The notes under the pieces: generated by a model | The model's input: the letters and a program-made list of their open reading frames with translations, nothing else | Database searches by the model: none | Told to the model about the DNA's origin: nothing | In this document: positions 1 through 64,000 of the stretch, piece by piece | Position numbering within the stretch: the first letter of the stretch is position 1 | How the letters are laid out: each line of letters starts with the position of its first letter | Made by a program: the position numbers and the translations under genes | Assembly: GCF_009664855.1 (NCBI RefSeq) | Contig: NZ_CP045928.1 | Span: forward strand, 434,001 to 498,000 | DNA: 64,000 nt | Direction of reading: 5' to 3' | Origin: Flavobacterium sp. SLB02 | GTDB lineage: Bacteria; Bacteroidota; Bacteroidia; Flavobacteriales; Flavobacteriaceae

Positions 1-350
1 GCTCTAATTTTAGAAAGTTCGTCAAAACGTCCTTTTATTTTTCTTTCAGGAGTTCCTTCCAGTTGTTTCCAGTCCGGAATTGGGTATCCTCTTAAAACGG
101 CCCAAACTGCGAACATTCTCCATAAATTCTCTCTGTCGAATGGTTCTTTTACTTCGGCAATTTCTGAGTATAATCGTTTCCAACGAACAATTTCGTATAT
201 CGTTTCAGCAACAAACTTCCTGTCAGAACTTCCCCAACGTTTGTCTTTTTTTAATGCTCTTGCTACCACTTTGTCTGCATATTCTCCTTCATTGAAAATT
301 GCATTTAAAGAATCGATGGTAGTATAAACTAAATTTCTGTGTAATCTCAT
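1..350 (-). CDS. RsmB/NOP-family rRNA cytosine-C5 methyltransferase, N-terminal part
   Basis: The reading frame opens with ATG at 350 and runs off the left window edge without a stop, so only about 116 N-terminal residues are visible. They begin MRLHRNLVYTTIDSLNAIF and contain DRKFVAETIYEIVRWKRL, which I recognise as the N-terminal RNA-binding part of flavobacterial RsmB/NOP (Sun) proteins. These methylate cytosine C5 in 16S rRNA with S-adenosylmethionine. The catalytic domain with its two cysteines lies outside the window, so activity cannot be judged. A terminator separates it from kup on the same strand. Confidence 0.8.
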   Translation of the reverse strand, partial: MRLHRNLVYTTIDSLNAIFNEGEYADKVVARALKKDKRWGSSDRKFVAETIYEIVRWKRLYSEIAEVKEPFDRENLWRMFAVWAVLRGYPIPDWKQLEGTPERKIKGRFDELSKIR

Positions 351-440
351 TTTAATTATTTGAGTTGCAAAGGTACTATTAATTGATTGAAAGTTAAATT
401 TTTAATTTTGATTGTTGATTTAACTTCTTTTAAAAAGAAA

Positions 441-477
441 AAAAAACACCCTAATAAAGTTTATAAGAGTGTTTTTT
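441..477. terminator. Terminator between kup and the methyltransferase gene
   Basis: Inverted repeat with arms AAAAAACAC and GTGTTTTTT around a roughly 19-base loop. On the minus strand it lies 3' of kup, so it probably ends kup transcription. The A/T-rich arms would also work on the plus strand. Confidence 0.6.
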
Positions 478-507
478 GAATTTTTTGAATGTATTTTTTG
501 AATTGAT

Positions 508-2481
508 TTATTTAATAATTCTGGTCAGTCCGATGTTTTCTGGAGCGTGAAGCACCATTGGGAATTTCTCTATTTTTACCGAACTACTATCTAAACCAAA
601 AGCTCTTTCTTCGGACAAACTCAGTTTCTTGATAAAGAAATAAGAGTTCATGATGATATTTTCGTGCCATCTTAAATCGTTGTCATTCGATAAAAACTTC
701 TCAGACAATACAAATTTAAAGTCCCCAATAATATTGTTTTTGTTTAATGATTCGTAACGGCTGGTAATATCAACTTCGCCACGTTTTACCATATCACGAA
801 TTACTTCTCTAAACATTAAATTGATTTTGGTAGGCTCTCTAAATCCTAAATTAAAATCGATTCTGTAAATATCGTCTTTCGCAATCTCGGTAACTTTATA
901 TTGCGTTTTGTAAGGTTCCGTTAAGATGTTTACGTGAACAAACCAGTAAATATCAGCTCTTTTTGGACGCTTTTGCAATATTGAATAAATTACCTTTTCT
1001 TCAAGTTCATCTACACGATTCGCATTGGTCATATAAACCAAATGTGTGGCGTACTTAGGAATAGATAAGTCTTCGCTCAATTCCATTAATACCTTTTTAT
1101 AATCGTCAATTTTGATGATTTTGGTGTAGTTTTTATTAATTTTCTTAGCCAGATACCAGATCGTCATTATAGAGATTAAAACAGATGCGATGATTAGTGT
1201 TACGTAACCACCATCGGCAAATTTGGTAATATTGGCAATCAGGAAACTGAATTCAATTAATAAATAAATGGTAATAAGCGGCACCATGAAATATAATTTT
1301 ACACGTTTCATGATTAAGTAATAGTTCAGCAGGATAGTGGTCATGATCATACATAGTACGATTGCTAAACCGTAAGCATGCTCCATATTACTTGATTTTT
1401 CGAAATGTAAAACGATTCCAACACAACCAAAAAACAATAACCAGTTAATAGACGGAATGTACAATTGTCCTTTTACTTCTGTAGGATATTTGATTTTTAC
1501 CTTAGGCCAGAAATTCAGACGCATTGCTTCGTTGATCAGTGTAAATGAACCACTAATAAGGGCTTGAGAAGCAATAACCGCTGCTAAAGTTGCTACAACA
1601 ATTCCGAATGGTAAAAACCAATGGGGCATAATAAGATAGAACGGATTCCCGTTTTCTCCTCCTAATTGTTGTAATGTACTTCCTTCATGATGCGTTAAAT
1701 ACGCTGCCTGACCAAAATAGTTTAGTACTAAAGTCAGTTTTACAAAGATCCAGCTAATTCTGATGTTTTTTCTACCGCAGTGTCCCATATCTGAGTACAA
1801 AGCTTCGGCTCCTGTTGTACATAAAAATACTAATCCAAGAACAAAAAATCCTTCAGGGTGAATTTGCAATAAATGATAAGCATAATAAGGATTGATCGCT
1901 TTTATAACTTCAGGATGTTCCAAAATTTGAATAAATCCTAATGTTCCAAGCATGGCAAACCAAATTAACATCATTGGTGCAAAAAACTTCCCAACAAGCT
2001 TGGTTCCAAATTGTTGTATGGTAAATAAGATGAATAGAATTCCAATTACAATGTAGACTATTGTCTCGGTTTCCATCGTAGGATAAAACGCTCTGATTCC
2101 TTCTACTGCTGATGATATCGAAATAGGCGGAGTTATAATTCCATCGGCAAGCAAGGCACTTCCTCCAATTATGGCGGGCACAATGAGCCATTGAATTTTT
2201 GTTTTCTTGACTAAAGCATACAATGCAAAAATACCGCCCTCGCCATGATTATCAGCGCTTAAGGTAATAAGTACATATTTTATGGTAGTTTGTAAAGTCA
2301 AAGTCCAAAAAACACATGAGATACCTCCTAATACAATATCCGCGTTTATGATATGTTCGCCAAGTATGGCTTTCATTACATATAAAGGAGAAGTACCGAT
2401 ATCTCCATAAATAATCCCTAATGTGATCAATAAACCCCCTATAGACAACTTACTATGTAAGTTTTTATGCGATGCGCTCAT
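508..2481 (-). CDS. kup: KUP-family potassium uptake protein
   Basis: Inner-membrane K+ transporter (KUP/HAK/KT family, probably proton-coupled). After the chosen start (MSASHKNLHSKLSIGG) comes the family signature GIIYGDIGTSPLYVMKA, followed by GGIFALYALV and about twelve hydrophobic segments. The last 200 residues form the usual soluble C-terminal domain. At about 657 residues it has normal family length. The frame stays open upstream to 2538, but a good -7 box (2505-2513) lies inside that extension, so 2481 is the better start. It stands alone in its transcription unit, with terminators or low-coding DNA on both sides. Confidence 0.93.
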   Translation of the reverse strand: MSASHKNLHSKLSIGGLLITLGIIYGDIGTSPLYVMKAILGEHIINADIVLGGISCVFWTLTLQTTIKYVLITLSADNHGEGGIFALYALVKKTKIQWLIVPAIIGGSALLADGIITPPISISSAVEGIRAFYPTMETETIVYIVIGILFILFTIQQFGTKLVGKFFAPMMLIWFAMLGTLGFIQILEHPEVIKAINPYYAYHLLQIHPEGFFVLGLVFLCTTGAEALYSDMGHCGRKNIRISWIFVKLTLVLNYFGQAAYLTHHEGSTLQQLGGENGNPFYLIMPHWFLPFGIVVATLAAVIASQALISGSFTLINEAMRLNFWPKVKIKYPTEVKGQLYIPSINWLLFFGCVGIVLHFEKSSNMEHAYGLAIVLCMIMTTILLNYYLIMKRVKLYFMVPLITIYLLIEFSFLIANITKFADGGYVTLIIASVLISIMTIWYLAKKINKNYTKIIKIDDYKKVLMELSEDLSIPKYATHLVYMTNANRVDELEEKVIYSILQKRPKRADIYWFVHVNILTEPYKTQYKVTEIAKDDIYRIDFNLGFREPTKINLMFREVIRDMVKRGEVDITSRYESLNKNNIIGDFKFVLSEKFLSNDNDLRWHENIIMNSYFFIKKLSLSEERAFGLDSSSVKIEKFPMVLHAPENIGLTRIIK

Positions 2482-2504
2482 GTATGTTTTTATAAAAGAC
2501 GGTT

Positions 2505-2513
2505 GCAAATTTA
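2505..2513 (-). promoter_or_regulatory. -7 box of the kup promoter
   Basis: On the minus strand this reads TAAATTTGC, matching the Bacteroidota -7 consensus TAnnTTTG. A TTG lies 22 bases upstream. Transcription would start about 15-20 bases before the ATG at 2481, which supports that start. Confidence 0.6.
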
Positions 2514-2615
2514 CTGTTTTAAAACAAATTAGCATCAATTATAATTAAAAAGATAAAAAAAAGCACAATCGTTAAATTGTGCTTTAGTTTTTTATTTAGA
2601 AATGCGAATTTAATA

Positions 2616-3884
2616 TTAACCTCTTCTTCCGCCGTAGCTTCTTGAACCAGTGCTGCTTTCCCTTTGTGGCTGGCTGCTTCTTGATTCCTGGCTTGCTCTT
2701 GGAGCTTCAGAACGTTGTGTGTTTTGAACTCTTGGTGCACTTGATCTGCTTTCTGAACTTCCTCTGTTTTCTGAGTAGTTTCTCGTTGGTTCTGCTCTCT
2801 GCGGAGAGGGAGTTTCTGTTCTCTGAGTATAAGTTCCTCTATTATTTGTATTTCTAGGTGTACTTTCTCTTGAAACATTCGAATTGTTCTGACTGTAATC
2901 TCTTCTGTTTTCGGTTCTGTTAGTTGTATTTTCAACTCTTACCGGATTGTTATTATTATTTACCATAGCCGAATTATTTCTATTTACAGGAGTTGAACGG
3001 TTTGTATTATAAGTTCTATCCGTATTAGTTCTGTTTTCAGCATAGTTTCTGTTTGTAGTTCTATTGTCTGTTGGAGATACTCTATTGGTATTAGATCTAT
3101 TACTATTGTAAGTATTTTGATTTCTGTTAGATTCTCTGCTTGCAATACGTCTTTGATCTAAATCGTATCTGTTGGTTACATTAGAATGTCTTTGAGCAAA
3201 GCTATAGTTTGGACGTCTTGTTTCATAACCGTAAGTACGTCTTGATTCGTATAAAACCGGAGCTCTGTAACTTCTTCTTGTAGTTACATAATTGTAATGA
3301 TTGTTTATATTGATATAAACTCCAATATTGTTTCTGTATCTGTAAATTGGATAAGGGCTCCATGCAGCATAGTAGGTTGGATAATAATTCCATCCCCAGG
3401 TGGAGTAATATGGTCTGTAATTATTTACCCAAAATGAAGTATATATTACTGGTGCAACACTGTAAACCGGCTCATAAATATAATTATCTCCGTATAAATA
3501 AGTATTACCTACTACCTGTACGCTTACTTTATTGTAATTATCTCTTTCTACATCGATTGTTGCAATATCTTGGTAAACATCACGATCAAGAACTGCCTGA
3601 ATAATTACAACATGAGTTCTATCTTCTACAGATTCTATCACACGTAAATAATCTACCTGATCATCGCCATTTAAGTCAAGATTCGAGATTTGGTATTTGG
3701 GATCATTCAAACGTCTTTCGAAATCCTGAAGATTGGCTGATTCTCCAAAGATAGAAGCTACTGCTCTTAAGTCTAAGTTATCGCTTATATCTGAATTTTT
3801 TGCATATACAGTAGTTTGGCTTTGTGCTGAACAAGAACCAAAAACTAAAGCTGCAAACGCTATTAAAAGTAAATTAGTTTTCAT
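2616..3884 (-). CDS. Secreted lipoprotein with a long Asn/Arg/Ser-rich tail
   Basis: Begins with a signal peptide ending in a lipobox-like LVFGSCSAQ, so it is probably a lipoprotein exported across the inner membrane. Residues about 30-140 form a folded-looking domain with a calcium-loop-like stretch (LDLNGDDQVDYLRV). A Tyr/Trp/Pro-rich segment follows (residues 140-200). The last 200 residues are low complexity, rich in N, R, S, T and Q. I know similar uncharacterised proteins from flavobacteria but no function for them. Monocistronic on the minus strand. Confidence 0.75.
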   Translation of the reverse strand: MKTNLLLIAFAALVFGSCSAQSQTTVYAKNSDISDNLDLRAVASIFGESANLQDFERRLNDPKYQISNLDLNGDDQVDYLRVIESVEDRTHVVIIQAVLDRDVYQDIATIDVERDNYNKVSVQVVGNTYLYGDNYIYEPVYSVAPVIYTSFWVNNYRPYYSTWGWNYYPTYYAAWSPYPIYRYRNNIGVYININNHYNYVTTRRSYRAPVLYESRRTYGYETRRPNYSFAQRHSNVTNRYDLDQRRIASRESNRNQNTYNSNRSNTNRVSPTDNRTTNRNYAENRTNTDRTYNTNRSTPVNRNNSAMVNNNNNPVRVENTTNRTENRRDYSQNNSNVSRESTPRNTNNRGTYTQRTETPSPQRAEPTRNYSENRGSSESRSSAPRVQNTQRSEAPRASQESRSSQPQRESSTGSRSYGGRRG

Positions 3885-4005
3885 GATAAAATCATATTAA
3901 AGATTAATATTCAGAGATATCCAATTACTGTGCCAGAAAAAAACAAGTAACTTATTTTATATGTTATAAATAATTGTATTTTAGCAATAAAAAAAACTGA
4001 TTTAT

Positions 4006-5067
4006 ATGAGAAAAGTAATATTTTTTTTCGGTGCTTTAACTTTGTTAATGTCCTTTAAAGCGCTGAATCATAATGATGAAAGATCATTTTATAGTGGTTT
4101 TACTTCAATACAAATAGATACTTTGTTTCAGGATAAAATTAGTATTAGAGCGATCTCAATCGACAAGAATAAAATTTGGTACGGAGCTGATAATTCCCGA
4201 TTTGGCTATTATGATTTAGATAAAAAAGAGAAGTTTGAAGATCGTATTTATCGTGATACTTTAAATCTGGAATTTAGGAGTATTGCTCAAAATTCTCAAA
4301 GCGTATTTTTACTAAGCGTAGGAAATCCTGCACTGCTTTATCAGGTTTCGAAAAAAACACAAAAAGTTAAGTTAGTTTATAAAGAAGTAAATCCAAAGGT
4401 GTTTTACGACAGTATGCAATTTTGGAATGATAAGGAAGGAATCGCAATTGGAGATCCCACAGAAGATACTTTTTCGATAATTGTAACACGTGATGGGGGA
4501 GAAACCTGGACAAAAATATTATCGGATAAATTGCCTACGAATGCCGAGGGCGAAGCCGCTTTCGCTGCTAGTAATTCGAATATTGTAATAAAAGGAAATG
4601 ATACATGGCTGGTTTCAGGAGGAAAAAAAGCCCGTGTATTCTATTCTCCGGATAAAGCTAAAACATGGAAAGTAATTGAAACTCCTATTGTTCAGGGAAA
4701 AACAATGACCGGTATTTTTACAGCTGATTTTTACGATGCCAAACACGGATTTATTGCCGGTGGTGATTATGAACTTCCCAACAAAAAATCAGATAACAAA
4801 GCGTTTACTACAGATGGTGGAAATACCTGGAAATTAATAGGTCAGGAAATGGGGTTTGGATATGCATCTTGTGTGCAGTACGTTCCGGGCGGAAATGGTA
4901 AAGAAATTATTTGTGTAGGTTCTGAAGGGATTCAATACTCTCAGAACGGAGGCGAAAACTGGACACAATTATCTACAGATTCAAAACTTTTTACGATTCG
5001 TTTTGTAAATAGAAATACTGCAATTGCAGCAGGTCATAATAAAGTAATCCGAATTCGCTTTAAATAA
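4006..5067 (+). CDS. Secreted BNR/YCF48-like beta-propeller protein
   Basis: 353 residues with a hydrophobic N-terminal signal. Three BNR/Asp-box-like motifs are visible: TRDGGETWTKI, TTDGGNTWKLI and SQNGGENWTQL, each closing a propeller blade. This fits the photosystem-II-assembly-factor-like (YCF48) fold that flavobacterial genomes often label oxidoreductase or glycosyl hydrolase without evidence. No catalytic residues can be assigned, and a binding or assembly role outside the cytoplasm is only an inference. It is divergent from the lipoprotein gene and followed by an inverted repeat. Confidence 0.75.
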   Translation: MRKVIFFFGALTLLMSFKALNHNDERSFYSGFTSIQIDTLFQDKISIRAISIDKNKIWYGADNSRFGYYDLDKKEKFEDRIYRDTLNLEFRSIAQNSQSVFLLSVGNPALLYQVSKKTQKVKLVYKEVNPKVFYDSMQFWNDKEGIAIGDPTEDTFSIIVTRDGGETWTKILSDKLPTNAEGEAAFAASNSNIVIKGNDTWLVSGGKKARVFYSPDKAKTWKVIETPIVQGKTMTGIFTADFYDAKHGFIAGGDYELPNKKSDNKAFTTDGGNTWKLIGQEMGFGYASCVQYVPGGNGKEIICVGSEGIQYSQNGGENWTQLSTDSKLFTIRFVNRNTAIAAGHNKVIRIRFK

Positions 5068-5070
5068 CAA

Positions 5071-5110
5071 GAACCCTAAATAATAAAGTAAGTATTATTA
5101 TATAGGGTTC
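5071..5110. terminator. Terminator-like inverted repeat after the propeller gene
   Basis: Arms GAACCCTA and TAGGGTTC, extended inside by AATAATA/TATTATT. It lies between two convergent genes and could serve both. Confidence 0.5.
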
Positions 5111-5137
5111 CTGTCGCTGTTGTTCTTTTGTCGGCTT

Positions 5138-5596
5138 TTATTTATTTCCGGCTTTATCCCGATATTGTTTTAATAATTTTCGATTAAAATCATCTTCAGA
5201 CTTTTTAAGCTTTAATATTTTCTTTGCCGAAAGTATCTTTTTTAAATTGGTATAGTATTTATCACGTAAAAGGTACAATTCCTTATCTGTGCTCTCTATT
5301 TGCGATAAAAGAACAGCAGCTTCTTTTTCTGACATCGAACTAATGTTGTCATCGTCTAATTTGCGCAAATAGGTTTTCATTTTTTCGTGACGCAATTCAA
5401 ATTGTTTATCATCGAACGCATTGTAAACTGGCCAGAATTTCTCTGCTTCTGTTGACGTAAGTTCAAGTTCGGTAGTTAAAAAAGAAACTTTATAAGCCTT
5501 AATTTTTTCTCGCTTTTCATCTGTTTTATCATTTTGGGCATAAAATGAGAAAGTAGCAAAGAATAGAATTATTGGTAATATATTTTTAATTTTCAT
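5138..5596 (-). CDS. Periplasmic Spy/CpxP-like helical protein of an ECF sigma operon
   Basis: 152 residues: a signal peptide (ending near SFYAQN), then an almost wholly helical charged domain. LTSTEAEKFWPVYNAFDD resembles the LT-x-EQ-x-x-x repeat region of Spy/CpxP-like proteins. It is the third gene of the minus-strand set sigma factor, anti-sigma factor, this gene, with 16 bases between it and the anti-sigma gene. Databases often call such flavobacterial proteins sensor of ECF-type sigma factor. An envelope-stress sensing or chaperone role is an inference from context. Confidence 0.7.
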   Translation of the reverse strand: MKIKNILPIILFFATFSFYAQNDKTDEKREKIKAYKVSFLTTELELTSTEAEKFWPVYNAFDDKQFELRHEKMKTYLRKLDDDNISSMSEKEAAVLLSQIESTDKELYLLRDKYYTNLKKILSAKKILKLKKSEDDFNRKLLKQYRDKAGNK

Positions 5597-5612
5597 CTTT
5601 TGATATTTTTAT

Positions 5613-6029
5613 TTATTCTGAAATTAAATTTTCAATATTTGGGTTTGAAGCCAAAATATCTTCGAGTGTTTCCTGTTCAAGGGCAACACCTTTGCCAAGT
5701 TTGTCAATATCTTTAGTATCCAGTTCCTTAATCAAATCATACTGATTTAGGTTAGACTGGTATGATAAATAAGTTTCTAAAGTATCTTCGTCAAGTTCTT
5801 TAGAAGTGTTGTTGTAATTGTTTATTATAGGAATCATTAATGCAATAACAACTACAGCTGCAGCCAGTAGTGAAATAACTTTTTTGCGCTTGTAAATCGG
5901 AATTACTTTTATTTGTTTTTCTTCGTTTACCTGTTGCAAAATTTTTGCCGAAAAATCATCAAAATAATGCTCCGGAGTTTTAAATCCAGATCTTATTTTC
6001 GGTTCGTTTTCTAATCTAAATGCTTTCAT
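5613..6029 (-). CDS. Putative membrane anti-sigma factor
   Basis: 138 residues with about 45 charged cytoplasmic residues, one membrane helix (VISLLAAAVVVIALMIPII, about residues 50-70) and a short acidic extracytoplasmic tail. The single-span layout, and the position 33 bases after an ECF sigma gene and before a Spy-like periplasmic gene, suggest it holds the sigma factor at the membrane. It lacks an obvious zinc-binding HxxxCxxC anti-sigma motif, so the assignment rests on context. Confidence 0.65.
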   Translation of the reverse strand: MKAFRLENEPKIRSGFKTPEHYFDDFSAKILQQVNEEKQIKVIPIYKRKKVISLLAAAVVVIALMIPIINNYNNTSKELDEDTLETYLSYQSNLNQYDLIKELDTKDIDKLGKGVALEQETLEDILASNPNIENLISE

Positions 6030-6062
6030 AATGTCTATAAGATAGGTTTTGTTACAAAAGGT

Positions 6063-6605
6063 TTAATTTGTTGTAACATATATTTCAATTTTTTTTACAG
6101 CATGATGATAAGATGCTTTCAAAGCGCCAACAGAAGTTCCGAGGATTTCAGCAATTTCTTCGTATTTTAATTCCTGAAAGTACTTCATTTTAAAAACCAA
6201 TTGTTGCTTTTCCGGCAAAGTTACAATGGCTTTTTGAAGTTTGATCTGAATTTCATCTCCATCAAAATAAACATCGGCTTTTAAATTGTCGATGGTTTTA
6301 TTCTGCAGCGCTTCAGATGTTAATCCGTTTAGTTTTGCTTTTTGATTTAAAAAAGTCAAAGCTTCATTGGTAGCGATTCGATACATCCAAGAGAAAAGTT
6401 TGCTCTCTCCTTTAAAATTTTTTAAATACTGAAAAACTTTTACGAAAGTATTCTGCAATACATCATCTGTATCATCATGATTCAAAACAATGTTTCGAAT
6501 ATGAGAATATAAAGGTTTCTGATAATCAGACAAGAGTTTTTGAAACGCCGTATTTTGCGTTTTAGGATTTAATAATTCTTGTATAAATTCCTTCTCGTCT
6601 GTCAA
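6063..6605 (-). CDS. ECF (sigma-70 family) RNA polymerase sigma factor
   Basis: 180 residues. Region 2 lies at about 20-90, with DVLQNTFVKVFQYL for core binding and SWMYRIATNEALTFL for -10 recognition and melting. Region 4 lies at about 125-175, with LPEKQQLVFKMKYFQELKYE followed by a helix-turn-helix (EEIAEILGTSVGALKASYHH). Sigma regions 1 and 3 are absent, as expected for ECF factors. It is the first gene of a three-gene minus-strand operon and probably autoregulated. Its target promoters cannot be read from this window. Confidence 0.9.
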   Translation of the reverse strand: MTDEKEFIQELLNPKTQNTAFQKLLSDYQKPLYSHIRNIVLNHDDTDDVLQNTFVKVFQYLKNFKGESKLFSWMYRIATNEALTFLNQKAKLNGLTSEALQNKTIDNLKADVYFDGDEIQIKLQKAIVTLPEKQQLVFKMKYFQELKYEEIAEILGTSVGALKASYHHAVKKIEIYVTTN

Positions 6606-6667
6606 ATTCCTCGATTTATCTTATTAGAATGAATTTTAAACAAAAGGTTTAATTGGCCTTGATTATT

Positions 6668-7867
6668 TTAGAATTCTGATTGCTCTTCCTCCGTAGTTTT
6701 AGGAGTTGTTGTCTTAGAAGCCGCTTTTGGTTTCGGTACTACTTTAGGCGCTGCTTTAGGTGTTTCTGCAGGATCTGCTTCTGTAGGTTCTGCATATGTT
6801 GGTTCCGTATTTGCTCTGTAAACAGGAGCTTTAACAACAGGAACAGCTTTTGGTTTAACCGGAAAATAAATTTCGGTCATTAGCTTAGACGGACTTTTTA
6901 CATCTAGTTTGCTTATGGTTAAAATTTCAAGGTGAGACCAGCTTAAATCCGGAGTGATTTTTTCTTTATTGATAAAAGCTGTGGTTTTTGCCATTGCTTC
7001 GTTTAGATGCGTGTAATCACCCGTTAGAGTTGTTTTTACCGCTTCAAAACCATCCAGTTTTCCGCCTGAAATATCACTTCCTGCAGTTGTCAGGATTTCT
7101 TTGTTTGTAGGCAAACAAATAGAAATTTTTGCCAATCCGGTTGTGGTGTCGTACGTGTGGTAAATAATAAAAGGTTTTCCGTTGGTAGACAAGCCATTGT
7201 TTTTGCTAAACTCAATAAGTTTAGGAATAACAATTCTGGCGTTTTTGTTTATTTTCGGTATTTCGCTTGTAAAAGTTTGTCTGATATAGGCAGTTTCCGT
7301 TTTTCTTACCACACCATTTACTTTAACAGCATAAGTTTTAGTTTCGTAATCGAGGTTTTTATCAATGTTGGCAAGACTTTTTTCGTAAATAGTTCCAATC
7401 ACTTTGTCAGAACCTCCGTTTAGAGCGGTATATACTTTAAATAAAAAGCTCATTGTTCCTGTTGCTTTCCAGGTTACTTTGGTTTTTCCTCCCAACGTGT
7501 CTTTAAAAGTCCAGTTTACATCAGCTTCTGTTCCGTCATATTTCATTTTTTGCTGAATGCTTTCTCCTTCCTTGGTTTTTAGGGTAATGGCATTTCCGTT
7601 TCCTTCGGCTCCAGCCCAATAATATGAGGCGCCATTTCCGGCTGTTTTATTAGGAAATGTCATTTTCATCGAAGGATCTGCTACTGACCACGATTCAAAA
7701 TCTTCGTAATTTCTAAAATCATTTACATAATTATAAACGGTTGCTTTTGGCGAATTAATCACCTTGCTTCTTTCTACAGAAAAAATCCCTTTTTGGGTAG
7801 CGACAAAAACAGTTAGGGCAACTAAGCTTAATAATAATAGTAGGAATAAATATTTTAGAATCTTCAT
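6668..7867 (-). CDS. Membrane-anchored SRPBCC (START-like) domain protein
   Basis: 399 residues. An N-terminal hydrophobic segment (about 1-24) is followed by a polyketide-cyclase/SRPBCC-like stretch, SKVINSPKATVYNYVNDF through WKATGTMSFLF. A second alpha/beta domain follows (about 190-330), possibly of the GyrI/effector-binding type. The end is a Pro/Ala/Lys/Thr-rich tail that looks disordered. SRPBCC domains bind hydrophobic ligands, but no ligand can be named here. It lies upstream of the ECF operon on the same strand, with a 62-base gap. Confidence 0.7.
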   Translation of the reverse strand: MKILKYLFLLLLLSLVALTVFVATQKGIFSVERSKVINSPKATVYNYVNDFRNYEDFESWSVADPSMKMTFPNKTAGNGASYYWAGAEGNGNAITLKTKEGESIQQKMKYDGTEADVNWTFKDTLGGKTKVTWKATGTMSFLFKVYTALNGGSDKVIGTIYEKSLANIDKNLDYETKTYAVKVNGVVRKTETAYIRQTFTSEIPKINKNARIVIPKLIEFSKNNGLSTNGKPFIIYHTYDTTTGLAKISICLPTNKEILTTAGSDISGGKLDGFEAVKTTLTGDYTHLNEAMAKTTAFINKEKITPDLSWSHLEILTISKLDVKSPSKLMTEIYFPVKPKAVPVVKAPVYRANTEPTYAEPTEADPAETPKAAPKVVPKPKAASKTTTPKTTEEEQSEF

Positions 7868-8056
7868 TGGAGTCGTTTATTTTGTGTCGTAAAGTTATAA
7901 ATTTTATTACTAGTCACGCTAATTGTGCTGCAATAAAAGTACACTTTATAAAATTATATTGGTCAATAAAAGCTTTAAATAAAACGTTTTTGAATAAGTT
8001 TAATTGTAAAGCTTCAAAAATATTTTATCCTAAATATAGCAATAAATTTTTCGGGA

Positions 8057-8245
8057 TTATCTTTTAAAGAAAAATTTGATCACAAACAAAAGGGCAATGA
8101 AAATCAGGAACACGATTAATACTTTGTAATTTCCTTTATAGAAAATTCGGTGTAATGCGAGATCTTTTCGATAAGCAAATATCATTACGATTACAAATGC
8201 AATAAAAAAACAGAGTGCGAATATTAATTGTCCTTGGCTAAACAT
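8057..8245 (-). CDS. Small membrane protein
   Basis: 62 residues with two membrane helices (about 7-25 and 41-58) joined by a basic loop (YRKDLALHRIFYKGNYK) and ending KFFFKR, which suggests the basic parts face the cytoplasm. I recall near-identical small proteins in other flavobacteria, and the composition is that of a real membrane protein. No function is known to me. The 190 bases between it and the SRPBCC gene show nothing else. Confidence 0.65.
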   Translation of the reverse strand: MFSQGQLIFALCFFIAFVIVMIFAYRKDLALHRIFYKGNYKVLIVFLIFIALLFVIKFFFKR

Positions 8246-8327
8246 AGTTGAAAATTATTTTCGGCAAATTTAGAGAATTGTATACGAATAGTTGCTAATT
8301 TGGCATTTCATTTAAGCAAATAAAATC

Positions 8328-8708
8328 ATGAGGAAACAACTTGATGCAGTTACTGAATTTCATACTGCCTTTAAAATAGGTCACAGTCAGACGCCAATTG
8401 CAGATCTTGGTGAAACTAAAAAAATACTTCGTTATAATTTGATGAAGGAAGAAAATGAAGAATATCTTGAAGCAGTACAAAAGAATGATTTGGTCGAAAT
8501 TGCTGATGCTCTTGGAGATATGATGTATATTTTGTGCGGAACGATTATCGAACATGGTTTACAGGATAAAATTGAAGCTGTTTTTGATGAAATCCAGCGC
8601 AGTAATATGAGTAAACTTGGCGAAGACGGACAGCCAATTTACAGAGAAGACGGAAAAGTAATGAAAGGGCCTAATTATTTTAAGCCGGATTTTTCGAAGC
8701 TTTTATAA
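8328..8708 (+). CDS. MazG/PRA-PH-like nucleoside triphosphate pyrophosphohydrolase
   Basis: 126 residues of the all-alpha NTP pyrophosphohydrolase superfamily. The metal-binding helices are visible as LMKEENEEYLEA and EIADALGDMMYIL (the E-x-x-E and E-x-x-D pattern). The tail, GEDGQPIYREDGKVMKGPNYF, is typical of this single-domain subfamily. Such enzymes hydrolyse non-standard or surplus NTPs to NMP plus pyrophosphate, and the exact substrate is unknown. Divergent from the small membrane protein gene. Confidence 0.82.
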   Translation: MRKQLDAVTEFHTAFKIGHSQTPIADLGETKKILRYNLMKEENEEYLEAVQKNDLVEIADALGDMMYILCGTIIEHGLQDKIEAVFDEIQRSNMSKLGEDGQPIYREDGKVMKGPNYFKPDFSKLL

Positions 8709-8865
8709 TTTTTTTCCGCAAAGAACGCTAAGTTTTTTTTGCTCGCGTTAACTTCAGGAACACAAAGTTCGCAAAGCTGGTTCGATACAAAGCTTTGTGA
8801 GCTTTTTGCTTTTTGTAACGATGACAAAGAGAAAAAAAATAGCGCTCTTTGCGGTAAAATTAGCC
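8709..8865. repeat. Imperfect palindromic intergenic repeat (CGCAAAG family)
   Basis: The left end (TTTTTCCGCAAAGAACGCTA) and right end (TAGCGCTCTTTGCGGTAAAA) are near-perfect inverted copies around about 110 bases. Inside are more CGCAAAG/CTTTGTG pieces. This family recurs in many gaps of the window. It contains no credible gene. Confidence 0.6.
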
Positions 8866-8892
8866 CTATATTTAATATCATCATATAGAATA

Positions 8893-8924
8893 GAAAACCC
8901 GACAACTACTAAGCTGTCGGGTTT
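8893..8924. terminator. Bidirectional terminator between the MazG-like gene and ilvE
   Basis: Arms AAAACCCGACA and TGTCGGGTTTT with a 10-base loop and T-runs in both directions. It sits between two convergent genes. Confidence 0.8.
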
Positions 8925-8947
8925 TTATGTTTAAAACGATCTTTTAG

Positions 8948-10018
8948 TTATTGAACTTTAACTGTCCATCCAAAAGTATCTTCAGAAAGTTTGTTTTGAA
9001 GACTTGTTAGTTTTTCTTTTAAAAGAGAAGCGTATGAATTCTCAACCGGAGTCATTTCATAATAAATATCCTGATAAGAGAAACCTTTAATAACGCTGAT
9101 CACCGCAGCAGTTCCTGCTCCGAAGATTTCTTTCAAAGATCCGTTTTTAGCAGCTTCTACCAATTCTGAAACAATAACAGGACGAACTTCTACATTAAGA
9201 CCTTCTTTTTCTGCCATGGCAATCAAACTTTTTCTGGTAATACCATCTAAAATTCTTTCGCTTGTTGGAGCAGTTAATAAAGTATCATTAATTCTAAAGA
9301 AAACGTTCATTGTTCCCGCTTCTTCTAGTTTTGTATGTGTTGCATCGTCTGTCCAGATTACTTGCTGGAAACCATCTTTGTTAGCCAGGTTAGTTGGATA
9401 AAACTGTGCAGCGTAATTTCCGGCAGCTTTTGCAGCTCCAATTCCACCATTTGCAGCTCTACTATAATGTTCTGCTATAATTACTTTTACTTCGCCGGCA
9501 TAATAAGATTGTGCAGGAGAAAGTAAAATCATGAATTTATATTCATCAGAAGGATTAGCTACAACGCCAGCGCCAGTAGCAATCATAAAAGGACGGATGT
9601 ACATGCTGCTTCCGTTTCCTTTTTGAATCCATTCCTGATCGATTTTCAATAATTCATTCAAACCATCCATAAAAATAGATTCCGGAACTTCCGGCATTGC
9701 CATACGAACTGCAGAATTATTAAAACGCTTGAAGTTTTCATCAGGTCTAAACAACCAAACATCGTTATTGTCATCTTTGTAAGCTTTCATTCCTTCAAAA
9801 ATAGCTTGTCCGTAATGAAAGACTTTTGAAGAAGGATCCATTAAAATTGGAGCATAAGGCTTAATGACAGGATTTTGCCACTCTCCATTTTTAAAATCAC
9901 ATTCGAATAAATGGTCTGTAAAAACAGCACCAAAGCTTAAGTTTTGAAAGTCTACTCCGCTTATTTTTGACGAAGTTGCTTTTCTGATTTCAATTTTGCT
10001 TGTTTGAGTTGTACTCAT
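8948..10018 (-). CDS. ilvE: Branched-chain amino acid aminotransferase
   Basis: 356 residues, fold-type IV PLP enzyme of the long (eukaryote-like) BCAT subgroup. Visible are the N-terminal substrate loop (FHYGQAIFEGMKAY), YIRPFMIATG, the PLP lysine at about 197 in GGIGAAKAAGNYAA, and the phosphate-binding LEEAGTMNVFF and GTAAVIS segments. It interconverts Leu/Ile/Val and their 2-oxo acids with glutamate in the cytoplasm. It stands alone here, with no other ilv or leu genes, and a terminator follows. Confidence 0.93.
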   Translation of the reverse strand: MSTTQTSKIEIRKATSSKISGVDFQNLSFGAVFTDHLFECDFKNGEWQNPVIKPYAPILMDPSSKVFHYGQAIFEGMKAYKDDNNDVWLFRPDENFKRFNNSAVRMAMPEVPESIFMDGLNELLKIDQEWIQKGNGSSMYIRPFMIATGAGVVANPSDEYKFMILLSPAQSYYAGEVKVIIAEHYSRAANGGIGAAKAAGNYAAQFYPTNLANKDGFQQVIWTDDATHTKLEEAGTMNVFFRINDTLLTAPTSERILDGITRKSLIAMAEKEGLNVEVRPVIVSELVEAAKNGSLKEIFGAGTAAVISVIKGFSYQDIYYEMTPVENSYASLLKEKLTSLQNKLSEDTFGWTVKVQ

Positions 10019-10326
10019 AATTATGTAAAGTTTTTATGTAATTTTCATTGTAAAAGAAAGAATCTAAAACAATGATTTGGTGTGAAATAGAATTTACTGA
10101 ATGCAAAATTAAGTAAAAATATATAAATTCCTTGGTAAAACTGCATTAATTATGCCGTTTAACTGAGATTTATTTATCTTATAATAAAGTGAAAAAATTA
10201 AGAGAGTTTTATAAAGAATTTATGAAAAAACAGCCGTTTTTTAAGGCTTTACGCATTTGTTTTGATTAAATTTGACTGTTAAAAAACACCAAAATCCGGT
10301 AAATCCATATAATAAAGATCTAAAAA
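10019..10326. promoter_or_regulatory. Divergent promoter region of ilvE and mnmD
   Basis: 308 bases without a gene. On the minus strand 10104-10111 reads TAATTTTG (-7 box for ilvE, about 85 bases before its start). On the plus strand 10267-10274 reads TAAATTTG (-7 box for mnmD, about 53 bases before its GTG). No hairpin or leader peptide stands out. Confidence 0.5.
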
Positions 10327-10992
10327 GTGAAAAGAGAAATAATTAAAACGCTAGATGGCTCAACGACAATTCATTTGCAGGAGTGGGATGAGTGTTACCA
10401 TTCTAAACACGGTGCCATTCAGGAAGCAAAACATGTATTTATAAAAAACGGACTTTCATTATTTGAAGGTAATCCGGTAAGTATTATGGAAATTGGTTTT
10501 GGAACGGGTTTGAATGCTTTTATCACTTTTTTAGAATCGATTCAAAAAAATCAAGTTATTGATTATGTTGGGGTAGAGGCTTATCCGGTTGAGGCAGATG
10601 AGGTTTTAGGGATGAATTATGTTACTGAACTGGGTGCATTGGAATTTGAGAACATTTTTGAGAAAATGCATAAATGCGAATGGAATAAAAAAAATGAAAT
10701 TTGCAGCTCGTTCTCGTTAACCAAAAGGAAACAATTTTTTCATGAAATAGACGATTTTGAAACTTTTGATTTGATTTACTTTGACGCCTTTGGATACAGG
10801 GTGCAGCCGGAGTTGTGGAGTACTGAAATTTTCAGGAAAATGTACAAGAGTTTAAAGCCAAATGGAGTTTTGGTAACCTATGCTGCGCGCGGAGTTGTTA
10901 AAAGAAGTATGATAGAAGTTGGATTCACTGTAGAGAAATTAGCAGGTCCTCCTGGAAAACGAGAGATGTTTCGAGCCTTTAAAAAGGTTTAA
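10327..10992 (+). CDS. mnmD: tRNA 5-methylaminomethyl-2-thiouridine methyltransferase MnmD
   Basis: 221 residues with a GTG start, chosen because MKREIIKTLDGSTTIHLQEW is the normal N-terminus of this family. The SAM-binding motif is IMEIGFGTGLNAF, and the C-terminus contains GPPGKREMFRA. It completes the mnm5s2U34 modification of tRNA wobble uridines. This is the stand-alone methyltransferase form without the FAD-oxidoreductase (MnmC1) domain, as usual in Bacteroidota. A -7 box lies at 10267-10274. Confidence 0.9.
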   Translation: MKREIIKTLDGSTTIHLQEWDECYHSKHGAIQEAKHVFIKNGLSLFEGNPVSIMEIGFGTGLNAFITFLESIQKNQVIDYVGVEAYPVEADEVLGMNYVTELGALEFENIFEKMHKCEWNKKNEICSSFSLTKRKQFFHEIDDFETFDLIYFDAFGYRVQPELWSTEIFRKMYKSLKPNGVLVTYAARGVVKRSMIEVGFTVEKLAGPPGKREMFRAFKKV

Positions 10993-11104
10993 ATGAATTG
11001 TTTAGAACCATTCTATATTGATTTATACATATTAAGAAAACGTATTCGTTGCTAAAGTTTTTAAAATAATAAGTTAAAATGAATGCATATGAATGATATT
11101 TGAT

Positions 11105-11112
11105 TAAATTTG
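11105..11112 (+). promoter_or_regulatory. -7 box for the 65-residue gene
   Basis: Reads TAAATTTG. It overlaps the only upstream in-frame alternative start (TTG at 11110), which argues for the ATG at 11158. Confidence 0.5.
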
Positions 11113-11157
11113 TGCGAGTTTAGAAATATAGATAACCCCCGAAAATCTTATTTTATT

Positions 11158-11355
11158 ATGTCAAAAATGATGTTTGATTACACGAAATCAATACTTGAGA
11201 GAGTGAGTTTCGATCCGATACTTTTCTGTAAAGAACTAGAAAAAGCTATCAAAACGCTGTTACCATACGAAATGGAGCAATTGCAAGAATGGTTGATGAA
11301 TTTTATTATTGAGAAACCAGAACTAAAACAAAGTTTACTACTAATCAAAGTATAA
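11158..11355 (+). CDS. Small helical protein of unknown function
   Basis: 65 residues beginning MSKMMFDYTKSILERVSFDP, probably three helices with a mixed charged surface and no signal or membrane segment. I recognise similar small flavobacterial proteins by general look only and can give no function. It has its own promoter (11105-11112) and a strong terminator directly after the stop, so it is a separate unit between mnmD and oxyR. Confidence 0.65.
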   Translation: MSKMMFDYTKSILERVSFDPILFCKELEKAIKTLLPYEMEQLQEWLMNFIIEKPELKQSLLLIKV

Positions 11356-11386
11356 AAAAAAGGAGCCGAATTGGCTCCTTTTTTTA
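11353..11386. terminator. Bidirectional terminator
   Basis: Arms AAAAAAAGGAGCC and GGCTCCTTTTTTT around a short loop. It serves the 65-residue gene (+) and oxyR (-). Confidence 0.85.
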
Positions 11387-11389
11387 TGT

Positions 11390-12331
11390 CTATTTCTTTT
11401 GTAGCGGACTTACAATTTGAACGTTCTGAAAAACAATTGCTCCTTTTACAACTCCGGCAATTGTAGATCTTAGCGCGTCAATGATTTGCATTTTTAATTC
11501 GCTCTTGGGGTAAATTAAACTTACCTCACGAGCAGGTTTTGGTTCCTTAAAATTTCGTAGTTTCAGCTTATCGGAATCTTTTAAGTCTAAGGTGTGCAAG
11601 TACGGAAGTAGCGTTGTGCCCAAACCTTCGTCGGCTAATTTTATAAGGGTTTCAAAGCTTCCGCTTTGTATCTGAAAATTATTCTGGTCGATATCAGTCC
11701 CATTTTTGCATAAATTCAAAATCCCGTCTCTAAAACAATGACCGTCCTGCAAAAGTAAAATTTCATTGATGTTTAAATCTGCAATTTCAATTTCCTCTTT
11801 CTGAAAACTAGCGTGATGTTCCGGTATGTAAGCTACAAACGGCTCAAAGTACAAAACAATCTCTTTTATTTTTTCATCTTCAAGCGGAGTGGCAGCAATA
11901 GCAGCATCAAGATGACCATTTTTTAATTTTACAATAATTTCATCGGTATTAAGCTCTTCGATTAAGAGTTTTACTTTTGGATATTTTTTGATGAAGTTGT
12001 TTAAAAACATCGGTAAAAGAGTAGGCATGATCGTAGGGATGATTCCCAAACGAAATTCCCCTCCAATAAAACCTTTTTGCTGTTCTACGATATCTTTGAT
12101 TCTATCTGCTTCATTTACAATATTTTTAGCCTGATTTACTATTTTCTGACCAATATCTGTAAGCTGAATTGGTTTCTTACTTCTGTCAAAAATTAAAATA
12201 TTAAGCTCTTCTTCAATCTTCTGGATCTGCATACTTAATGTAGGTTGTGTAACAAAACATTTTTCGGCAGCAAGTGTAAAATTTTTGTGTTCGGCAACAG
12301 CTAACACATATTGTAATTGAGTAATCGTCAT
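11390..12331 (-). CDS. oxyR: OxyR-type LysR regulator of peroxide response
   Basis: 313 residues. It has an N-terminal LysR winged helix-turn-helix (residues 1-60, NFTLAAEKCFVTQPTLSMQI) and a periplasmic-binding-like sensor domain (about 90-300). The redox pair is at Cys199 and Cys208 in LLLQDGHCFRDGILNLC, the same spacing and numbering as the sensing cysteines of E. coli OxyR. Peroxide oxidation to a disulfide would activate transcription. It is divergent from dps, a classic OxyR target, with 107 bases between them. Confidence 0.92.
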   Translation of the reverse strand: MTITQLQYVLAVAEHKNFTLAAEKCFVTQPTLSMQIQKIEEELNILIFDRSKKPIQLTDIGQKIVNQAKNIVNEADRIKDIVEQQKGFIGGEFRLGIIPTIMPTLLPMFLNNFIKKYPKVKLLIEELNTDEIIVKLKNGHLDAAIAATPLEDEKIKEIVLYFEPFVAYIPEHHASFQKEEIEIADLNINEILLLQDGHCFRDGILNLCKNGTDIDQNNFQIQSGSFETLIKLADEGLGTTLLPYLHTLDLKDSDKLKLRNFKEPKPAREVSLIYPKSELKMQIIDALRSTIAGVVKGAIVFQNVQIVSPLQKK

Positions 12332-12403
12332 TTTGATAGTATTTTGTGATGCAAAAATAAGAAAATATAATTTTTTTTTATATTATTTTTAAAGAACTTA
12401 TAT

Positions 12404-12411
12404 TAAATTTG
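12404..12411 (+). promoter_or_regulatory. -7 box of the dps promoter
   Basis: Reads TAAATTTG, 27 bases before the dps ATG. The A/T-rich gap upstream would hold any OxyR site. I could not define one with confidence. Confidence 0.55.
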
Positions 12412-12438
12412 TAGTAAACTTATTATAAAACGAAAACT

Positions 12439-12918
12439 ATGAAAACAAATATTTTAGGATTACCTGTAAAAGAGTCAGAATTGTTAGTGAAGGAATTGAA
12501 TATTCTGTTGTCAAATTTTCAGGTATATTATCAAAACTTAAGAGGAATACACTGGAATATTCGTGGTAAACGTTTCTTTGATTTGCATGTTAAGTTTGAA
12601 GAATTGTATACAGATGCACAATTAAAAATTGACATGATAGCAGAAAGGGTACTTACAATTGGAGGAACTCCCCTACATACATTCGAAGATTATATTAAAA
12701 ACAACAAATTAGCTGTTGGAAAAAATATCTCAAATGACGAGAAAGCAGTTCATTTAATCATAAATTCTTTATCTGATTTATTAAAAATCGAAAGAGAAAT
12801 TTTGAACCAATCGGATGAAATTAATGACGAGGGGACAAATTCTCTAATGAGTGACTTCATTGCAGAGCAGGAAAAAACAATCTGGATGATGAGAGCATGG
12901 TTAGAAGAAGAATTGTAA
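12439..12918 (+). CDS. dps: Dps-family DNA-binding ferritin-like protein
   Basis: 159 residues of the Dps/bacterioferritin four-helix fold. The ferroxidase-site ligands are visible in HWNIRGKRFFDLHVKFEELY (His, Asp, Glu pattern), and a later helix carries DFIAEQEKTIWMMRAWLEE. Dps forms dodecamers that oxidise iron with peroxide and protect DNA. Its position opposite oxyR suggests peroxide induction. A terminator hairpin follows. Confidence 0.92.
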   Translation: MKTNILGLPVKESELLVKELNILLSNFQVYYQNLRGIHWNIRGKRFFDLHVKFEELYTDAQLKIDMIAERVLTIGGTPLHTFEDYIKNNKLAVGKNISNDEKAVHLIINSLSDLLKIEREILNQSDEINDEGTNSLMSDFIAEQEKTIWMMRAWLEEEL

Positions 12919-12940
12919 ATCCTTGTTTATAAAACAATTA

Positions 12941-12977
12941 AAAGCAGAATTGTCTCATTTGATAATTCTGCTTTTTT
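12941..12977 (+). terminator. Terminator of dps
   Basis: Arms AAAGCAGAATT and AATTCTGC followed by a T-run. Confidence 0.75.
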
Positions 12978-13037
12978 GTTATTGTTAAATTTGTATAAAA
13001 ATTTTGCTCTCAAGCTTTGATTTTATTTGTTTAACAC

Positions 13038-13045
13038 TATTTTTG
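13038..13045 (+). promoter_or_regulatory. -7 box just upstream of a near-leaderless gene
   Basis: Reads TATTTTTG, ending 5 bases before the ATG at 13051. A start site about 5 bases downstream would give an almost leaderless mRNA. Confidence 0.45.
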
Positions 13046-13050
13046 CTTCG

Positions 13051-13332
13051 ATGAAAATACTAGCCCGCATATTATTATTCATATTTATCGCCTTCTTATC
13101 GACCCCGACAATTGTTCAGGCGATAAAGAAAGGGACAAATACGGCTATATCTTTCAATTGTGCAGAAGAGGAGGTTCATAAAGAACTTAAATCTGTTGTG
13201 CATCCTACAATATTAGAACATGAGGTTTTATTGCCTGTTTATATTCAAAAGAAAACGATTGTTTCTGAAAACATCGTAAAATTAGATAATATTTCTCCGA
13301 GCATATTTGCTCCACCTCCCAACTTAGTATAA
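13051..13332 (+). CDS. Small exported protein of unknown function
   Basis: 93 residues: a clear signal peptide (MKILARILLFIFIAFLSTPT, cleavage near VQA) and a mature part of about 70 residues with one Cys, ending in APPPNLV. I do not recognise the family. The ATG at 13051 is preferred over a TTG at 13027 that lies before the -7 box. It precedes the SulP gene by 85 bases on the same strand, so co-transcription is possible. Confidence 0.6.
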   Translation: MKILARILLFIFIAFLSTPTIVQAIKKGTNTAISFNCAEEEVHKELKSVVHPTILEHEVLLPVYIQKKTIVSENIVKLDNISPSIFAPPPNLV

Positions 13333-13417
13333 TACTTCCGATTATTTTGAACTACACTGCATTTTTGGTCAAATGTGGTAAATCTTTAATGAATAATTTT
13401 TTTAGTATTGTATTATT

Positions 13418-15067
13418 ATGACAAAAAAAATCAATCTTTTTGCCAACCTTAAATCTGATTTTGCTTCAGGTTTAGTGGTTTTTTTGGTGGCTCTTCCATT
13501 GTGTTTAGGTATTGCAATGGCTTCGGGAGCGCCGTTGTTTTCGGGTATTATCTCGGGTGTTATTGGTGGTATCATAGTTGGTTATTTAAGCCAGTCACAC
13601 ATTAGTGTTTCGGGACCGGCAGCTGGATTAACGGCTATTGTTTTAACCGCTATTACTGATTTTGGTGCTTTCGATGTGTTTTTAATGTCTGTTTTTATTG
13701 CGGGACTAATTCAGTTAGTATTAGGGTTTTTAAAAGCCGGAAGTATCTCCAATTATTTTCCAACAAATGTTATCGAGGGAATGTTAGCGGGTATCGGGAT
13801 CATTATTATCCTGAAACAATTGCCTCATGCTTTCGGCTATGATGCAGATTTTGAAGGTGATCAGGCTTTTGTTCAAAACGACGGAAGTAACTCATTTTCA
13901 TTTTTGTTTGATGTATTAAATCATATACATTTAGGAGCAGTAGTGGTTTCGCTTGTTTCTCTGGTTATATTGATCTCATGGGATAAAGTATCTTTTTTAA
14001 AGAAATTAAAATTAATTCCGGGAGCACTTGTTGCTGTTCTTATAGGTATAGCTTTAAATGAATTTTTTATAGCTACAGGAAGCTCATTGGCGATTGCAAA
14101 AGAACATTTGGTTTCATTGCCAGTTCCAAAGTCTTTTGATGAATTTAAATCTATTCTGATTACACCAAATTTTGCAGCGGTTACAAATCCTCAAGTTTGG
14201 GTAGTCGCTATTACAATTGCCATTGTAGCTTCTATAGAAACATTATTATGTATCGAAGCAGCAGACAGAATGGATGTTCAAAAACGTTATACTAACACCA
14301 ATGTGGAGCTTAGAGCGCAGGGTATAGGTAATATTGTGAGTTCACTTTTAGGAGGTTTACCAATGACATCAGTTGTGGTAAGATCATCTGCCAATAATAA
14401 TGCAGGTGCAAAATCAAAAATGTCGTCTATAATTCACGGTGTGCTCTTACTGATAAGTGTTTTGTCTATTCCGGCTATTTTAAATAAAATTCCATTGGCA
14501 ACTTTGGCAACTGTATTGATTTTAGTAGGATACAAATTAGCCAAACCGGCAACATTCAAACATTTTTGGGAGAAAGGAAAATACCAATTTATACCTTTTG
14601 TTGCTACCTTAGTATTTGTTGTAGCGACAGATTTACTTAAAGGTGTTGCTTTGGGAATTATCATCAGTGTAATTTTTGTATTAAGAGGAAACTTAAAAAG
14701 AGCTTACAGCTTCAAGAAAGAAGAATACGAAGACGGAGATGTTATCCATATCGACTTGGCTCAGGAAGTTTCATTCCTGAACAAAGCAGCTATTAAATTG
14801 ACATTGAATGAGATTCCGGAAAATTCTAAAGTAATTATTAATGCGCACGATACAGAGTATATTGCCCATGATGTTTTAGACTTAATTCGTGAGTTTAAGG
14901 AAACAAGAGCAATTGATGAAAATATCAAAGTAAAACTAAAAGGATTTAAAGAAGCTTACGAGCTCGAAAATTCACCGGATCTTAATAATCACGTATCTAT
15001 AGAACATTATTATGATGTTGCAAAGAGAGCATTGGTTAAAAAAGAAACGATAAAAGAAGATTTTTAA
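13418..15067 (+). CDS. SulP-family anion transporter with STAS domain, probably bicarbonate
   Basis: 549 residues. About 12-14 membrane segments span residues 10-420, beginning with the SulP signature region (VVFLVALPLCLGIAMASGAP) and SGPAAGLTAIV. A cytoplasmic STAS-like domain follows (about 440-540, VIHIDLAQEVSFLNKAAIK). SulP proteins move sulfate, bicarbonate or other anions. The carbonic anhydrase gene 120 bases downstream on the same strand makes bicarbonate the likeliest substrate, which is inference from context. Confidence 0.87.
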   Translation: MTKKINLFANLKSDFASGLVVFLVALPLCLGIAMASGAPLFSGIISGVIGGIIVGYLSQSHISVSGPAAGLTAIVLTAITDFGAFDVFLMSVFIAGLIQLVLGFLKAGSISNYFPTNVIEGMLAGIGIIIILKQLPHAFGYDADFEGDQAFVQNDGSNSFSFLFDVLNHIHLGAVVVSLVSLVILISWDKVSFLKKLKLIPGALVAVLIGIALNEFFIATGSSLAIAKEHLVSLPVPKSFDEFKSILITPNFAAVTNPQVWVVAITIAIVASIETLLCIEAADRMDVQKRYTNTNVELRAQGIGNIVSSLLGGLPMTSVVVRSSANNNAGAKSKMSSIIHGVLLLISVLSIPAILNKIPLATLATVLILVGYKLAKPATFKHFWEKGKYQFIPFVATLVFVVATDLLKGVALGIIISVIFVLRGNLKRAYSFKKEEYEDGDVIHIDLAQEVSFLNKAAIKLTLNEIPENSKVIINAHDTEYIAHDVLDLIREFKETRAIDENIKVKLKGFKEAYELENSPDLNNHVSIEHYYDVAKRALVKKETIKEDF

Positions 15068-15190
15068 ACAAATTAAATTAATTAAAGGTATTTCTTCATT
15101 GTGAGAAATATTAAAAATTAGATAACTTTACAATAGTTATTTTAATATGTTTAAACACGTAGAAATACCATTCAAAAAAACAAAAAAACA

Positions 15191-15829
15191 ATGAGAAAGT
15201 TTTATGAGCAGTTATTAGAAAATAATAAAGAATGGGTTGAAAAATCATTAGCATTAGACCCTAACTTTTTTGCAGATTTAGCAAAAGGACAAACTCCGCC
15301 ATTATTATGGATTGGATGTTCTGACAGCCGTGTTCCTGCAAATGAGATTATAGGGGCAAAACCGGGAGAAGTTTTTGTACATCGTAATATTGCCAATATG
15401 GTCGTGCACTCTGATATGAATATGTTGAGTGTTCTGGATTATGCAGTAAATGTCCTTAAAGTAAAACACGTTATTGTTTGCGGACATTACGGTTGTGGCG
15501 GTGTAAAAGCAGCGATGGGAAATATGTCTGTTGGAATTATCGACAACTGGATTCGTCACATTAAAGATGAATACCGTTTGCATGACAAATACTTAAATTC
15601 GATTGAAGATGAAACAGAACGTTTTAATGCTTTTGTTGAAATCAATGCTAAAGAGCAAGTATACAACCTGGCAAAAACATCAATTGTACAAGGCGCCTGG
15701 AAAAACGGTCAGGATTTAATGCTTCACGGATGGGTTTACGGATTAAATTCAGGTTTTGTAACTGATTTGAATGTAAATATCGCTTCGAATGAGGAATTAG
15801 ATGAAGTTTATCAGCTAAGTAATCTATAA
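15191..15829 (+). CDS. Beta-class carbonic anhydrase
   Basis: 212 residues. Zinc ligands Cys43, His99 and Cys102 lie in WIGCSDSRVPA and VCGHYGCGGVKAA, with the Asp45/Arg47 catalytic dyad in the first motif. It interconverts CO2 and bicarbonate in the cytoplasm. It follows the SulP gene, suggesting a paired bicarbonate uptake and conversion unit. The bases CAAAAAAACA just before the ATG give no strong Shine-Dalgarno, as is usual in this phylum. A strong terminator follows. Confidence 0.93.
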   Translation: MRKFYEQLLENNKEWVEKSLALDPNFFADLAKGQTPPLLWIGCSDSRVPANEIIGAKPGEVFVHRNIANMVVHSDMNMLSVLDYAVNVLKVKHVIVCGHYGCGGVKAAMGNMSVGIIDNWIRHIKDEYRLHDKYLNSIEDETERFNAFVEINAKEQVYNLAKTSIVQGAWKNGQDLMLHGWVYGLNSGFVTDLNVNIASNEELDEVYQLSNL

Positions 15830-15837
15830 GAAAATAA

Positions 15838-15864
15838 AAAATCGCCTCAAAAGGGCGATTTTTT
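15838..15864. terminator. Terminator after the carbonic anhydrase gene
   Basis: Arms AAAATCGCC and GGGCGATTTT with a short loop and T-run. It sits between convergent genes. Confidence 0.8.
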
Positions 15865-15894
15865 TTAGAGCTTGTTTAAAATTTAAACAGGCTT

Positions 15895-17097
15895 TTATTC
15901 GTTTTCATCCAAATTTTCATTAAAAGCAGATGGTAATAAGGTTGGAATAAACTTGATTAAAATCGGCAATAGTAAACTTCCGCCCGGAAGTAAAAATATC
16001 GTTAACGACGGAATGGTTTTGCAAATATCCAAAAGTTGTTTTTTTACTTTTTTCTTTTCTTTGGCGTCCAGATCCCTGGTAGTAGAATAAGCCAATAGAA
16101 CCATTAATTCCTTGCTCTGAATAATTTCCTTAACCAGTCTGTTTTTGTTTCTTACAATCAGTTTTACAACGCTGTGGGTCATTTGATCGTAGAAATGCTT
16201 TACAGGATTAGAATAATTAAAATACGGAATTTTCTTTTTATGAGTTGTTATAAAATCATTGGTGGTATCGATGCTTTTGGTTACAAAATCATCAGAAACT
16301 CCCATCATTGAACCCAATGAGTATAAAAAGTACGCCTCTTCATTTTCTACAACACCATCGCTCCATAAAGCCATTCCGGCCATATCGATCAAATAATAAT
16401 GTTCCAGCGTATTGCTAAAATAATCCAGATGTAAGGTTTCAAGAGTATCTACGGTAACTTTTGAAAACTTCGAATATCGAATAGAAGCTTCAAAAAGTTT
16501 AATTAATAAATCGTCGTGTTGCGATTTTACGGTTTTGGTTTTTAAGGCCAGAGCCACAATCCCTAAAACAGTTTCTTCAATTCGTTTTAGATATTTGTCC
16601 GGAATCGATCCGTGCTCTAAATATTGTCTGAAAGCCAGAACATCAATAAACAAAAGCGCATTGGTTACTAAATGCGAAAAGTTTTTACTAATGATACTGT
16701 CATTCGTCTGAACGCGTTGATCTATTATGTTTTCTAGAGAAAGGGAAGGAGTATCTTTTGGAAGTAAAATTTTGAACAAATTAAATCCTTCAGGATTCAT
16801 TTCGTTATAAAACTTTAAAACTTCGGTAATAAAATTATTAGGTTCAAAACTTCTTTTTTCTAAACAAAAAACGCCGTACAAAGTATTTAATAAAGCGACT
16901 TTAGAAATTTCTGTCTTAAACCAGCCTTTTATAGGAACCGGAATTCGGGAGTCAATAGTTATGATATGACCGTAAATAAAACCAGTTTCTCTGACTTTAT
17001 AGTAAAACGAATCTGTAGTCTCAAAAGGAATAGCTTCTGAAAACTTTTGTTCACTAAAAAACTTGTCTATCCAACCTGGTGCTGATGGGTTAATCAT
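15895..17097 (-). CDS. LETM1-related protein
   Basis: 400 residues. The C-terminal 60 residues (LDICKTIPSLTIFLLPGGS, then LLPILIKFIPTLLPSAF) match the LETM1-like segment, including the hydrophobic PGGSLLLP core. The long N-terminal part is helical with no known motif. Similar flavobacterial proteins are named LETM1-related biofilm-associated protein in databases, a name I recall rather than verify. A membrane role is likely. Monocistronic and convergent with the carbonic anhydrase gene. Confidence 0.75.
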   Translation of the reverse strand: MINPSAPGWIDKFFSEQKFSEAIPFETTDSFYYKVRETGFIYGHIITIDSRIPVPIKGWFKTEISKVALLNTLYGVFCLEKRSFEPNNFITEVLKFYNEMNPEGFNLFKILLPKDTPSLSLENIIDQRVQTNDSIISKNFSHLVTNALLFIDVLAFRQYLEHGSIPDKYLKRIEETVLGIVALALKTKTVKSQHDDLLIKLFEASIRYSKFSKVTVDTLETLHLDYFSNTLEHYYLIDMAGMALWSDGVVENEEAYFLYSLGSMMGVSDDFVTKSIDTTNDFITTHKKKIPYFNYSNPVKHFYDQMTHSVVKLIVRNKNRLVKEIIQSKELMVLLAYSTTRDLDAKEKKKVKKQLLDICKTIPSLTIFLLPGGSLLLPILIKFIPTLLPSAFNENLDENE

Positions 17098-17159
17098 TAA
17101 CTTTAATTTATAGCTGCAAAGCTATATCTTTTTCTTGTGTTAGGATAAATTTTAAATGA

Positions 17160-17197
17160 AATAACCACTAGATTTTGTGAAAATGTAGTGGTTATTG
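17160..17197 (-). terminator. Terminator of sodC
   Basis: Arms AATAACCACTA and TAGTGGTTATT directly 3' of sodC on the minus strand, with T-rich flanks. Confidence 0.65.
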
Positions 17198-17202
17198 TCT
17201 TT

Positions 17203-17730
17203 TTATTTGATGATTCCGGCACAAGCGACTCTTCCGCCTGCATTTCCTGTTGGCTGTGTTGTAAAATCATCAGTTCCCTGATGTACAATCAAACCTTTTC
17301 CAAGAATATCTTTGTTTGCGTCTCCACAACCAATACACCATTCGTCAGTGGTTAATGTTATAGTTCCGTTACCTTTTGCATCAGCAGTAAAGTTCCCGAT
17401 ATCTCCTTTGTGGTATTCTGCAACGCCCCATTTTCCGTGTTTTTTAAAAGTTGGATTCCAGTGTCCTCCGGCTGAACTTCCGTCGGTAGAACTACAATCT
17501 GCTTTTTCGTGAATGTGTATGGCGTGAACTCCCGGAGTTAAACCAGTCATTTTGGCAACAAAAGTTACTTTGCCATTTTTCTCTGTAAAAGTAGCAGTTC
17601 CTGCAACGGCACTACTGCTTTTTGGCTCTAAGGCAACAGTCAGGGTTTTGGCATCATTTGATTTTGTATTGGTCTTACAGCCAATGATTAAAGCTGTAAT
17701 TATAGCGAAAGAAGTGATTATTTTTTTCAT
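17203..17730 (-). CDS. sodC: Cu/Zn superoxide dismutase lipoprotein
   Basis: 175 residues. The signal peptide ends in a lipobox (ITALIIGCKT), so it is probably a periplasm-facing lipoprotein. Copper ligands are His72, His74, His90 and His150. The zinc loop is HKGD (107-110). Cys79 and Cys170 fit the conserved disulfide in GNAGGRVAC. It converts superoxide to peroxide and oxygen outside the cytoplasm. Two further cysteines (EWCIGCGD, 132 and 135) sit before the last copper ligand, which I do not expect in the family. Confidence 0.92.
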   Translation of the reverse strand: MKKIITSFAIITALIIGCKTNTKSNDAKTLTVALEPKSSSAVAGTATFTEKNGKVTFVAKMTGLTPGVHAIHIHEKADCSSTDGSSAGGHWNPTFKKHGKWGVAEYHKGDIGNFTADAKGNGTITLTTDEWCIGCGDANKDILGKGLIVHQGTDDFTTQPTGNAGGRVACAGIIK

Positions 17731-17940
17731 GCGAAAGGCTTTTAAATTAAAGATTAAGTAAATTTAACATAAAATTCCGACATTGATTGACGCTAATAGT
17801 TAAAAAAATCTAAAACTATTGCGTGTAATTTAATGTTACTTTAAGTGAAGGACATCTTATTATTGCGTAATTTCGTATAAGCCCGAATTTAAAATTTTAG
17901 AAAGATCAGTATTGTTATTTTTAATTTAATCTGTAAAATT

Positions 17941-18375
17941 ATGATAAAGAATGTTTTGATTTTAGTTTTTTTAGGAGTGGTATTAATGTCATGTAATGCC
18001 TCTAAAGCACAGAAAAGGGATTCGGTTGCTAAACTCGAAGGAACCTGGGAACTTAATTATATAACCGGACCAAGAATTGCTTTTGACGGGTTGTATCCAA
18101 ATAAAAAACCGACAATACATTTCGACTTGAAAGAAAATCGTGTTTCAGGAAATAATAGCTGCAATTCATTTACGGGAAATCTTAGTGTAACGGGTAATAA
18201 AATCGATTTTACACAACCTATGGCGGTCACGAGAATGATGTGTCAGGACGGTCAGGGAGAGCAGGTTTTTATGAATACCTTGCAAAAGATAACATCATAT
18301 GATATTACGGATGATGGCAAAACTTTAAACTTTATTTCCGGTGACATTGCGATGATGCGATTTGCCAAAAAATAA
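17941..18375 (+). CDS. META-domain lipoprotein
   Basis: 144 residues with a lipobox-type signal (LGVVLMSCNAS). The META (HslJ-like) domain is evident from LEGTWELNYI, VSGNNSCNSFTGNLSVTGNK, AVTRMMCQ and the final IAMMRFAK. Such domains occur in envelope proteins linked to stress and heat shock, with no defined activity. It is the first of three small exported-protein genes on the plus strand. Confidence 0.82.
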   Translation: MIKNVLILVFLGVVLMSCNASKAQKRDSVAKLEGTWELNYITGPRIAFDGLYPNKKPTIHFDLKENRVSGNNSCNSFTGNLSVTGNKIDFTQPMAVTRMMCQDGQGEQVFMNTLQKITSYDITDDGKTLNFISGDIAMMRFAKK

Positions 18376-18410
18376 AAATTACCTTTTTTTAACGCAATAG
18401 AAATACTATT

Positions 18411-18935
18411 ATGAAAACTAAATTGTCGATTTTATTAGTGTTATTGTGCTTTTTAAATTCTCCGATTTTTGCACAGGAAAAGACTAAAAAAGAATTAAAA
18501 GCAGAGAAAGAGCAACAGAAACAAAAAGAAATTGAAGCTCTTATAGATTCTAAAAATTTTGTTTTTGAAGCTCAAAAAGTCAATCCGCAAGGGGGCAGAG
18601 TGATTATCTTGGATTATAATACTTACTTCTTAAAATTCAATACAGAAAAAACAACTTCTGACTTACCTTTTTTTGGACGCGCTTTTAATGTTGCCTACGG
18701 AGGAGATGGGGGAATAAAATTTGAAGGTGTTCCCGAAAATATTAAAATTGAAAAAAAGAAGAAAAGTTATATTTTAAAGGCCACTATAAAAGGCAAAGAT
18801 GATGTGTATAATATTACCTTTTCTATCTTTTTAAATGGAGGTACTTCACTTTTTGTCAATAGTAATAATAAGGCGTCCATTTCGTATGATGGAGAAATTA
18901 AAGCTCCAAAAGCGAATGAAAGTGATAAAAAATAG
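18411..18935 (+). CDS. DUF4251-type exported protein
   Basis: 174 residues: a signal peptide (ending PIFAQE), a Lys/Glu-rich helix, then a beta-rich domain (KNFVFEAQKVNPQGGRVIIL, FFGRAFNVAYGGDGG, YNITFSIFLNGGTSLFVNS) matching my memory of DUF4251 proteins in Bacteroidota. No function is known. It starts 35 bases after the META gene and could be co-transcribed with it. Confidence 0.78.
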   Translation: MKTKLSILLVLLCFLNSPIFAQEKTKKELKAEKEQQKQKEIEALIDSKNFVFEAQKVNPQGGRVIILDYNTYFLKFNTEKTTSDLPFFGRAFNVAYGGDGGIKFEGVPENIKIEKKKKSYILKATIKGKDDVYNITFSIFLNGGTSLFVNSNNKASISYDGEIKAPKANESDKK

Positions 18936-18958
18936 TGTGTTAACTTGTTAAAAATCAG

Positions 18959-18966
18959 TACATTTG
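18959..18966 (+). promoter_or_regulatory. -7 box upstream of the 160-residue gene
   Basis: Reads TACATTTG, about 42 bases before the ATG at 19009. It overlaps a possible TTG start at 18964, which I therefore reject. Confidence 0.45.
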
Positions 18967-19008
18967 GTAATGCATGAATTTTTTAAGAACCCATTAAAAT
19001 TTAATACT

Positions 19009-19491
19009 ATGAAAAAACTAAGTCTTATTCTTATTATGGCAATTGCCTGGTTTTCATCTTATGCTCAGTCTTCGTTTAAGGAAGATGTAGATGTACTGCA
19101 AAGTGTTTATGGCAAATCGAAAAGTAATCTTGTAAAACAATATATGAACTTATCTGATACACAATCAGTAGCTTTTACTAAAGTTTACGATAGTTATGAA
19201 ACAGAACGTAAGGCGCTGGGGCAAACAAAATTTCAGTTAATCAACGATTATGCTGCTAATTATGCAACCCTGACAGACGCAAAAGCCGATGAGTTAGCAA
19301 AAGGTACTCTAAAAAATCATTTAGCTTATGAAAAACTATACTCTAAAACTTATAATCAGGCTAAAAAAGCTGTTGGAGCTATAAACGCCGCTAAATTTCT
19401 TCAGTTAGAAGTGTATTTGCAAACTATAATAAGAGCCGAGATTTTGGAATCAATTCCTTTTATTGGTGAATTAGACAAATCAAAATTATAA
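19009..19491 (+). CDS. Exported helical protein of unknown function
   Basis: 160 residues beginning MKKLSLILIMAIAWFSSYAQ, a signal peptide. The mature part is helical, with regularly spaced hydrophobics (KSNLVKQYMNLSDTQSVAF) and a Spy-like look, but no defining motif. A strong terminator follows. I do not recognise a function. Confidence 0.7.
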   Translation: MKKLSLILIMAIAWFSSYAQSSFKEDVDVLQSVYGKSKSNLVKQYMNLSDTQSVAFTKVYDSYETERKALGQTKFQLINDYAANYATLTDAKADELAKGTLKNHLAYEKLYSKTYNQAKKAVGAINAAKFLQLEVYLQTIIRAEILESIPFIGELDKSKL

Positions 19492-19517
19492 TAATAGTAC
19501 TCTTTATAAATAGAAAG

Positions 19518-19555
19518 AACGGCAGTTACCTCATATAACTGCCGTTTTTTTTTAT
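19518..19555 (+). terminator. Terminator of the 160-residue exported protein gene
   Basis: Arms AACGGCAGTTA and TAACTGCCGTT followed by nine T. It sits between convergent genes. Confidence 0.85.
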
Positions 19556-19568
19556 TGTTCGAAATATA

Positions 19569-20663
19569 TTATTTAGTTATTTTAACTTTATAAATAGCAT
19601 CTACCATTCCGTCGCGAGGACTATCTAATGGAAGTTCCCAGAACATGATTCCGCCTAATTTTTTAGATTTTGCATATTCCGCTTTAGCTTTAATAGAATT
19701 TAGGTTATCTCCGGTTGCAAATGTTTTTTCTTTCTCATTGTACCAGTATGCAGCTTTTGCTTTGTCATCCCAAAAATATTTCCAGCCATTTGCTTCTGTA
19801 TAAGTGTCTGCGTAACTTTTGAAAGGAACACCCTGAATGTGCTCACCTGATTGGTATAAACCATTATTTACATTGGTTACGTTTTTCCATGTTCTGGTAT
19901 AAAAAGCACCGCCAATAACTAATTTTTCAGCAGGGATTCCTTGTTTTAATAAAAATTCAACTGCTCTGTCTGTAGATTCTTCTTTTGGAGTTGTGCTGTA
20001 TAGCGGAGTATGATGTCCTGTAACTGTCGAATAACCGTTCACTAAATCGTAGCTCATAATGTTGATACGGTTTACTAATGGTCCTACGGTTTTCCAGTCG
20101 ATAGATTCATCTAAGAATTTCTGAAATCCTCCGGCAGCAAAGCTTAATTCATACTTTTTACCTAGAGTAGAACGTAAAATTTTGATTAATTCGGTAAAAT
20201 TAGGTTTGTCAGCAGTTTGGAATAAATGTCCAGGCAGTCCCTCAATTGCCGGATATTCCCAATCTAAATCTATACCATCTACTTTAAAGTAATCGCTCAC
20301 TTCTTTTACTGATTTAGCAAAAGTCAATCTTCCTTCAGCAGTAGAAAATGCGGCAGAGCAAGGCTCACAACCTCCCCAGCCACCAAGTGAAAGAATAATT
20401 TTAAGCTGCGGATTTGATGCTTTTAAAGAAACCAGATACTTAATTGTGGTAGAGTCTTTAGCAGAATCAACGCTTAGTTTTCCATCTTTTAAATGGCAAA
20501 AGCTAAAGATGATCTGGTTGAGTTTGTTAACCTCATACTCGTTAATTAGTTTATCATCGCCGGTATAATAAGCAATGATGTCCATTTTTTTGTTTTTTTG
20601 TGCAAAAGTATTTGTGGTACAGATGCAAAATAAAAGCAAAGCAATCAGATTAATTTGTTTCAT
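19569..20663 (-). CDS. Secreted glycoside hydrolase family 18 chitinase
   Basis: 364 residues with a signal peptide (ending NTFAQK). The GH18 barrel shows ILSLGGWGG on strand 3 and the catalytic DxxDxDxE motif in VDGIDLDWEYP, with acid Glu136. It also has INIMSYDLVNG and a final GGIMFWELPLDS. It should cleave beta-1,4-GlcNAc bonds in chitin or peptidoglycan-like chains, though the exact substrate is not deducible. It has no T9SS tail, so it is likely periplasmic. Monocistronic. Confidence 0.9.
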   Translation of the reverse strand: MKQINLIALLLFCICTTNTFAQKNKKMDIIAYYTGDDKLINEYEVNKLNQIIFSFCHLKDGKLSVDSAKDSTTIKYLVSLKASNPQLKIILSLGGWGGCEPCSAAFSTAEGRLTFAKSVKEVSDYFKVDGIDLDWEYPAIEGLPGHLFQTADKPNFTELIKILRSTLGKKYELSFAAGGFQKFLDESIDWKTVGPLVNRINIMSYDLVNGYSTVTGHHTPLYSTTPKEESTDRAVEFLLKQGIPAEKLVIGGAFYTRTWKNVTNVNNGLYQSGEHIQGVPFKSYADTYTEANGWKYFWDDKAKAAYWYNEKEKTFATGDNLNSIKAKAEYAKSKKLGGIMFWELPLDSPRDGMVDAIYKVKITK

Positions 20664-20828
20664 TTTATGTTTTTTAAAGTTTTTAGAATGTTAAATATAA
20701 CGCAATACAATTGATATTTAACTATTGTGTTGAGGTATAAAAGTTAATTTTAACGAATATTTTGCAAATCGTTGCAAAAATATTGCGCCTCATTATTTTT
20801 ATATTGCGCAAATCATAAAGCAAAAATA

Positions 20829-20862
20829 AACCCGCACTGTTTCGGATAAGTGCGGGTTTAAA
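20829..20862. terminator. Terminator of the beta-oxidation operon
   Basis: Arms AAACCCGCACT and AGTGCGGGTTT. It lies 3' of the acyl-CoA dehydrogenase gene on the minus strand. Confidence 0.75.
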
Positions 20863-20891
20863 CAAATTAAAAGCTAAAAACTATTTTTATA

Positions 20892-22697
20892 TTAGAAGCA
20901 GTATTCGTTTTCTGCAACTAATTTTGTTGTAATAACCTCTCTTAGGGCTACCACATTTGGATTGTTTGTATATTTTGTAAAACGTTTTAATCCCATTAAC
21001 ATCATACGTTGTTCGTCACCTTCAGCAAAAGAAATAATTCCTTCTTTTCCTCTTGAGTTCACGATATCAACTGCTTTGTATAAGTATAATTTTGCCATAG
21101 CAATTTGCTCTTGTACTTTAGCTTCACCTTGATTTTTGGCTAATTTTTCAGTTCTAAGAATTGTACTTTCAGCCATGTAGATTTCAATTAAGATATCAGA
21201 AGCAGCCATTAATAACTGTTGGTGAGCATCTAAGTCCGGTCCGTATTTTTGAACAGCGCTTCCGGCAACCATTAAGAAAACTTTCTTAAGGTTAGCGATG
21301 ATTCCTTTTTCTTCAGCGAATAATTCAGAGAAATCAGGAGTATCAAAAGATGGAATTCCCATTAATTCTTCAGAAACTTTCATTGCTGGTCCAAGTAAAT
21401 CAACATGACCTTTCATAGCCTTTTTGATCAACATACCTACAGAAAGCATTCTGTTGATTTCGTTTGTTCCTTCATAGATTCTAGCGATACGGGCATCTCT
21501 CCATGCACTTTCCATTGGAGTGTCTTCAGAGAATCCCATTCCACCAAAAATCTGAATTCCTTCATCAGCACAAGCCTGAACATCTTCAGAAACTGCCACT
21601 TTCAAGATAGAACATTCGATAGCATATTCTTCAACACCTTTTAATTCAGCTTCCTGATGCGTAGTTCCTTCTGCTTCACGAGCAGCGATTCTGTCTTCGA
21701 TATCTTTTGCAGCACGGTAAGAAGCACTTTCTCCAGCGTAGGCATTAGTTGCCATTTCAGCTAATTTAGAGCGGATAGCTCCAAAAGATGAAATTGCAGT
21801 GTTAAACTGGATTCTTTCGTTTGAATATTTTACTGCATTGGTAGTCACTCTGCGTTGTGCATCTAAACAAGCTGCAGCCAATTTAATACGTCCAACGTTC
21901 AAAGCGTTCATTGCAATTTTAAAACCGTTTCCTCTTTCAGACAACATGTTTTCAACAGGAACTTTTGTGTCGTTGAAGAAAACCTGACGAGTAGAAGAAG
22001 CACGGATTCCTAATTTATGCTCTTCTTCATTCATAGAAATCCCGTTAGAAGGATCGTTTTCTACGATGAAACCTGTAATATTTTTATCATCTCCAATACG
22101 GGCAAAAACGATGAAAACGCTGCAAAAACCTGCATTCGAGATCCACATTTTTTGACCTGTAATAGAGTAGTATTTTCCATCTTCAGATAAAACAGCTTTT
22201 GTTTTTCCTGAGTTAGCATCAGATCCTGCGCCTGGCTCAGTTAAGCAATAAGCGCCAAACCATTCTCCAGATGCCAATTTAGGAACGTATTTTTTCTTTT
22301 GTTCTTCAGTACCATAAAGCGTAATTGGCATAGTTCCAATTCCGGTATGAGCTCCAAAAGCAGTTGAGAAAGATCCAGTTGCACCAGAAATGTAATCGCA
22401 AACTAGCATTGTAGATACGAATCCCATTCCTAATCCACCGTATTCTTCAGGAACCGCAACTCCAAGAAGTCCAAGTTCACCAGCTTTACGCATAGATGAT
22501 TCAGTATAAGCATAATCTTTCTTCTCGAAACGATCTTTATGCGCCCATAATTCTTTGTCAACGAACTCTTTTACAGAGTCACGCATCATTAACTGCTCTT
22601 CCGAGAAATCTTCTGGTGTAAAGATATCTTCGCACTTTGTTTCTTTAACTAAAAACTGACCACCACGGGTTACGTTTTTTTCGATTGTATCTGCCAT
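20892..22697 (-). CDS. Acyl-CoA dehydrogenase
   Basis: 601 residues from MADTIEKNVTRGG. The frame continues upstream to 22901, but that part is translation of a palindromic repeat. Acyl-CoA dehydrogenase motifs: CLTEPGAGSDANSG, KMWISNAGFC, and the flavin/catalytic stretch GMGFSEDTPMESAWRDARIA followed by RIYEGTNEINR. A C-terminal extension of about 130 residues matches the longer Bacteroidota type. It oxidises acyl-CoA to enoyl-CoA with FAD. Last gene of the MarR-fadB-fadA-like operon. Confidence 0.92.
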   Translation of the reverse strand: MADTIEKNVTRGGQFLVKETKCEDIFTPEDFSEEQLMMRDSVKEFVDKELWAHKDRFEKKDYAYTESSMRKAGELGLLGVAVPEEYGGLGMGFVSTMLVCDYISGATGSFSTAFGAHTGIGTMPITLYGTEEQKKKYVPKLASGEWFGAYCLTEPGAGSDANSGKTKAVLSEDGKYYSITGQKMWISNAGFCSVFIVFARIGDDKNITGFIVENDPSNGISMNEEEHKLGIRASSTRQVFFNDTKVPVENMLSERGNGFKIAMNALNVGRIKLAAACLDAQRRVTTNAVKYSNERIQFNTAISSFGAIRSKLAEMATNAYAGESASYRAAKDIEDRIAAREAEGTTHQEAELKGVEEYAIECSILKVAVSEDVQACADEGIQIFGGMGFSEDTPMESAWRDARIARIYEGTNEINRMLSVGMLIKKAMKGHVDLLGPAMKVSEELMGIPSFDTPDFSELFAEEKGIIANLKKVFLMVAGSAVQKYGPDLDAHQQLLMAASDILIEIYMAESTILRTEKLAKNQGEAKVQEQIAMAKLYLYKAVDIVNSRGKEGIISFAEGDEQRMMLMGLKRFTKYTNNPNVVALREVITTKLVAENEYCF

Positions 22698-22744
22698 TGC
22701 TTTTGTTTTTGTATGTTTTTTTTTATGATATAATTTCCTCAATC

Positions 22745-22833
22745 TTGTCATTGCGAGGAACAAAGCAACCACATTTGCAAAATAAAACTTTGCGTAATTG
22801 TTAGTGAGGTTGCTTTGTTCCTCGCAATGACAA
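22745..22833. repeat. Palindromic REP-like element inside the beta-oxidation operon
   Basis: Perfect 26-bp inverted arms (22745-22770 and 22808-22833; core GTCATTGCGAGGAACAAAGC) around a 37-base loop. It lies between the thiolase and acyl-CoA dehydrogenase genes, so it would be transcribed as a strong hairpin. Similar ATTGCGAGGAA palindromes occur across many bacterial genomes. Confidence 0.85.
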
Positions 22834-22852
22834 ACTGAACTTAATATTTTAT

Positions 22853-24034
22853 CTACAGAACCTCGTAAATCCCCGCAGAACCCTGCCCAGTCCCCACACA
22901 CATAGAAACAATTCCGTATTTGTTACCTCTGCGTTTCATCTCATCAAATAACTGAACAGAAAGTTTAGCTCCTGTACAACCCAGAGGGTGACCTAAAGCG
23001 ATAGCTCCGCCATTTACGTTTACGATATCCGGATTTAAACCGAGCTCACGAATTACAGCCAAAGACTGAGAAGCAAAAGCCTCGTTTAATTCAACCAAGT
23101 CAATATCCTTTAATTCTAAACCAGCTTGTTTCAATGCTTTCGGAATTGCTTTTACCGGACCAATACCCATGATTCTTGGTTCAACACCAGAAGAAGCAAA
23201 GTTTACCAGTCTTGCTATTGGCTCAAGGTTTAATTCTTTTACCATATCCTCGCTCATGATCAAAACAAAAGCAGCACCATCACTCATTTGGGAAGAGTTT
23301 CCGGCAGTTACGCTTCCGTCAGCGGCAAAAACAGGTCTTAATCCTGATAATGCAGCAACAGAAGTTCCGGCACGTGGACCCTCGTCTTGTTTTACAACAT
23401 AAGATTTAGTTTCTTTTTTACCATTTTCGTTGATGAAAGTTTGCTCAACAGTAATCGGAACGATTTGTTTGTCGAATTTACCTTCCGCTTGTGCTTTCAG
23501 GGCTTTCATATGAGAGTTGTAAGCAAACTCATCCTGATCTTCTCTAGAAATTTTATATTGATTAGCAACCGCCTCAGCAGTTAAACCCATTCCCCAATAG
23601 TAATCTTCGTGACCTGCAGCAGCAACTTTATAATCCGGAGTTGGTTTGTAACCTCCCATCGGAATAAAACTCATGCTTTCTGCACCACCGGCGATGATAC
23701 AATCTGCCATTCCTGATTGAATTTTAGCCGTTGCCATTCCGATAGTTTCTAATCCAGATGCGCAATAGCGGTTTACGGTTACTCCAGGAACATCTTCAAC
23801 TTTTAATCCCATAAGAGAGATCAAACGTCCAACGTTAAGTCCTTGCTCAGCTTCCGGCATGGCATTTCCTACCATAACGTCATCGATACGTTTTTTGTCA
23901 AAATCAGGCAATTCATCCATCATAAACTGAATGGTTTCTGCAGCTAATTCATCAGGTCTTTTAAATCTAAAAACCCCTTTTGGTGCTTTTCCTACCGCAG
24001 TACGGTAAGCTTTTACTATATATGCTGTTTTCAT
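22853..24034 (-). CDS. Acetyl-CoA C-acyltransferase (thiolase)
   Basis: 393 residues. The nucleophilic cysteine is in VNRYCASGLETIGMA (about residue 90), with catalytic His in NVNGGAIALGHPLGCTGA and the second Cys in GIVSMCVGTGQGSAG. It carries out the last step of beta-oxidation, 3-oxoacyl-CoA to acetyl-CoA plus a shortened acyl-CoA. It lies between the multifunctional FadB-like gene and the acyl-CoA dehydrogenase in one operon, with repeat DNA in both intergenic gaps. Confidence 0.93.
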   Translation of the reverse strand: MKTAYIVKAYRTAVGKAPKGVFRFKRPDELAAETIQFMMDELPDFDKKRIDDVMVGNAMPEAEQGLNVGRLISLMGLKVEDVPGVTVNRYCASGLETIGMATAKIQSGMADCIIAGGAESMSFIPMGGYKPTPDYKVAAAGHEDYYWGMGLTAEAVANQYKISREDQDEFAYNSHMKALKAQAEGKFDKQIVPITVEQTFINENGKKETKSYVVKQDEGPRAGTSVAALSGLRPVFAADGSVTAGNSSQMSDGAAFVLIMSEDMVKELNLEPIARLVNFASSGVEPRIMGIGPVKAIPKALKQAGLELKDIDLVELNEAFASQSLAVIRELGLNPDIVNVNGGAIALGHPLGCTGAKLSVQLFDEMKRRGNKYGIVSMCVGTGQGSAGIYEVL

Positions 24035-24059
24035 TTGTTTTTGTTTTTTTAAGATTTAT

Positions 24060-24122
24060 TAGAAGAAAGAGGCAAGAGGCAAGATATTTCTAAAGTCTTG
24101 CCTCTTGTTTCTTGCATCTTGT
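24060..24122. repeat. Inverted repeat in the beta-oxidation operon
   Basis: CAAGAGGCAAGA (24067-24078) and TCTTGCCTCTTG with more CAAGA/TCTTG units form a hairpin between the FadB-like and thiolase genes. No gene here. Confidence 0.65.
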
Positions 24123-24125
24123 TAT

Positions 24126-26516
24126 CTAGTTACGAAGTGGTTTTCCTTTAGTTAACATATATTGGATTCTCTCTAAAGTCTTACGTTCAGTACAAAGAGA
24201 TAAGAAAGCTTCACGTTCGATATCTAATAAATATTGTTCAGATACTAAAGTCGCTTCAGATAAATCGCCACCAGCCATTACATAAGCCAGTTTGTTAGCG
24301 ATTTTCTTGTCGTGCTCAGAAATGTATTTTCCAGCTTCCATTTGATCTGTTCCAACTAAGAACATTCCAAGGGCTTGTTTTCCTAATACTTTCACATCAG
24401 TTCTTCTGATAGGTTGTGTATAACCAGCTTGAGCCATTAACAAAGCATGTTTCTTAGCTTCAGCGATCTGGCGATCTTTGTTAACCACAATAATATCTTT
24501 ACCATGTTGAAGAAGTCCTGTATCAAAAGCTTCATAACCAGAAGTCGAAACTTTTGCCATAGCGATTGTTAAGAAATACTCCTGAAGAACGTTCAATTCC
24601 ACATCGTTTTTACGGAATAGGTCAGAAGCTCTCAAAGCCATTTCTTTAGATCCACCACCACCAGGAAGTACACCAACACCAAATTCAACTAATCCCATAT
24701 AAGTTTCAGCAGCAGCAACCACTTTATCAGCGTGTAAGCTCATTTCGCATCCGCCACCAAAAGTCATTCCGTGAGGCGCTACAACAACAGGAATAGAAGA
24801 ATAACGAACGCGCATCATCGTGTCCTGGAACATTTTGATAGCCATATTCAACTCGTCATATTCCTGCTCAACTGCCATCATGAAAATCATTCCGATATTG
24901 GCTCCAACAGAGAAATTCGCTGCTTGGTTTCCAATAACCAATCCTTGATATTCTTTTTCAGATAAGTCAATTGCTTTATTGATAGCCTGAAGTACATCGC
25001 CACCAATTGTATTCATTTTAGATTGGAATTCTAAGTTCAAAATTCCGTCTCCTAAATCTTGTATAATTGCACCACTATTGCTCCAAACTTTTTTGCTTTC
25101 GCGAATGTTGTTCAGGATAATGAATGAATCTTGTCCCGGAACTTTAGTTTGAGATTTTGTTGGGATATTGTAGAAATAAGTTGCTCCTTCTTTTACAGAG
25201 TAGAAACTCTCACTTCCGGCTGCTAACATTTCATTGACCCATGCAGCAGGCTCTAAACCTTCTGCTTTCATGATTTCGATTCCGTTGGCAACACCAATAG
25301 CGTCCCAAATTTCGAAAGGACCATTTTCCCATCCAAAACCGGCTTTCATCGCATCATCAATTTTATATAATTCGTCTGAGATTTCAGGAATTCTGTTAGA
25401 AACGTAAGCAAACATTCCCGCAAAGCTTTTACGGTAAAATTCTCCCGCTTTGTCTTTTCCTTTTACCAGAACTTTAAAACGATTGATTGGTTTGTCGATA
25501 GTTTTAGTTAGTTCAAGCGTAGCAAAATTTGCTTTTTTAGCAGCACGATATTCTAATGTATCTAAGTCAAGAGTAAGAATATCTTTGTCTACTTTTTTGT
25601 AGAAACCTTGTCCTGTTTTACTTCCTAACCAATTGTTTTCCATCATTTTTGTGATGAAATCAGGAAGTTTAAACAATTCGTGTTGTTCGTCAGTTGGGCA
25701 GTTTTCATAAATACCATTGGCAACGTGTACCAAGGTATCTAAACCAACAACGTCAACGGTACGGAAAGTAGCCGATTTTGGACGACCAATTACAGGACCA
25801 GTCAATTTATCGACTTCCTCAATTGTTAATCCCATTTCTTTTACCAAGTGGAATAAACTTTGGATTCCGTAAATACCAATTCTGTTTCCAATAAACGCCG
25901 GAGTATCTTTAGCAACAACAGATGTTTTTCCTAAAAATTTAGATCCGTATTCGTTTAAGAAATCCAATACCTCAGTTGAAGTTTTTGGACCAGGAATAAT
26001 TTCAAATAACTTTAAGTAACGCGCAGGGTTAAAAAAGTGAGTTCCGCAGAAGTGTTTTTGAAAATCTTCGCTTCGTCCTTCACTCATAAAATGAATCGGA
26101 ATACCAGAAGTGTTAGATGTAACCAAAGTTCCCGGTGTACGGAATTTCTCGATTTGCTCAAATACCAGTTTTTTGATATCCAAACGCTCTACAACAACCT
26201 CAATAATCCAGTCTACATTGGCAATTTTTGCTATATCATCAGTAGTATTTCCAGTTGTGATTCTGCTTGCGAATTTCTGACTGTAAATAGGAGACGGTTT
26301 CGATTTTAATGAATTCGCTAAGTGCTCGTTTACCACTCGGTTGCGAACAGCCTTACTTTCAAGCGTTAATCCTTTTTTAGTTTCAGCTTCTGTCAACTCG
26401 CGCGGTACGATGTCAAGCAAAAGAACTTCAACACCAATATTGGCAAAATGACAAGCTATTCCTGAACCCATAATTCCGGATCCAATTACAGCAACTTTTT
26501 TAATTGTGCGTTTCAT
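24126..26516 (-). CDS. Bifunctional 3-hydroxyacyl-CoA dehydrogenase / enoyl-CoA hydratase
   Basis: 796 residues. The N-terminal NAD-binding dehydrogenase has IGSGIMGSGIACHFANIGVE and HFFNPARYLKLFEIIPG, with the second 3HCDH domain at about 200-320. The crotonase domain is C-terminal (about 470-680), with FSVGANIGMIFM and GGGCEMSLHADKVVAA plus GVGVLPGGGGSKE. Dehydrogenase-first order is opposite to E. coli FadB and normal for this subgroup. It performs the two middle steps of beta-oxidation. Second gene of the operon, 61 bases after the MarR gene. Confidence 0.93.
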   Translation of the reverse strand: MKRTIKKVAVIGSGIMGSGIACHFANIGVEVLLLDIVPRELTEAETKKGLTLESKAVRNRVVNEHLANSLKSKPSPIYSQKFASRITTGNTTDDIAKIANVDWIIEVVVERLDIKKLVFEQIEKFRTPGTLVTSNTSGIPIHFMSEGRSEDFQKHFCGTHFFNPARYLKLFEIIPGPKTSTEVLDFLNEYGSKFLGKTSVVAKDTPAFIGNRIGIYGIQSLFHLVKEMGLTIEEVDKLTGPVIGRPKSATFRTVDVVGLDTLVHVANGIYENCPTDEQHELFKLPDFITKMMENNWLGSKTGQGFYKKVDKDILTLDLDTLEYRAAKKANFATLELTKTIDKPINRFKVLVKGKDKAGEFYRKSFAGMFAYVSNRIPEISDELYKIDDAMKAGFGWENGPFEIWDAIGVANGIEIMKAEGLEPAAWVNEMLAAGSESFYSVKEGATYFYNIPTKSQTKVPGQDSFIILNNIRESKKVWSNSGAIIQDLGDGILNLEFQSKMNTIGGDVLQAINKAIDLSEKEYQGLVIGNQAANFSVGANIGMIFMMAVEQEYDELNMAIKMFQDTMMRVRYSSIPVVVAPHGMTFGGGCEMSLHADKVVAAAETYMGLVEFGVGVLPGGGGSKEMALRASDLFRKNDVELNVLQEYFLTIAMAKVSTSGYEAFDTGLLQHGKDIIVVNKDRQIAEAKKHALLMAQAGYTQPIRRTDVKVLGKQALGMFLVGTDQMEAGKYISEHDKKIANKLAYVMAGGDLSEATLVSEQYLLDIEREAFLSLCTERKTLERIQYMLTKGKPLRN

Positions 26517-26577
26517 AGAGTTAATATTTTGTTTTTTTATTTTGAATTTGAAATAGAGCTTTACAAACTATATAAGT

Positions 26578-27036
26578 CTATTCTTTTTCTAATTTTTCTG
26601 TTTGATTAAATATGTTTTTGTCCTGAATCAATTCGTTGATTATTTCAGAAACTTCGATAAAATGTTTCAGTTTTTCGTCAGAAACATGTTTTCTAATCGT
26701 TTCATTAAATTTCAGAACCGTATTTTTAGATAAATCTCTTTTTTCTTTTCCAAACTCGGTCAGGTAGATCAAAACACCGCGACCATCAGTTGGATTTTTT
26801 TTGCGAACAATCAAACCTTTGTCTTCCATCGATTTTAATGTTCTTGTCAGACTTGTAGCTTCCATACCCATTCTTGGGCCCAAAGCGGTAGATGGAGTTC
26901 CTTCTTCCTTGTCAATACTCAAAAGTGCAAATCCTGTCGCCATTGTGGCATCGTATTTTGCAGCTTCTTCGTTGTACATTCTTGATACAGCTTGCCATGT
27001 AGCTCTCAAAATATAATCTATTGTTTTCTCTTTCAT
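26578..27036 (-). CDS. MarR-family regulator of the beta-oxidation operon
   Basis: 152 residues. The winged helix-turn-helix is in GPRMGMEATSLTRTLKSMED, followed by the wing KKNPTDGRGVLIYLT and a C-terminal dimerisation helix. As first gene of the operon it probably represses it and is released by a fatty-acid or acyl-CoA ligand, an inference from position. The 220 bases upstream (27037-27256) hold the operon promoter. Nothing else was seen there. Confidence 0.85.
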   Translation of the reverse strand: MKEKTIDYILRATWQAVSRMYNEEAAKYDATMATGFALLSIDKEEGTPSTALGPRMGMEATSLTRTLKSMEDKGLIVRKKNPTDGRGVLIYLTEFGKEKRDLSKNTVLKFNETIRKHVSDEKLKHFIEVSEIINELIQDKNIFNQTEKLEKE

Positions 27037-27256
27037 ATCTAACTATATCGATTTCAAATATAATCAAAAAATACTATGCATGCATATTAATTTATGATAA
27101 ATTTTTGGTTAGTAAAAAAATAACTCTGATTTAGAGTGATTTATGGTTTAATTTAATTGAAATATACTATTCTTTTTTGAGATTTTAACAAAATTGATGC
27201 TGTAAAAATCGTTTTATGGTTTTAATTTAAGATAAAATCCTATATTTTGTAAAAAA

Positions 27257-28294
27257 TCATGCGTTTACTTCAGTCCTGTCTTCAGCTTCATAACGAGAAA
27301 TGGCCCTCTCAAGGATCTTTTTCATACGATTTCGTAAGTTTTCTGGTTTGATAATTTCAATACCATCACCAAAACCTAACAGCATACGTTCCATTTCATA
27401 ATTAGGCGAAATAAACAAATGCACGATAATACTTTTGTCCTCATTTTCTTTAATAAGTCTTTGGGTATTGTGCAAAGGTTTTGTCAAAACATAAGGCGCG
27501 TTTACAGCATCGATCCAAAGTTCAATTTTTCGTGGCGGCAAACCTGTATTCACCGTAACGCCAATTATATTTTTATAGTAAAGTTCCGCATCAAAATCTT
27601 CTTCTAAATAGGGAAGGTTAAAATCATAATCTATGGCTATAATTCTGTCAAGCGCCAAATTGGTAATCGGCTGAGAACCTTTTTTCTTCCCCACCAAAAA
27701 CCATCTGTTATTAAATTCCTTCAGAATAAAAGGATGAAAATGAAATTTAGCTTCCTCTCTCGATTTAAACGATTTATAAGTAATTACCAAAACAATTTTT
27801 TTGATAATCGCCTGATATACTTCATCCAGATAATGCAAACCCTTCAATCCTTCGTTTTTGTCCAGGTAAATAACTGGTTTCGTATGCGATTTCTCCGCAT
27901 AGATTTTATCCTCCAGTCGCTGTAAAATATCCGATACATCATTAAACAAAGAAAAATCCTTAAACTGTTTGAGCATCGAAACTGTTTCCGTCAAAACATT
28001 CATATCCGTTTCCGTCAGCGGAATATCGGTTATCGAAAATTCATCATCCTCATATTTATAATACTTTTTATCATACACCACAATTGGCGCATTATAACCC
28101 AGTTTCTCACTTCGCATGAGCTGAATATCCATCTGAATCGTTCGTTTGCTAATTGGATTTTCGCGGCCTTCATATTCAAACAAAGCTTCAGAACAGCATT
28201 CTATTAAATCCTCCAGAGTCCATTGCCTGTATTTATTCTGCAGGCATTTGTCAATCGTTTTGTACCGTATTAAGGCGTTTTTGTTTTGTGACAT
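27257..28294 (-). CDS. WYL-domain transcriptional regulator
   Basis: 345 residues. An N-terminal winged helix (RYKTIDKCLQNKYRQWTLED; SKRTIQMDIQLMRSEKLGYN) is followed by a WYL domain (about 140-245) in which FHPFILKEFNNRWFLVGKKK is the core, and a WCX-type C-terminal extension. WYL proteins bind nucleic-acid or nucleotide ligands and control defence and repair systems. It stands at the edge of the RNA-repair island, so it is the natural candidate for the activator of the three boxed promoters. That link is untested. No box lies before its own gene. Confidence 0.87.
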   Translation of the reverse strand: MSQNKNALIRYKTIDKCLQNKYRQWTLEDLIECCSEALFEYEGRENPISKRTIQMDIQLMRSEKLGYNAPIVVYDKKYYKYEDDEFSITDIPLTETDMNVLTETVSMLKQFKDFSLFNDVSDILQRLEDKIYAEKSHTKPVIYLDKNEGLKGLHYLDEVYQAIIKKIVLVITYKSFKSREEAKFHFHPFILKEFNNRWFLVGKKKGSQPITNLALDRIIAIDYDFNLPYLEEDFDAELYYKNIIGVTVNTGLPPRKIELWIDAVNAPYVLTKPLHNTQRLIKENEDKSIIVHLFISPNYEMERMLLGFGDGIEIIKPENLRNRMKKILERAISRYEAEDRTEVNA

Positions 28295-28436
28295 TATGTT
28301 GTTTTTGCCGCGAAGGCACTAAGACTCAAAGTTTTTATTTTTAAAGGAACAGATTGTGGATTAAAAAGGATTTTTGTCCCATTTTTAATCTTTAATAAAA
28401 ACTTTGCGACTTTGTGACTTTGCGAGATTTAATTTT
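28295..28436. repeat. CGCAAAG-family repeat between the WYL and HD genes
   Basis: GCCGCGAAGGCACTAAGACTC at the left and GACTTTGTGACTTTGCGAG at the right are partly inverted copies of the CGCAAAG repeat family. No gene or clear promoter is visible. Confidence 0.5.
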
Positions 28437-29051
28437 TTAGCTTAATAACTTTATTTCCTGTTCAATATTAATTCGCGCTTTCTCTTCATATAAACCCCTA
28501 AATTCTTCCGTCTGAAAAATAAATTCATTCTCCAGAAAATGTTTCAAGGCTTTTGCACGTCCGGGTTTGTAGAGAAAATCAGGATAAATGCTATATTCTT
28601 TTCGAATCTGTTCAAAGTAAATCTGATATTCATTCCAATCTCGGGCGAGAATCTTCAAATCAAAATCTATTAACCAATTGATATCTTCGATTGTATTGTG
28701 CTGATGAAGTTGAGTCGCACAAATTGCATCAAAAACCAATTGTTTATCGAGTTCTATATTTTCAGGCAAAATCGAAAAAGCATATTCGGCACTTTTGAGT
28801 TCATTGTCTTTTTTGCTGCTCTTATAAATATAATCGTGATAAAAAATAGAAAATAATATTTCGTTTGGAGATTTGAGTCTGTCAAAATAAGTTTTATAAC
28901 ATTCAATCATATCCTTTATATGATTGAGATTATGATAATGTCTTGATTTTTGCGAATAGGCCTTTTCTACATCCAGCCATTTTTTCTGAATATCATTTGC
29001 TGAAAAGCCAATATTCGAAAGTAATTCAGAATAAAGTTGCTGTAAATTCAT
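28437..29051 (-). CDS. HD-superfamily predicted metal-dependent hydrolase
   Basis: 204 residues. The HD-type metal ligands are seen in SRHYHNLNHIKDMIECY and in FSIFYHDYIYKSS (the His-Asp pair), with the later AICATQLHQHN and a DFDLKILARDW stretch. This matches predicted metal-dependent HD phosphohydrolases of about 200 residues, whose substrate is unknown. It is divergent from the small-RNA array and shares the region with promoter box 1, so it may belong to the same regulon. Confidence 0.8.
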   Translation of the reverse strand: MNLQQLYSELLSNIGFSANDIQKKWLDVEKAYSQKSRHYHNLNHIKDMIECYKTYFDRLKSPNEILFSIFYHDYIYKSSKKDNELKSAEYAFSILPENIELDKQLVFDAICATQLHQHNTIEDINWLIDFDLKILARDWNEYQIYFEQIRKEYSIYPDFLYKPGRAKALKHFLENEFIFQTEEFRGLYEEKARINIEQEIKLLS

Positions 29052-29084
29052 ATTGTTTTTTACTCAAATTTAAAATTCTTTTTT

Positions 29085-29124
29085 TACTACGCAAAATAAT
29101 TGCGCATTGCAATCGAAATCTTTG
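29085..29124 (+). promoter_or_regulatory. Island promoter 1: 22-base box plus degenerate -7 element
   Basis: The box at 29085-29106 reads TACTACGCA then AAATAATTGCGCA. Ten bases later comes AATCTTTG (29117-29124), a -7 box lacking the first T. The same arrangement occurs at 31991-32029 and 44499-44538. Transcription from about 29130 would run through the five-RNA array into the RING gene. The box also lies 34 bases before the divergent HD gene. Confidence 0.6.
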
Positions 29125-29173
29125 TTTAGAAATAAAAACAAACGTTCATAGAAATAAAAAATAGAATAAAGCA

Positions 29174-29250
29174 GGTCAAGTTTGAGTTACTTCGAAAACT
29201 TTCCACGTACACACTTACACCATTACCTTTTTATTCAAATTAAAAATGAA
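29174..29250 (+). ncRNA. Array RNA 1 (Y-like helix)
   Basis: GGTCAA (29174-29179), helix strand GTTTGAGT, TACTTC; partner strand ATTCAAAT at 29233-29240 (two G-U pairs). The loop of about 40 bases has no tRNA-like part. This is the weakest member: its partner is followed by TAAAAATG rather than AATTATC. Confidence 0.45.
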
Positions 29251-29364
29251 GCAGTAGCTCAGCGGTTAGAGTAGGTAGTTTTGAAATTATCCATAAAGGT
29301 CAATCAAAACTTACTTCGTACATTTCTAATGTCCGGGTCGTGGGTTCGAATCCCATCTGCTTCA
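29248..29364 (+). ncRNA. Array RNA 2: tRNA-like RNA with the anticodon arm replaced by the array helix
   Basis: The acceptor stem GAAGCAG (29248-29254) pairs with CTGCTTC (29357-29363), with discriminator A. The D arm is GCTC/GAGT with loop AGCGGTTA. The T arm is GTGGG-TTCGAAT-CCCAT (29340-29356). In place of the anticodon arm are AGTTTTGA (29277-29284), AATTATCC, loop ATAAA, GGTCAA (29298-29303), TCAAAACT, TACTTC, then a small hairpin ACATT-TCT-AATGT. No 7-base anticodon loop can be formed. The array helix is thus closed by a loop while the acceptor ends are free, the reverse of YrlA topology. Confidence 0.75.
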
Positions 29365-29366
29365 CT

Positions 29367-29446
29367 ATTAATGGTCAATTAAAACTTACTTCAGAAAATT
29401 GGTAAACTCCGGTTCGAGTCCGGCGAGTTTTAAAATCACCATTAAT
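29367..29446 (+). ncRNA. Array RNA 3: Y-like RNA carrying a T-arm hairpin
   Basis: The outer helix ATTAATGGT (29367-29375) pairs with ACCATTAAT (29438-29446). After the GGTCAA/AATC internal loop, TTAAAACT (29379-29386) pairs with AGTTTTAA (29426-29433). The apical part has AAACTC-CGG-TTCGAGT-CCG-GC-GAGTTT, a T-arm-like hairpin with the tRNA T-loop sequence TTCGAGT. The closed 80-nt unit ends before a run of A. Confidence 0.7.
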
Positions 29447-29453
29447 AAAAAAA

Positions 29454-29528
29454 ACGAGGGTCAAGATTAACTTACTTCTGGGGAAACCCACCAAACTGTC
29501 ACTTTGAATCAGTTAATCAATTATCGTC
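29454..29528 (+). ncRNA. Array RNA 4 (Y-like helix with GNRA hairpin)
   Basis: GGTCAA (29459-29464), helix strand GATTAACT, TACTTC; perfect partner AGTTAATC (29511-29518) followed by AATTATCG. The apical part holds TGGG-GAAA-CCCA, a GNRA-capped hairpin. Confidence 0.65.
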
Positions 29529-29598
29529 AAATTTCAGGTCAAGTGTTTCTTACTTCAAAATCTTTTAGGTAGAACCAGAAACGCAATTATCTAAATTT
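29529..29598 (+). ncRNA. Array RNA 5, directly before the RING gene
   Basis: GGTCAA (29537-29542), helix strand GTGTTTCT, TACTTC; partner AGAAACGC (29577-29584, one G-U) followed by AATTATC. The outer AAATTT/AAATTT pair at 29529-29534 and 29593-29598 closes the unit 14 bases before the RING gene ATG. It may also act as a 5' leader structure of that mRNA. Confidence 0.6.
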
Positions 29599-29612
29599 TA
29601 AAAATTAAAAAA

Positions 29613-31853
29613 ATGAAAACACAAGAATTATTAAAAATCAGTTTGCGTCAAAACGCTATTTTCATTCCATCAGAAATGATTGCGAATGATATCAAAAAAT
29701 TATCAGGATCAACATCGGTTTTAGTAGCCAATGTTTCAAAGCTCGGATTTACGTTTTCCGAATCGTTATTACACGCTTTAAATAATGTAAATCCGAATTA
29801 TAAATTAGAGGTTTTAGAAATCTTAAAAGATGTTTTAGGAACAGATAAAAACTGGGCGCCTTTGGTAAAAGAATGGCATATTCCGACAGGAGAAACTGTT
29901 TTGGATCATGTTGCCACTTTTTTTGCAAATGTTTTTCAAACTAAAAACGGAACAACTTTACAATGCGGACATATTATTCCAGATAACACATTTGCTTTAG
30001 AACGATACAATGGTTGTCCGTTTTGCGGAACTCCGTTTGAATTTGGTAAAATCGAAAACTTTGGACAAGGAAGCAAATTAAAAGCATTGGATTTATGGTC
30101 AGATAAAAAATTGGAAGATTTCTATATATCATTATTGCAATCTAAAACCGCACTAGACGCTACACAGGCAGATAGTTTAAAAATAGCATTAAAGAATTTG
30201 CCTTTACCAAAAGCAGATATCGCGATCAAAGAAACTTTGATGTTGGTGATCGATGTTTTAATCGAAGAAGGTCAGGCCGAAAAAGCCTCTCAGTATTTTA
30301 AATCACCAACAGATATCTTACGATATTTATGGTTCAAGAATACAGGATTGTTGCAAATTATCGAGCCAAAAACGATTATCAAAAGAACATCAAAAAATGC
30401 TCAGCACTTTTTTAATGTTTTGGATACAAGTGCGCAGGCAAAAATTGCCTCTCAAAAAGATTTGAAATTGAAATATTCCCGAAAAGAATGTTTGATGGTA
30501 GCCAATTGGTTGAATAATCTGGATATGGATGTGGAGACAATGTGCGAAATCATGCACCCAAAAAGAGGGATGTGGGTTCGTTTTATAAGAGCGTTACGTT
30601 TGGCAGAATACAGCAAAAGAAAAGGCTTTGAAAAATTAGCTTTTTTGATGGATGTATTTTACAACCAGGTGTACGACGTTTGGCAAAGTAAAGTAAACAC
30701 ATCACGATTGAAATTTAATGCCGATAAAACATTTGCATTATTAAAACAACGTCCGGGATTGTTTGCACGTTCGTTATTCTCGAATATGCTGTGGTTTGGT
30801 GCAGACGAAACTGTGTTGCATTTTACAGAGATTATCGATAAAGTTCCTGCCAGATTGGTGTTTACTTTGAATATGTATGCTCAAAATTATTTTGATAAAA
30901 ACATGCAAAGAAGCGTGAAGCCTTTGGGTGGAACCAACAAACGAATTGCACCAAATGCATTATTGAATTTGTACGACGAAGCGCAATTAGAGGCGATGAA
31001 AAATCAAATCGAAGCGTTGTGTTTGTTGGTGATGAAGAAAAGATTTGCCGCAATTGCAAACCCAAACAAAACGATCTATATCGATCCGCAATTGTTTAAT
31101 ATGCCAGTTTCGATTGGAGATAGAAGCGAAAACGTTCAGGATTTACCGGTAGCTTTAATGGGAACACGTTTCCCAGTTGAAGGTAACGAAGTGAGATTGT
31201 TCATGCAATGGGGGACAGGTTTACCGGCACAACATCTTGATATGGATTTAAGCTGTCATATTGCGTATGAAGATAAAGCCGATATATGTTCTTTCAGCCG
31301 ATTGGAAACTGTTGGTTGTCAACATAGCGGTGATATCAGAAGTATTCCTGCGAAAGTGGGAACAGCTGAATACATCAAGATCGATATCGCTAAATTGGCG
31401 AAAGCCAACGCAAAATTTGTGACTTTTACCTGCAACGCTTACAGCAACGGAAGTATCACACCAAATCTTGTCGTAGGTTGGATGAACAGCAAACATCCAA
31501 TGAAAATCTCCGAGAAAACCGGAGTAGCATACGATCCGTCGTGTGTTGATCACCAAGTTCGTGTGACGCAAAATGTTGCAAAAGGTTTGGTTTTTGGAGT
31601 GTTAGATGTAGCCAAAAGAGATATCGTTTGGTTAGAGATGACCTTTGGAGGACAAGTTGTTCAAGGTTTGGATTTTAAAGGAGTCCAGGCGTTATTGGCA
31701 AAACTAAGCAGCAAATTGAATATTGGTAGTTTGTTACAACTCAAAGCGGAAGCCCAGGGTTTAAACATTACCGAATATCAAAATGCCGATGAGGTTTACG
31801 ATGCACAATGGGCGATAAATGCTGCGGCAGTTACGCAATTATTAATTGATTAA
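29613..31853 (+). CDS. Large RING/zinc-motif protein (MXAN_6230/SCO0854-like) of the RNA-repair island
   Basis: 746 residues. A partial RING or zinc-ribbon motif lies at 118-138: C118-x-H120 in TTLQCGHIIPD and C135-x2-C138 in NGCPFCGTPF. The middle (200-480) is helical. The C-terminal part (about 520-700) is beta-rich with VGCQHSGDIRS (HSGD at 571-574), reminiscent of TerD-like domains. I match it from memory to the MXAN_6230/SCO0854 family of RING-domain proteins. Biochemical function is unknown. It is not a TROVE/Ro60 protein. It directly follows five structured RNAs and precedes rtcB, so an RNA-binding or quality-control role is inferred. Confidence 0.75.
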   Translation: MKTQELLKISLRQNAIFIPSEMIANDIKKLSGSTSVLVANVSKLGFTFSESLLHALNNVNPNYKLEVLEILKDVLGTDKNWAPLVKEWHIPTGETVLDHVATFFANVFQTKNGTTLQCGHIIPDNTFALERYNGCPFCGTPFEFGKIENFGQGSKLKALDLWSDKKLEDFYISLLQSKTALDATQADSLKIALKNLPLPKADIAIKETLMLVIDVLIEEGQAEKASQYFKSPTDILRYLWFKNTGLLQIIEPKTIIKRTSKNAQHFFNVLDTSAQAKIASQKDLKLKYSRKECLMVANWLNNLDMDVETMCEIMHPKRGMWVRFIRALRLAEYSKRKGFEKLAFLMDVFYNQVYDVWQSKVNTSRLKFNADKTFALLKQRPGLFARSLFSNMLWFGADETVLHFTEIIDKVPARLVFTLNMYAQNYFDKNMQRSVKPLGGTNKRIAPNALLNLYDEAQLEAMKNQIEALCLLVMKKRFAAIANPNKTIYIDPQLFNMPVSIGDRSENVQDLPVALMGTRFPVEGNEVRLFMQWGTGLPAQHLDMDLSCHIAYEDKADICSFSRLETVGCQHSGDIRSIPAKVGTAEYIKIDIAKLAKANAKFVTFTCNAYSNGSITPNLVVGWMNSKHPMKISEKTGVAYDPSCVDHQVRVTQNVAKGLVFGVLDVAKRDIVWLEMTFGGQVVQGLDFKGVQALLAKLSSKLNIGSLLQLKAEAQGLNITEYQNADEVYDAQWAINAAAVTQLLID

Positions 31854-31887
31854 GGAGGAAAGGGGGCAAAGGGACAAAGGTTTAATG

Positions 31888-31986
31888 TTTCACGCAGATT
31901 TAAAAGAGATTTCAGCAGATGAACGCAGATTATTTATTAAAAAATTCTTTTAGATCTGCTGAAATCTCTTTTAAATCTGCGTGAAA
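31888..31986. repeat. Perfect 33-bp inverted repeat between the RING gene and rtcB
   Basis: Arms 31888-31920 and 31954-31986 are exact reverse complements (they start TTTCACGCAGATTTAAAAGA) around a 33-base loop. Related CAGATTTAAAA/CTGCGTGAAA fragments occur at 33690-33770, so this is a mobile-like repeat. In RNA it would form a very stable hairpin and could end or process the RING transcript. Confidence 0.85.
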
Positions 31987-31990
31987 TAAA

Positions 31991-32029
31991 TACTACGCAA
32001 AATAACTGCGCACTTCTATAAAACCTTTG
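31991..32029 (+). promoter_or_regulatory. Island promoter 2: box plus degenerate -7 element before rtcB
   Basis: The box at 31991-32012 reads TACTACGCA then AAATAACTGCGCA. Nine bases later is AACCTTTG (32022-32029). The predicted start is near 32035, about 40 bases before the rtcB ATG. Confidence 0.6.
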
Positions 32030-32074
32030 CACCTATGAACCTCTGGAACTTTATTCCTTAAAAAATAAAAAATC

Positions 32075-33496
32075 ATGAATACACAAATAAACGGTACAGA
32101 TATACTAGAATTAGGATTCCCTGAAGGAAAAATAATCGGGATTGCCTTAAAAATAAATAGTAAAAGACACGGGTTGAAGCGTGATGAAATGATCACCAAT
32201 TTCAAGAACGTTCTTGAAACACCTGAAAATTATATAGACGATGCTATTTTTAGCAAACTGGCAATTGCTTTGATCGAAAAAGCAAATGAAAAACCAGAAG
32301 ATTTTATCGCATTAAACCAAAACCCGAATGCATATTCTGCTTACGGATTAGATCATATCGAAGACGGAGCGAGAAAACAAATGGAAGTAGCCATGAAATT
32401 GCCCGTTACCGTTGCCGGAGCTTTAATGCCGGATGCGCACCAAGGTTACGGATTGCCAATTGGCGGGGTTTTAGCGACTAAAAATGCTATTATTCCGTAT
32501 GGAGTTGGGGTTGATATTGGTTGTCGAATGGCGTTATCGGTTTATGATATTGCAGAAGATTTTTACTTTGAAAACGAAGCCAAATTCAAAAAAGAATTAA
32601 TTGCCAATTCGATTTTTGGAGCAGGTCACGGTTTTCATGGACAATACAAATCAGATCACGCGGTTTTAGAAAACGATGCTTTTAATATGACTCCGTTTGT
32701 GAAGCATTTAAAAGATAAAGCCTGGTCACAATTGGGGTCTTCGGGAGGTGGAAATCACTTTGTCGAATTCGGAATCATGGAATTTGCAAAAGACGATACG
32801 GTTTTAAATATCCCAAAAGGAAAATACGTGGCTTTGTTAACGCATTCTGGTTCACGTGGGATGGGTGCCACAATTGCCGGACATTATACTAAAATGGCAA
32901 AAGATGTTTGTAAACTTCCGGAAGTGGCTAAAAATTTAGCCTATTTGGATATGAACTCCCAATTGGGTCAGGAATACTGGATGGCGATGAATTTGGCGGG
33001 AGATTACGCTTCGGCTTGTCATGAGATTATCCATAACAAAATGGAACGCGCTTTGGGAGCAACGATTTTAGCCAAAGTCGAAAACCATCATAATTTTGCC
33101 TGGAAAGAAATCTGGAACGGAGAAGAAGTGATCGTGCATAGAAAAGGAGCAACTCCAGCCGGAAAAGGCGTTATGGGAATTATTCCGGGAAGTATGACCG
33201 CGCCGGGATTTTTGGTGAGAGGAAAAGGCGAGGAGAACGCCATAAACTCAGCTTCGCATGGAGCAGGAAGACAAATGAGCCGAACTCAAGCCATAAAAAA
33301 CATTACTAAAACCGAAATGAAATCGATTTTGCAATATCACGGGGTTACGCTTATTGGAGCAGGTCTTGACGAAGCCCCAATGGTCTATAAAGATATCAAT
33401 CAGGTGATGGAAGCGCAACAGGATTTAGTTGATGTCGTGGCGAAGTTTACCCCTAAATTGGTGAGAATGGCAGATGACGGAAGTCGAGAGGATTAA
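32075..33496 (+). CDS. rtcB: RtcB-family RNA ligase
   Basis: 473 residues. Mn2+/GMP-site residues are clear: Cys150 in GVDIGCRMA, His228 in SSGGGNHFVEFG, His257 in LTHSGSRGMG, a further His in ENHHNFAW, and the guanylylated His395 in ASHGAGRQMSR. RtcB joins RNA 2',3'-cyclic phosphate (or 3'-phosphate) to 5'-OH ends using GTP, the ends left by tRNA-cleaving toxins. It is longer than E. coli RtcB by about 65 residues, mainly N-terminal. No rtcA or RtcR gene is present, so control differs from the enterobacterial sigma-54 operon. Its own boxed promoter lies upstream. Confidence 0.94.
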   Translation: MNTQINGTDILELGFPEGKIIGIALKINSKRHGLKRDEMITNFKNVLETPENYIDDAIFSKLAIALIEKANEKPEDFIALNQNPNAYSAYGLDHIEDGARKQMEVAMKLPVTVAGALMPDAHQGYGLPIGGVLATKNAIIPYGVGVDIGCRMALSVYDIAEDFYFENEAKFKKELIANSIFGAGHGFHGQYKSDHAVLENDAFNMTPFVKHLKDKAWSQLGSSGGGNHFVEFGIMEFAKDDTVLNIPKGKYVALLTHSGSRGMGATIAGHYTKMAKDVCKLPEVAKNLAYLDMNSQLGQEYWMAMNLAGDYASACHEIIHNKMERALGATILAKVENHHNFAWKEIWNGEEVIVHRKGATPAGKGVMGIIPGSMTAPGFLVRGKGEENAINSASHGAGRQMSRTQAIKNITKTEMKSILQYHGVTLIGAGLDEAPMVYKDINQVMEAQQDLVDVVAKFTPKLVRMADDGSRED

Positions 33497-33565
33497 GTTT
33501 TAGTGATTAGTCGTAGTGGCAGTTTGCAGTGTAGAGGCGCACAGTAGTGCGTCTAACACAGCGTA

Positions 33566-33790
33566 TTCTCATTTTATGTCATTTCGACGTAAGGAGAAAT
33601 CACACGCGGGATTCGATAGAGATTGGCGACATTCTGTGTGGAGTTTCTAGTGTGATTTGCTTCGCCTGTTTGCTATCTCGGGTTGCAGATTTCAGCAGAT
33701 TTAAAATGATTTTTTTAAATAATTTGCGACCATCTGCTTCAATCATTTTAAATCTGCGTGAAACAAAAAAACTTAGCGTCTTTACGTGAT
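33566..33790. repeat. MITE-like composite repeat, left flank of the 165-residue gene
   Basis: Holds GTCATTTCGACGTAAGGAGA, GAAATCACAC..GTGTGATTTGCTTCG inverted parts, then CAGATTTAAAATGATT..AATCATTTTAAATCTGCG. The first half is about 85% alike to 34319-34440 in the same orientation. No gene. Confidence 0.7.
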
Positions 33791-33804
33791 TAAAAAAAAC
33801 AGAC

Positions 33805-34302
33805 ATGGAAATACTAAACAGAGATTTCGAAATACTCACAGATTACATCCTGACCTTTCATTTTTACAAATATCTAAATATCGATCTAATCGAAGACTGG
33901 GCAATCGAATTGATCAATTCAGGTTATGAGAGTGAAGCTATTTATAATTTGGCGTGTTTCTATAAACCAATTGATTCTTATGAAGTTCAGCCTTATCTGG
34001 AAGCCATTCTCTTAGAATTAAATCTAACGACAAAAAACGAAGAGGAATCAGAAAAATGCCATATAAGATATTTTCTCAATAAAATAATGAAACATGACGA
34101 TGTGAGAGGTAACCTGAAAAGATTGCTGTATATCGATTACGATTTTAATAAAGATATACATATACTTGATTTGTATTCTCTTCAATATGTTTGGGATGAT
34201 CTGTTGGCAGGCGAAGTCTATTGGTATAATAAAGATTTTAATCTGGATAATATTGAACAAGAAGTTATAGTACTGGCCAAAAAATGGCTTAATGAAAATT
34301 GA
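33805..34302 (+). CDS. Protein of unknown function between two MITE-like repeats
   Basis: 165 residues, acidic and helical, no signal or membrane segment, Trp/Tyr-rich near the end (SLQYVWDDLLAGEVYWYNKD). I recognise no family. Size and composition recall small immunity-type or HEAT-like accessory proteins, but there is no motif to support that. It lies between two related repeats in direct orientation, so it may be a separately acquired cargo gene. Confidence 0.6.
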   Translation: MEILNRDFEILTDYILTFHFYKYLNIDLIEDWAIELINSGYESEAIYNLACFYKPIDSYEVQPYLEAILLELNLTTKNEEESEKCHIRYFLNKIMKHDDVRGNLKRLLYIDYDFNKDIHILDLYSLQYVWDDLLAGEVYWYNKDFNLDNIEQEVIVLAKKWLNEN

Positions 34303-34318
34303 AGGCTCAAAGGTTTAC

Positions 34319-34465
34319 CCTCATTTTATGTCATTTCGATGCAGGAGAAATCACACTCGGGATTCGACAAAGATTGGCAACATTCTGTGTGGAGTTTATA
34401 GTGTGATTTGCTTCGTCTGTTCGCTATCGCTCGAAACTCCTGCGTAGAAATGATAACTTTGTGGT
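34319..34465. repeat. MITE-like repeat, right flank of the 165-residue gene
   Basis: The terminal inverted ends TGTCATTTCGATGCAGGAG and CTCCTGCGTAGAAATGATA match at about 16 of 19 positions. Inside, GAAATCACACTCG and GTGTGATTTGCTTCG form a nested palindrome. It is the second copy of the element at 33566-33680. Confidence 0.75.
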
Positions 34466-34489
34466 AATTTTAATCGCAAAAAAAATTTT

Positions 34490-34708
34490 CACGCTCCAGA
34501 TAGCTATCGGGATTGCAGATTCAGCAGATTTTTAAATAATCCTTTAATCTTATTAATCTGTGGCTAAAATAAAAACTTTGCGACTCTGCGACTTTACGAG
34601 ATTAAAAACAAAAAGCTTAGCGCCTTAGTGGCAAAAAAATAATAATAATTAACACAAAGAATAAAAAAAACTTTGTGTCTTAGTGCCTTTGTGGTAAAAA
34701 ACAAAAAG
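34490..34708. repeat. Degenerate CAGATTT and CGCAAAG repeats before the TatD gene
   Basis: Contains GCAGATTCAGCAGATTTTT, AACTTTGCGACTCTGCGAC and CTTTGTGTCTTAGTGCC pieces of the intergenic repeat families. No promoter motif is convincing. Confidence 0.5.
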
Positions 34709-35506
34709 ATGAATTATATAGATATAGGAATTAATTTAACCAATAAACAATTCCACAACGACATAGAAGATGTCATACAAAACGCTTTAGATGCCGATGT
34801 ATCGCAAATGATACTCACCGGAACAAGCGTAAAAAACAGCAAGGCTTCTGCCCAAATGGCAAAAGAATATCCCGGAATATTACATGCAACAGCCGGAATT
34901 CACCCACATGATGCGAAGAGTTTTGATGCGCAGAGCATTTCGAGACTTCGGAATTTATTAAAACAGAAACAGGTAGTTTCGGTAGGCGAGTGCGGACTCG
35001 ATTTTGATCGTGACTTTTCGCCCAGAAATGTACAGGAAACCTGTTACAAAGCGCAATTAGAATTGGCGATCGAAGTTCAGAAACCTTTGTTTTTGCACGA
35101 AAGAGCTGCTTTTACAAGGTTTATGAGCATTACAAAAGACTATTTGCCACAATTGCCAAAAGCCGTTGTGCATTGTTTTACCGGAACTTTGCAAGAAGCC
35201 AAAACCTATCTCGATAACGGATTTTATCTTGGTTTTACCGGAGCAATATCCGACAGTAAACGTTTTGATCATTTAAAAGAAGTGATCCAGTACGTACCAC
35301 TGGACCGAATGATGATCGAAACCGATGCGCCGTTTATGCTGCCGAAAAATGTCCCGAACAGCCTTTTGAAGAAATACCACGAACGCCGTTGCGAACCTGC
35401 TTTTCTGCCTTTTGTTGCAGCAACTGTAGCGCAGTTTAAAGGAGTTTCGGGGATTATAGTTGCGGAGGAAACGACCAGGAATACTAAAAGCTTTTTTGGA
35501 ATTTAG
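34709..35506 (+). CDS. TatD-family metal-dependent DNase
   Basis: 265 residues from MNYIDIGINLTNKQF (an upstream in-frame ATG at 34673 is repeat DNA). Amidohydrolase-type metal ligands: HPHDAKSF, GECGLDFDRDFSP (Glu/Asp), LFLHERAAF, AVVHCFTGTL and MIETDAPFMLP. TatD enzymes are 3'-5' exonucleases on DNA and RNA and help in DNA repair and degradation. It belongs to the nucleic-acid-processing genes of the island, though repeats separate it from rtcB. A terminator hairpin follows. Confidence 0.9.
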   Translation: MNYIDIGINLTNKQFHNDIEDVIQNALDADVSQMILTGTSVKNSKASAQMAKEYPGILHATAGIHPHDAKSFDAQSISRLRNLLKQKQVVSVGECGLDFDRDFSPRNVQETCYKAQLELAIEVQKPLFLHERAAFTRFMSITKDYLPQLPKAVVHCFTGTLQEAKTYLDNGFYLGFTGAISDSKRFDHLKEVIQYVPLDRMMIETDAPFMLPKNVPNSLLKKYHERRCEPAFLPFVAATVAQFKGVSGIIVAEETTRNTKSFFGI

Positions 35507-35529
35507 AATTGGAATTTAACTTGTTTCTA

Positions 35530-35571
35530 ACCACAAATTTGCAATTTTATCTTGTGAGTTTGTGGTTTTTT
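35530..35571 (+). terminator. Terminator of the TatD gene
   Basis: Arms AACCACAAA and TTTGTGGTT with a roughly 20-base loop, then a T-run. Confidence 0.65.
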
Positions 35572-35659
35572 ATTTGTTAATTTGAAGTCATATTACAACT
35601 CATATACATACCGAAAAACCAATTAATTTTTAGCAGTTTAACCAAAAAAAGATTGATTA

Positions 35660-36811
35660 ATGACTTATAAATCAATATACTTTCAAAGTAAAAAAATAAT
35701 TCTTCTTGCCTTTATTCTCTTAGTATTTTCATGTAAAAAAGAAGTGAAAACAGTACATAAAAAAAGTACTAAAGACACGGTTTCGGCTGTAGAACCAGAA
35801 GAAGAAAAAGTAATTCCGACCGAAATAGAAGGTAAATTTTTAAAAAGGCTTATTAACGAAGAAATTGGCGAACAAAAATATAAGGAAATGCAAATATCTG
35901 AATCTCCTTATTACGTTTCGTTTGCAAATGATGACGATCCTTATACCGTTTCTTTTTCGATTTATGAAAAAGCTGATTTTAATAATGACCGAATCATTGA
36001 TTATCTAATTCACAGATCATCTGAAGGAATGCTGGGTGGAAATGCAAACACTAACGATGAGTTTATTTTTTACATTATGAAAGATGAAATTAATGAAAAC
36101 GAATCTCATAGTATTCTGGGATATGCTCCTTTTTCATACAACATAATTGACGAAGCAAATTTTGTTGGTAATAAATTTAAAATTAAGGTTACACAAAATT
36201 TCAGAACGTATTCAAGTTCGGTAGAAGATTTAAAATCGACTTCATTATCATTTATATATAAGAATGGAAATCTATACGAAGAATCATATTTGTCAAAATG
36301 TAAATTGGCAAAATTGAAATCTAAAACTATTTTTAATGATATTCCTGGAGTAGAAGAACGTACCAGAAGTATTGAAATGCATAATTACACCGAAACTATT
36401 GAAGAAATATATAAAAAGAATGATACTCTAATTAATGCCAGCGTAGGTGGCTGTGATAATTTAACATTAGAGTTTAATACGTTTTATAAAGTAGAACCGG
36501 ATAAAATAAATAATACTGAATTTAAAAAAGAAACTGCTTTACAATTATTAGAATTTTTAGCTAAAAATACTCAGTTTTCAAAAGAAATTAATGTTGCAAT
36601 AAGCTATTATCAGAACAATCCTTTAGACAACGAATATATCGAAAAGATAAAAGGATACGGATTTAGAGTTTTAATTGATAAGGATGACGACCGTAAAGGG
36701 CAATTGAGGTTTTTAGTTCAAATTGATAAAATAGAAAATCCATATCAAAAAGAGAATTGGGAAATAACTATACGCAATAAAACTGCTCCGCCGGATAATG
36801 AAGATTACTAA
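35660..36811 (+). CDS. Lipoprotein of unknown function
   Basis: 383 residues. The N-terminus MTYKSIYFQSKKIILLAFIL is followed by lipobox VFSCKKE, so it is a lipoprotein of the inner or outer membrane. A Lys/Glu-rich linker leads to a soluble alpha/beta domain with an NNDRIIDYLIHRSS calcium-loop-like stretch. The last 100 residues (KKETALQLLEFLAKNTQF) form a second unit. I recognise no family. Its relation to the RNA genes around it is unclear. Confidence 0.7.
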   Translation: MTYKSIYFQSKKIILLAFILLVFSCKKEVKTVHKKSTKDTVSAVEPEEEKVIPTEIEGKFLKRLINEEIGEQKYKEMQISESPYYVSFANDDDPYTVSFSIYEKADFNNDRIIDYLIHRSSEGMLGGNANTNDEFIFYIMKDEINENESHSILGYAPFSYNIIDEANFVGNKFKIKVTQNFRTYSSSVEDLKSTSLSFIYKNGNLYEESYLSKCKLAKLKSKTIFNDIPGVEERTRSIEMHNYTETIEEIYKKNDTLINASVGGCDNLTLEFNTFYKVEPDKINNTEFKKETALQLLEFLAKNTQFSKEINVAISYYQNNPLDNEYIEKIKGYGFRVLIDKDDDRKGQLRFLVQIDKIENPYQKENWEITIRNKTAPPDNEDY

Positions 36812-36883
36812 ATAGCGATGTTTCCTAAAAATCCGGATAAATCAGCGTTTTCGCGAAAGCGAATCCGTATAATCTGCGTCTAA

Positions 36884-36908
36884 AATCGCCCAATCAGGGC
36901 GATTTTTA
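36884..36908. terminator. Bidirectional terminator
   Basis: Arms AAATCGCCC and GGGCGATTT with loop AATCA and a T-run. It sits between convergent genes. Confidence 0.8.
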
Positions 36909-36930
36909 TTTTTATATAAAAGTATAATTT

Positions 36931-38259
36931 CTAAGAAATGACCATCTTCACTCCCAAAATATGCTTGCAAATTCCTCTTTTGCCCTGATAAGCCGTAAAC
37001 CAGTCGCAGGTACATCTTTGCGAATTATTGTCGATAATTACTTTGTGTAAAACGCCCGAACCTTTTACTTTGGCTTCGATATAATCAGCTCTTCGTTCGA
37101 CGATTTGGATGTCTTCGTTGTCGATTAGTTTTTTGGCATTTTTAAGTCTTGGGTTGAGCGATAAAATACGTTCGGTTTTAAAAGGGAGACGACGGTAGAA
37201 ATGCGCTTTTTCGCTTAAATCATAACCCAATAATCCCATCGAGGATAAATTCGAAGTCAGATTGTCCATCGTGCCAAAATCGATATCATTTTCGATAGAA
37301 AACATCGTGGGGTCAAAAGTTTCATTCGATTTAAGTAAACTGTTTAATCCGTAAACCCATTCTATAGGTAAGTTTTCGGTCATGGTTTCGAGTACATTTC
37401 CTTCGCCCGAAAATCCGCGGTATGAATCTGGAGAAAAAGCCATTAGAAGCTGCATTTTTCCAAATTCGGCCACAATCGCACAAGTTTGTTTGTCTGACGA
37501 TTCGTAGATGAAAATTTTATCTACAATAGCCAGAATTCCTTCTAACAAACGCAAACGCTGCACGCCGCCAATTCTAACGCTATCGGCTGTAGCCAAAGTC
37601 GAAAACATAAATTTTCCGGCTCTTTTGGTGATGAAAAAATCACCTTTTACAGTTCCTTTTGGTAAACTCTGAAACAGCTGAATCGTCTGAATTTTATTCA
37701 ATTCAAACTTAATATCCATATCGGCCAGATACAACTGCACGCTTGTTAAACCTTTTATCCAGCGCATGGGTAAAGTCACTTTTTTCTCTGTCACTTTTGC
37801 TTTGCTGGTAATGACCTGAACATCCTGCTGACCAACGGCAAGGGTTACTTTTTCGTTTTTCTGAATCGCATTTAAGGCATTCAGCATTGGGTCATTAAAA
37901 TCGACATTCGTAGTTCCGTTCGCGATAAATTCTCCGTCGATGGCTTCGGGTTTCATGTCCAGTCGCACATAAACGCCATTGCAGGACGAAAAACCTTCGA
38001 AACGCAAGCGCTCAGATCCTGCCGAAACGATAGGATCACGAAGACTTGGCGGAATGGGACCAAAACTGGAACGAACCACTTTGGCAATCGTAGTCCAGCA
38101 TTTTGCGGTAACATAAGGATCTGTCAAACTTCCCCAGAAAAAACACGGAATGTTATTGACTTCTTCAATTTCGGTTTGGTGTGCCAAAACCAGATTGTTA
38201 ATGCCTTTGGTTTTACTGTAAGTCGAAATTCCTTTATAATTATATTCGAGATCTGTCAT
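36931..38259 (-). CDS. SWIM zinc-finger protein
   Basis: 442 residues. The C-terminal SWIM finger is CTCDWFTAYQGKRGICKH (C-x-C-x12-C-x-H). The rest is alpha/beta without a known catalytic motif. SWIM domains bind nucleic acid or protein. It starts 6 bases after the WGR gene stop on the same strand, so the two form an operon and probably a complex. Pairs of SWIM and WGR/HEAT proteins recur in bacterial genomes near vWA and MoxR genes, but the function is unknown. Confidence 0.85.
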   Translation of the reverse strand: MTDLEYNYKGISTYSKTKGINNLVLAHQTEIEEVNNIPCFFWGSLTDPYVTAKCWTTIAKVVRSSFGPIPPSLRDPIVSAGSERLRFEGFSSCNGVYVRLDMKPEAIDGEFIANGTTNVDFNDPMLNALNAIQKNEKVTLAVGQQDVQVITSKAKVTEKKVTLPMRWIKGLTSVQLYLADMDIKFELNKIQTIQLFQSLPKGTVKGDFFITKRAGKFMFSTLATADSVRIGGVQRLRLLEGILAIVDKIFIYESSDKQTCAIVAEFGKMQLLMAFSPDSYRGFSGEGNVLETMTENLPIEWVYGLNSLLKSNETFDPTMFSIENDIDFGTMDNLTSNLSSMGLLGYDLSEKAHFYRRLPFKTERILSLNPRLKNAKKLIDNEDIQIVERRADYIEAKVKGSGVLHKVIIDNNSQRCTCDWFTAYQGKRGICKHILGVKMVIS

Positions 38260-38265
38260 TTTTCT

Positions 38266-41200
38266 TTATTTTAAAATTTGCTTAATCAATGATTTAAGCG
38301 ATGCATTATCTTTCCATTTTTCAAAGAAAACAATTGCTTTGGCCGATGGTTTTTGATTGGTTTTGGTTAAGATATCCAGATAGTTTTCTATTATTTTCTT
38401 GAAGTTGGTTGGTAATTTGTCTTTTAGATCAAGAGTTGAAAAAAACGAGTTCAACAACTTCAATAACGCATTATTGTGCAATGGTGAAACATCTTTTATG
38501 GCAATTAATCCGTCGACTAATCTTAAAAACACGCCATATTTTTCGGTTACCAGATACGCTATTTTCTCAGCAAAAAGTTCGATATCAATAGCTTGTTTTT
38601 CGATTAACTGAATCAAAACTTCAGATGCCAGTAATCGTAAATCTTTCTTTTCCTGGAAGAAACAGCAGGCATACAAAAACAGGCTGATATCTGAGAATCG
38701 AAATTCAGGTCGGTTGATGACATCCAGAAAACCTTTTAATTCTGGTTTTGCTCCATCGGCAGTTCCGCAATTTTGCAGTAAAGTCAATGCCAGCGCATCT
38801 GAGTTCTGCGGCGTAAGACTGTGCCAGAAATAGGTGTTTCCTGCATAGTTGAGTAAATAATCCCAACTGTTTGGTCGCTGATATACATCAAGACTGTACA
38901 GCAAATAGTTTGGGATTTTAGAATAATTAGGCAAGTCGAATCTTAGTTCGTACCAGGATGGCGTTCGTTCCTTTTCTTTGGTTTGGTAATTCGTCCATTC
39001 GTTCCATTTTTCCTTAAACTGAAGTTGAGGTTTAAAAGGAGACACCACAAACGGAATCTCTTTTAAATACGTATTCTCAAATTCAGGAAAAGTATCGTTT
39101 GGATAAAAAGTTCTTGCTGCAACTGCCCAAAGCGACAGGTTTCCGGTTTCTTTGGTCGTTTTGCCCATTGTCGCCAATAGTTTCGAAAACAACGAAGTCG
39201 AATCTAATGCTACTTTTTCGTTTACGCCCAGACAAAACGATAATAAGGGTTTGAGTTCACCTTCGATCTTATCTAATAACGGAATTGCCTCTTCAACATT
39301 TTCTCTCGGCATACGGGCAATTGCAATAGCCAGATCGACAGCATCAATTTCTTCTTTTGTATTTTGATATGCAATAACCCTTTCTAACAAAACTTTTGGA
39401 GCGACCCAATACGGTTTATGGCTCGGGAAAGAGAGCAGGGGCAAAGTAGAATTAGAATCTATTTTTTGCTGCACTTTTTCGAGTAAAGGCTGCATCAACA
39501 AAGTGGTATTAATCTTTGAATAATGATTGACTTTACTATTGAATTTGTTATCGATGTTGGCGATTTTAGATTGTAAAAATGCCTTCACGAAATTTTTGTG
39601 AGTGGCTTCAAAATAATGCTTTTGCAATTGTTTTTCATAAGGCTGCAATTGCGCGCTATAATCTGCCGGAAACAAATCCCGTTGCGCAATATAAATATTC
39701 AATAGAATTTCTGAATCGACTGTTTCTTCTGAATTAATGAAATTTCCAAACTGAAAAACAACATCGTTCCAATCCTTTGGCAACTGAACTTCTTCTGTAA
39801 GCAATAATTCTTGTTGAGGTTCGAATGTATATTCTTCATGTGCAGTATCATCAACAACCAGAGCATCTTCGTCTAAGAACTGGGTTAATCCTGATTTGAT
39901 ATTTCCCTGCATCAAAGTCACGTAAGATGATAATTTCTCTTTAAGAACTTTATCTTTTACGTTGCCAATTTTGGTAATAATTTTGGTAGTGCGTTCCTGC
40001 AACGCCAGATCGGCAATAACATAAACATCGGCAATAATAGATGAAATTGTAGCACTTAGTTTCGGGTTCGATTTGGTGATTTTTTCCAGAATTGGCAAAA
40101 CATTTTTAATGGCCGCTTTACAATCGCTGCGCATCATTAAAGGTTCTAGCCATTCGAGAAATGATTTGGTTTTGAATTTAGGATGATCGTAAATTTTCTT
40201 GATTAGTTCAATTCCGTAACTCGTTATAGGCGGATACGGATTGTGTAGAAAAGAGAATATGTTTTCCTGTAGAACGATCAGTTCATCGGCAGTAACATTA
40301 AATTCTTCGATTCTTTTTCTAAAAAAAGATTTCAGGTTATTGTTCCATTCTTTGGTTTGAATCAGGATGGCATTTTCGATAAAAAACGCACGTTCCATCT
40401 TTTTCTCCTCTAATAATGATTTATAAATAACGGCCCAGGTCTGGAATTCATCATGTTTTTGTTTATCATTATCCCTAAAAAAACTACTGTGCAGAATCGT
40501 TTCATAATTAAACAATTCCGGAATATCCCTTTGATACGTTAGTTTGTCGCTTAAGGATGTATTAATGAATCTTCTGGTCTTCATTTTGGAGCGCCATTCA
40601 TTCGTTGCGGCCAATGTCAAAGCGTATAATTCGGGATTATAGGTTAATAAATCCTGTTCTTCGAGTTGGCGCAGGGTATGATAATTAAATCCAACCCAAT
40701 CTTGTCTTTTTACTTTATCTAAAATAAAAGTATCGAGCCAATTGGGTTTTGCCCACAATAAAACTTCCTTCACCTGAGGTTTTTCGTCTAATTCATTTAA
40801 TAGACTCAAAGCCTCGTCCCAGGAATTGATATCTGCTTTATCAAATAAGGCGATGGCGCTTAGGGTAATAATATCACTTTGTTTTTTATCGCCGCGTGTT
40901 CCCCAGCCATAATCGTGTTTGTCTTTTTTTACATAACCCGGATCTTTGGTAAGATCAGTATAGGTCATAAAATAACGTTTACTTTTCTTGATGAGTTTTT
41001 TTAGCGCTTCAATATTCCCTTTTGATTTTTCTTTTAGAAAAGGCAATAGTAAATCTATATTTTTAGATTTTATGATCGTCTCATATTCTTCAAGAACTTC
41101 ATCAGATTTTGCGCTTTTAGCGGTTTTAGGTTTCGAAGCCACGGCAACATCACCAGTTTCTGAATAACCTTTTTTTACTTTTTCGGCCAGTATTTTTTCT

Positions 41201-41358
41201 GCTGATTTCAGACATTCTTCGTCTGTAGAAAATGATTTGGTTTGAGAAGTTCCTGATGTTCCGTTTTTGCCGTAAGTCACAGTATATTCTAAACCTGTAA
41301 CTTCAATTTGCCAAAACTTATCAGAGTTTCCGTCTATGTATTTTAAATATTTTTTCAT
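38266..41358 (-). CDS. WGR-domain helical-repeat protein
   Basis: 1030 residues. The WGR domain spans residues 1-70 (DKFWQIEVTGLEYTVTYGKN). The rest is mostly alpha-helical with HEAT/ARM-like repeats, and the middle may match DUF6493-type proteins (uncertain). WGR domains bind nucleic-acid ends and are shared with PARPs and MolR-like proteins. First gene of a two-gene operon with the SWIM protein. The 180 bases upstream separate it from the duplicated block. It carries no island promoter box. Confidence 0.8.
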   Translation of the reverse strand: MKKYLKYIDGNSDKFWQIEVTGLEYTVTYGKNGTSGTSQTKSFSTDEECLKSAEKILAEKVKKGYSETGDVAVASKPKTAKSAKSDEVLEEYETIIKSKNIDLLLPFLKEKSKGNIEALKKLIKKSKRYFMTYTDLTKDPGYVKKDKHDYGWGTRGDKKQSDIITLSAIALFDKADINSWDEALSLLNELDEKPQVKEVLLWAKPNWLDTFILDKVKRQDWVGFNYHTLRQLEEQDLLTYNPELYALTLAATNEWRSKMKTRRFINTSLSDKLTYQRDIPELFNYETILHSSFFRDNDKQKHDEFQTWAVIYKSLLEEKKMERAFFIENAILIQTKEWNNNLKSFFRKRIEEFNVTADELIVLQENIFSFLHNPYPPITSYGIELIKKIYDHPKFKTKSFLEWLEPLMMRSDCKAAIKNVLPILEKITKSNPKLSATISSIIADVYVIADLALQERTTKIITKIGNVKDKVLKEKLSSYVTLMQGNIKSGLTQFLDEDALVVDDTAHEEYTFEPQQELLLTEEVQLPKDWNDVVFQFGNFINSEETVDSEILLNIYIAQRDLFPADYSAQLQPYEKQLQKHYFEATHKNFVKAFLQSKIANIDNKFNSKVNHYSKINTTLLMQPLLEKVQQKIDSNSTLPLLSFPSHKPYWVAPKVLLERVIAYQNTKEEIDAVDLAIAIARMPRENVEEAIPLLDKIEGELKPLLSFCLGVNEKVALDSTSLFSKLLATMGKTTKETGNLSLWAVAARTFYPNDTFPEFENTYLKEIPFVVSPFKPQLQFKEKWNEWTNYQTKEKERTPSWYELRFDLPNYSKIPNYLLYSLDVYQRPNSWDYLLNYAGNTYFWHSLTPQNSDALALTLLQNCGTADGAKPELKGFLDVINRPEFRFSDISLFLYACCFFQEKKDLRLLASEVLIQLIEKQAIDIELFAEKIAYLVTEKYGVFLRLVDGLIAIKDVSPLHNNALLKLLNSFFSTLDLKDKLPTNFKKIIENYLDILTKTNQKPSAKAIVFFEKWKDNASLKSLIKQILK

Positions 41359-41524
41359 GGTATTTAAGGGACTGAATTTGATAAAAAATAATGTGTGCGT
41401 ATATTCTCAAAAATATAAAATTATTAAGCTTTATAGGCTTTTTTAAGGGAAAATTTAGGTTAAAATTGCGCTCTGCTTTATAAATATTTCAGCGTTAATA
41501 CTATAGAAATGTTAAAATATATTG

Positions 41525-41532
41525 TACATTTG
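41525..41532 (+). promoter_or_regulatory. -7 box of small ORF 1A
   Basis: TACATTTG, ending 8 bases before the ATG. The same box at the same distance is present in copy B, implying a leaderless or near-leaderless transcript. Confidence 0.5.
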
Positions 41533-41540
41533 TTCTTGAA

Positions 41541-41666
41541 ATGGAAAAGAAAAACATAAATATCAACGTGTCGGAAAGACAATATAGCGATCGTTTAGCC
41601 GGATTTGTTCTTGCTAAAGGTTCTGGATGTGATATGTATTTTAATGAATTGAAGTGTAAATTGTAG
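41541..41666 (+). CDS. 41-residue peptide, copy A
   Basis: MEKKNININ..SERQYSDRLAGF.. ending CDMYFNELKCKL. Copy B (43254) has the same length and no indels: 31 of 41 residues are alike or similar, start and stop are conserved, and there are five synonymous changes. Two Cys (CxMYFNELKC) are conserved. No signal peptide. It could be a regulatory peptide or a toxin-like peptide, or the RNA itself may be the product. Its own promoter and terminator frame a transcript of about 180 nt. Confidence 0.5.
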   Translation: MEKKNININVSERQYSDRLAGFVLAKGSGCDMYFNELKCKL

Positions 41667-41691
41667 TTACAAACTCAACATAAATATATAA

Positions 41692-41716
41692 AAGCGTCCT
41701 TTTCGGGGCGCTTTTT
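41692..41716 (+). terminator. Terminator of small ORF 1A
   Basis: AAGCGTCC pairs with GGGCGCTT (one T-G pair), then a T-run. In copy B the pair is repaired to T-A. Confidence 0.8.
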
Positions 41717-41999
41717 TTGTTTTAGTCCCACTTAGCGAAGTAGAAGTGTGATAATTTAGATTACTCATTATGACAGAAAATGATAAAAAAGAAGTTTTGA
41801 CCAAAAAGAATCAAAAAAATAATTGACCAAAATGTTACATGATAATACTAAATAACGAAATATACTCTTGAAAAGTAATCTGATGATACACAGTCATTTG
41901 ATAAAATGAAGAATCTGCACAAGTATGCGGACAGCCATTTCTATGTTTTTATTTCGGGTTAAATAATTGATTATCAGAAAAATAAATATTAAAAATCAT

Positions 42000-42031
42000 T
42001 TGGATAATTGATCTTTTCGAATATATCTTTG
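42000..42031 (+). promoter_or_regulatory. Promoter of small ORF 2A
   Basis: TTG at 42000-42002, 21 bases, TATCTTTG at 42024-42031. Copy B has the identical spacing. Confidence 0.6.
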
Positions 42032-42109
42032 TCCAAGAAATTTGAAGATAGAATTTCAAACAATAATGATTTAAACAGACAATACAACAAATACAATACA
42101 ACAAATAAA

Positions 42110-42202
42110 ATGGATTTTAAATATAACTCATATAGTACAGAATTACACGCCTCAGGATTCGTTTGGGGATGTTTTACAATACAGGTGCATGAACGGCAGT
42201 AG
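42110..42202 (+). CDS. 30-residue peptide, copy A
   Basis: MDFKYNSYSTELHASGFVWG then CFTIQVHERQ. Copy B shares M-F, GF..G..TI.VHE. The Gly and Phe codons differ only at third positions (GGATTC against GGTTTT), which favours real translation. Its end overlaps an RNA element (see 42184-42257), so it could act as a leader peptide. Function unknown. Confidence 0.45.
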   Translation: MDFKYNSYSTELHASGFVWGCFTIQVHERQ

Positions 42203-42257
42203 GATAGATATATCTTATTGAATCTCATGAAGCACCTTTAATCGGGTGCTTTTTTTG
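42184..42257 (+). terminator. Hairpin terminator with a competing upstream pairing, copy A
   Basis: The terminator AGCACC-TTTAATCG-GGTGCT (42231-42250) is followed by a T-run. AGGTGC plus ATGA at 42183-42192, inside the small ORF, can instead pair with TCAT plus GCACCT (42225-42237). The two pairings exclude each other, as in attenuators. Confidence 0.55.
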
Positions 42258-42269
42258 TGCAAAAAAAAT

Positions 42270-42540
42270 AAAGTTTGCCGCGAAGGCACTAAGGCACAAA
42301 GATTTTGTATAAAGAATTGAATTAAAAAAATTAGTGACGTAGCAACAGACTGAAAAAGTAATGCGTAAAATGATTTTCGCGCAAAGTCGAAGAGGCGCAA
42401 AGATTCAAAGTAAAAAGATTAGCGACTTGTCGTCTTTGCGAGAGACAGACAAAATATTGATGAAACAAAAAAGCGAGTGATTATCTCGTAAAAATAAAAG
42501 ATAAACCTTAGTGTCTTTGAGCCTTTGTGGCAAATTACCT
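42270..42540. repeat. CGCAAAG-family repeats
   Basis: Contains TTTGCCGCGAAGGCACTAAG, CGCGCAAAGTCG and CTTTGAGCCTTTGTGGCAAA in opposite orientations. It fills the gap between the block A terminator and the next gene. No gene. Confidence 0.6.
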
Positions 42541-42577
42541 AAGATTAACAATAACTAACCAATTAAAAAAAAATATT

Positions 42578-43206
42578 ATGAACAACAATACATTAGATAA
42601 ATACAAAAAAGCGATTAGAAATAAATACGAGATCGAAAAAGAAGGTGAATACTTTGATTATTTGTACAGTCCTTCTCGTGGAAAACTACGTGATTTCTGT
42701 TGGCTTATTTTCGAGAATGGCGTGACTCAGGATGATTTAAATGTTTTTAGAAATTTATTTTCTATCGATTTTGATCACACCAAAAAGAAGAAATTTAAGG
42801 AGCAAAAAGACAAGTTCAGACCTATCGAAACCTTCTTGAAAGGAGAAACAGATCCAACGAATATTGATGCAATAAATCTGGCAGCAATTATGGTTGATTT
42901 TCAGCCGCGTCCGTTTAAAAACTTTAATAAAATGTGCAGAATGGAAGATGCAAAACAGATGCAAAACAGCTATCAGGCTCAAGCAGTCGTAGAAGTAGAG
43001 AAAAAATTCAGGAAAATAGCGAGCTTTGTTGAAAATGAAAAGTCAGCAGAATATTCTAGAAAAGGAAGTATTTTTTCAAATTTCACGACTCTATTTTCTA
43101 AAAAAGGAGACCAGAAGAGATACCCGGAGAAAAGAATCAGGTTTTCGAGTGGCTAGAACGTTATGGGTCTATTGAAGGAAGTCTTCGTGAAGTGAAATAT
43201 CTGTGA
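42578..43206 (+). pseudogene. Frameshifted gene of unknown function
   Basis: From ATG 42578 the frame runs 192 codons to a stop at 43156 (MNNNTLDKYKKAIRNKYEIE at the start). After TCTAAAAAAGGAGACC (A6 tract near 43101) the -1 frame stays open to 43206 and reads RPEEIPGEKNQVFEWLERYG then SIEGSLREVKYL, far more protein-like than the zero-frame end (QKRYPEKRIRFSSG). One missing A in the A6 run explains this. It may be a true mutation, programmed slippage or an assembly error. The family is not recognised. The gene is flanked by the two duplicated blocks. Confidence 0.65.
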
Positions 43207-43237
43207 AAGACAAGATTAAATTATAAAACAAAACACT

Positions 43238-43245
43238 TACATTTG
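43238..43245 (+). promoter_or_regulatory. -7 box of small ORF 1B
   Basis: TACATTTG, 8 bases before the ATG at 43254. Confidence 0.5.
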
Positions 43246-43253
43246 CAATCGAA

Positions 43254-43379
43254 ATGAAAATGAAAAACATACATATCAACCTGTCAATAAGACAATATAG
43301 CGATCGTTTAGCGGGATTTCTTCCGGCTAATGGCTTAGGATGCGGTATGTATTTTAATGAATTGAAGTGTAAATTATAG
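43254..43379 (+). CDS. 41-residue peptide, copy B
   Basis: MKMKNIHINLSIRQYSDRLA then GFLPANGLGCGMYFNELKCK and L. Paralogue of the peptide at 41541-41666 with the same length. The middle (RQYSDRLAGF) and the end (MYFNELKCKL) are unchanged. It has the same promoter distance and a terminator about 25 bases after the stop. Confidence 0.5.
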   Translation: MKMKNIHINLSIRQYSDRLAGFLPANGLGCGMYFNELKCKL

Positions 43380-43403
43380 TTACAATCTCAACATAAATAT
43401 ATA

Positions 43404-43432
43404 AAAGCGTCCTTATCGGGACGCTTTTTTTG
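43404..43432 (+). terminator. Terminator of small ORF 1B
   Basis: Perfect AAGCGTCC/GGACGCTT stem and T-run. Confidence 0.85.
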
Positions 43433-43700
43433 TTTTCATCACGATGAATGAAGTCGAATTTCGAATATTTATATGACTCTTTATGACAGAGAAAGAACTT
43501 TTAACTAAAAATAATTAAAAAAATAATGACCAAATGTTTCATGATAAGACCAAATAGCGCAATATAATTTTGAAAAGTAATCTGATGAGAGACAGTCATT
43601 TGATGCAATTAAGAATCTGCACCATTAAGCGGACAGGAATTTCTATGCTTTGTGTTTAAATGCAACTACTTGATTATCAGTAAAATAAATTAAAAATAAT

Positions 43701-43732
43701 TTGGATAATTGATTTTTTAGACTTTATCTTTG
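43701..43732 (+). promoter_or_regulatory. Promoter of small ORF 2B
   Basis: TTG at 43701-43703, 21 bases, TATCTTTG at 43725-43732. Confidence 0.6.
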
Positions 43733-43809
43733 CCGAAGAAAATTTGGAAGACGAATTTATCACAACAACAACAACAACAATGATTTCAATATATAATACA
43801 ATAGACAAA

Positions 43810-43905
43810 ATGAATTTCGATAAAAATATATACAACGCAGAAATAGTAAACCCGGGTTTTTATCCAGGACGTTTAACAATAAAGGTGCATGAATACAGGC
43901 GATAG
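43810..43905 (+). CDS. 31-residue peptide, copy B
   Basis: MNFDKNIYNAEIVNPGFYPG then RLTIKVHEYRR. Paralogue of the peptide at 42110-42202. An in-frame ATG at 43780 could extend it by 10 residues, but copy A has no matching start. Function unknown. Confidence 0.42.
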   Translation: MNFDKNIYNAEIVNPGFYPGRLTIKVHEYRR

Positions 43906-43945
43906 GATAATTATATCTATTCAATCTCATGAAGCACCTTTAATC
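43882..43945 (+). terminator. Hairpin terminator with a competing upstream pairing, copy B
   Basis: AAGCACC-TTTAATCG-GGTGTTT terminator with a T-run. AAAGGTGC (from about 43881) can pair with GCACCTTT instead (8 bp), stronger than in copy A. It lies just before tRNA-Asn. Confidence 0.55.
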
Positions 43946-43975
43946 GGGTGTTTTTTTTATGCCCAAAAATAAAAT

Positions 43976-44048
43976 GATTTCGTAGCTCAATTGGCAGAGC
44001 GCTTGACTGTTAATCAATAGGTTGAAGGTTCGATTCCTTCCGAAATCG
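43976..44048 (+). tRNA. tRNA-Asn (GTT), atypical
   Basis: Acceptor GATTTCG/CGAAATC, D arm GCTC/GAGC, anticodon arm CTTGA-CTGTTAA-TCAAT (first pair mismatched), T arm GAAGG-TTCGATT-CCTTC, discriminator G, no encoded CCA. The fold is complete. Its body looks unlike the usual housekeeping tRNA-Asn of these bacteria as I remember it, and it stands in the RNA-repair island. Confidence 0.85.
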
Positions 44049-44068
44049 CACGTTCTCTAGAAGGAACT

Positions 44069-44141
44069 GGCTCATTGGGGGTACTGGCTAACCTTCCCGA
44101 CTGTCTCTCGGGAGAAACGGGTTCGACTCCCGTATGAGCCG
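44069..44141 (+). tRNA. tRNA-Asp-like (GTC), atypical
   Basis: Acceptor GGCTCAT/ATGAGCC, anticodon arm CCCGA-CTGTCTC-TCGGG, T arm ACGGG-TTCGACT-CCCGT, discriminator G, then a T-run. The D arm is weak (GGT/ACC, 3 bp) and the variable loop has 4 bases. No CCA. Confidence 0.7.
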
Positions 44142-44149
44142 CTTTTTTT

Positions 44150-44480
44150 AAGGTTCAAAGTTGCAGAGTAACAAAGTTTCAAAGGTTAAAAAAACTTAGA
44201 ATCTTAGTATCTCAGTATTCTCAGAAACTTAAAAAAAATAACTGGGAAGATAACGGTGGTTGTTTACCCGCCTTGGACGCGGGAGGTCGCAGGTTCGAAT
44301 CCTGTTTCTCAGACAATTTTTTAGGTGCAAAGTGACAAAGTGACAAAGGTTTTAAAACTTTGCGCCTCTGCGCCTTTGCGCGAGATTGATTAAGATAATC
44401 TTAAAGAAAAAATGCGAATGATTTTCGCGTAAAGTCGTGGAGTCGCAAAGAAAAAAAAATAAGCTTTGTGCCTTTGAGCC
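44150..44480. repeat. CGCAAAG-family repeats around the tRNA-Pro-like gene
   Basis: AAAGTTGCAGAGTAACAAAG, TTTGCGCCTCTGCGCCTTTG and AGTCGTGGAGTCGCAAAG pieces in both orientations. No protein gene. Confidence 0.5.
44242..44313 (+). tRNA. tRNA-Pro-like (TGG), degenerate
   Basis: Acceptor CTGGGAA/TTCTCAG (one G-T), anticodon arm CCCGC-CTTGGAC-GCGGG, T arm GCAGG-TTCGAAT-CCTGT, discriminator A. Position 8 is G rather than the near-invariant T, and the D stem has only three good pairs. It may be a tRNA remnant or mimic rather than a decoding tRNA. Confidence 0.6.
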
Positions 44481-44498
44481 TTCATGGCAATTTAAAAA

Positions 44499-44538
44499 TA
44501 CTGCGCAGAATAATTGCGCAGTACCATTTGAATATTTG
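44499..44538 (+). promoter_or_regulatory. Island promoter 3: box plus degenerate -7 element
   Basis: The box at 44499-44520 reads TACTGCGCA then GAATAATTGCGCA (its core ACTGCGCA..TGCGCAGT is a perfect palindrome). Ten bases later is AATATTTG (44531-44538). A start near 44543 would transcribe the permuted tRNA mimic and, with no terminator seen, the slipin and exonuclease genes. Confidence 0.6.
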
Positions 44539-44699
44539 CTCAGATAATAAAAACAAGTTCTTTTATAAATTGAAATACATCAAAGTGAAGGCTTTGATTA
44601 AAAATATCAAACAAGTCCTGTTGCGTGTTTCTGTATAGCACCATTGTAGGGAACTTTTCGCGAAAGCGTATTATGTTTTTCTATGCAACTTGATTTGGA

Positions 44700-44821
44700 G
44701 GTTTTGATGGTTTTCCAAAAAACGATCGCCAACTCTATGTGTTGTGGGTTCGAATCCCATTCGCAGCAATGCGATAGCTCAATCCGGTAGAGCAATAGAT
44801 TTTTTCGGGTCTCAAAAAACC
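44700..44821 (+). ncRNA. Circularly permuted tRNA mimic (YrlA-like topology)
   Basis: In order: outer strand GGTTTTGA, CC, AAAAAA (44717-44722), anticodon-stem strand TCTAT (44734-44738), variable GTGTT, T arm GTGGG-TTCGAAT-CCCAT (44744-44760), acceptor strand TCGCA, tetraloop GCAA (44766-44769), acceptor strand TGCGA, TA, D arm GCTC-AATCCGGTA-GAGC (44777-44793), anticodon-stem strand ATAGA (44795-44799), TTTTTT, C, GG and outer TCAAAAAACC. Every tRNA arm pairs, but 3' and 5' halves are swapped and joined by a GNRA loop at the acceptor end. YrlA-type bacterial Y RNAs have this layout. The outer helix may compete with a GGTCTC/GAGACC hairpin (44808-44836). Confidence 0.8.
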
Positions 44822-44836
44822 TGTTGAACAGAGACC

Positions 44837-45228
44837 ATCACTCTTTAAAAGATGACCATTGAAAAAAACTGATTTGTCTTTGTCAGTGAAACTAAGATTT
44901 TAACATCTGAAATTTCACACTCATGATAAAACCAGCGCGAAAAGTAATGTTTTTTGAAATACTCTTTTTCTTTTCGATTTGATTGTACAGATGATTTTAG
45001 GATCATCTATATAAGAAACAATCGCAAACAATTTGAGTAAACAGATCACAAACTGTTCGTCCATTTTTCTCTGAGGAGAAGGGCAATGAGGTTTTTTATA
45101 AATAAAGAGAAAAGAATATAGAATAAAGATAATAGAGTAAAGATAATAGAGTAAAGAATATATAAGAAAGATTTTCGTTGCTTTCAACTTGAAACAAAGA
45201 AAACCTGAAATTTTAAATAAAAAATAGA
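44837..45228. other. Leader region between the tRNA mimic and the slipin gene
   Basis: About 390 bases with no gene and no clear terminator. It holds a short tandem repeat (AAAGATAATAGAGT units, about 45123-45160). It could be the 5' leader of the slipin mRNA. Confidence 0.4.
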
Positions 45229-46326
45229 ATGATAAAGAGAATTAAAATCGAAGCGTACCAAGCGGGTTTGCTTTTCGAAAACAGAAAATTAGTTGCAGTG
45301 TTACAAGAAGGTTTGCACTGGACTTTTGGGAACAAGAGTGTGTTGATTTATGATATGAATGCAGCTTTTCAGGCTCCATTTGAGTTGAACATCTTATTGC
45401 AGAATAAAGATTTGGCTTCAATGCTGGAAGTGGTTGAGGTGGCCGATAATGAGATCGTATTGCAATTTGTAAACGGAAACTTTAAAGAGATTTTGATTCC
45501 TGGGAGATATGCTTTCTGGAAAGGAATTGTAAAAAATGAATTTACGAGAGCCGATTTATCTAAGATTGAAATCACAGAAAATATTAAAGTGAATCTATTG
45601 GAACATGCGAAAATGAGATACTTTACCAGAAAGTTTATCGTAGCAAGCAATGACAAAGCGTTGTTGTTTGTGAATGGAACTTTTGTAAAAGAATTGAAAT
45701 CAGGAACGCATTACTTTTGGAATAACGCGATTACAATCGAGGTTAAAACCGTTGATATCAGACAACAGCAAGTAGAAATTTCCGGTCAGGAATTATTGAC
45801 TAAGGACAAAGCAGGATTAAGAATCAACTTTTTTGTGAGATATCAGGTTGTAGATATTATGAAGGCTTTGCTAGACAATAAAGATTTTGAAAAACAATTG
45901 TATGTGGCAATGCAACTGGCTTTAAGAGCTTTTGTTGGCGGATTGACTTTAGATGAATTATTGGCCAGAAAAGATACAATTGCCGAAGCCATTTTAGGAG
46001 AAGTAACCACTAAAATAGAAGACTTAGGTTTAACGATTTTTGATGCCGGAATTCGTGACGTAATCTTGCCAGGAGATATGAAAGAGATCATGAATCAGGT
46101 TTTGGTTGCCGAGAAAAAAGCTCAGGCCAACAGTATCATGAGAAGAGAAGAAACTGCTGCAACAAGAAGTTTATTAAACACAGCAAAGCTGATGGAAGAA
46201 AACGAAATGTTGTGGAAATTGAAAGAGATGGAATACGTTGAAAAAATCGCTGATAAAATTGGAGAAATCACAATTTCAGGAGGTGGAAACGTCATTGGTC
46301 AATTAAAGGAAATCTTTGTGAAATAA
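45229..46326 (+). CDS. Slipin (SPFH/band-7) protein
   Basis: 365 residues. The SPFH domain spans about 100-280 (LLTKDKAGLRINFFVRYQVV and LALRAFVGGLTLDELLARKD), followed by a coiled-coil-like helix (LVAEKKAQANSIMRREETAA). There is no strong N-terminal membrane helix. The N-terminal 100 residues repeat a pattern (LLFENRKLVAVLQEGLHWTF against LLFVNGTFVKELKSGTHYFW), as in slipins of rtc loci. Slipins are known neighbours of RtcB/Ro genes, but their role in RNA repair is unclear. 22 bases before the exonuclease gene. Confidence 0.9.
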   Translation: MIKRIKIEAYQAGLLFENRKLVAVLQEGLHWTFGNKSVLIYDMNAAFQAPFELNILLQNKDLASMLEVVEVADNEIVLQFVNGNFKEILIPGRYAFWKGIVKNEFTRADLSKIEITENIKVNLLEHAKMRYFTRKFIVASNDKALLFVNGTFVKELKSGTHYFWNNAITIEVKTVDIRQQQVEISGQELLTKDKAGLRINFFVRYQVVDIMKALLDNKDFEKQLYVAMQLALRAFVGGLTLDELLARKDTIAEAILGEVTTKIEDLGLTIFDAGIRDVILPGDMKEIMNQVLVAEKKAQANSIMRREETAATRSLLNTAKLMEENEMLWKLKEMEYVEKIADKIGEITISGGGNVIGQLKEIFVK

Positions 46327-46348
46327 AAATAAATTAAAAATTAGAAAA

Positions 46349-46894
46349 ATGAAAACTACAGATAAAATTATTATTATCGATTTAGAAGCCACTTGTTGGC
46401 AGAGCGCAGTTCCTGAAGGTCAGGAGAATGAAATTATCGAAATTGGCTTAGCGGTTTTAGATTTGCAAACGAGTGAAATTACGCAGAATCAGGGTATCTT
46501 AATAAAACCCCAGCGTTCAAGCGTGAGTCCCTTTTGTACAGAACTAACAACTATTACCCAAGATTTACTCGATAAAAACGGAGTAACTTTTGAGCAAGCC
46601 ATCGAAAAGCTGGTAGACGAATATCAGCCTGATTTATATACCTGGGCGAGTTACGGTCAGTACGATATAAATATGATTCGAAAACAATGCAGCTCGTTTG
46701 GTATTGCTTATCCAATGGGGGATCAGCATATTAATGTGAAAACACTTATTGCAGAAAAATTAGATTTACAAAAACCAACCGGAATGAATGGTGCTTTGCA
46801 TCTTTTAAATATTCCGCTGGAAGGAACGCATCACCGCGGAATTGATGATGCAAAGAATATCGCAAAAATCCTGAATTGGTGTTTGCGCAATTAA
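46349..46894 (+). CDS. DEDDh 3'-5' exonuclease (ERI-1/KapD-like)
   Basis: 181 residues, one exonuclease domain. Catalytic residues: Asp11 and Glu13 in IIIIDLEATCW, Asp in WASYGQYDINMIRKQC, and His plus Asp in EGTHHRGIDDAKNIAKIL. The cysteine after the first motif (DLEATCW) is typical of the ERI-1/KapD branch that trims structured RNA 3' ends. Co-transcribed with slipin. It would fit 3'-end processing of the island RNAs or damaged tRNA (inference). Confidence 0.88.
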   Translation: MKTTDKIIIIDLEATCWQSAVPEGQENEIIEIGLAVLDLQTSEITQNQGILIKPQRSSVSPFCTELTTITQDLLDKNGVTFEQAIEKLVDEYQPDLYTWASYGQYDINMIRKQCSSFGIAYPMGDQHINVKTLIAEKLDLQKPTGMNGALHLLNIPLEGTHHRGIDDAKNIAKILNWCLRN

Positions 46895-46924
46895 AAACGG
46901 CTGCCTTTTTAGGACAGCCGTTTT
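46894..46924. terminator. Terminator at the end of the RNA-repair island
   Basis: Arms AAAACGGCTG and CAGCCGTTTT. It sits between convergent genes. Confidence 0.8.
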
Positions 46925-46946
46925 CGTTTGGTTATATTATTTTGAT

Positions 46947-48725
46947 TTAATTTTGACCATATATTTTAGCGTAAAGATCTTTATAAATTTCTTTGATGAT
47001 TTTACGTTTTAGTTTTAGAGTTGGAGTCAGTTGTCCGCCATCGATAGACCAGACATCTGGAGTAAGCTCAAAACGTTTGATTTTTTCCCAGTGACCAAAT
47101 TTCTCATTAATTTTTTCTACTTCTTCATCAATACGTTTGATTACATCGGCATTTTCGCTGATAGAGGCATCTGTACTTCCTAAAGTTACTTTATGCAGTT
47201 TTGCCCATTCTTTTACAAATTCAAAATTAGGCTGAATAAAAGCAGCAGGCATTTTTTCTCCATCACCAATTACCATGATTTGCTCAATAAAACGAGATTG
47301 TTTCATGGCATTTTCAATCAATTGAGGAGCAATATATTTTCCGCCCGAAGTTTTGAACATTTCTTTTTTACGGTCTGTAATTTTAAGGAAACCTTCGCTG
47401 TCAATTTCACCAATATCTCCTGTATGAAAATATCCGTCCTGCAGAGCTTCGGCAGTTTTTTCAGGGTCTTTAAAATAACCTAACATTACGTTTGGTCCTT
47501 TGCAAAGAATTTCTCCATCCTGAGCAATTTTTACTTCAACGTTACGAATTACTTTACCAACAGTTCCAATCTTGAAACCTCTGTTTCTTTGATCATTTAC
47601 AGCAATTACCGGAGAAGTTTCAGATAAACCGTAACCTTCCATTACCGGAATTTCGGCAGCAGCAAAAACTCTTGTCAAACGAGGTTGTAAGGCAGCACTT
47701 CCGGAAACCATTAATTCCAGATTTCCTCCCAAACCTTCTTTCCATTTACTGAAAATAAGTTTTCTGGCGATTTTTAACTGAAATTCATACCAAAAACCAT
47801 TGGCACCGTATGGCTCGTATTTTAAACCTAAATCGATAGCCCAGAAAAATAATTTTTTCTTGATACCGGTTAATTCACCGCCTTTTGCATAAATTTTATC
47901 GTAAACTTTCTCTAAAAGTCTTGGTACAGCTGTAATAACTGTAGGACGAACTTCTTTTAAGTTATCACTGATTTTATCAATCGATTCTCCAAAATAAACA
48001 GAAACCCCATAAAACTGATAGATGTACAAAATCATCCTTTCAAAAATATGGCAAATAGGCAAGAAGCTCAATGCAGTACTTTTTCCCGGATCAAACGGAA
48101 TTCTTGGGGCACTGTCTAAAACATTCGACACAATATTTTGGTGCGAAAGCATCACCCCTTTAGGTCTTCCTGTTGTTCCAGAGGTATAAATAATGGTAGC
48201 CAAATCATCTGTCTTGATACTGTCTTTTCTGGCTTCGACTTCGTTTTGATTGCTCTCATCTTCACCCAGTGCCAATAGCTCAGTCCAGTGTTTGCATCCC
48301 GCAATTTCATTAAACGAGTAAACCTCTTTTAATGTTGGTACATTCGATTTTATCGCATTTACTTTGTCAAGTACTTCCTGATCAGATACAAAACAGTAAA
48401 TACTTCCGCTGTGGTTTAATATATATTCGTAATCCTCTTCGGCAATAGTGGGGTAAATAGGAACGTTTTGCGCACCGGTTTGCAAAATACCAATATCCAT
48501 GATATTCCATTCGGTACGATTGTTAGAAGTGATTAAAGCAATTTTATCATCTTTCTGAACGCCTATACGTAATAATGCTCTCGAAACAGCATTTGCTTTT
48601 GCAATATATTCCTGGCTAGATGTTTTTTCCCAGACTCCATTTTTTTTGGTTGCTAAGGCAACTGGAAGGTTGTAAGTTTCTTGTTGATAATAGGGAAAAT
48701 CAAAAAGGCGTGTGATTGAAACCAT
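46947..48725 (-). CDS. Long-chain acyl-CoA synthetase
   Basis: 592 residues of the AMP-forming ANL superfamily. The P-loop-like motif is IIYTSGTTGRPKGVMLSHQN (about 190), with VMEGYGLSETSPVIA, GDIGEIDSEGFLKITDRKKE and KTSGGKYIAPQ. It activates fatty acids to acyl-CoA with ATP, feeding the beta-oxidation enzymes at 21-27 kb or lipid synthesis. The eukaryote-like ACSL/FadD15 branch is usual in Bacteroidota. Monocistronic. Confidence 0.92.
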   Translation of the reverse strand: MVSITRLFDFPYYQQETYNLPVALATKKNGVWEKTSSQEYIAKANAVSRALLRIGVQKDDKIALITSNNRTEWNIMDIGILQTGAQNVPIYPTIAEEDYEYILNHSGSIYCFVSDQEVLDKVNAIKSNVPTLKEVYSFNEIAGCKHWTELLALGEDESNQNEVEARKDSIKTDDLATIIYTSGTTGRPKGVMLSHQNIVSNVLDSAPRIPFDPGKSTALSFLPICHIFERMILYIYQFYGVSVYFGESIDKISDNLKEVRPTVITAVPRLLEKVYDKIYAKGGELTGIKKKLFFWAIDLGLKYEPYGANGFWYEFQLKIARKLIFSKWKEGLGGNLELMVSGSAALQPRLTRVFAAAEIPVMEGYGLSETSPVIAVNDQRNRGFKIGTVGKVIRNVEVKIAQDGEILCKGPNVMLGYFKDPEKTAEALQDGYFHTGDIGEIDSEGFLKITDRKKEMFKTSGGKYIAPQLIENAMKQSRFIEQIMVIGDGEKMPAAFIQPNFEFVKEWAKLHKVTLGSTDASISENADVIKRIDEEVEKINEKFGHWEKIKRFELTPDVWSIDGGQLTPTLKLKRKIIKEIYKDLYAKIYGQN

Positions 48726-48903
48726 GTTTAATATATTGAATTTTACCGCAAATTAAATAAAATTTAGGTATGATTTTTAATTTTATAAAATTTTATGGGA
48801 AAAATTATAGGTATAATAGAAAATCTACGAAAACGTTTTCTTTTTTGTAGTAATTTTTTGAAATAACGAGAAATGTTTATTTCAGGGGCTAAATTTGATG
48901 AAA

Positions 48904-49335
48904 TTACTGAACGTTATAATCCACATATTCTTTTACTCTTTCGCCCATTAAAAACATTTTTTTCTTGGCAAAATGAATAGAAAATTGAGAATATATCCAG
49001 GCATCACTATCATTTGTTCTGTACCAAAACGTATAGGATGCACTATTGAAACCTTCTTTAAAAACAGGAATTCCTTCATCTGTACATTCGATTCCCCAGT
49101 TGATTTTACTTTTGCTCAAATCATCGGCCTGGATAAATCCGGTACCGTCAGGATTTAAAACCGTACTAGGCGCTTTTTGTCCTGTAGGGATATAAGTTCC
49201 GGGAACAGGATAACCAATTGTAGTAGTGATATAATGATCACGACCGTTGTAGGTAATTTGATCTACATGAACCTGAGCATGAGATGGTGCAGCAACAAAA
49301 AATAACGTAATAAGTAATAAATGTAAAGATTTCAT
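48904..49335 (-). CDS. Exported protein of unknown function
   Basis: 143 residues from MKSLHLLLITLFFVAAPSHA, a clear signal peptide. The open frame upstream to 49407 is less likely. The mature part is beta-rich with FWYRTNDSDAWIYSQFSIHF. I do not recognise a family. Monocistronic. Confidence 0.65.
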   Translation of the reverse strand: MKSLHLLLITLFFVAAPSHAQVHVDQITYNGRDHYITTTIGYPVPGTYIPTGQKAPSTVLNPDGTGFIQADDLSKSKINWGIECTDEGIPVFKEGFNSASYTFWYRTNDSDAWIYSQFSIHFAKKKMFLMGERVKEYVDYNVQ

Positions 49336-49478
49336 TCTATGTAGGTTTAATTGTTTTTGGATGCAAAAAAAATCAGTGACATAATTTTTTTGGCGAATAT
49401 ACTTCAAATTTTTATAGAAAAATGAATCCCAATTACAAGAATGAATTTATTTTTTAACATTTTATTGCTGCTGAAATA

Positions 49479-51881
49479 TTACTCTGTCGAAAACTGATTT
49501 TCCAGTAGCTTTTCTTTAAAATCAGATTTAAAACTATAGGCAAAAGTCAGCATCAAAGCACGCGTATCTGATTTTGAGGTTCGATTATTACTAAAAAGCA
49601 AAGTGTTGTTTTTATAGCCACTTTCTAAGGTGTTAAACATATCTGTAACCACCAAGCCTAAACGGGCATTTCCTTTACTCAACTTTTGCTGAAAACCCAT
49701 ATCGAGATTATATACAGGAATTCTTTTTCCCTGAGCCGTTGCTAAGGAAGAATTGTAATTGCCAATTATTTGTAGTTTTCCGCCTTTCCAGGGAAGAAAA
49801 TTATTGATGATTTTGCCATACCAGCTAAAAGCACTATTCACCACATCCTGAGCCAAATTTGACGCATTGATTTTTTGCTCAAAAGCAGTAACGCTGATGT
49901 TGGCGTCATAAAAGCCAATTGGTTTTAGACTAAAAATAGTTTCTAAACCATAAGTTATGGTACTTCCTATATTTCGTGGTTGCAAAAGAATCACACCATT
50001 GTCTTGTAATTCTGCATATTGTCTTATAGCGTCAGTTGCATTTCTGTAAAAGGCATTGGTCGAAAACGAATATTTAGACCATTCTTTATTATAACTCATT
50101 TCGGCAATATGAGTGATTTCAGGTTTCAAATACGGATTTCCGCTATGAGGATTCAAAGCATCAGTAATATCTACAAAAGGGTTTAAGTCATCTAAATCCG
50201 GACGATTGATACGTTTGCTATATCCAATTTTTACAAATTCGTCTGAAGCTAAATTCATTTGCAATGATGCCGAAGGAAAGAATTTTAAATAATCATTGCT
50301 AAAGTGATCGCTATTATTTTTTGTGGCTCCAGTGTTAGAAGCATTTTCGGCGCGTAACCCTAGATTGTATTTCCATTTTGGATTTTCTTTATCACCTATA
50401 AATGAATTTAGCACACCGTAAACAGCATTTATTTGTTCATTAAATTTAAAGGAATTGCTAGCCAGAGGATTTACTACATATTGATCATTCGTTTTATCTG
50501 CACTTTGAAAATCAGAATTAAAAAATCGGAATGTTCCTTTGTAACCCGTTTCTATAATGGACTTTTCAGCAACCGGAATTGCATAGTTTACAATGGCATT
50601 CGAGATATTTTCATGCTCATAATTGTGTGTTCTTTGTAAAAAAGCATCGGCAATTTGCGCATTGTATTGATCGTAATTATTAGTATCAATATCGGTGTTT
50701 TCTCTATGTTTATTAAAAGAAGAAGTAATGCTTGCATTCAGGCTTTTTTGATCGTCATCAAATTTTCGACCATAACTAAAAGCCACTTCACTCACTTTTG
50801 AGCGTTCTAGTTCTAATGAATGCCTGATATTATTAGAGAAAAACTGATTGGCACTTGTATTGACCTGAGTATGCAAAGTTTCATCATTATCCTGACTTTC
50901 CATATTTCCTAAAGCTTCAAACGAAAAACTGTTCCTGTCATTAGGAGAAAAATCAACATTTAGTTTTAAATTTTGCAATCCTTCGGTTCGTTTGTCATTT
51001 CTATTTTGATTGATAAAATATTCATTATCAATAAGATTATTGGTTCTTTCGGCTTTTATTTTTTTGGTTCTGCCGGCAAAACGATTGTCATAACCCAAAC
51101 CAAAATTCCATTTTTCTAATTTCTGATTCATAATTACAGAACTGTTTAATCTTCCTTTTGCACCAAATCCGCTGCCTAAAACTACTGCGCCATTAATCCC
51201 GCTTTGATTGTTTTTTTTGAGTTTAATGTTGATAATACCACTTTCTGCATTGGCATCATATTTAGCCGTAGGATTGCTAATAACTTCAATATTTTCAATA
51301 CTACTGGCAGCAATTTGGTCCATATTTGTAATGGCCGAGTTTTTTCCGTTAATTAAAATCATTGGAGATTTTCCTCTCAGCGTTATTCCTCCGTCAGCAT
51401 CAACGGCAACAGTTGGCATATTTTTTAGCATATCCGTAGCCGTTCCTCCGGATTGCGAAATATTCGAAAACGCATTAAAAATAAAGCCTTCGTCTGTTTT
51501 CTGAATTTGTTTTTTCTGTGAATTCACCACAACAGCATTCAGTAAATTAGTATCACTTTCTAAAGTTATAGTTCCCATAGAAATAGGAGAGCCTGTAAAA
51601 TTTATTTTTTGTTTAACAGTTTTAAAACCTATTAATTTAAATTGTAATTGATAATCGCCTGAAGGAATATTTTCTAAAGAAAAATTTCCAGCGATATCTG
51701 TTAAGGCATAATTGGCTACTTTGGTAGAATCGATTGTGTTTTTTAAAATAACATCGACAAATTCTATAGCTAGTTTCCCGTCAGAAACAGTTCCTTTTAT
51801 AGAAGCGTTTTGACCAAATGAAAATTGACTTAATGTAAATAAGAAAATTAAAAGCGATAGAGTTTGTCTGCATTTTTTCAT
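49479..51881 (-). CDS. TonB-dependent-receptor-like outer membrane protein
   Basis: 800 residues. Signal peptide, then a carboxypeptidase-regulatory-like beta-sandwich (about 25-105, ASIKGTVSDGKLAIEFVDVI), a plug domain (about 115-215, GGTATDMLKNMPTVAVDADG, ITLRGKSPMILINGK), and a C-terminal barrel of the OMP_b-brl_3 type (YSKRINRPDLDDLNPFVDIT). There is no partner SusD gene nearby, so it is more likely an iron, peptide or other uptake porin-like protein than a glycan system. Substrate unknown. Confidence 0.87.
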   Translation of the reverse strand: MKKCRQTLSLLIFLFTLSQFSFGQNASIKGTVSDGKLAIEFVDVILKNTIDSTKVANYALTDIAGNFSLENIPSGDYQLQFKLIGFKTVKQKINFTGSPISMGTITLESDTNLLNAVVVNSQKKQIQKTDEGFIFNAFSNISQSGGTATDMLKNMPTVAVDADGGITLRGKSPMILINGKNSAITNMDQIAASSIENIEVISNPTAKYDANAESGIINIKLKKNNQSGINGAVVLGSGFGAKGRLNSSVIMNQKLEKWNFGLGYDNRFAGRTKKIKAERTNNLIDNEYFINQNRNDKRTEGLQNLKLNVDFSPNDRNSFSFEALGNMESQDNDETLHTQVNTSANQFFSNNIRHSLELERSKVSEVAFSYGRKFDDDQKSLNASITSSFNKHRENTDIDTNNYDQYNAQIADAFLQRTHNYEHENISNAIVNYAIPVAEKSIIETGYKGTFRFFNSDFQSADKTNDQYVVNPLASNSFKFNEQINAVYGVLNSFIGDKENPKWKYNLGLRAENASNTGATKNNSDHFSNDYLKFFPSASLQMNLASDEFVKIGYSKRINRPDLDDLNPFVDITDALNPHSGNPYLKPEITHIAEMSYNKEWSKYSFSTNAFYRNATDAIRQYAELQDNGVILLQPRNIGSTITYGLETIFSLKPIGFYDANISVTAFEQKINASNLAQDVVNSAFSWYGKIINNFLPWKGGKLQIIGNYNSSLATAQGKRIPVYNLDMGFQQKLSKGNARLGLVVTDMFNTLESGYKNNTLLFSNNRTSKSDTRALMLTFAYSFKSDFKEKLLENQFSTE

Positions 51882-51970
51882 GAGACAAAGATATTTATCG
51901 CATTAAATACAGCTTCTTAAAGTGCCTTAAGATATCATTAAATTAGGCTTAGAGTAGTTTAAGTAAAAGC

Positions 51971-52178
51971 TTTTGCCACGAATAAATTAGTTTTTTTGTT
52001 TGCCGCGAATTTCATGAATTATTATTTTAATGCTTTGCTAACCGCAGACAATGACTAGTTTTTAAAATCATTTTAATCCTTTTAATCTGTGGCATTTTTT
52101 TAGATTATCACATTAATAAATTCGTGTTAATTCGTGAAATTCTTCGCCTGTTCGCTATCGGCTCGGGCCGTGGCAAAA
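51971..52178. repeat. MITE-like element with 10-bp terminal inverted repeats
   Basis: The ends TTTTGCCACG and CGTGGCAAAA are exact inverted copies about 208 bases apart. Inside are GAATTTCATGAATT / AATTCGTGAAATTC inverted parts and the shared fragment CTTCGCCTGTTCGCTATCGG. No gene. It occupies the gap between the receptor gene and purL. Confidence 0.75.
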
Positions 52179-52189
52179 TAAAACAAAAA

Positions 52190-52215
52190 AAAACGCTCGA
52201 TAATTCGAGCGTTTT
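52190..52215 (-). terminator. Terminator of purL
   Basis: AAAACGCTCGA/TCGAGCGTTTT stem with a 3-4-base loop. Confidence 0.85.
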
Positions 52216-52222
52216 ATATTTT

Positions 52223-55200
52223 TTAGATTTTCTCAATCCATTTTCTTGCGTTTACAAAAGCTTCATGCCAAGGTGAAACTTCGTCGTTTCTGTCTTTTGG
52301 ATAATGCGCCCAGTTCCATTGGAAAGTCGAACGCTCAATATGAGGCATCATTACCAAATGTCTTCCGGTTTTGTCACATAGCATTGCCGTGTTGTAATCA
52401 GATCCGTTAGGGTTTGCAGGATAACCTTCGTAAGCATATTTAGAAACAATGTTATAGTTTTCTTCGGCAAGAGGTAAATTGAATTTTCCTTCTCCGTGAG
52501 AAACCCAAACTCCTAAAGTACTTCCGGCCAATGTGGATAACATAACCGAATTGTTCTCCTGAACTTTTACAGAAGTAAAGATACTTTCGTGTTTGTTACT
52601 TTCGTTATGAAGCATTTTTCCGTGAACTTCATGCTCGGGATTGATCACTTCTAATTCCATAAACAATTGACAACCGTTACAGATTCCAACAGACAAAGTA
52701 TCTTCTCTTTTAAAGAATTTATCTAAAGCTGTTTTTGCTTTTTCGTTGTATAAGAAAGCTCCGGCCCAACCTTTAGCGGAACCTAAAACATCTGAGTTAG
52801 AGAATCCTCCAACAGCACCAATGAACTGAATATCTTCAAGTGTTTCACGACCAGAAATTAAATCGGTCATGTGAACGTCTTTTACATCAAATCCTGCTAA
52901 GTACATCGCATTTGCCATTTCGCGTTCAGAATTACTTCCTTTTTCACGAATAATAGCCGCTTTTGGTCTTGGTTTAGAATTGTCGATTTCTGGTTTCTTT
53001 CCTGTAAAGTGTGCTGGGAAAGTATATTGTAGAACTTGATTTTTATAATTTTCGAAACGTGCCTGAGCTCTTCCATTTTTAGATTGTTTTTGATCTAATA
53101 AATAAGAAGTTTCAAACCAAATGTCTCTGTAAGTTCTGATATCTAATTTATATTCTCCAAATTCCAACGCTGCAGTTTCCTGAACTGAACCAATCTTGAA
53201 GAATTCGATATTGTTTCCTTTTAATTTAGCTTCAACTGCTGCATCTGATTTTGCCTGGAAAACGATTCCGATGTTCTCTGCGAAAAGGATTTTCAATACG
53301 TCTTTTTCCGCGAAAGCGCTAAAATCAACTTTAGCTCCAAGGTTTACATCAGCAAAACACAATTCTAATAGAGTAGTAATTAAACCACCACTTCCGATAT
53401 CATGTCCGGCTAAAATTTGGCTTTCGCCGATTAATTCCTGAACCGTATTAAATGCATTTTTGAAGAAAGAAGCGTCTTTTATAGTAGAAGTTTCTTTTCC
53501 AATCGTGTTTCTAATTTGTGCAAAAGATGAACCTCCTAATTTGAAGTCATCCTGAGACAAATTGATATAATAAATAGATTCTCCGTTTTTCTGTAAAACC
53601 GGTTCTACTACTTTTCTAATATCGGTACAGTTTCCTCCAGCCGAAATAATAACCGTTCCCGGCGCAATTACTTCGTCGTTTGGATATTTTTGTTTCATAG
53701 AAAGTGAATCTTTTCCTGTCGGAATATTGATTCCCAATTCGATTGCGAAATCTGAACAACCTTCAACAGCAGCGTACAAACGAGCGTCTTCACCTTCGTT
53801 TTTACAAGCCCACATCCAGTTTGCAGATAATGAAATTCCTTTTAAACCATCTTTTATCGGCGCCCAGATAATGTTTGATAACGATTCTGCAATAGCATTT
53901 CTACTTCCTGCAACCGGATCAATCAAAGCAGCGATAGGAGCATGCCCAATAGAAGTTGCGATTCCTTCTTTACCTAAATAATCCAGAGCCATAACTCCAA
54001 CATTATTCAAAGGCAATTGCAAAGGACCTGCATTTTGTTGTTTAGCTACTTTTCCACCCACACAACGGTCTACTTTATTAGTCAACCAGTCTTTTGAGGC
54101 AACCGCTTCTAAACGTAAAACATCTTTTAAATAATTTTCGAAATCTCCTGCGTTGTAAGCAACATCAGCATATTTTCTGTCGATCGTTTTATCAGTCATA
54201 ACCGTTTTTGGAGAACTTCCGAAGAAATCTTCTAAAGCATAATCCATCGGTTTTGAACCATTTGATTTAGATTCGAAAGTAAAACGGTGATCTCCCGTAA
54301 CATCTCCAACCTGATACATTGGTGAACGCTCTCTGTCGGCGATTCTTTGTAAAGTGTCAATATCTTTTTGCCCAATAACCAATCCCATTCTTTCCTGAGA
54401 TTCGTTACCGATAATTTCTTTTGCAGAAAGTGTAGGGTCTCCAACTGGTAATTTATCCAAATCGATCAATCCACCAGTTTCTTCAACCAATTCCGAAAGA
54501 CAGTTTAAGTGTCCTCCAGCTCCGTGGTCGTGAATCGAAACAATTGGATTATTGTCGCTTTCTACCAAACCACGAATAGCGTTAGCAGCACGTTTTTGCA
54601 TTTCTGGATTCGAACGTTGGATCGCATTTAATTCGATTCCTGAACCAAAAGCTCCTGTATCTGCAGATGAAACTGCAGCTCCACCCATCCCAATTCTATA
54701 ATTTTCTCCACCAAGAATTACGATTTTATCACCTTCTTGTGGTTTCTTTTTTATTGCCTGATCCAGTTTTCCGTATCCAATTCCTCCCGCTTGCATGATT
54801 ACTTTATCGTAACCAATTTTGCGGTCGTTTTCTGAATGTTCGAAAGTTAAAACTGAGCCTGTAATAAGCGGTTGCCCGAATTTATTTCCAAAATCAGAAG
54901 CTCCGTTTGAAGCTTTGATCAAAATATCCATTGGTGTTTGGTACAACCATTTTCTTTCTTCAACAGCATTTTCCCATTTTCTGTCGTCGTTCAAACGAGA
55001 ATATGAAGTCATGTAAACAGCAGTTCCTGCCAAAGGCAAAGAACCTTGTCCACCAGCTAAACGGTCCCGAATTTCTCCTCCTGAACCTGTTGCAGCTCCG
55101 TTGAAAGGCTCAACAGTAGTTGGGAAATTGTGTGTTTCTGCTTTTAAAGATAAAACCGAATCAAATTCTTTGATCTCGTAATAATCTGGTTTGTCAGCTG

Positions 55201-55876
55201 TTTTTGGTGCAAATTGCTGCACTTTTGGTCCTTTTACAAAAGCAACGTTGTCTTTGTAAGCAGACACTATATCGTTAGGATTTTCCTGTGATGTTTTTTT
55301 GATTAATTTAAAAAGAGAAGTCTCTTTTTCTTCACCGTCAATTACAAAAGTTCCGTTGAAGATTTTGTGACGACAGTGTTCAGAGTTTGCTTGTGAGAAA
55401 GCAAAAATCTCAGAATCGGTTAGTTTTCTTCCCAGTTTTACAGCAAGATTGTCTAAATAATCTACTTCTTCCTGGCTAAGGGCTAAACCTTCTACTTTAT
55501 TGTAAGTTGCAATATCATCGATTTCCAGAATTGGTTCCGGCTGAACGTTGATAGTGAAAATTTCCTGATCTAATTGATTGAATTTTTGTGAAAGCATAGG
55601 ATCAAAATCAGTAAAATCTTCCGTTGCCGGATGAAATTCTTCGATTCTGATAATGCCCGGAATACCCATATTCTGAGTAATTTCTACAGCATTTGTACTC
55701 CAAGGTGTGATCATAGTGGCACGAGGACCAACAAAAAAATCCGTCAGTGCGGATTTTTCGATCTTATTAGAGTTGGCAAAAAGCCAGTTTAGTTTTGAAA
55801 TGTCTTGAGCCGAAATTTCGTTTTGCGTTTGTACGGCAAAAACAGTTTTGCTTTGGTTTTCAAAGAAATGGATCAT
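52223..55876 (-). CDS. purL: Phosphoribosylformylglycinamidine synthase, large single-chain form
   Basis: 1217 residues from MIHFFENQSKTVFAVQTQ (the frame extends to 55948, but the conserved start is here). PurS-like N-terminus, two PurM-like ATP domains (LKAETHNFPTTVEPFNGAAT; FSQANSEHCRHKIFNG), and a C-terminal class I glutaminase with nucleophile Cys in SVGICNGCQLFMEL and VSHGEG. It makes FGAM from FGAR, glutamine and ATP in purine synthesis. No PurR or riboswitch signal was seen upstream. Confidence 0.95.
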   Translation of the reverse strand: MIHFFENQSKTVFAVQTQNEISAQDISKLNWLFANSNKIEKSALTDFFVGPRATMITPWSTNAVEITQNMGIPGIIRIEEFHPATEDFTDFDPMLSQKFNQLDQEIFTINVQPEPILEIDDIATYNKVEGLALSQEEVDYLDNLAVKLGRKLTDSEIFAFSQANSEHCRHKIFNGTFVIDGEEKETSLFKLIKKTSQENPNDIVSAYKDNVAFVKGPKVQQFAPKTADKPDYYEIKEFDSVLSLKAETHNFPTTVEPFNGAATGSGGEIRDRLAGGQGSLPLAGTAVYMTSYSRLNDDRKWENAVEERKWLYQTPMDILIKASNGASDFGNKFGQPLITGSVLTFEHSENDRKIGYDKVIMQAGGIGYGKLDQAIKKKPQEGDKIVILGGENYRIGMGGAAVSSADTGAFGSGIELNAIQRSNPEMQKRAANAIRGLVESDNNPIVSIHDHGAGGHLNCLSELVEETGGLIDLDKLPVGDPTLSAKEIIGNESQERMGLVIGQKDIDTLQRIADRERSPMYQVGDVTGDHRFTFESKSNGSKPMDYALEDFFGSSPKTVMTDKTIDRKYADVAYNAGDFENYLKDVLRLEAVASKDWLTNKVDRCVGGKVAKQQNAGPLQLPLNNVGVMALDYLGKEGIATSIGHAPIAALIDPVAGSRNAIAESLSNIIWAPIKDGLKGISLSANWMWACKNEGEDARLYAAVEGCSDFAIELGINIPTGKDSLSMKQKYPNDEVIAPGTVIISAGGNCTDIRKVVEPVLQKNGESIYYINLSQDDFKLGGSSFAQIRNTIGKETSTIKDASFFKNAFNTVQELIGESQILAGHDIGSGGLITTLLELCFADVNLGAKVDFSAFAEKDVLKILFAENIGIVFQAKSDAAVEAKLKGNNIEFFKIGSVQETAALEFGEYKLDIRTYRDIWFETSYLLDQKQSKNGRAQARFENYKNQVLQYTFPAHFTGKKPEIDNSKPRPKAAIIREKGSNSEREMANAMYLAGFDVKDVHMTDLISGRETLEDIQFIGAVGGFSNSDVLGSAKGWAGAFLYNEKAKTALDKFFKREDTLSVGICNGCQLFMELEVINPEHEVHGKMLHNESNKHESIFTSVKVQENNSVMLSTLAGSTLGVWVSHGEGKFNLPLAEENYNIVSKYAYEGYPANPNGSDYNTAMLCDKTGRHLVMMPHIERSTFQWNWAHYPKDRNDEVSPWHEAFVNARKWIEKI

Positions 55877-56210
55877 TGTTTTGTGTAGTTTGTTGTATTG
55901 AGGTGCAAATTTAGTGTAAATAAATAGCAAGCGCAAATTTGAAAACAAACTCTTTCGAAAAAATATACAGATGCTTCTTTAAACCATATAAGTGATTTAA
56001 ATTCATTTAATTACTGTTTGAATTTTGCTCGCAAAGTTGCAAAGACGCAAATGTTTATTTACAAAGCTTAAAAACTCAAGCTTTACGTATTTGCGACTTT
56101 GCGAGATTAAAAAAATCTAAAATGAACTTATATTACTTATTTTGGTGAAAAAATAAAACAAAAAAAGCGGCAATATTGCCGCTTTTAAATTTAGTAAGCA
56201 CTCGTTTAAT
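55877..56210. repeat. Palindromic repeat upstream of purL
   Basis: 334-base gap. ACCATATAAGTGATTTAAAT (55983) and ATATTACTTATTTTGGTG (56127) form outer inverted ends. CTCGCAAAGTTGCAAAGACG and CGACTTTGCGAG form inner ones. A relative lies at 58205-58425 beyond the endonuclease gene. The terminator AAAAGCGGCAATATTGCCGC at 56163-56186 serves the endonuclease gene. Confidence 0.65.
56163..56186 (-). terminator. Terminator of the endonuclease gene
   Basis: Perfect AAAAGCGGCAAT/ATTGCCGCTTTT palindrome with A/T flanks. Confidence 0.8.
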
Positions 56211-58073
56211 TTAGTTGATTATGATCTTTTTGCTAAAAGTGTCAGAATCCTGATTAATACGAACAATGTAGATGCCTTTTGGCAAGTTATTTATCGTCGA
56301 TAATGAATCAGTACTATTTGATTTCTCAAATACCCTCTGACCAAATATGGAGATTATCTCGATAGAATAAGGTGAATTAATAGTATTAAAGTAAATATTG
56401 AAGTTTCCGTTGGTTGGATTTGGATATAAAACCAATTCTTTTAATTGAGGAGCAGTTTCTTCTTCCGTTTCTACAGATAGAGTTTGTGTACGTTTAGCGC
56501 CTAAGTTAGAGCAGGTATCTGCGGCATAAGAATCCCATTGTGAGCTTAGGTTGAATGTTGTACTTGGAGCTGTTACGGTAGATTTTCTTCTTAAAGTAAC
56601 ATCTGCTGCAAAGTTGGCAGTTCCGCCATTAAAAGTTCCTATAATGTCAATTAAAACGCCATTTTTAAATAAACCTACAGCATCATTTCCGTTAAAAGTC
56701 AATTCGGTTGCTGTTGTCGAAATATTCGCTGAACTTGTTGGATAACAGCTGGAGGCCATTGAACTGTTTACGATCGTAAATTTACTTCCGGTGGCTAATG
56801 TTCCACTTAATGCTAAACCTGTGCTCCACGATCCGGCGCCATTGGTTTGTTTTTTAATGGTATAAGCAGATAAACTCACTGAACTTGCTGTATTATTAGC
56901 AATTTCTAATGCTTTATTATTTCCAGAACCTTCAATATATTCCGAGAACAAAATGTCCGAAGCTGTTCCGCCAGTCCCGCCGCTTGCATTTGTCGTAGCA
57001 GCAATAGTGTTGCTTGACAAGGAAGTGTTTCCTGCCACATCTCTTGCTGTAACATAAATGTTGTAATTGGTAGAAGCGGTCAATCCGGTAATAGTATAAT
57101 TTAAAGTAGTAACCGTATTTTTCAGCACACCATTTGCATAAACGTTATATCCTGTTACACCCACATTGTCTGTTGAAGCATTCCAACTAACCGAAACAGA
57201 AGTTGCTGTTGTTGCTGTCGAAGCTAAATTTGTTGGAGCGGTTGGAGCCTGAGTATCTCCGGAAGAAGTTCCTCCCCAAATTTGGTTTACATATTCAGGA
57301 TGATCGATATATGGGTTTCTATTATTCTGACGTCCGTAAATAGCATTATTTCTTGCGATTTCTCTTGCACTTACCGGATCTTGGGCATTCCAGGCCAAAA
57401 GAACATTCAAAAATGCGGTTGTAAATACCTTATTGCTTGAACCATCAAACATAACATAAGAATATCCTGCAACGGTATTTTCGTAACGGGTGGCAAAATA
57501 AAAGTACATTCGGGCAATATCGCCTTTAAATTCATTTACAGGTTCAAAAACAGTTCCTGAATATCCAGATACTGCACTTGAGCCCAATTTGCTTCCGTTT
57601 TGAGAGGTATAAGTGGCTGAATTTACAATACCATGCGGATAATTAGAACGGATTCCGTTTACTTTTCCGTCGGTTGGAGTGATAAAATGGGCATCGGCAA
57701 CCATTGGAGATTGCTCATTAAATACCGATTGCGGAATAATGTGCTCTCTATTATAACAATCGCCTTCTACTGAATAATTGCCACATCGTTGCGTGCTTCC
57801 TGTACTGTAATTATAAGGATCTGTTCCTGACGGATTTTCAGAATACATGTCTAAAACCGTTCCGTCGTTTTCGTAGAAGTTATCAACATCCGATGTTTGA
57901 TAGGTAGTGTACAAACCGGCATAACCATTATCGGTATGACCTTTAATGATATTGTACAATTGTGTTTTTAGAGTGTAACCTGTTCCGGTTGCCGTGTTGT
58001 AATAGCCAGCAGGAATTTGGGAAAAACCAACGGCAGTAAACATCAATAAGATTAAAAAGTAGTTTTTTTTCAT
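56211..58073 (-). CDS. Secreted endonuclease I with fibronectin III, lamin-tail and T9SS domains
   Basis: 620 residues. Signal peptide; endonuclease I (EndA/NucM-like) domain at about 20-270 with the catalytic NREHIIPQSVF and DAHFITPTDGKVNGIRSNYP; fibronectin III domain at about 275-360 (PTNLASTATTATSVSVSWNA); LTD-like domain at about 368-520 (ILFSEYIEGSGNNKALEIAN); C-terminal T9SS type A tail (LVLYPNPTNGNF to KKIIIN). It degrades DNA (possibly RNA) outside the cell or on the surface. Monocistronic, flanked by related repeats. Confidence 0.9.
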   Translation of the reverse strand: MKKNYFLILLMFTAVGFSQIPAGYYNTATGTGYTLKTQLYNIIKGHTDNGYAGLYTTYQTSDVDNFYENDGTVLDMYSENPSGTDPYNYSTGSTQRCGNYSVEGDCYNREHIIPQSVFNEQSPMVADAHFITPTDGKVNGIRSNYPHGIVNSATYTSQNGSKLGSSAVSGYSGTVFEPVNEFKGDIARMYFYFATRYENTVAGYSYVMFDGSSNKVFTTAFLNVLLAWNAQDPVSAREIARNNAIYGRQNNRNPYIDHPEYVNQIWGGTSSGDTQAPTAPTNLASTATTATSVSVSWNASTDNVGVTGYNVYANGVLKNTVTTLNYTITGLTASTNYNIYVTARDVAGNTSLSSNTIAATTNASGGTGGTASDILFSEYIEGSGNNKALEIANNTASSVSLSAYTIKKQTNGAGSWSTGLALSGTLATGSKFTIVNSSMASSCYPTSSANISTTATELTFNGNDAVGLFKNGVLIDIIGTFNGGTANFAADVTLRRKSTVTAPSTTFNLSSQWDSYAADTCSNLGAKRTQTLSVETEEETAPQLKELVLYPNPTNGNFNIYFNTINSPYSIEIISIFGQRVFEKSNSTDSLSTINNLPKGIYIVRINQDSDTFSKKIIIN

Positions 58074-58204
58074 AAAAGTAGGTTTAGATTTGGGTTGTCA
58101 ATAAATTGAATGTTAGGTTTCTAGTTTATTAATTGTATCAAAAATACTACTTTTAAGAATACACTACGTTAAGTGATCTTTAATTTTAGAAAAAATTTCT
58201 TACG

Positions 58205-58431
58205 AGTTTTTTTTAACCATCTAAGTGATATAAATTCATTTTAGAAAGTTTTGAAAATAATCTCGCAAAGACGCAGAGGCGCAAAGTTTTTTTTCTTTTT
58301 CACTACATAAGTGAGATAAGTTCATTTTAGAAAATAATCAGCGATAATCAGTTTAATCTGTAAAACCTGTGGGCTACATTTTACGCAGAAAACTTAAATT
58401 TTCTTATATCACTTATATGGTGAAAACAAAA
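58205..58431. repeat. Palindromic repeat between the endonuclease and beta-helix genes
   Basis: The ends ACCATCTAAGTGATATAAAT and TATATCACTTATATGGTG are inverted copies, with a second AAGTGAGATAAGTTCATTTT and CGCAAAG pieces inside. It is related to the element at 55978-56150. Confidence 0.7.
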
Positions 58432-59949
58432 CTATTTAGGAAATGCAGCGCTTTGATAAGCACCTAAATCGGGCGGAGAAGTCCTGGTTTTTCCTATAAT
58501 ATCTACCGGAATTATATACGTCTGATTCCCTTTCGCGAAAGCGGGAGAAGTAGTATCGATGTTTAACTTATTTTGATTCACATTATAAAACTTCGGATTC
58601 TCATTTAAGATAATCTGATTGTAATGTTCTGTATCGGTTTTAAACTGATAATCCGGATTGGTACTTGAACTGCTAAATTTCAACAAACAGTTATTTAGTT
58701 GATAGACAAAAGCAGCATTTGTATTTTTACTCAAATTGAACTCGTTAGTGCTTGATCCGTAAATAATACAGTTATTGAAAGTAGCTTGTGTAAGCGGATT
58801 AGTTGAAGGAGTTGCACCGGCTAAACTATTGCTGAGGTTAACAGCAAAATGTGATGAATTTTGCCAGTTGTTATTGAAAGTACAATGCGTAAAAATATAA
58901 TTCCCGCCGTAAACACATGATAAACTTGCTAAACCAGCATAATTTATGACAATGTTTTCTCCGTTAATGTATGCGTTTTGAGCCAAGATTCCGTACTCGG
59001 CGCAATTGTATATTTGAGTGTTTTTGATGTCGATTGTAGTGCTGTTGTCAGGACTTTTTATGTTTAAACCCGCAATGGCATTTTTTAAAGTAAGATGATT
59101 GATCGAATGATTTTTACTTCCACTAGCTAGAATAACTGAATTCCATTGCCCGGGAATATCATCGTAAAGAGATTCTAGTCGGTCACCTTCAAAAATAACT
59201 TCGTTTTCTAGTTTATTGGTAGTTGATACAGCTCCGTTTATTTGAAGTGATGCTTTATTGTCTATATAAAGTCCGGAATTGGCATGAAAAAAGACTCTTG
59301 CTCCGGCCTGAAAAGTAACGGTTTTATTTGCGGGAACGCCTGCAAAACCATAAATAACATACGGTTTCTGATTGGTAAACAGCAATTCATTTGCGTTTAC
59401 AGCGTCATTTTCATCCAAATAAAAACCATCAACAGCCTTGCCGTCTATTATAATTTTTTCTTTGGTTCCGTCAGTATTTTGTTTTGGATATAGAAAAACA
59501 GCATCCTGAATTAAAGTAACCAAAGCCACTTCCTGAAGATTGGCGCCGCTATCAAACTGAATCTGATCTGTATACAAAAAATCGGTCGGATCAGCATCTG
59601 TAATATCTGCCGTGGTTTCTATAAAAATATATAAACTGTCTTTGGCTAAAAGCGTAACGTCTTTAAAAATCTTGCCATTGTTGCCGTTCATTCCGTCAAC
59701 GGTCATTCGGTATTTTGAATTTAGACCATTCTTCAGTTGAATCGTTGGAATCGAAATATCATCTTTACTTGCATTGTAAACTTTCAGTTGATACGTGCTG
59801 GAACCAATATTCTTAAAAACAGTGTCTAAATAAACAGTGTCTTTTGAAAACTTTAAATTTCCGGAACTGGCAACGGTGTCAAAATCAGTTCGACAAGAAC
59901 CGGTTGTTACAAGTATTCCAAAAATGAAAAGTATAAAGTATTGACGCAT
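58432..59949 (-). CDS. Beta-helix lipoprotein (choice-of-anchor-Q-like)
   Basis: 505 residues. Signal with lipobox (ILVTTGSCRTD). An Ig-like first part (TVYLDTVFKNIGSSTYQLKV, about 30-130) is followed by a right-handed beta-helix (about 200-480) with repeats such as VIFEGDRLESLYD and IDIKNTQIYNCAEYG, ending in PPDLGAYQS, the usual end of choice-of-anchor-Q proteins. Probably surface-exposed. No enzyme motif. Monocistronic. Confidence 0.8.
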   Translation of the reverse strand: MRQYFILFIFGILVTTGSCRTDFDTVASSGNLKFSKDTVYLDTVFKNIGSSTYQLKVYNASKDDISIPTIQLKNGLNSKYRMTVDGMNGNNGKIFKDVTLLAKDSLYIFIETTADITDADPTDFLYTDQIQFDSGANLQEVALVTLIQDAVFLYPKQNTDGTKEKIIIDGKAVDGFYLDENDAVNANELLFTNQKPYVIYGFAGVPANKTVTFQAGARVFFHANSGLYIDNKASLQINGAVSTTNKLENEVIFEGDRLESLYDDIPGQWNSVILASGSKNHSINHLTLKNAIAGLNIKSPDNSTTIDIKNTQIYNCAEYGILAQNAYINGENIVINYAGLASLSCVYGGNYIFTHCTFNNNWQNSSHFAVNLSNSLAGATPSTNPLTQATFNNCIIYGSSTNEFNLSKNTNAAFVYQLNNCLLKFSSSSTNPDYQFKTDTEHYNQIILNENPKFYNVNQNKLNIDTTSPAFAKGNQTYIIPVDIIGKTRTSPPDLGAYQSAAFPK

Positions 59950-60189
59950 TTGTTTCTTTTTTTGCCACTGATTTAAAAGATTAAAAAGGATTTTATAGCT
60001 ATTTTAATCTGTGCTAATCTGTGTAATCTTTAGCAAAAAAAATAAATTTTCAGCCAAAGATCAATATTGATTGTTTTGGTAAAAATAACAAAAAACTTAC
60101 ATGTTTGAAGTTGATTTTTAATTTAGAATTGCATTTTCGAATTTGTATCTCTTCTTTTCTTTAATTTTACGATTTTAAATTCCATTTTA
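59950..60189. repeat. Inverted AATCTGTG-family repeat
   Basis: TTTGCCACTGATTTAAAAGA and AATCTGTGTAATCTTTAGCA are imperfect inverted ends around 60 bases. The rest is A/T-rich, with the promoter region of the thioesterase gene. Confidence 0.5.
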
Positions 60190-60621
60190 ATGAATTATAC
60201 AAAAGAGCAGATTTTAGCGCGTTGCAACGAATTTTCTAAAAACACGCTAATGGAAACGCTAAAAATAGAATATATAGATGCTGGCGAGGATTTTTTGACG
60301 GCGAAAATGCCTGTAAATCCGTCCGTTCACCAACCAATGGGACTTTTACACGGAGGAGCTTCTGTAGCTTTGGCAGAAAGTGTGGGCAGTGCAGCATCGT
60401 TTTTTTTTATCAATCCAAAAGAACAGGAAGTACGCGGAATAGAAATTTCGGCCAATCACCTAAAAAGTATTCGTGAAGGCTGGGTTTTCGGGACAGCGAG
60501 AATCATTCATAAAGGAAGAAGTATTCATCTTTGGGAAATTAAAATTACCGATGAAGCCGGAAACCTGATTTCGCTTTGCAAGCTGACAAATATGGTTTTG
60601 GAGAAAAAGAAAACAGAATAG
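60190..60621 (+). CDS. PaaI-type hotdog thioesterase, probably menaquinone pathway
   Basis: 143 residues, single hotdog domain. The active-site region is HQPMGLLHGGASVALAESVG, with GIEISANHLKSIREGWVFGT. The family includes DHNA-CoA thioesterase (MenI). The gene lies 3 bases before isochorismate synthase, which supports 1,4-dihydroxy-2-naphthoyl-CoA as substrate. Other acyl-CoAs cannot be excluded. Confidence 0.85.
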   Translation: MNYTKEQILARCNEFSKNTLMETLKIEYIDAGEDFLTAKMPVNPSVHQPMGLLHGGASVALAESVGSAASFFFINPKEQEVRGIEISANHLKSIREGWVFGTARIIHKGRSIHLWEIKITDEAGNLISLCKLTNMVLEKKKTE

Positions 60622-60624
60622 AAC

Positions 60625-61692
60625 ATGAATGACTTTTTTTCTAAAATAAAAAAACAATACGAAAAGCATTTGCCTTTTGTAATGTATTCTAAACCCAATT
60701 CCAGAAGTATTTTTGGGCTTTTACAGCAAAATGACACTTTGCATACCATTTCTAACTACAAAGAAAAAGGTTTTGTATTTGCTTCTTTTGATGAAAAACA
60801 ACTGGTTTTGATTCCGGAAAATGAAGCTGAAATTATAACGACAGAACAAGAGGAACTTTTTTTTAAAACTATCGAAATCGAAGATTCAGTTTTTGATGAA
60901 GCTGCTAAAATTCAGTATGAAGATTTAGTTGCTAAAGGAATTGAAGCGATTAAAAACGAAGAATTCAAAAAAGTGGTTTTGTCCAGAAGCGAAAAGGTTG
61001 TGTTGGCCGAATTTGATTTTGTAGCCACTTTTCAGCATTTGATCGAATTGTATCCCACTACTTTTTCGTATTGCTTTTTTCATCCTAAAATTGGATTTTG
61101 GATGGGAGCAACGCCGGAACAGTTATTAAAAGCAAACGGAAATGTGTTTGAAACTACAGCTTTAGCAGGAACTCAAAAAGCAACTGCTGAAACGGATGTT
61201 TTTTGGCAGCAAAAAGAAAAAGACGAACAGCAATACGTAACCGATTTTATTGTAAAAAGATTGCGTGAAGTTGCCTCTTCGGTTAATGTTACGGAACCGT
61301 ACAGTCTGAGAGCAGGATCGATCTGGCACATAAAAACAGATATTTCGGGAGTTCTAAATAACAATTCGACTCTGGAAGAAGTGATAGATACTTTGCATCC
61401 AACTCCTGCAGTTTGTGGTTTGCCAAAGAAAAAAGCAAAGGCTTTTATCATAGAAAACGAAAATTACGACAGAACTTTTTATAGCGGTTTTCTGGGCGAA
61501 TTAAACAGCAGTTTTGCGAATAACGATATTAGTTCTGATTTATTTGTAAATTTACGTAACATGCAAATTCAGGAAAACAAAGCCATTTTGTACATGGGCT
61601 GCGGAATCACCAAAGAAAGTATTCCTGAAAAAGAGTGGGAGGAAAGCGTCAATAAATCAATGACGATGAAGAGAGTATTGAAGATAAAATAG
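60625..61692 (+). CDS. Isochorismate synthase
   Basis: 355 residues of the chorismate-binding family. Motifs: KVVLSRSEKVVLAEF, FWMGATPEQLLKANG, FETTALAGTQKA, LHPTPAVCGLPKKKA and the final FVNLRNMQIQENKAILYMGC (Mg2+-binding Glu region). It converts chorismate to isochorismate, the first step of menaquinone synthesis (menF) or siderophores (entC). The thioesterase neighbour favours menaquinone. A menD gene would be expected but is not adjacent. Confidence 0.9.
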   Translation: MNDFFSKIKKQYEKHLPFVMYSKPNSRSIFGLLQQNDTLHTISNYKEKGFVFASFDEKQLVLIPENEAEIITTEQEELFFKTIEIEDSVFDEAAKIQYEDLVAKGIEAIKNEEFKKVVLSRSEKVVLAEFDFVATFQHLIELYPTTFSYCFFHPKIGFWMGATPEQLLKANGNVFETTALAGTQKATAETDVFWQQKEKDEQQYVTDFIVKRLREVASSVNVTEPYSLRAGSIWHIKTDISGVLNNNSTLEEVIDTLHPTPAVCGLPKKKAKAFIIENENYDRTFYSGFLGELNSSFANNDISSDLFVNLRNMQIQENKAILYMGCGITKESIPEKEWEESVNKSMTMKRVLKIK

Positions 61693-61787
61693 AATAAAGA
61701 GAATAGAATAAAGAGGATAGATAACAAAAAGTCAATTTAGTTTTTTATTGAAATTGAAATTGATTTTTGACATTGATATTAAAAAGT

Positions 61788-62504
61788 ATGAAATTAGACA
61801 TATTAGCCTTCGGGGCACATCCGGATGATGTAGAGTTGGGTTGTGCGGGGACCATTTTAAAAGAAGTATCTCGTGGGAAAAAAGTAGGTATTGTTGATTT
61901 AACGCGTGGCGAATTAGGAACGCGCGGTACGGCAGAAACCAGAGATAAGGAAGCAAAAGATGCAGCAAATATTTTAGGGGTTTTGGTTCGTGAGAATTTA
62001 GGTTTGCGCGATGGTTTTTTTGTCAACGACGAAAAACATCAGCTAGAAGTTATTAAGATGATCCGAAAATATAAACCGGAGATTGTATTGTGTAATGCTA
62101 TTGACGACCGCCATATTGATCACGGAAAAGGGAGTAAGTTAGTTTCTGATGCTTGCTTTTTATCAGGATTAATGAAAATAGAAACTTCTATAGATGGAGA
62201 AAACCAGGAAGCCTGGAGACCAAAAGTAGTGTACCATTATATTCAGTGGAAAAACATTGAACCAGACTTTGTAGTAGATATTACAGGATTTGAAGAAAAG
62301 AAAATTGAAGCTGTGATGGCGTATAAAACGCAATTTTATGATCCAAATTCAAAAGAACCTGCTACGCCAATTACTAGTAAAAACTTTATGGAAAGCCTAA
62401 ATTACCGTGCACAGGACTTAGGAAGGTTAGTGGGGAAAGATTTTGCAGAAGGTTTTACTGTTGAAAGGTGTTTGGCAGTCAATAGCTTAGAGGATTTGAT
62501 GTGA
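61788..62504 (+). CDS. bshB1: Bacillithiol biosynthesis deacetylase BshB1
   Basis: 238 residues from MKLDILAFGAHPDDVELGCA (an upstream ATG at 61767 is less likely). This is a PIG-L/LmbE fold zinc deacetylase: the AHPDD motif and IDDRHIDHGKGS carry the zinc ligands, and RGELGTRGT is typical of BshB1. It removes acetate from GlcNAc-malate in bacillithiol synthesis. Single gene, about 75 bases before the first tRNA-His. Confidence 0.92.
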   Translation: MKLDILAFGAHPDDVELGCAGTILKEVSRGKKVGIVDLTRGELGTRGTAETRDKEAKDAANILGVLVRENLGLRDGFFVNDEKHQLEVIKMIRKYKPEIVLCNAIDDRHIDHGKGSKLVSDACFLSGLMKIETSIDGENQEAWRPKVVYHYIQWKNIEPDFVVDITGFEEKKIEAVMAYKTQFYDPNSKEPATPITSKNFMESLNYRAQDLGRLVGKDFAEGFTVERCLAVNSLEDLM

Positions 62505-62532
62505 TTTTGATATAAATTTTTCATTTTTTTCT

Positions 62533-62562
62533 TTGGTGAAGTAAACCTTTGTTGTATATTTG
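62533..62562 (+). promoter_or_regulatory. Promoter of tRNA-His 1
   Basis: TTG at 62533-62535, 19 bases, TATATTTG at 62555-62562. Confidence 0.7.
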
Positions 62563-62580
62563 CAACCGCAAAGAAAAATG

Positions 62581-62654
62581 GTGGTTGTAGCTCAGCTGGT
62601 TAGAGTATTGGTTTGTGGTGCCGAGGGTCGCCGGTTCGAACCCGGTCAGCCACC
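62581..62654 (+). tRNA. tRNA-His (GTG), copy 1
   Basis: Acceptor GTGGTTG/CAGCCAC, an extra G at -1 (62580) opposite C73 as required for tRNA-His, anticodon loop TTGTGGT, T arm GCCGG-TTCGAAC-CCGGT. No encoded CCA. The anticodon stem TTGGT/GCCGA differs from copy 2 at four positions with pairing kept. Confidence 0.93.
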
Positions 62655-62663
62655 CAGAATTGT

Positions 62664-62694
62664 AAAAGCCTTGAAGAAATTCAAGGCTTTTTTT
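62664..62694 (+). terminator. Terminator of tRNA-His 1
   Basis: AAAGCCTTGAA/TTCAAGGCTTT hairpin and T-run. Confidence 0.85.
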
Positions 62695-62699
62695 GTGCC

Positions 62700-63100
62700 A
62701 ATAAGTTAAATACCAATTTTTTAAAATTGCTTCGCCTGTTCGCTATCGGGTCCAAATCCCAAATTTGAAACTCCAATTTGAAACTGTAGAGGATTTAGAA
62801 TTTAATTATAGCCTAATTTAAACCTTGAGTAAATAATACAAATCGTGATATTGTAAACCTTCCAAAGGCTGAAATCGTTGGCTATGTTTGAAAATTGAAA
62901 CATTCAAATTTCTAATTGAAAGAGATTTGGAATTTGGAATTTATCTATTGGATTTTTTTTATCTACTGGAATTTATTTTATAAACAAAAAGTACAATGTT
63001 TAAGTCTTGGTTTATTGGTTATTATGGTTTGGTTTGTAAATCATTTTATTTCATCAAAACCATTTTCTTGCCTGATATCTCCGGTTTTGAGGCTTTTTTT
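62700..63100. other. Gap between the two tRNA-His genes
   Basis: About 400 bases with no credible gene. It contains a TTCGCCTGTTCGCTATCGG repeat fragment (62730) and GGAATTTGGAATTT-type short repeats (around 62935). Confidence 0.5.
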
Positions 63101-63130
63101 TTGCAGAAGTAAACCTTTGTTGTATATTTG
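63101..63130 (+). promoter_or_regulatory. Promoter of tRNA-His 2
   Basis: TTG at 63101-63103, 19 bases, TATATTTG at 63123-63130. The 25 bases up to the -7 box are identical to copy 1. Confidence 0.7.
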
Positions 63131-63149
63131 CACTCGCTAAGCAAAAATG

Positions 63150-63223
63150 GTGGTTGTAGCTCAGCTGGTTAGAGTAGCGGTTTGTGGTGCCGCGGGTCGC
63201 CGGTTCGAACCCGGTCAGCCACC
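63150..63223 (+). tRNA. tRNA-His (GTG), copy 2
   Basis: Same as copy 1 apart from the anticodon stem GCGGT/GCCGC. G-1 is present at 63149. No encoded CCA. Confidence 0.94.
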
Positions 63224-63231
63224 CAAAAATT

Positions 63232-63262
63232 TAAAGCCTTGAAGAGATTCAGGGCTTTTTTT
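63232..63262 (+). terminator. Terminator of tRNA-His 2
   Basis: AAAGCCTTGAA/TTCAGGGCTTT hairpin (one mismatch) and T-run. Confidence 0.75.
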
Positions 63263-63264
63263 GT

Positions 63265-63480
63265 GCCAATAAATCTCAAATTCCAAATTCCAAAATCCAA
63301 AATCCAAATTGTAAATTTTTGGATTAATTGGAGAATTGCGATCTCAAACTCCGTAAAGTTGCGCTTTTTAGTAAAGCACTAAGTCCACAAAGCTTTGTGT
63401 ACTTAGATGGTGTAAACACAACCTAAAACTTAGTGAACTCTGCGGAAAACCTTTGCGTTCTCTGTGGTAAAAATAATTAG
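63265..63480. repeat. Short-word and CGCAAAG-family repeats
   Basis: AAATTCCAAATTCCAAAATC is a complement of the GGAATTTGG words near 62935. It is followed by AAAGCACTAAGTCCACAAAG and CTTTGCGTTCTCTGTGG. 63480-63751 is A/T-rich leader DNA before nadA with no other gene. Confidence 0.5.
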
Positions 63481-63751
63481 GGAGTATAATTTTATGTCTC
63501 TCCATAATATTTAATGTTGATCCCTTTTTAGAAAGGCAAATCGTTAACCCTTCAGAGATCAGGAAATCTGGTCAGAACTTAATTGAGTTTAACGATATAA
63601 GATGTTAAATTAAAAACTAATGTTTCATGATTTTAATCATAAAATAAAATTAAGTGGCATAATATCTTTACGACATAAATCAGGTTTTAAAAAACAAAAT
63701 AATCGAGATATTCTAAAGGTACAATTTAAGGATATCGATAAAACTAACCGT

Positions 63752-64000
63752 ATGGATAAGCTATTCTTAATTGCTGAAATAAACCGACTCAAACAAGAAA
63801 AAAATGCGATCCTACTCGCTCATTATTATCAGGATAAAGACATACAGGAAGTCGCCGATTTTGTAGGCGATAGTCTTGAGTTATCTAAAAAAGCGGCTTC
63901 TGCCAATGCAGATATCATTGTTTTTGCAGGAGTATATTTTATGGCCGAAACGGCAAAAATCATCAATCCGGATAAAAAAGTGCTTTTGCCTGATAGCAAT
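63752..64000 (+). CDS. nadA: Quinolinate synthase A, N-terminal part
   Basis: 83 codons before the window ends. [20 protein letters not shown] then [29 protein letters not shown] and [20 protein letters not shown] are NadA hallmarks. It condenses iminoaspartate with dihydroxyacetone phosphate to quinolinate in NAD synthesis, using a [4Fe-4S] cluster whose later cysteine ligands lie outside the window. Confidence 0.93.

Follow-up and report, generated by a model that had tools for sequence, protein, structure and literature searches.

A tandem array of small structured RNAs beside RING/TerD and RtcB genes in Flavobacterium, with a likely part in RNA repair

Ro60/TROVE proteins carry a C-terminal vWA domain. 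A different system, in which SPFH/Band-7 proteins occur with a tRNA-like RNA beside RtcB, was reportedly described by Burroughs and Aravind in 2016. YrlA, a bacterial Y RNA, combines a stem made by both of its ends with a tRNA-like part that holds D, T, and acceptor arms (PMC8394870), and it accompanies Ro60/Rsr in rsr-yrlBA-rtcBA operons (PMC8394870, PMC7790460); in the Rfam YrlA model, as we read its alignment, the order is T arm, closed acceptor stem, and D arm. Jumbo-phage RNA repair has furthermore been described as involving ROT/TROVE, RtcB, and stand-alone TerD genes, with TerD also occurring in actinobacterial phages (PMC7824862).

The locus considered here lies in a 64-kb window (the whole stretch of DNA analysed) of the single-contig 6.36-Mb genome of Flavobacterium sp. 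SLB02 and comprises the following features:

27257..28294, minus strand: WYL-domain regulator, predicted to bind the operator (Pfam WYL/WCX)
29087..29106, plus strand: operator CTACGCA-N7-TGCGCA, then AATCTTTG, the predicted array promoter (exact motif match)
29174..29227, plus strand: module copy 1 (open); 5′ strand 29174–29193, likelier partner ACTTACAC at 29213–29220, then CATTACC
29248..29364, plus strand: tRNA core with permuted module copy 2 (Rfam tRNA, 45.1 bits); partner AGTTTTGA at 29277–29284, AATTATC at 29285–29291, 5′ strand 29298–29317 (8/8 pairs)
29373..29440, plus strand: module copy 3 (open); partner AGTTTTAA at 29426–29433, then AATCACC
29459..29525, plus strand: module copy 4 (open); partner AGTTAATC at 29511–29518, then AATTATC
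29537..29591, plus strand: module copy 5 (open); partner AGAAACGC at 29577–29584, then AATTATC
29613..31853, plus strand: RING-family protein, 746 aa; RING finger ~117–139, helical domain ~154–484, TerD fold ~521–690
31993..32012, plus strand: second operator copy, upstream of rtcB (exact motif match)
32075..33496, plus strand: RtcB RNA ligase (Pfam PF01139, E 1e-81)
44501..44520, plus strand: third operator copy (exact motif match)
44719..44814, plus strand: YrlA-like permuted tRNA with T arm, closed acceptor stem, and D arm (RF02553, 46.1 bits, E 5e-9; gathering score 69)
45229..46326, plus strand: Band-7/SPFH protein (PF01145, E 1.5e-27)
46349..46894, plus strand: RNase_T (DnaQ-like) 3′–5′ exonuclease (PF00929, E 8.8e-18)

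With YrlA and Ro60/Rsr, the array system shares a stem joined to a tRNA-like part and the RtcB context. It differs in that it has no TROVE gene and no match to the Rfam YrlA model in the array, in its up to seven tandem copies, in a RING/TerD protein in place of Ro60, in a WYL gene rather than RtcR beside the array, and in the permutation of copy 2. The SPFH/Band-7 system is resembled by the operon at 44501–46894 (YrlA-like RNA, Band-7 protein, and exonuclease), whereas the GGUCAA stem array and the RING protein form the other arm of the regulon. RNA ligases, tRNAs, and TerD in phages recall jumbo-phage RNA repair; however, the parts of that account considered here (PMC7824862) state no link of TerD to RtcB or to an RNA partner. 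We consider it likely, with a probability of roughly two in three, that the five units are small structured RNA genes, likely bound by the RING protein and likely acting as Y-RNA-style, tRNA-shaped adaptors in RtcB RNA repair; RNA binding and a repair function of the array system are what we infer.

A pattern scan of the window recovered five exact copies of GGTCAA-N7-TTACTTC, which start at 29174, 29298, 29373, 29459, and 29537, precisely as an earlier note on this DNA had claimed; allowing up to two mismatches added two further matches in the window, both with two mismatches (mean in shuffles 2.05). The copies obey the stem rule GGU-CAA-(8 nt)-UACUUC ... (8 nt complementary)-N-AUU-AYC, in which the GGU of GGUCAA pairs with the AYC of the conserved 3′ N-AUUAYC as an outer stem, the constant internal loop is made up of CAA and N-AUU, and the helix of 8 bp varies as long as it stays paired. 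A model built on Bacteroidota modules (R1) matches copy 3 (E 1.9e-7) and copy 4 (E 9.5e-8), neither of which is part of the model.

Helix pairing of the module copies across loci exceeds chance, with a thin margin for the permuted copies. When partners are defined by the 3′ motif alone, whose strict form is absent from 78 of 335 exact copies, at least 7 of 8 pairs form in 149 of 165 open copies, and 71 distinct helix pairs have 0.893 of positions paired versus 0.597 (maximum 0.658) after partner swap. The corresponding values for permuted copies are 64 of 92 and 0.808 versus 0.719 (maximum 0.795). A first swap control was set aside because its partners had been chosen by pairing, which biased it, and the control was repeated with motif-only partners. 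For covariation, we chose 34 open modules from Bacteroidota loci and the window and aligned them with MAFFT; without a supplied structure, RNAalifold drew 11 pairs, nine of which change on both sides, and 94.9 % of the cells are paired. The covariation score is 0.707 as compared to 0.186±0.022 for shuffled alignments (reached by 0 of 500) and at most 0.142 when slid. Pairing and covariation thus support the proposal of the earlier note that the RNAs are structured and that compensatory changes surround internal-loop bases that stay constant. The outer GGU/AYC helix covaries as well, cases of broken pairs notwithstanding: T-A replaces G-C/G-T in 4 of 166 distinct modules (GTTCAA with AATTAAC) and C-G replaces T-A in 2 of 166 (GGCCAA with AATTGCC; two of the four with C there), while the same two pairs are broken in 5 and 3 of the 166, respectively.

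Regarding the partner strands, those previously named for copies 2 to 5 hold (8/8 pairs each), whereas another partner is likelier for copy 1. The strand originally assigned to it, ATTCAAAT, forms 8/8 pairs in the window and lacks the 3′ motif of the other copies; the alternative, ACTTACAC with CATTACC (29213–29227), has the motif and forms 7/8 pairs. Among 67 copies of the copy 1 type, the motif partner reaches at least 7/8 pairs in 57, and a partner at the originally assumed distance (14 offsets tried) does so in 37, versus 20 at 14 control offsets. As the motif partner keeps pairing in more copies, ATTCAAAT appears to be the poorer, less likely candidate.

The five units had initially been taken for RNAs of one kind, which stands with respect to the shared stem; the tRNA core and permutation of copy 2 and a hairpin in copy 3 had, however, not been seen. 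The Rfam tRNA model (RF00005) matches copy 2 at 45.1 bits; the acceptor, D, and T arms are intact, and the anticodon arm has a long insert. Copy 2 folds into a cloverleaf with the module as an extra arm (MFE −33.1, z −3.24); its acceptor stem has 7 bp, and its D and T arms are complete. The partner strand (29277–29284) sits 5′ of the 5′ strand within the tRNA-like gene, so that the GGU/AUC end is the closed end of the stem. As compared to a tRNA, copy 2 thus possesses all three arms in full, but its anticodon loop is replaced by a closed stem and a linker. ARAGORN made no tRNA call at copy 2; from ARAGORN, Rfam, and the fold as judged by eye, a readable anticodon is absent and the module occupies the anticodon arm. 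Copy 3 encloses a T-arm-like hairpin, CCGG-TTCGAGT-CCGG.

Relative to the layout of YrlA-type Y RNAs, copy 2 is circularly permuted: YrlA leaves the protein-binding stem open and closes the acceptor stem, whereas copy 2 leaves the acceptor stem open and closes the putative protein-binding stem. Copy 2 and its relatives therefore present, in permuted order, the combination that characterizes Y RNAs, namely a tRNA-like module to which a stem with an internal loop is attached. Of 13 distant loci, 8 likewise have a tRNA core that reaches the Rfam gathering score and carries a module in its anticodon arm (arms judged by eye), with 45 to 59 bits in L110 (twice), L114, L117, L118, L119 (twice), L121, L122, and L123, and the same design is found in Hymenobacter (51.7 bits) and Segatella (43.2 bits). 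By eye, the strands of readable anticodon stems vary by locus but remain complementary, as with GUAGC/GCUAC (L114) and CCGGAU/AUCCGG (L123), the hairpin loop of tRNA-core modules is unconserved between loci, and in L109, L111, L113, L117, and L127 a second, open module is apparently nested in the loop of the permuted one.

Upstream of the array and on the same strand, clusters of 6 to 14 tRNA genes were observed in 4 of 18 loci scanned (L113:640–3646, L127:1185–3308, L109:2903–3632, and L098:2633–3116), which are possibly replacement tRNAs of the same system. The window itself contains two tRNA-His(gtg) genes about 500 bases apart (62581–62655 and 63150–63224).

The RING protein encoded directly behind the array aligns over residues 12–700 with the MXAN_6230/SCO0854 family RING domain model (NF041916, E 4.2e-34) at 117.9 bits, far below the cut-off of 600 bits, and is a remote relative of this family, whose name carries no RNA partner. 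Ro60 chains lead the long matches to its helical domain, with faint resemblance, and a Foldseek search of this domain against the PDB gave no useful match. PF05731 (TROVE) is absent from the three Pfam families matched by the protein at E up to 1 and from the best 25 families for 37 RING-family members, and hhalign against TROVE returned a probability of 0.1; the attempt to prove homology to TROVE by sequence thus failed in all three ways. The protein has no C-terminal vWA domain. It is predicted to bind the array RNAs, and its earlier nomination as likely partner has gained support from strict co-occurrence within the genus and from similar stems beside remote homologues. A literature search, in part covering excerpts only, returned nothing that ties RNA stems to the RING family; an earlier mention is possible in Burroughs and Aravind 2016, Chen 2014, Sim and Wolin 2018, or Sim 2020.

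Among 150 genomes of the genus, 21 carry the RING gene, and module clusters (at least two matches to a 20-nt pattern within 1 kb; at least one match anywhere occurs in 37 of 150) are found in exactly those 21. RtcB is present in 21/21 RING genomes and in 41 of the 129 others; the distance between rtcB and the RING gene is at most 3 kb in 15 of the 21 and ~7 kb in G111, and rtcB is not near in G004, G042, G060, G091, and G099. A scan of genome contigs yielded 75 RING loci, including those of Emticicia, Spirosomataceae, Cytophaga, Niastella, Chitinophaga, and Parabacteroides. Together with L033 and the window, modules precede the RING gene on its own strand in all 77 Bacteroidota loci (relaxed 5′-strand pattern, upstream side scanned), with at least two in 76, at least three in 73, a median of five, and a maximum of seven; L128 has a single copy.

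Several further neighbouring genes were noted. By appearance of their sequences, MoxR-type AAA ATPase and vWA look-alike genes lie downstream of the RING gene in L113:6259–10212 and L127:6256–10209, Deinococcus sp. QL22 has annotated VWA-like and MoxR genes beside it, and one Streptomyces RING locus has WGR, AAA, and VWA genes close by. In the window, a SWIM zinc-finger gene adjoins a WGR-DUF6493-DUF7824-DUF7825 gene on the minus strand (36931–41358).

Beyond Bacteroidota, tblastn with the RING family found 11 phage records (nine distinct phages) and 31 plasmid records. In the Rhodococcus phage Weasels2, four stems lie just 3′ of the RING gene, with rtcB and five annotated tRNAs within ~4 kb; three of the stems align with 6 of 12 pairs doubly changed (RNAalifold, single-phage set), and the fourth, in our reading, encloses an apparent T arm, closed acceptor stem, and D arm (z −2.92), where Rfam found neither tRNA nor YrlA. 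Mycobacterium phage WXIN has five stems before the RING gene, for which RNAalifold gave the expected stem. Similar stems before the RING gene were hand-picked in Deinococcus, Streptomyces (one copy, z −4.42), the phages XacN1, RpAliso, RcXuper, and LpeD, and a faecal phage, and tentatively after the RING homologue in Variovorax, where rtcR is 1.3 kb away; all 25 non-Bacteroidota stems were chosen by hand, and none similar was found at the Niallia and SCTP-2 RING loci. A descriptor scan of 15 regions gave four stems in Weasels2 versus a shuffled mean of 0.03, the sole region far above its shuffles, three in the window versus 0.28 (maximum 2), one to three in nine other regions versus 0.05 to 0.38 (some plainly spurious), and zero in L199, L200, L202, and L212. 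When 214,533 bases were searched with model R1 (E up to 1), 12 matches were obtained, each on the coding strand, beside a RING gene and outside its coding part; 9 of the 15 loci other than the window had none. RNAalifold drew zero pairs from the cross-phylum alignment A5, probably due to misalignment. Among module-like stems in the non-coding DNA ahead of two phage RING genes, ARAGORN called asterisked tmRNA genes (L206:1209–1552 and L208:1037–1459); we take the asterisk to denote permuted genes.

The operator, likewise unseen in the earlier note, links the array to further genes. CTRCGCA-N7-TGCGYA occurs exactly at three places in the 6.36-Mb genome, all in the window (three further places have one mismatch), and precedes the array, rtcB, and the operon of the YrlA-like RNA, Band-7, and RNase_T exonuclease genes. 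If genes that are adjacent or under the same operator are grouped, RtcB (32075–33496) belongs with the array by virtue of the shared operator. The AATCTTTG element behind the first operator is presumably a Bacteroidota −7-like promoter element. Within the genus, the operator is found in 63 of 150 genomes, i. e., 21/21 with the RING gene and 42 of 129 others (a reversed control gave 8 matches in 7 genomes), and is thus not confined to the array; by eye, at least 9 of these 42 have it no more than 500 bases from a YrlA-like match (with the reservation that tRNAs are matched by the model as well). The strict operator expression matched 56 of the 77 RING loci and missed 21.

The array has a WYL gene in its vicinity in the window, in 8 of 20 loci (L057, L068, L111, L112, L117, L118, L122, and L123), and in L198; the product of this gene presumably binds the operator. 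The 204-aa protein encoded between the WYL gene and the array (28437–29051) has no Pfam match and is kept beside WYL in L057 and L068; by its motif, its sequence looks HD-like to us. In PMC4012209, WYL domains are predicted to act as ligand-binding regulators of defence systems.

In the second operon, the fold energy of the YrlA-like RNA is unremarkable (z −0.32 for 44719–44814, −0.81 for the wider 44550–45000). Genus-wide YrlA counts (134/150) were dropped as evidence, since none of the matches exceeds the gathering score and tRNA cross-matching is apparent: the model also matches at ~30 to 36 bits in most genomes, including apparent neighbouring tRNAs. In one genome (G076, L033:396–5880), a two-copy array and RING-RtcB directly follow a YrlA-like RNA (42.1 bits) and a Band-7 gene, so that both operons are united in one locus. 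RlaP is present in L112 and L068.

Beyond co-conservation, we propose the following sequence of events. Cutting of an RNA, most likely a tRNA, would cause the WYL regulator to release the regulon, and the RING protein may grip the stem via its helical domain as Ro60 grips Y RNA. The array RNAs would serve the RING protein as handles, some of them tRNA-shaped, and through the tRNA-like parts damaged or bait tRNA may be offered to RtcB and to enzymes that trim or add nucleotides. The resulting platform, with RtcB, the 3′–5′ exonuclease and, in some relatives, RlaP nucleotidyltransferases, could meet a cut tRNA, trim or extend it, and pass it to the ligase.

Other explanations have to be weighed against this adaptor reading. 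The modules might form a 5′ leader through which the RING protein, bound to stems of the mRNA that encodes it, switches off its synthesis, with the tRNA likeness only aiding processing. Their upstream, same-strand position in 77 loci (upstream side scanned) and the end of the last copy 21 nt ahead of the RING start codon in the window would fit, yet stems follow the gene in Weasels2 (and, tentatively, in Variovorax), a leader would not need full D and T arms plus an acceptor stem of 7 bp, and another operon behind the same operator contains a second tRNA-like RNA, which makes leader control unlikely. Marginally less probable again is that the tRNA-like RNAs are bait or sensors, i. e., substrates or competitive inhibitors of tRNA-cutting nucleases that the RING protein only stores. 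The Lys- or Arg-like hairpin loop that we read on Flavobacterium tRNA cores would suit this role, as would the tRNA clusters near the array in 4 of 18 loci, the tRNAs of some phages, and the competitive-inhibitor role proposed for YrlA (PMC7790460); by eye, however, the loop is not retained outside Flavobacterium, most copies have no anticodon-like part, and YrlA fragments are given as undetected in the same source (PMC7790460).

That the module is an intron-like insert, excised from copy 2 to let RtcB rejoin a working tRNA, seems highly improbable: although RtcB belongs to a tRNA-splicing ligase family and excision would, in our reading, leave a canonical-looking anticodon arm in the Flavobacterium copy 2, the would-be anticodon varies (UUU, UCU, or none readable), the other four copies lie outside tRNAs, and insert site and stem length vary between loci as judged by eye. 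Least plausible of all is an ordinary Ro60–Y RNA system with an unseen Ro60. The Y-like layout and the RtcB context would be compatible with it, but the absence of a Ro60/TROVE gene already noted for the window extends to the entire single-contig 6.36-Mb genome (PF05731, 0 matches; a control search matched 1 of 14 genomes, Deinobacterium chartae), and the 18 TROVE genomes (of 247) share no member with the eight full-length RING genomes (of 296). In the array region (29100–29612), no YrlA match was obtained from Rfam up to E 5, Y RNA models are likewise unmatched, and the only match at gathering score is the tRNA. A canonical Ro60/Y RNA system was rejected since the genome gave no TROVE match and the array no YrlA match.

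Returning to the adaptor reading, we lean, by little more than even odds, towards a third RNA-repair ribonucleoprotein beside Ro60–Y RNA and Band-7–tRNA-like RNA that would span several phyla and phages. Herein, RING/TerD proteins with a Ro60-like helical ring would each have their own multi-copy family of tRNA-mimic RNAs, built to one design in two circular permutations (stem open and acceptor closed, or stem closed in the anticodon arm and acceptor open). If true, the array RNAs would be a new counterpart of Y RNAs, tRNA-mimicking adaptor RNAs would not be tied to Ro60, and MXAN_6230/SCO0854 (Prok-RING_4), a named but unexplained family, would gain an RNA partner and a role. The natural circular permutation would moreover constitute a clean structure–function experiment, the role of Y-like RNAs in RtcB repair would become testable in harmless soil bacteria, and copies carried by phages would hint at a part in conflicts over cut tRNAs.
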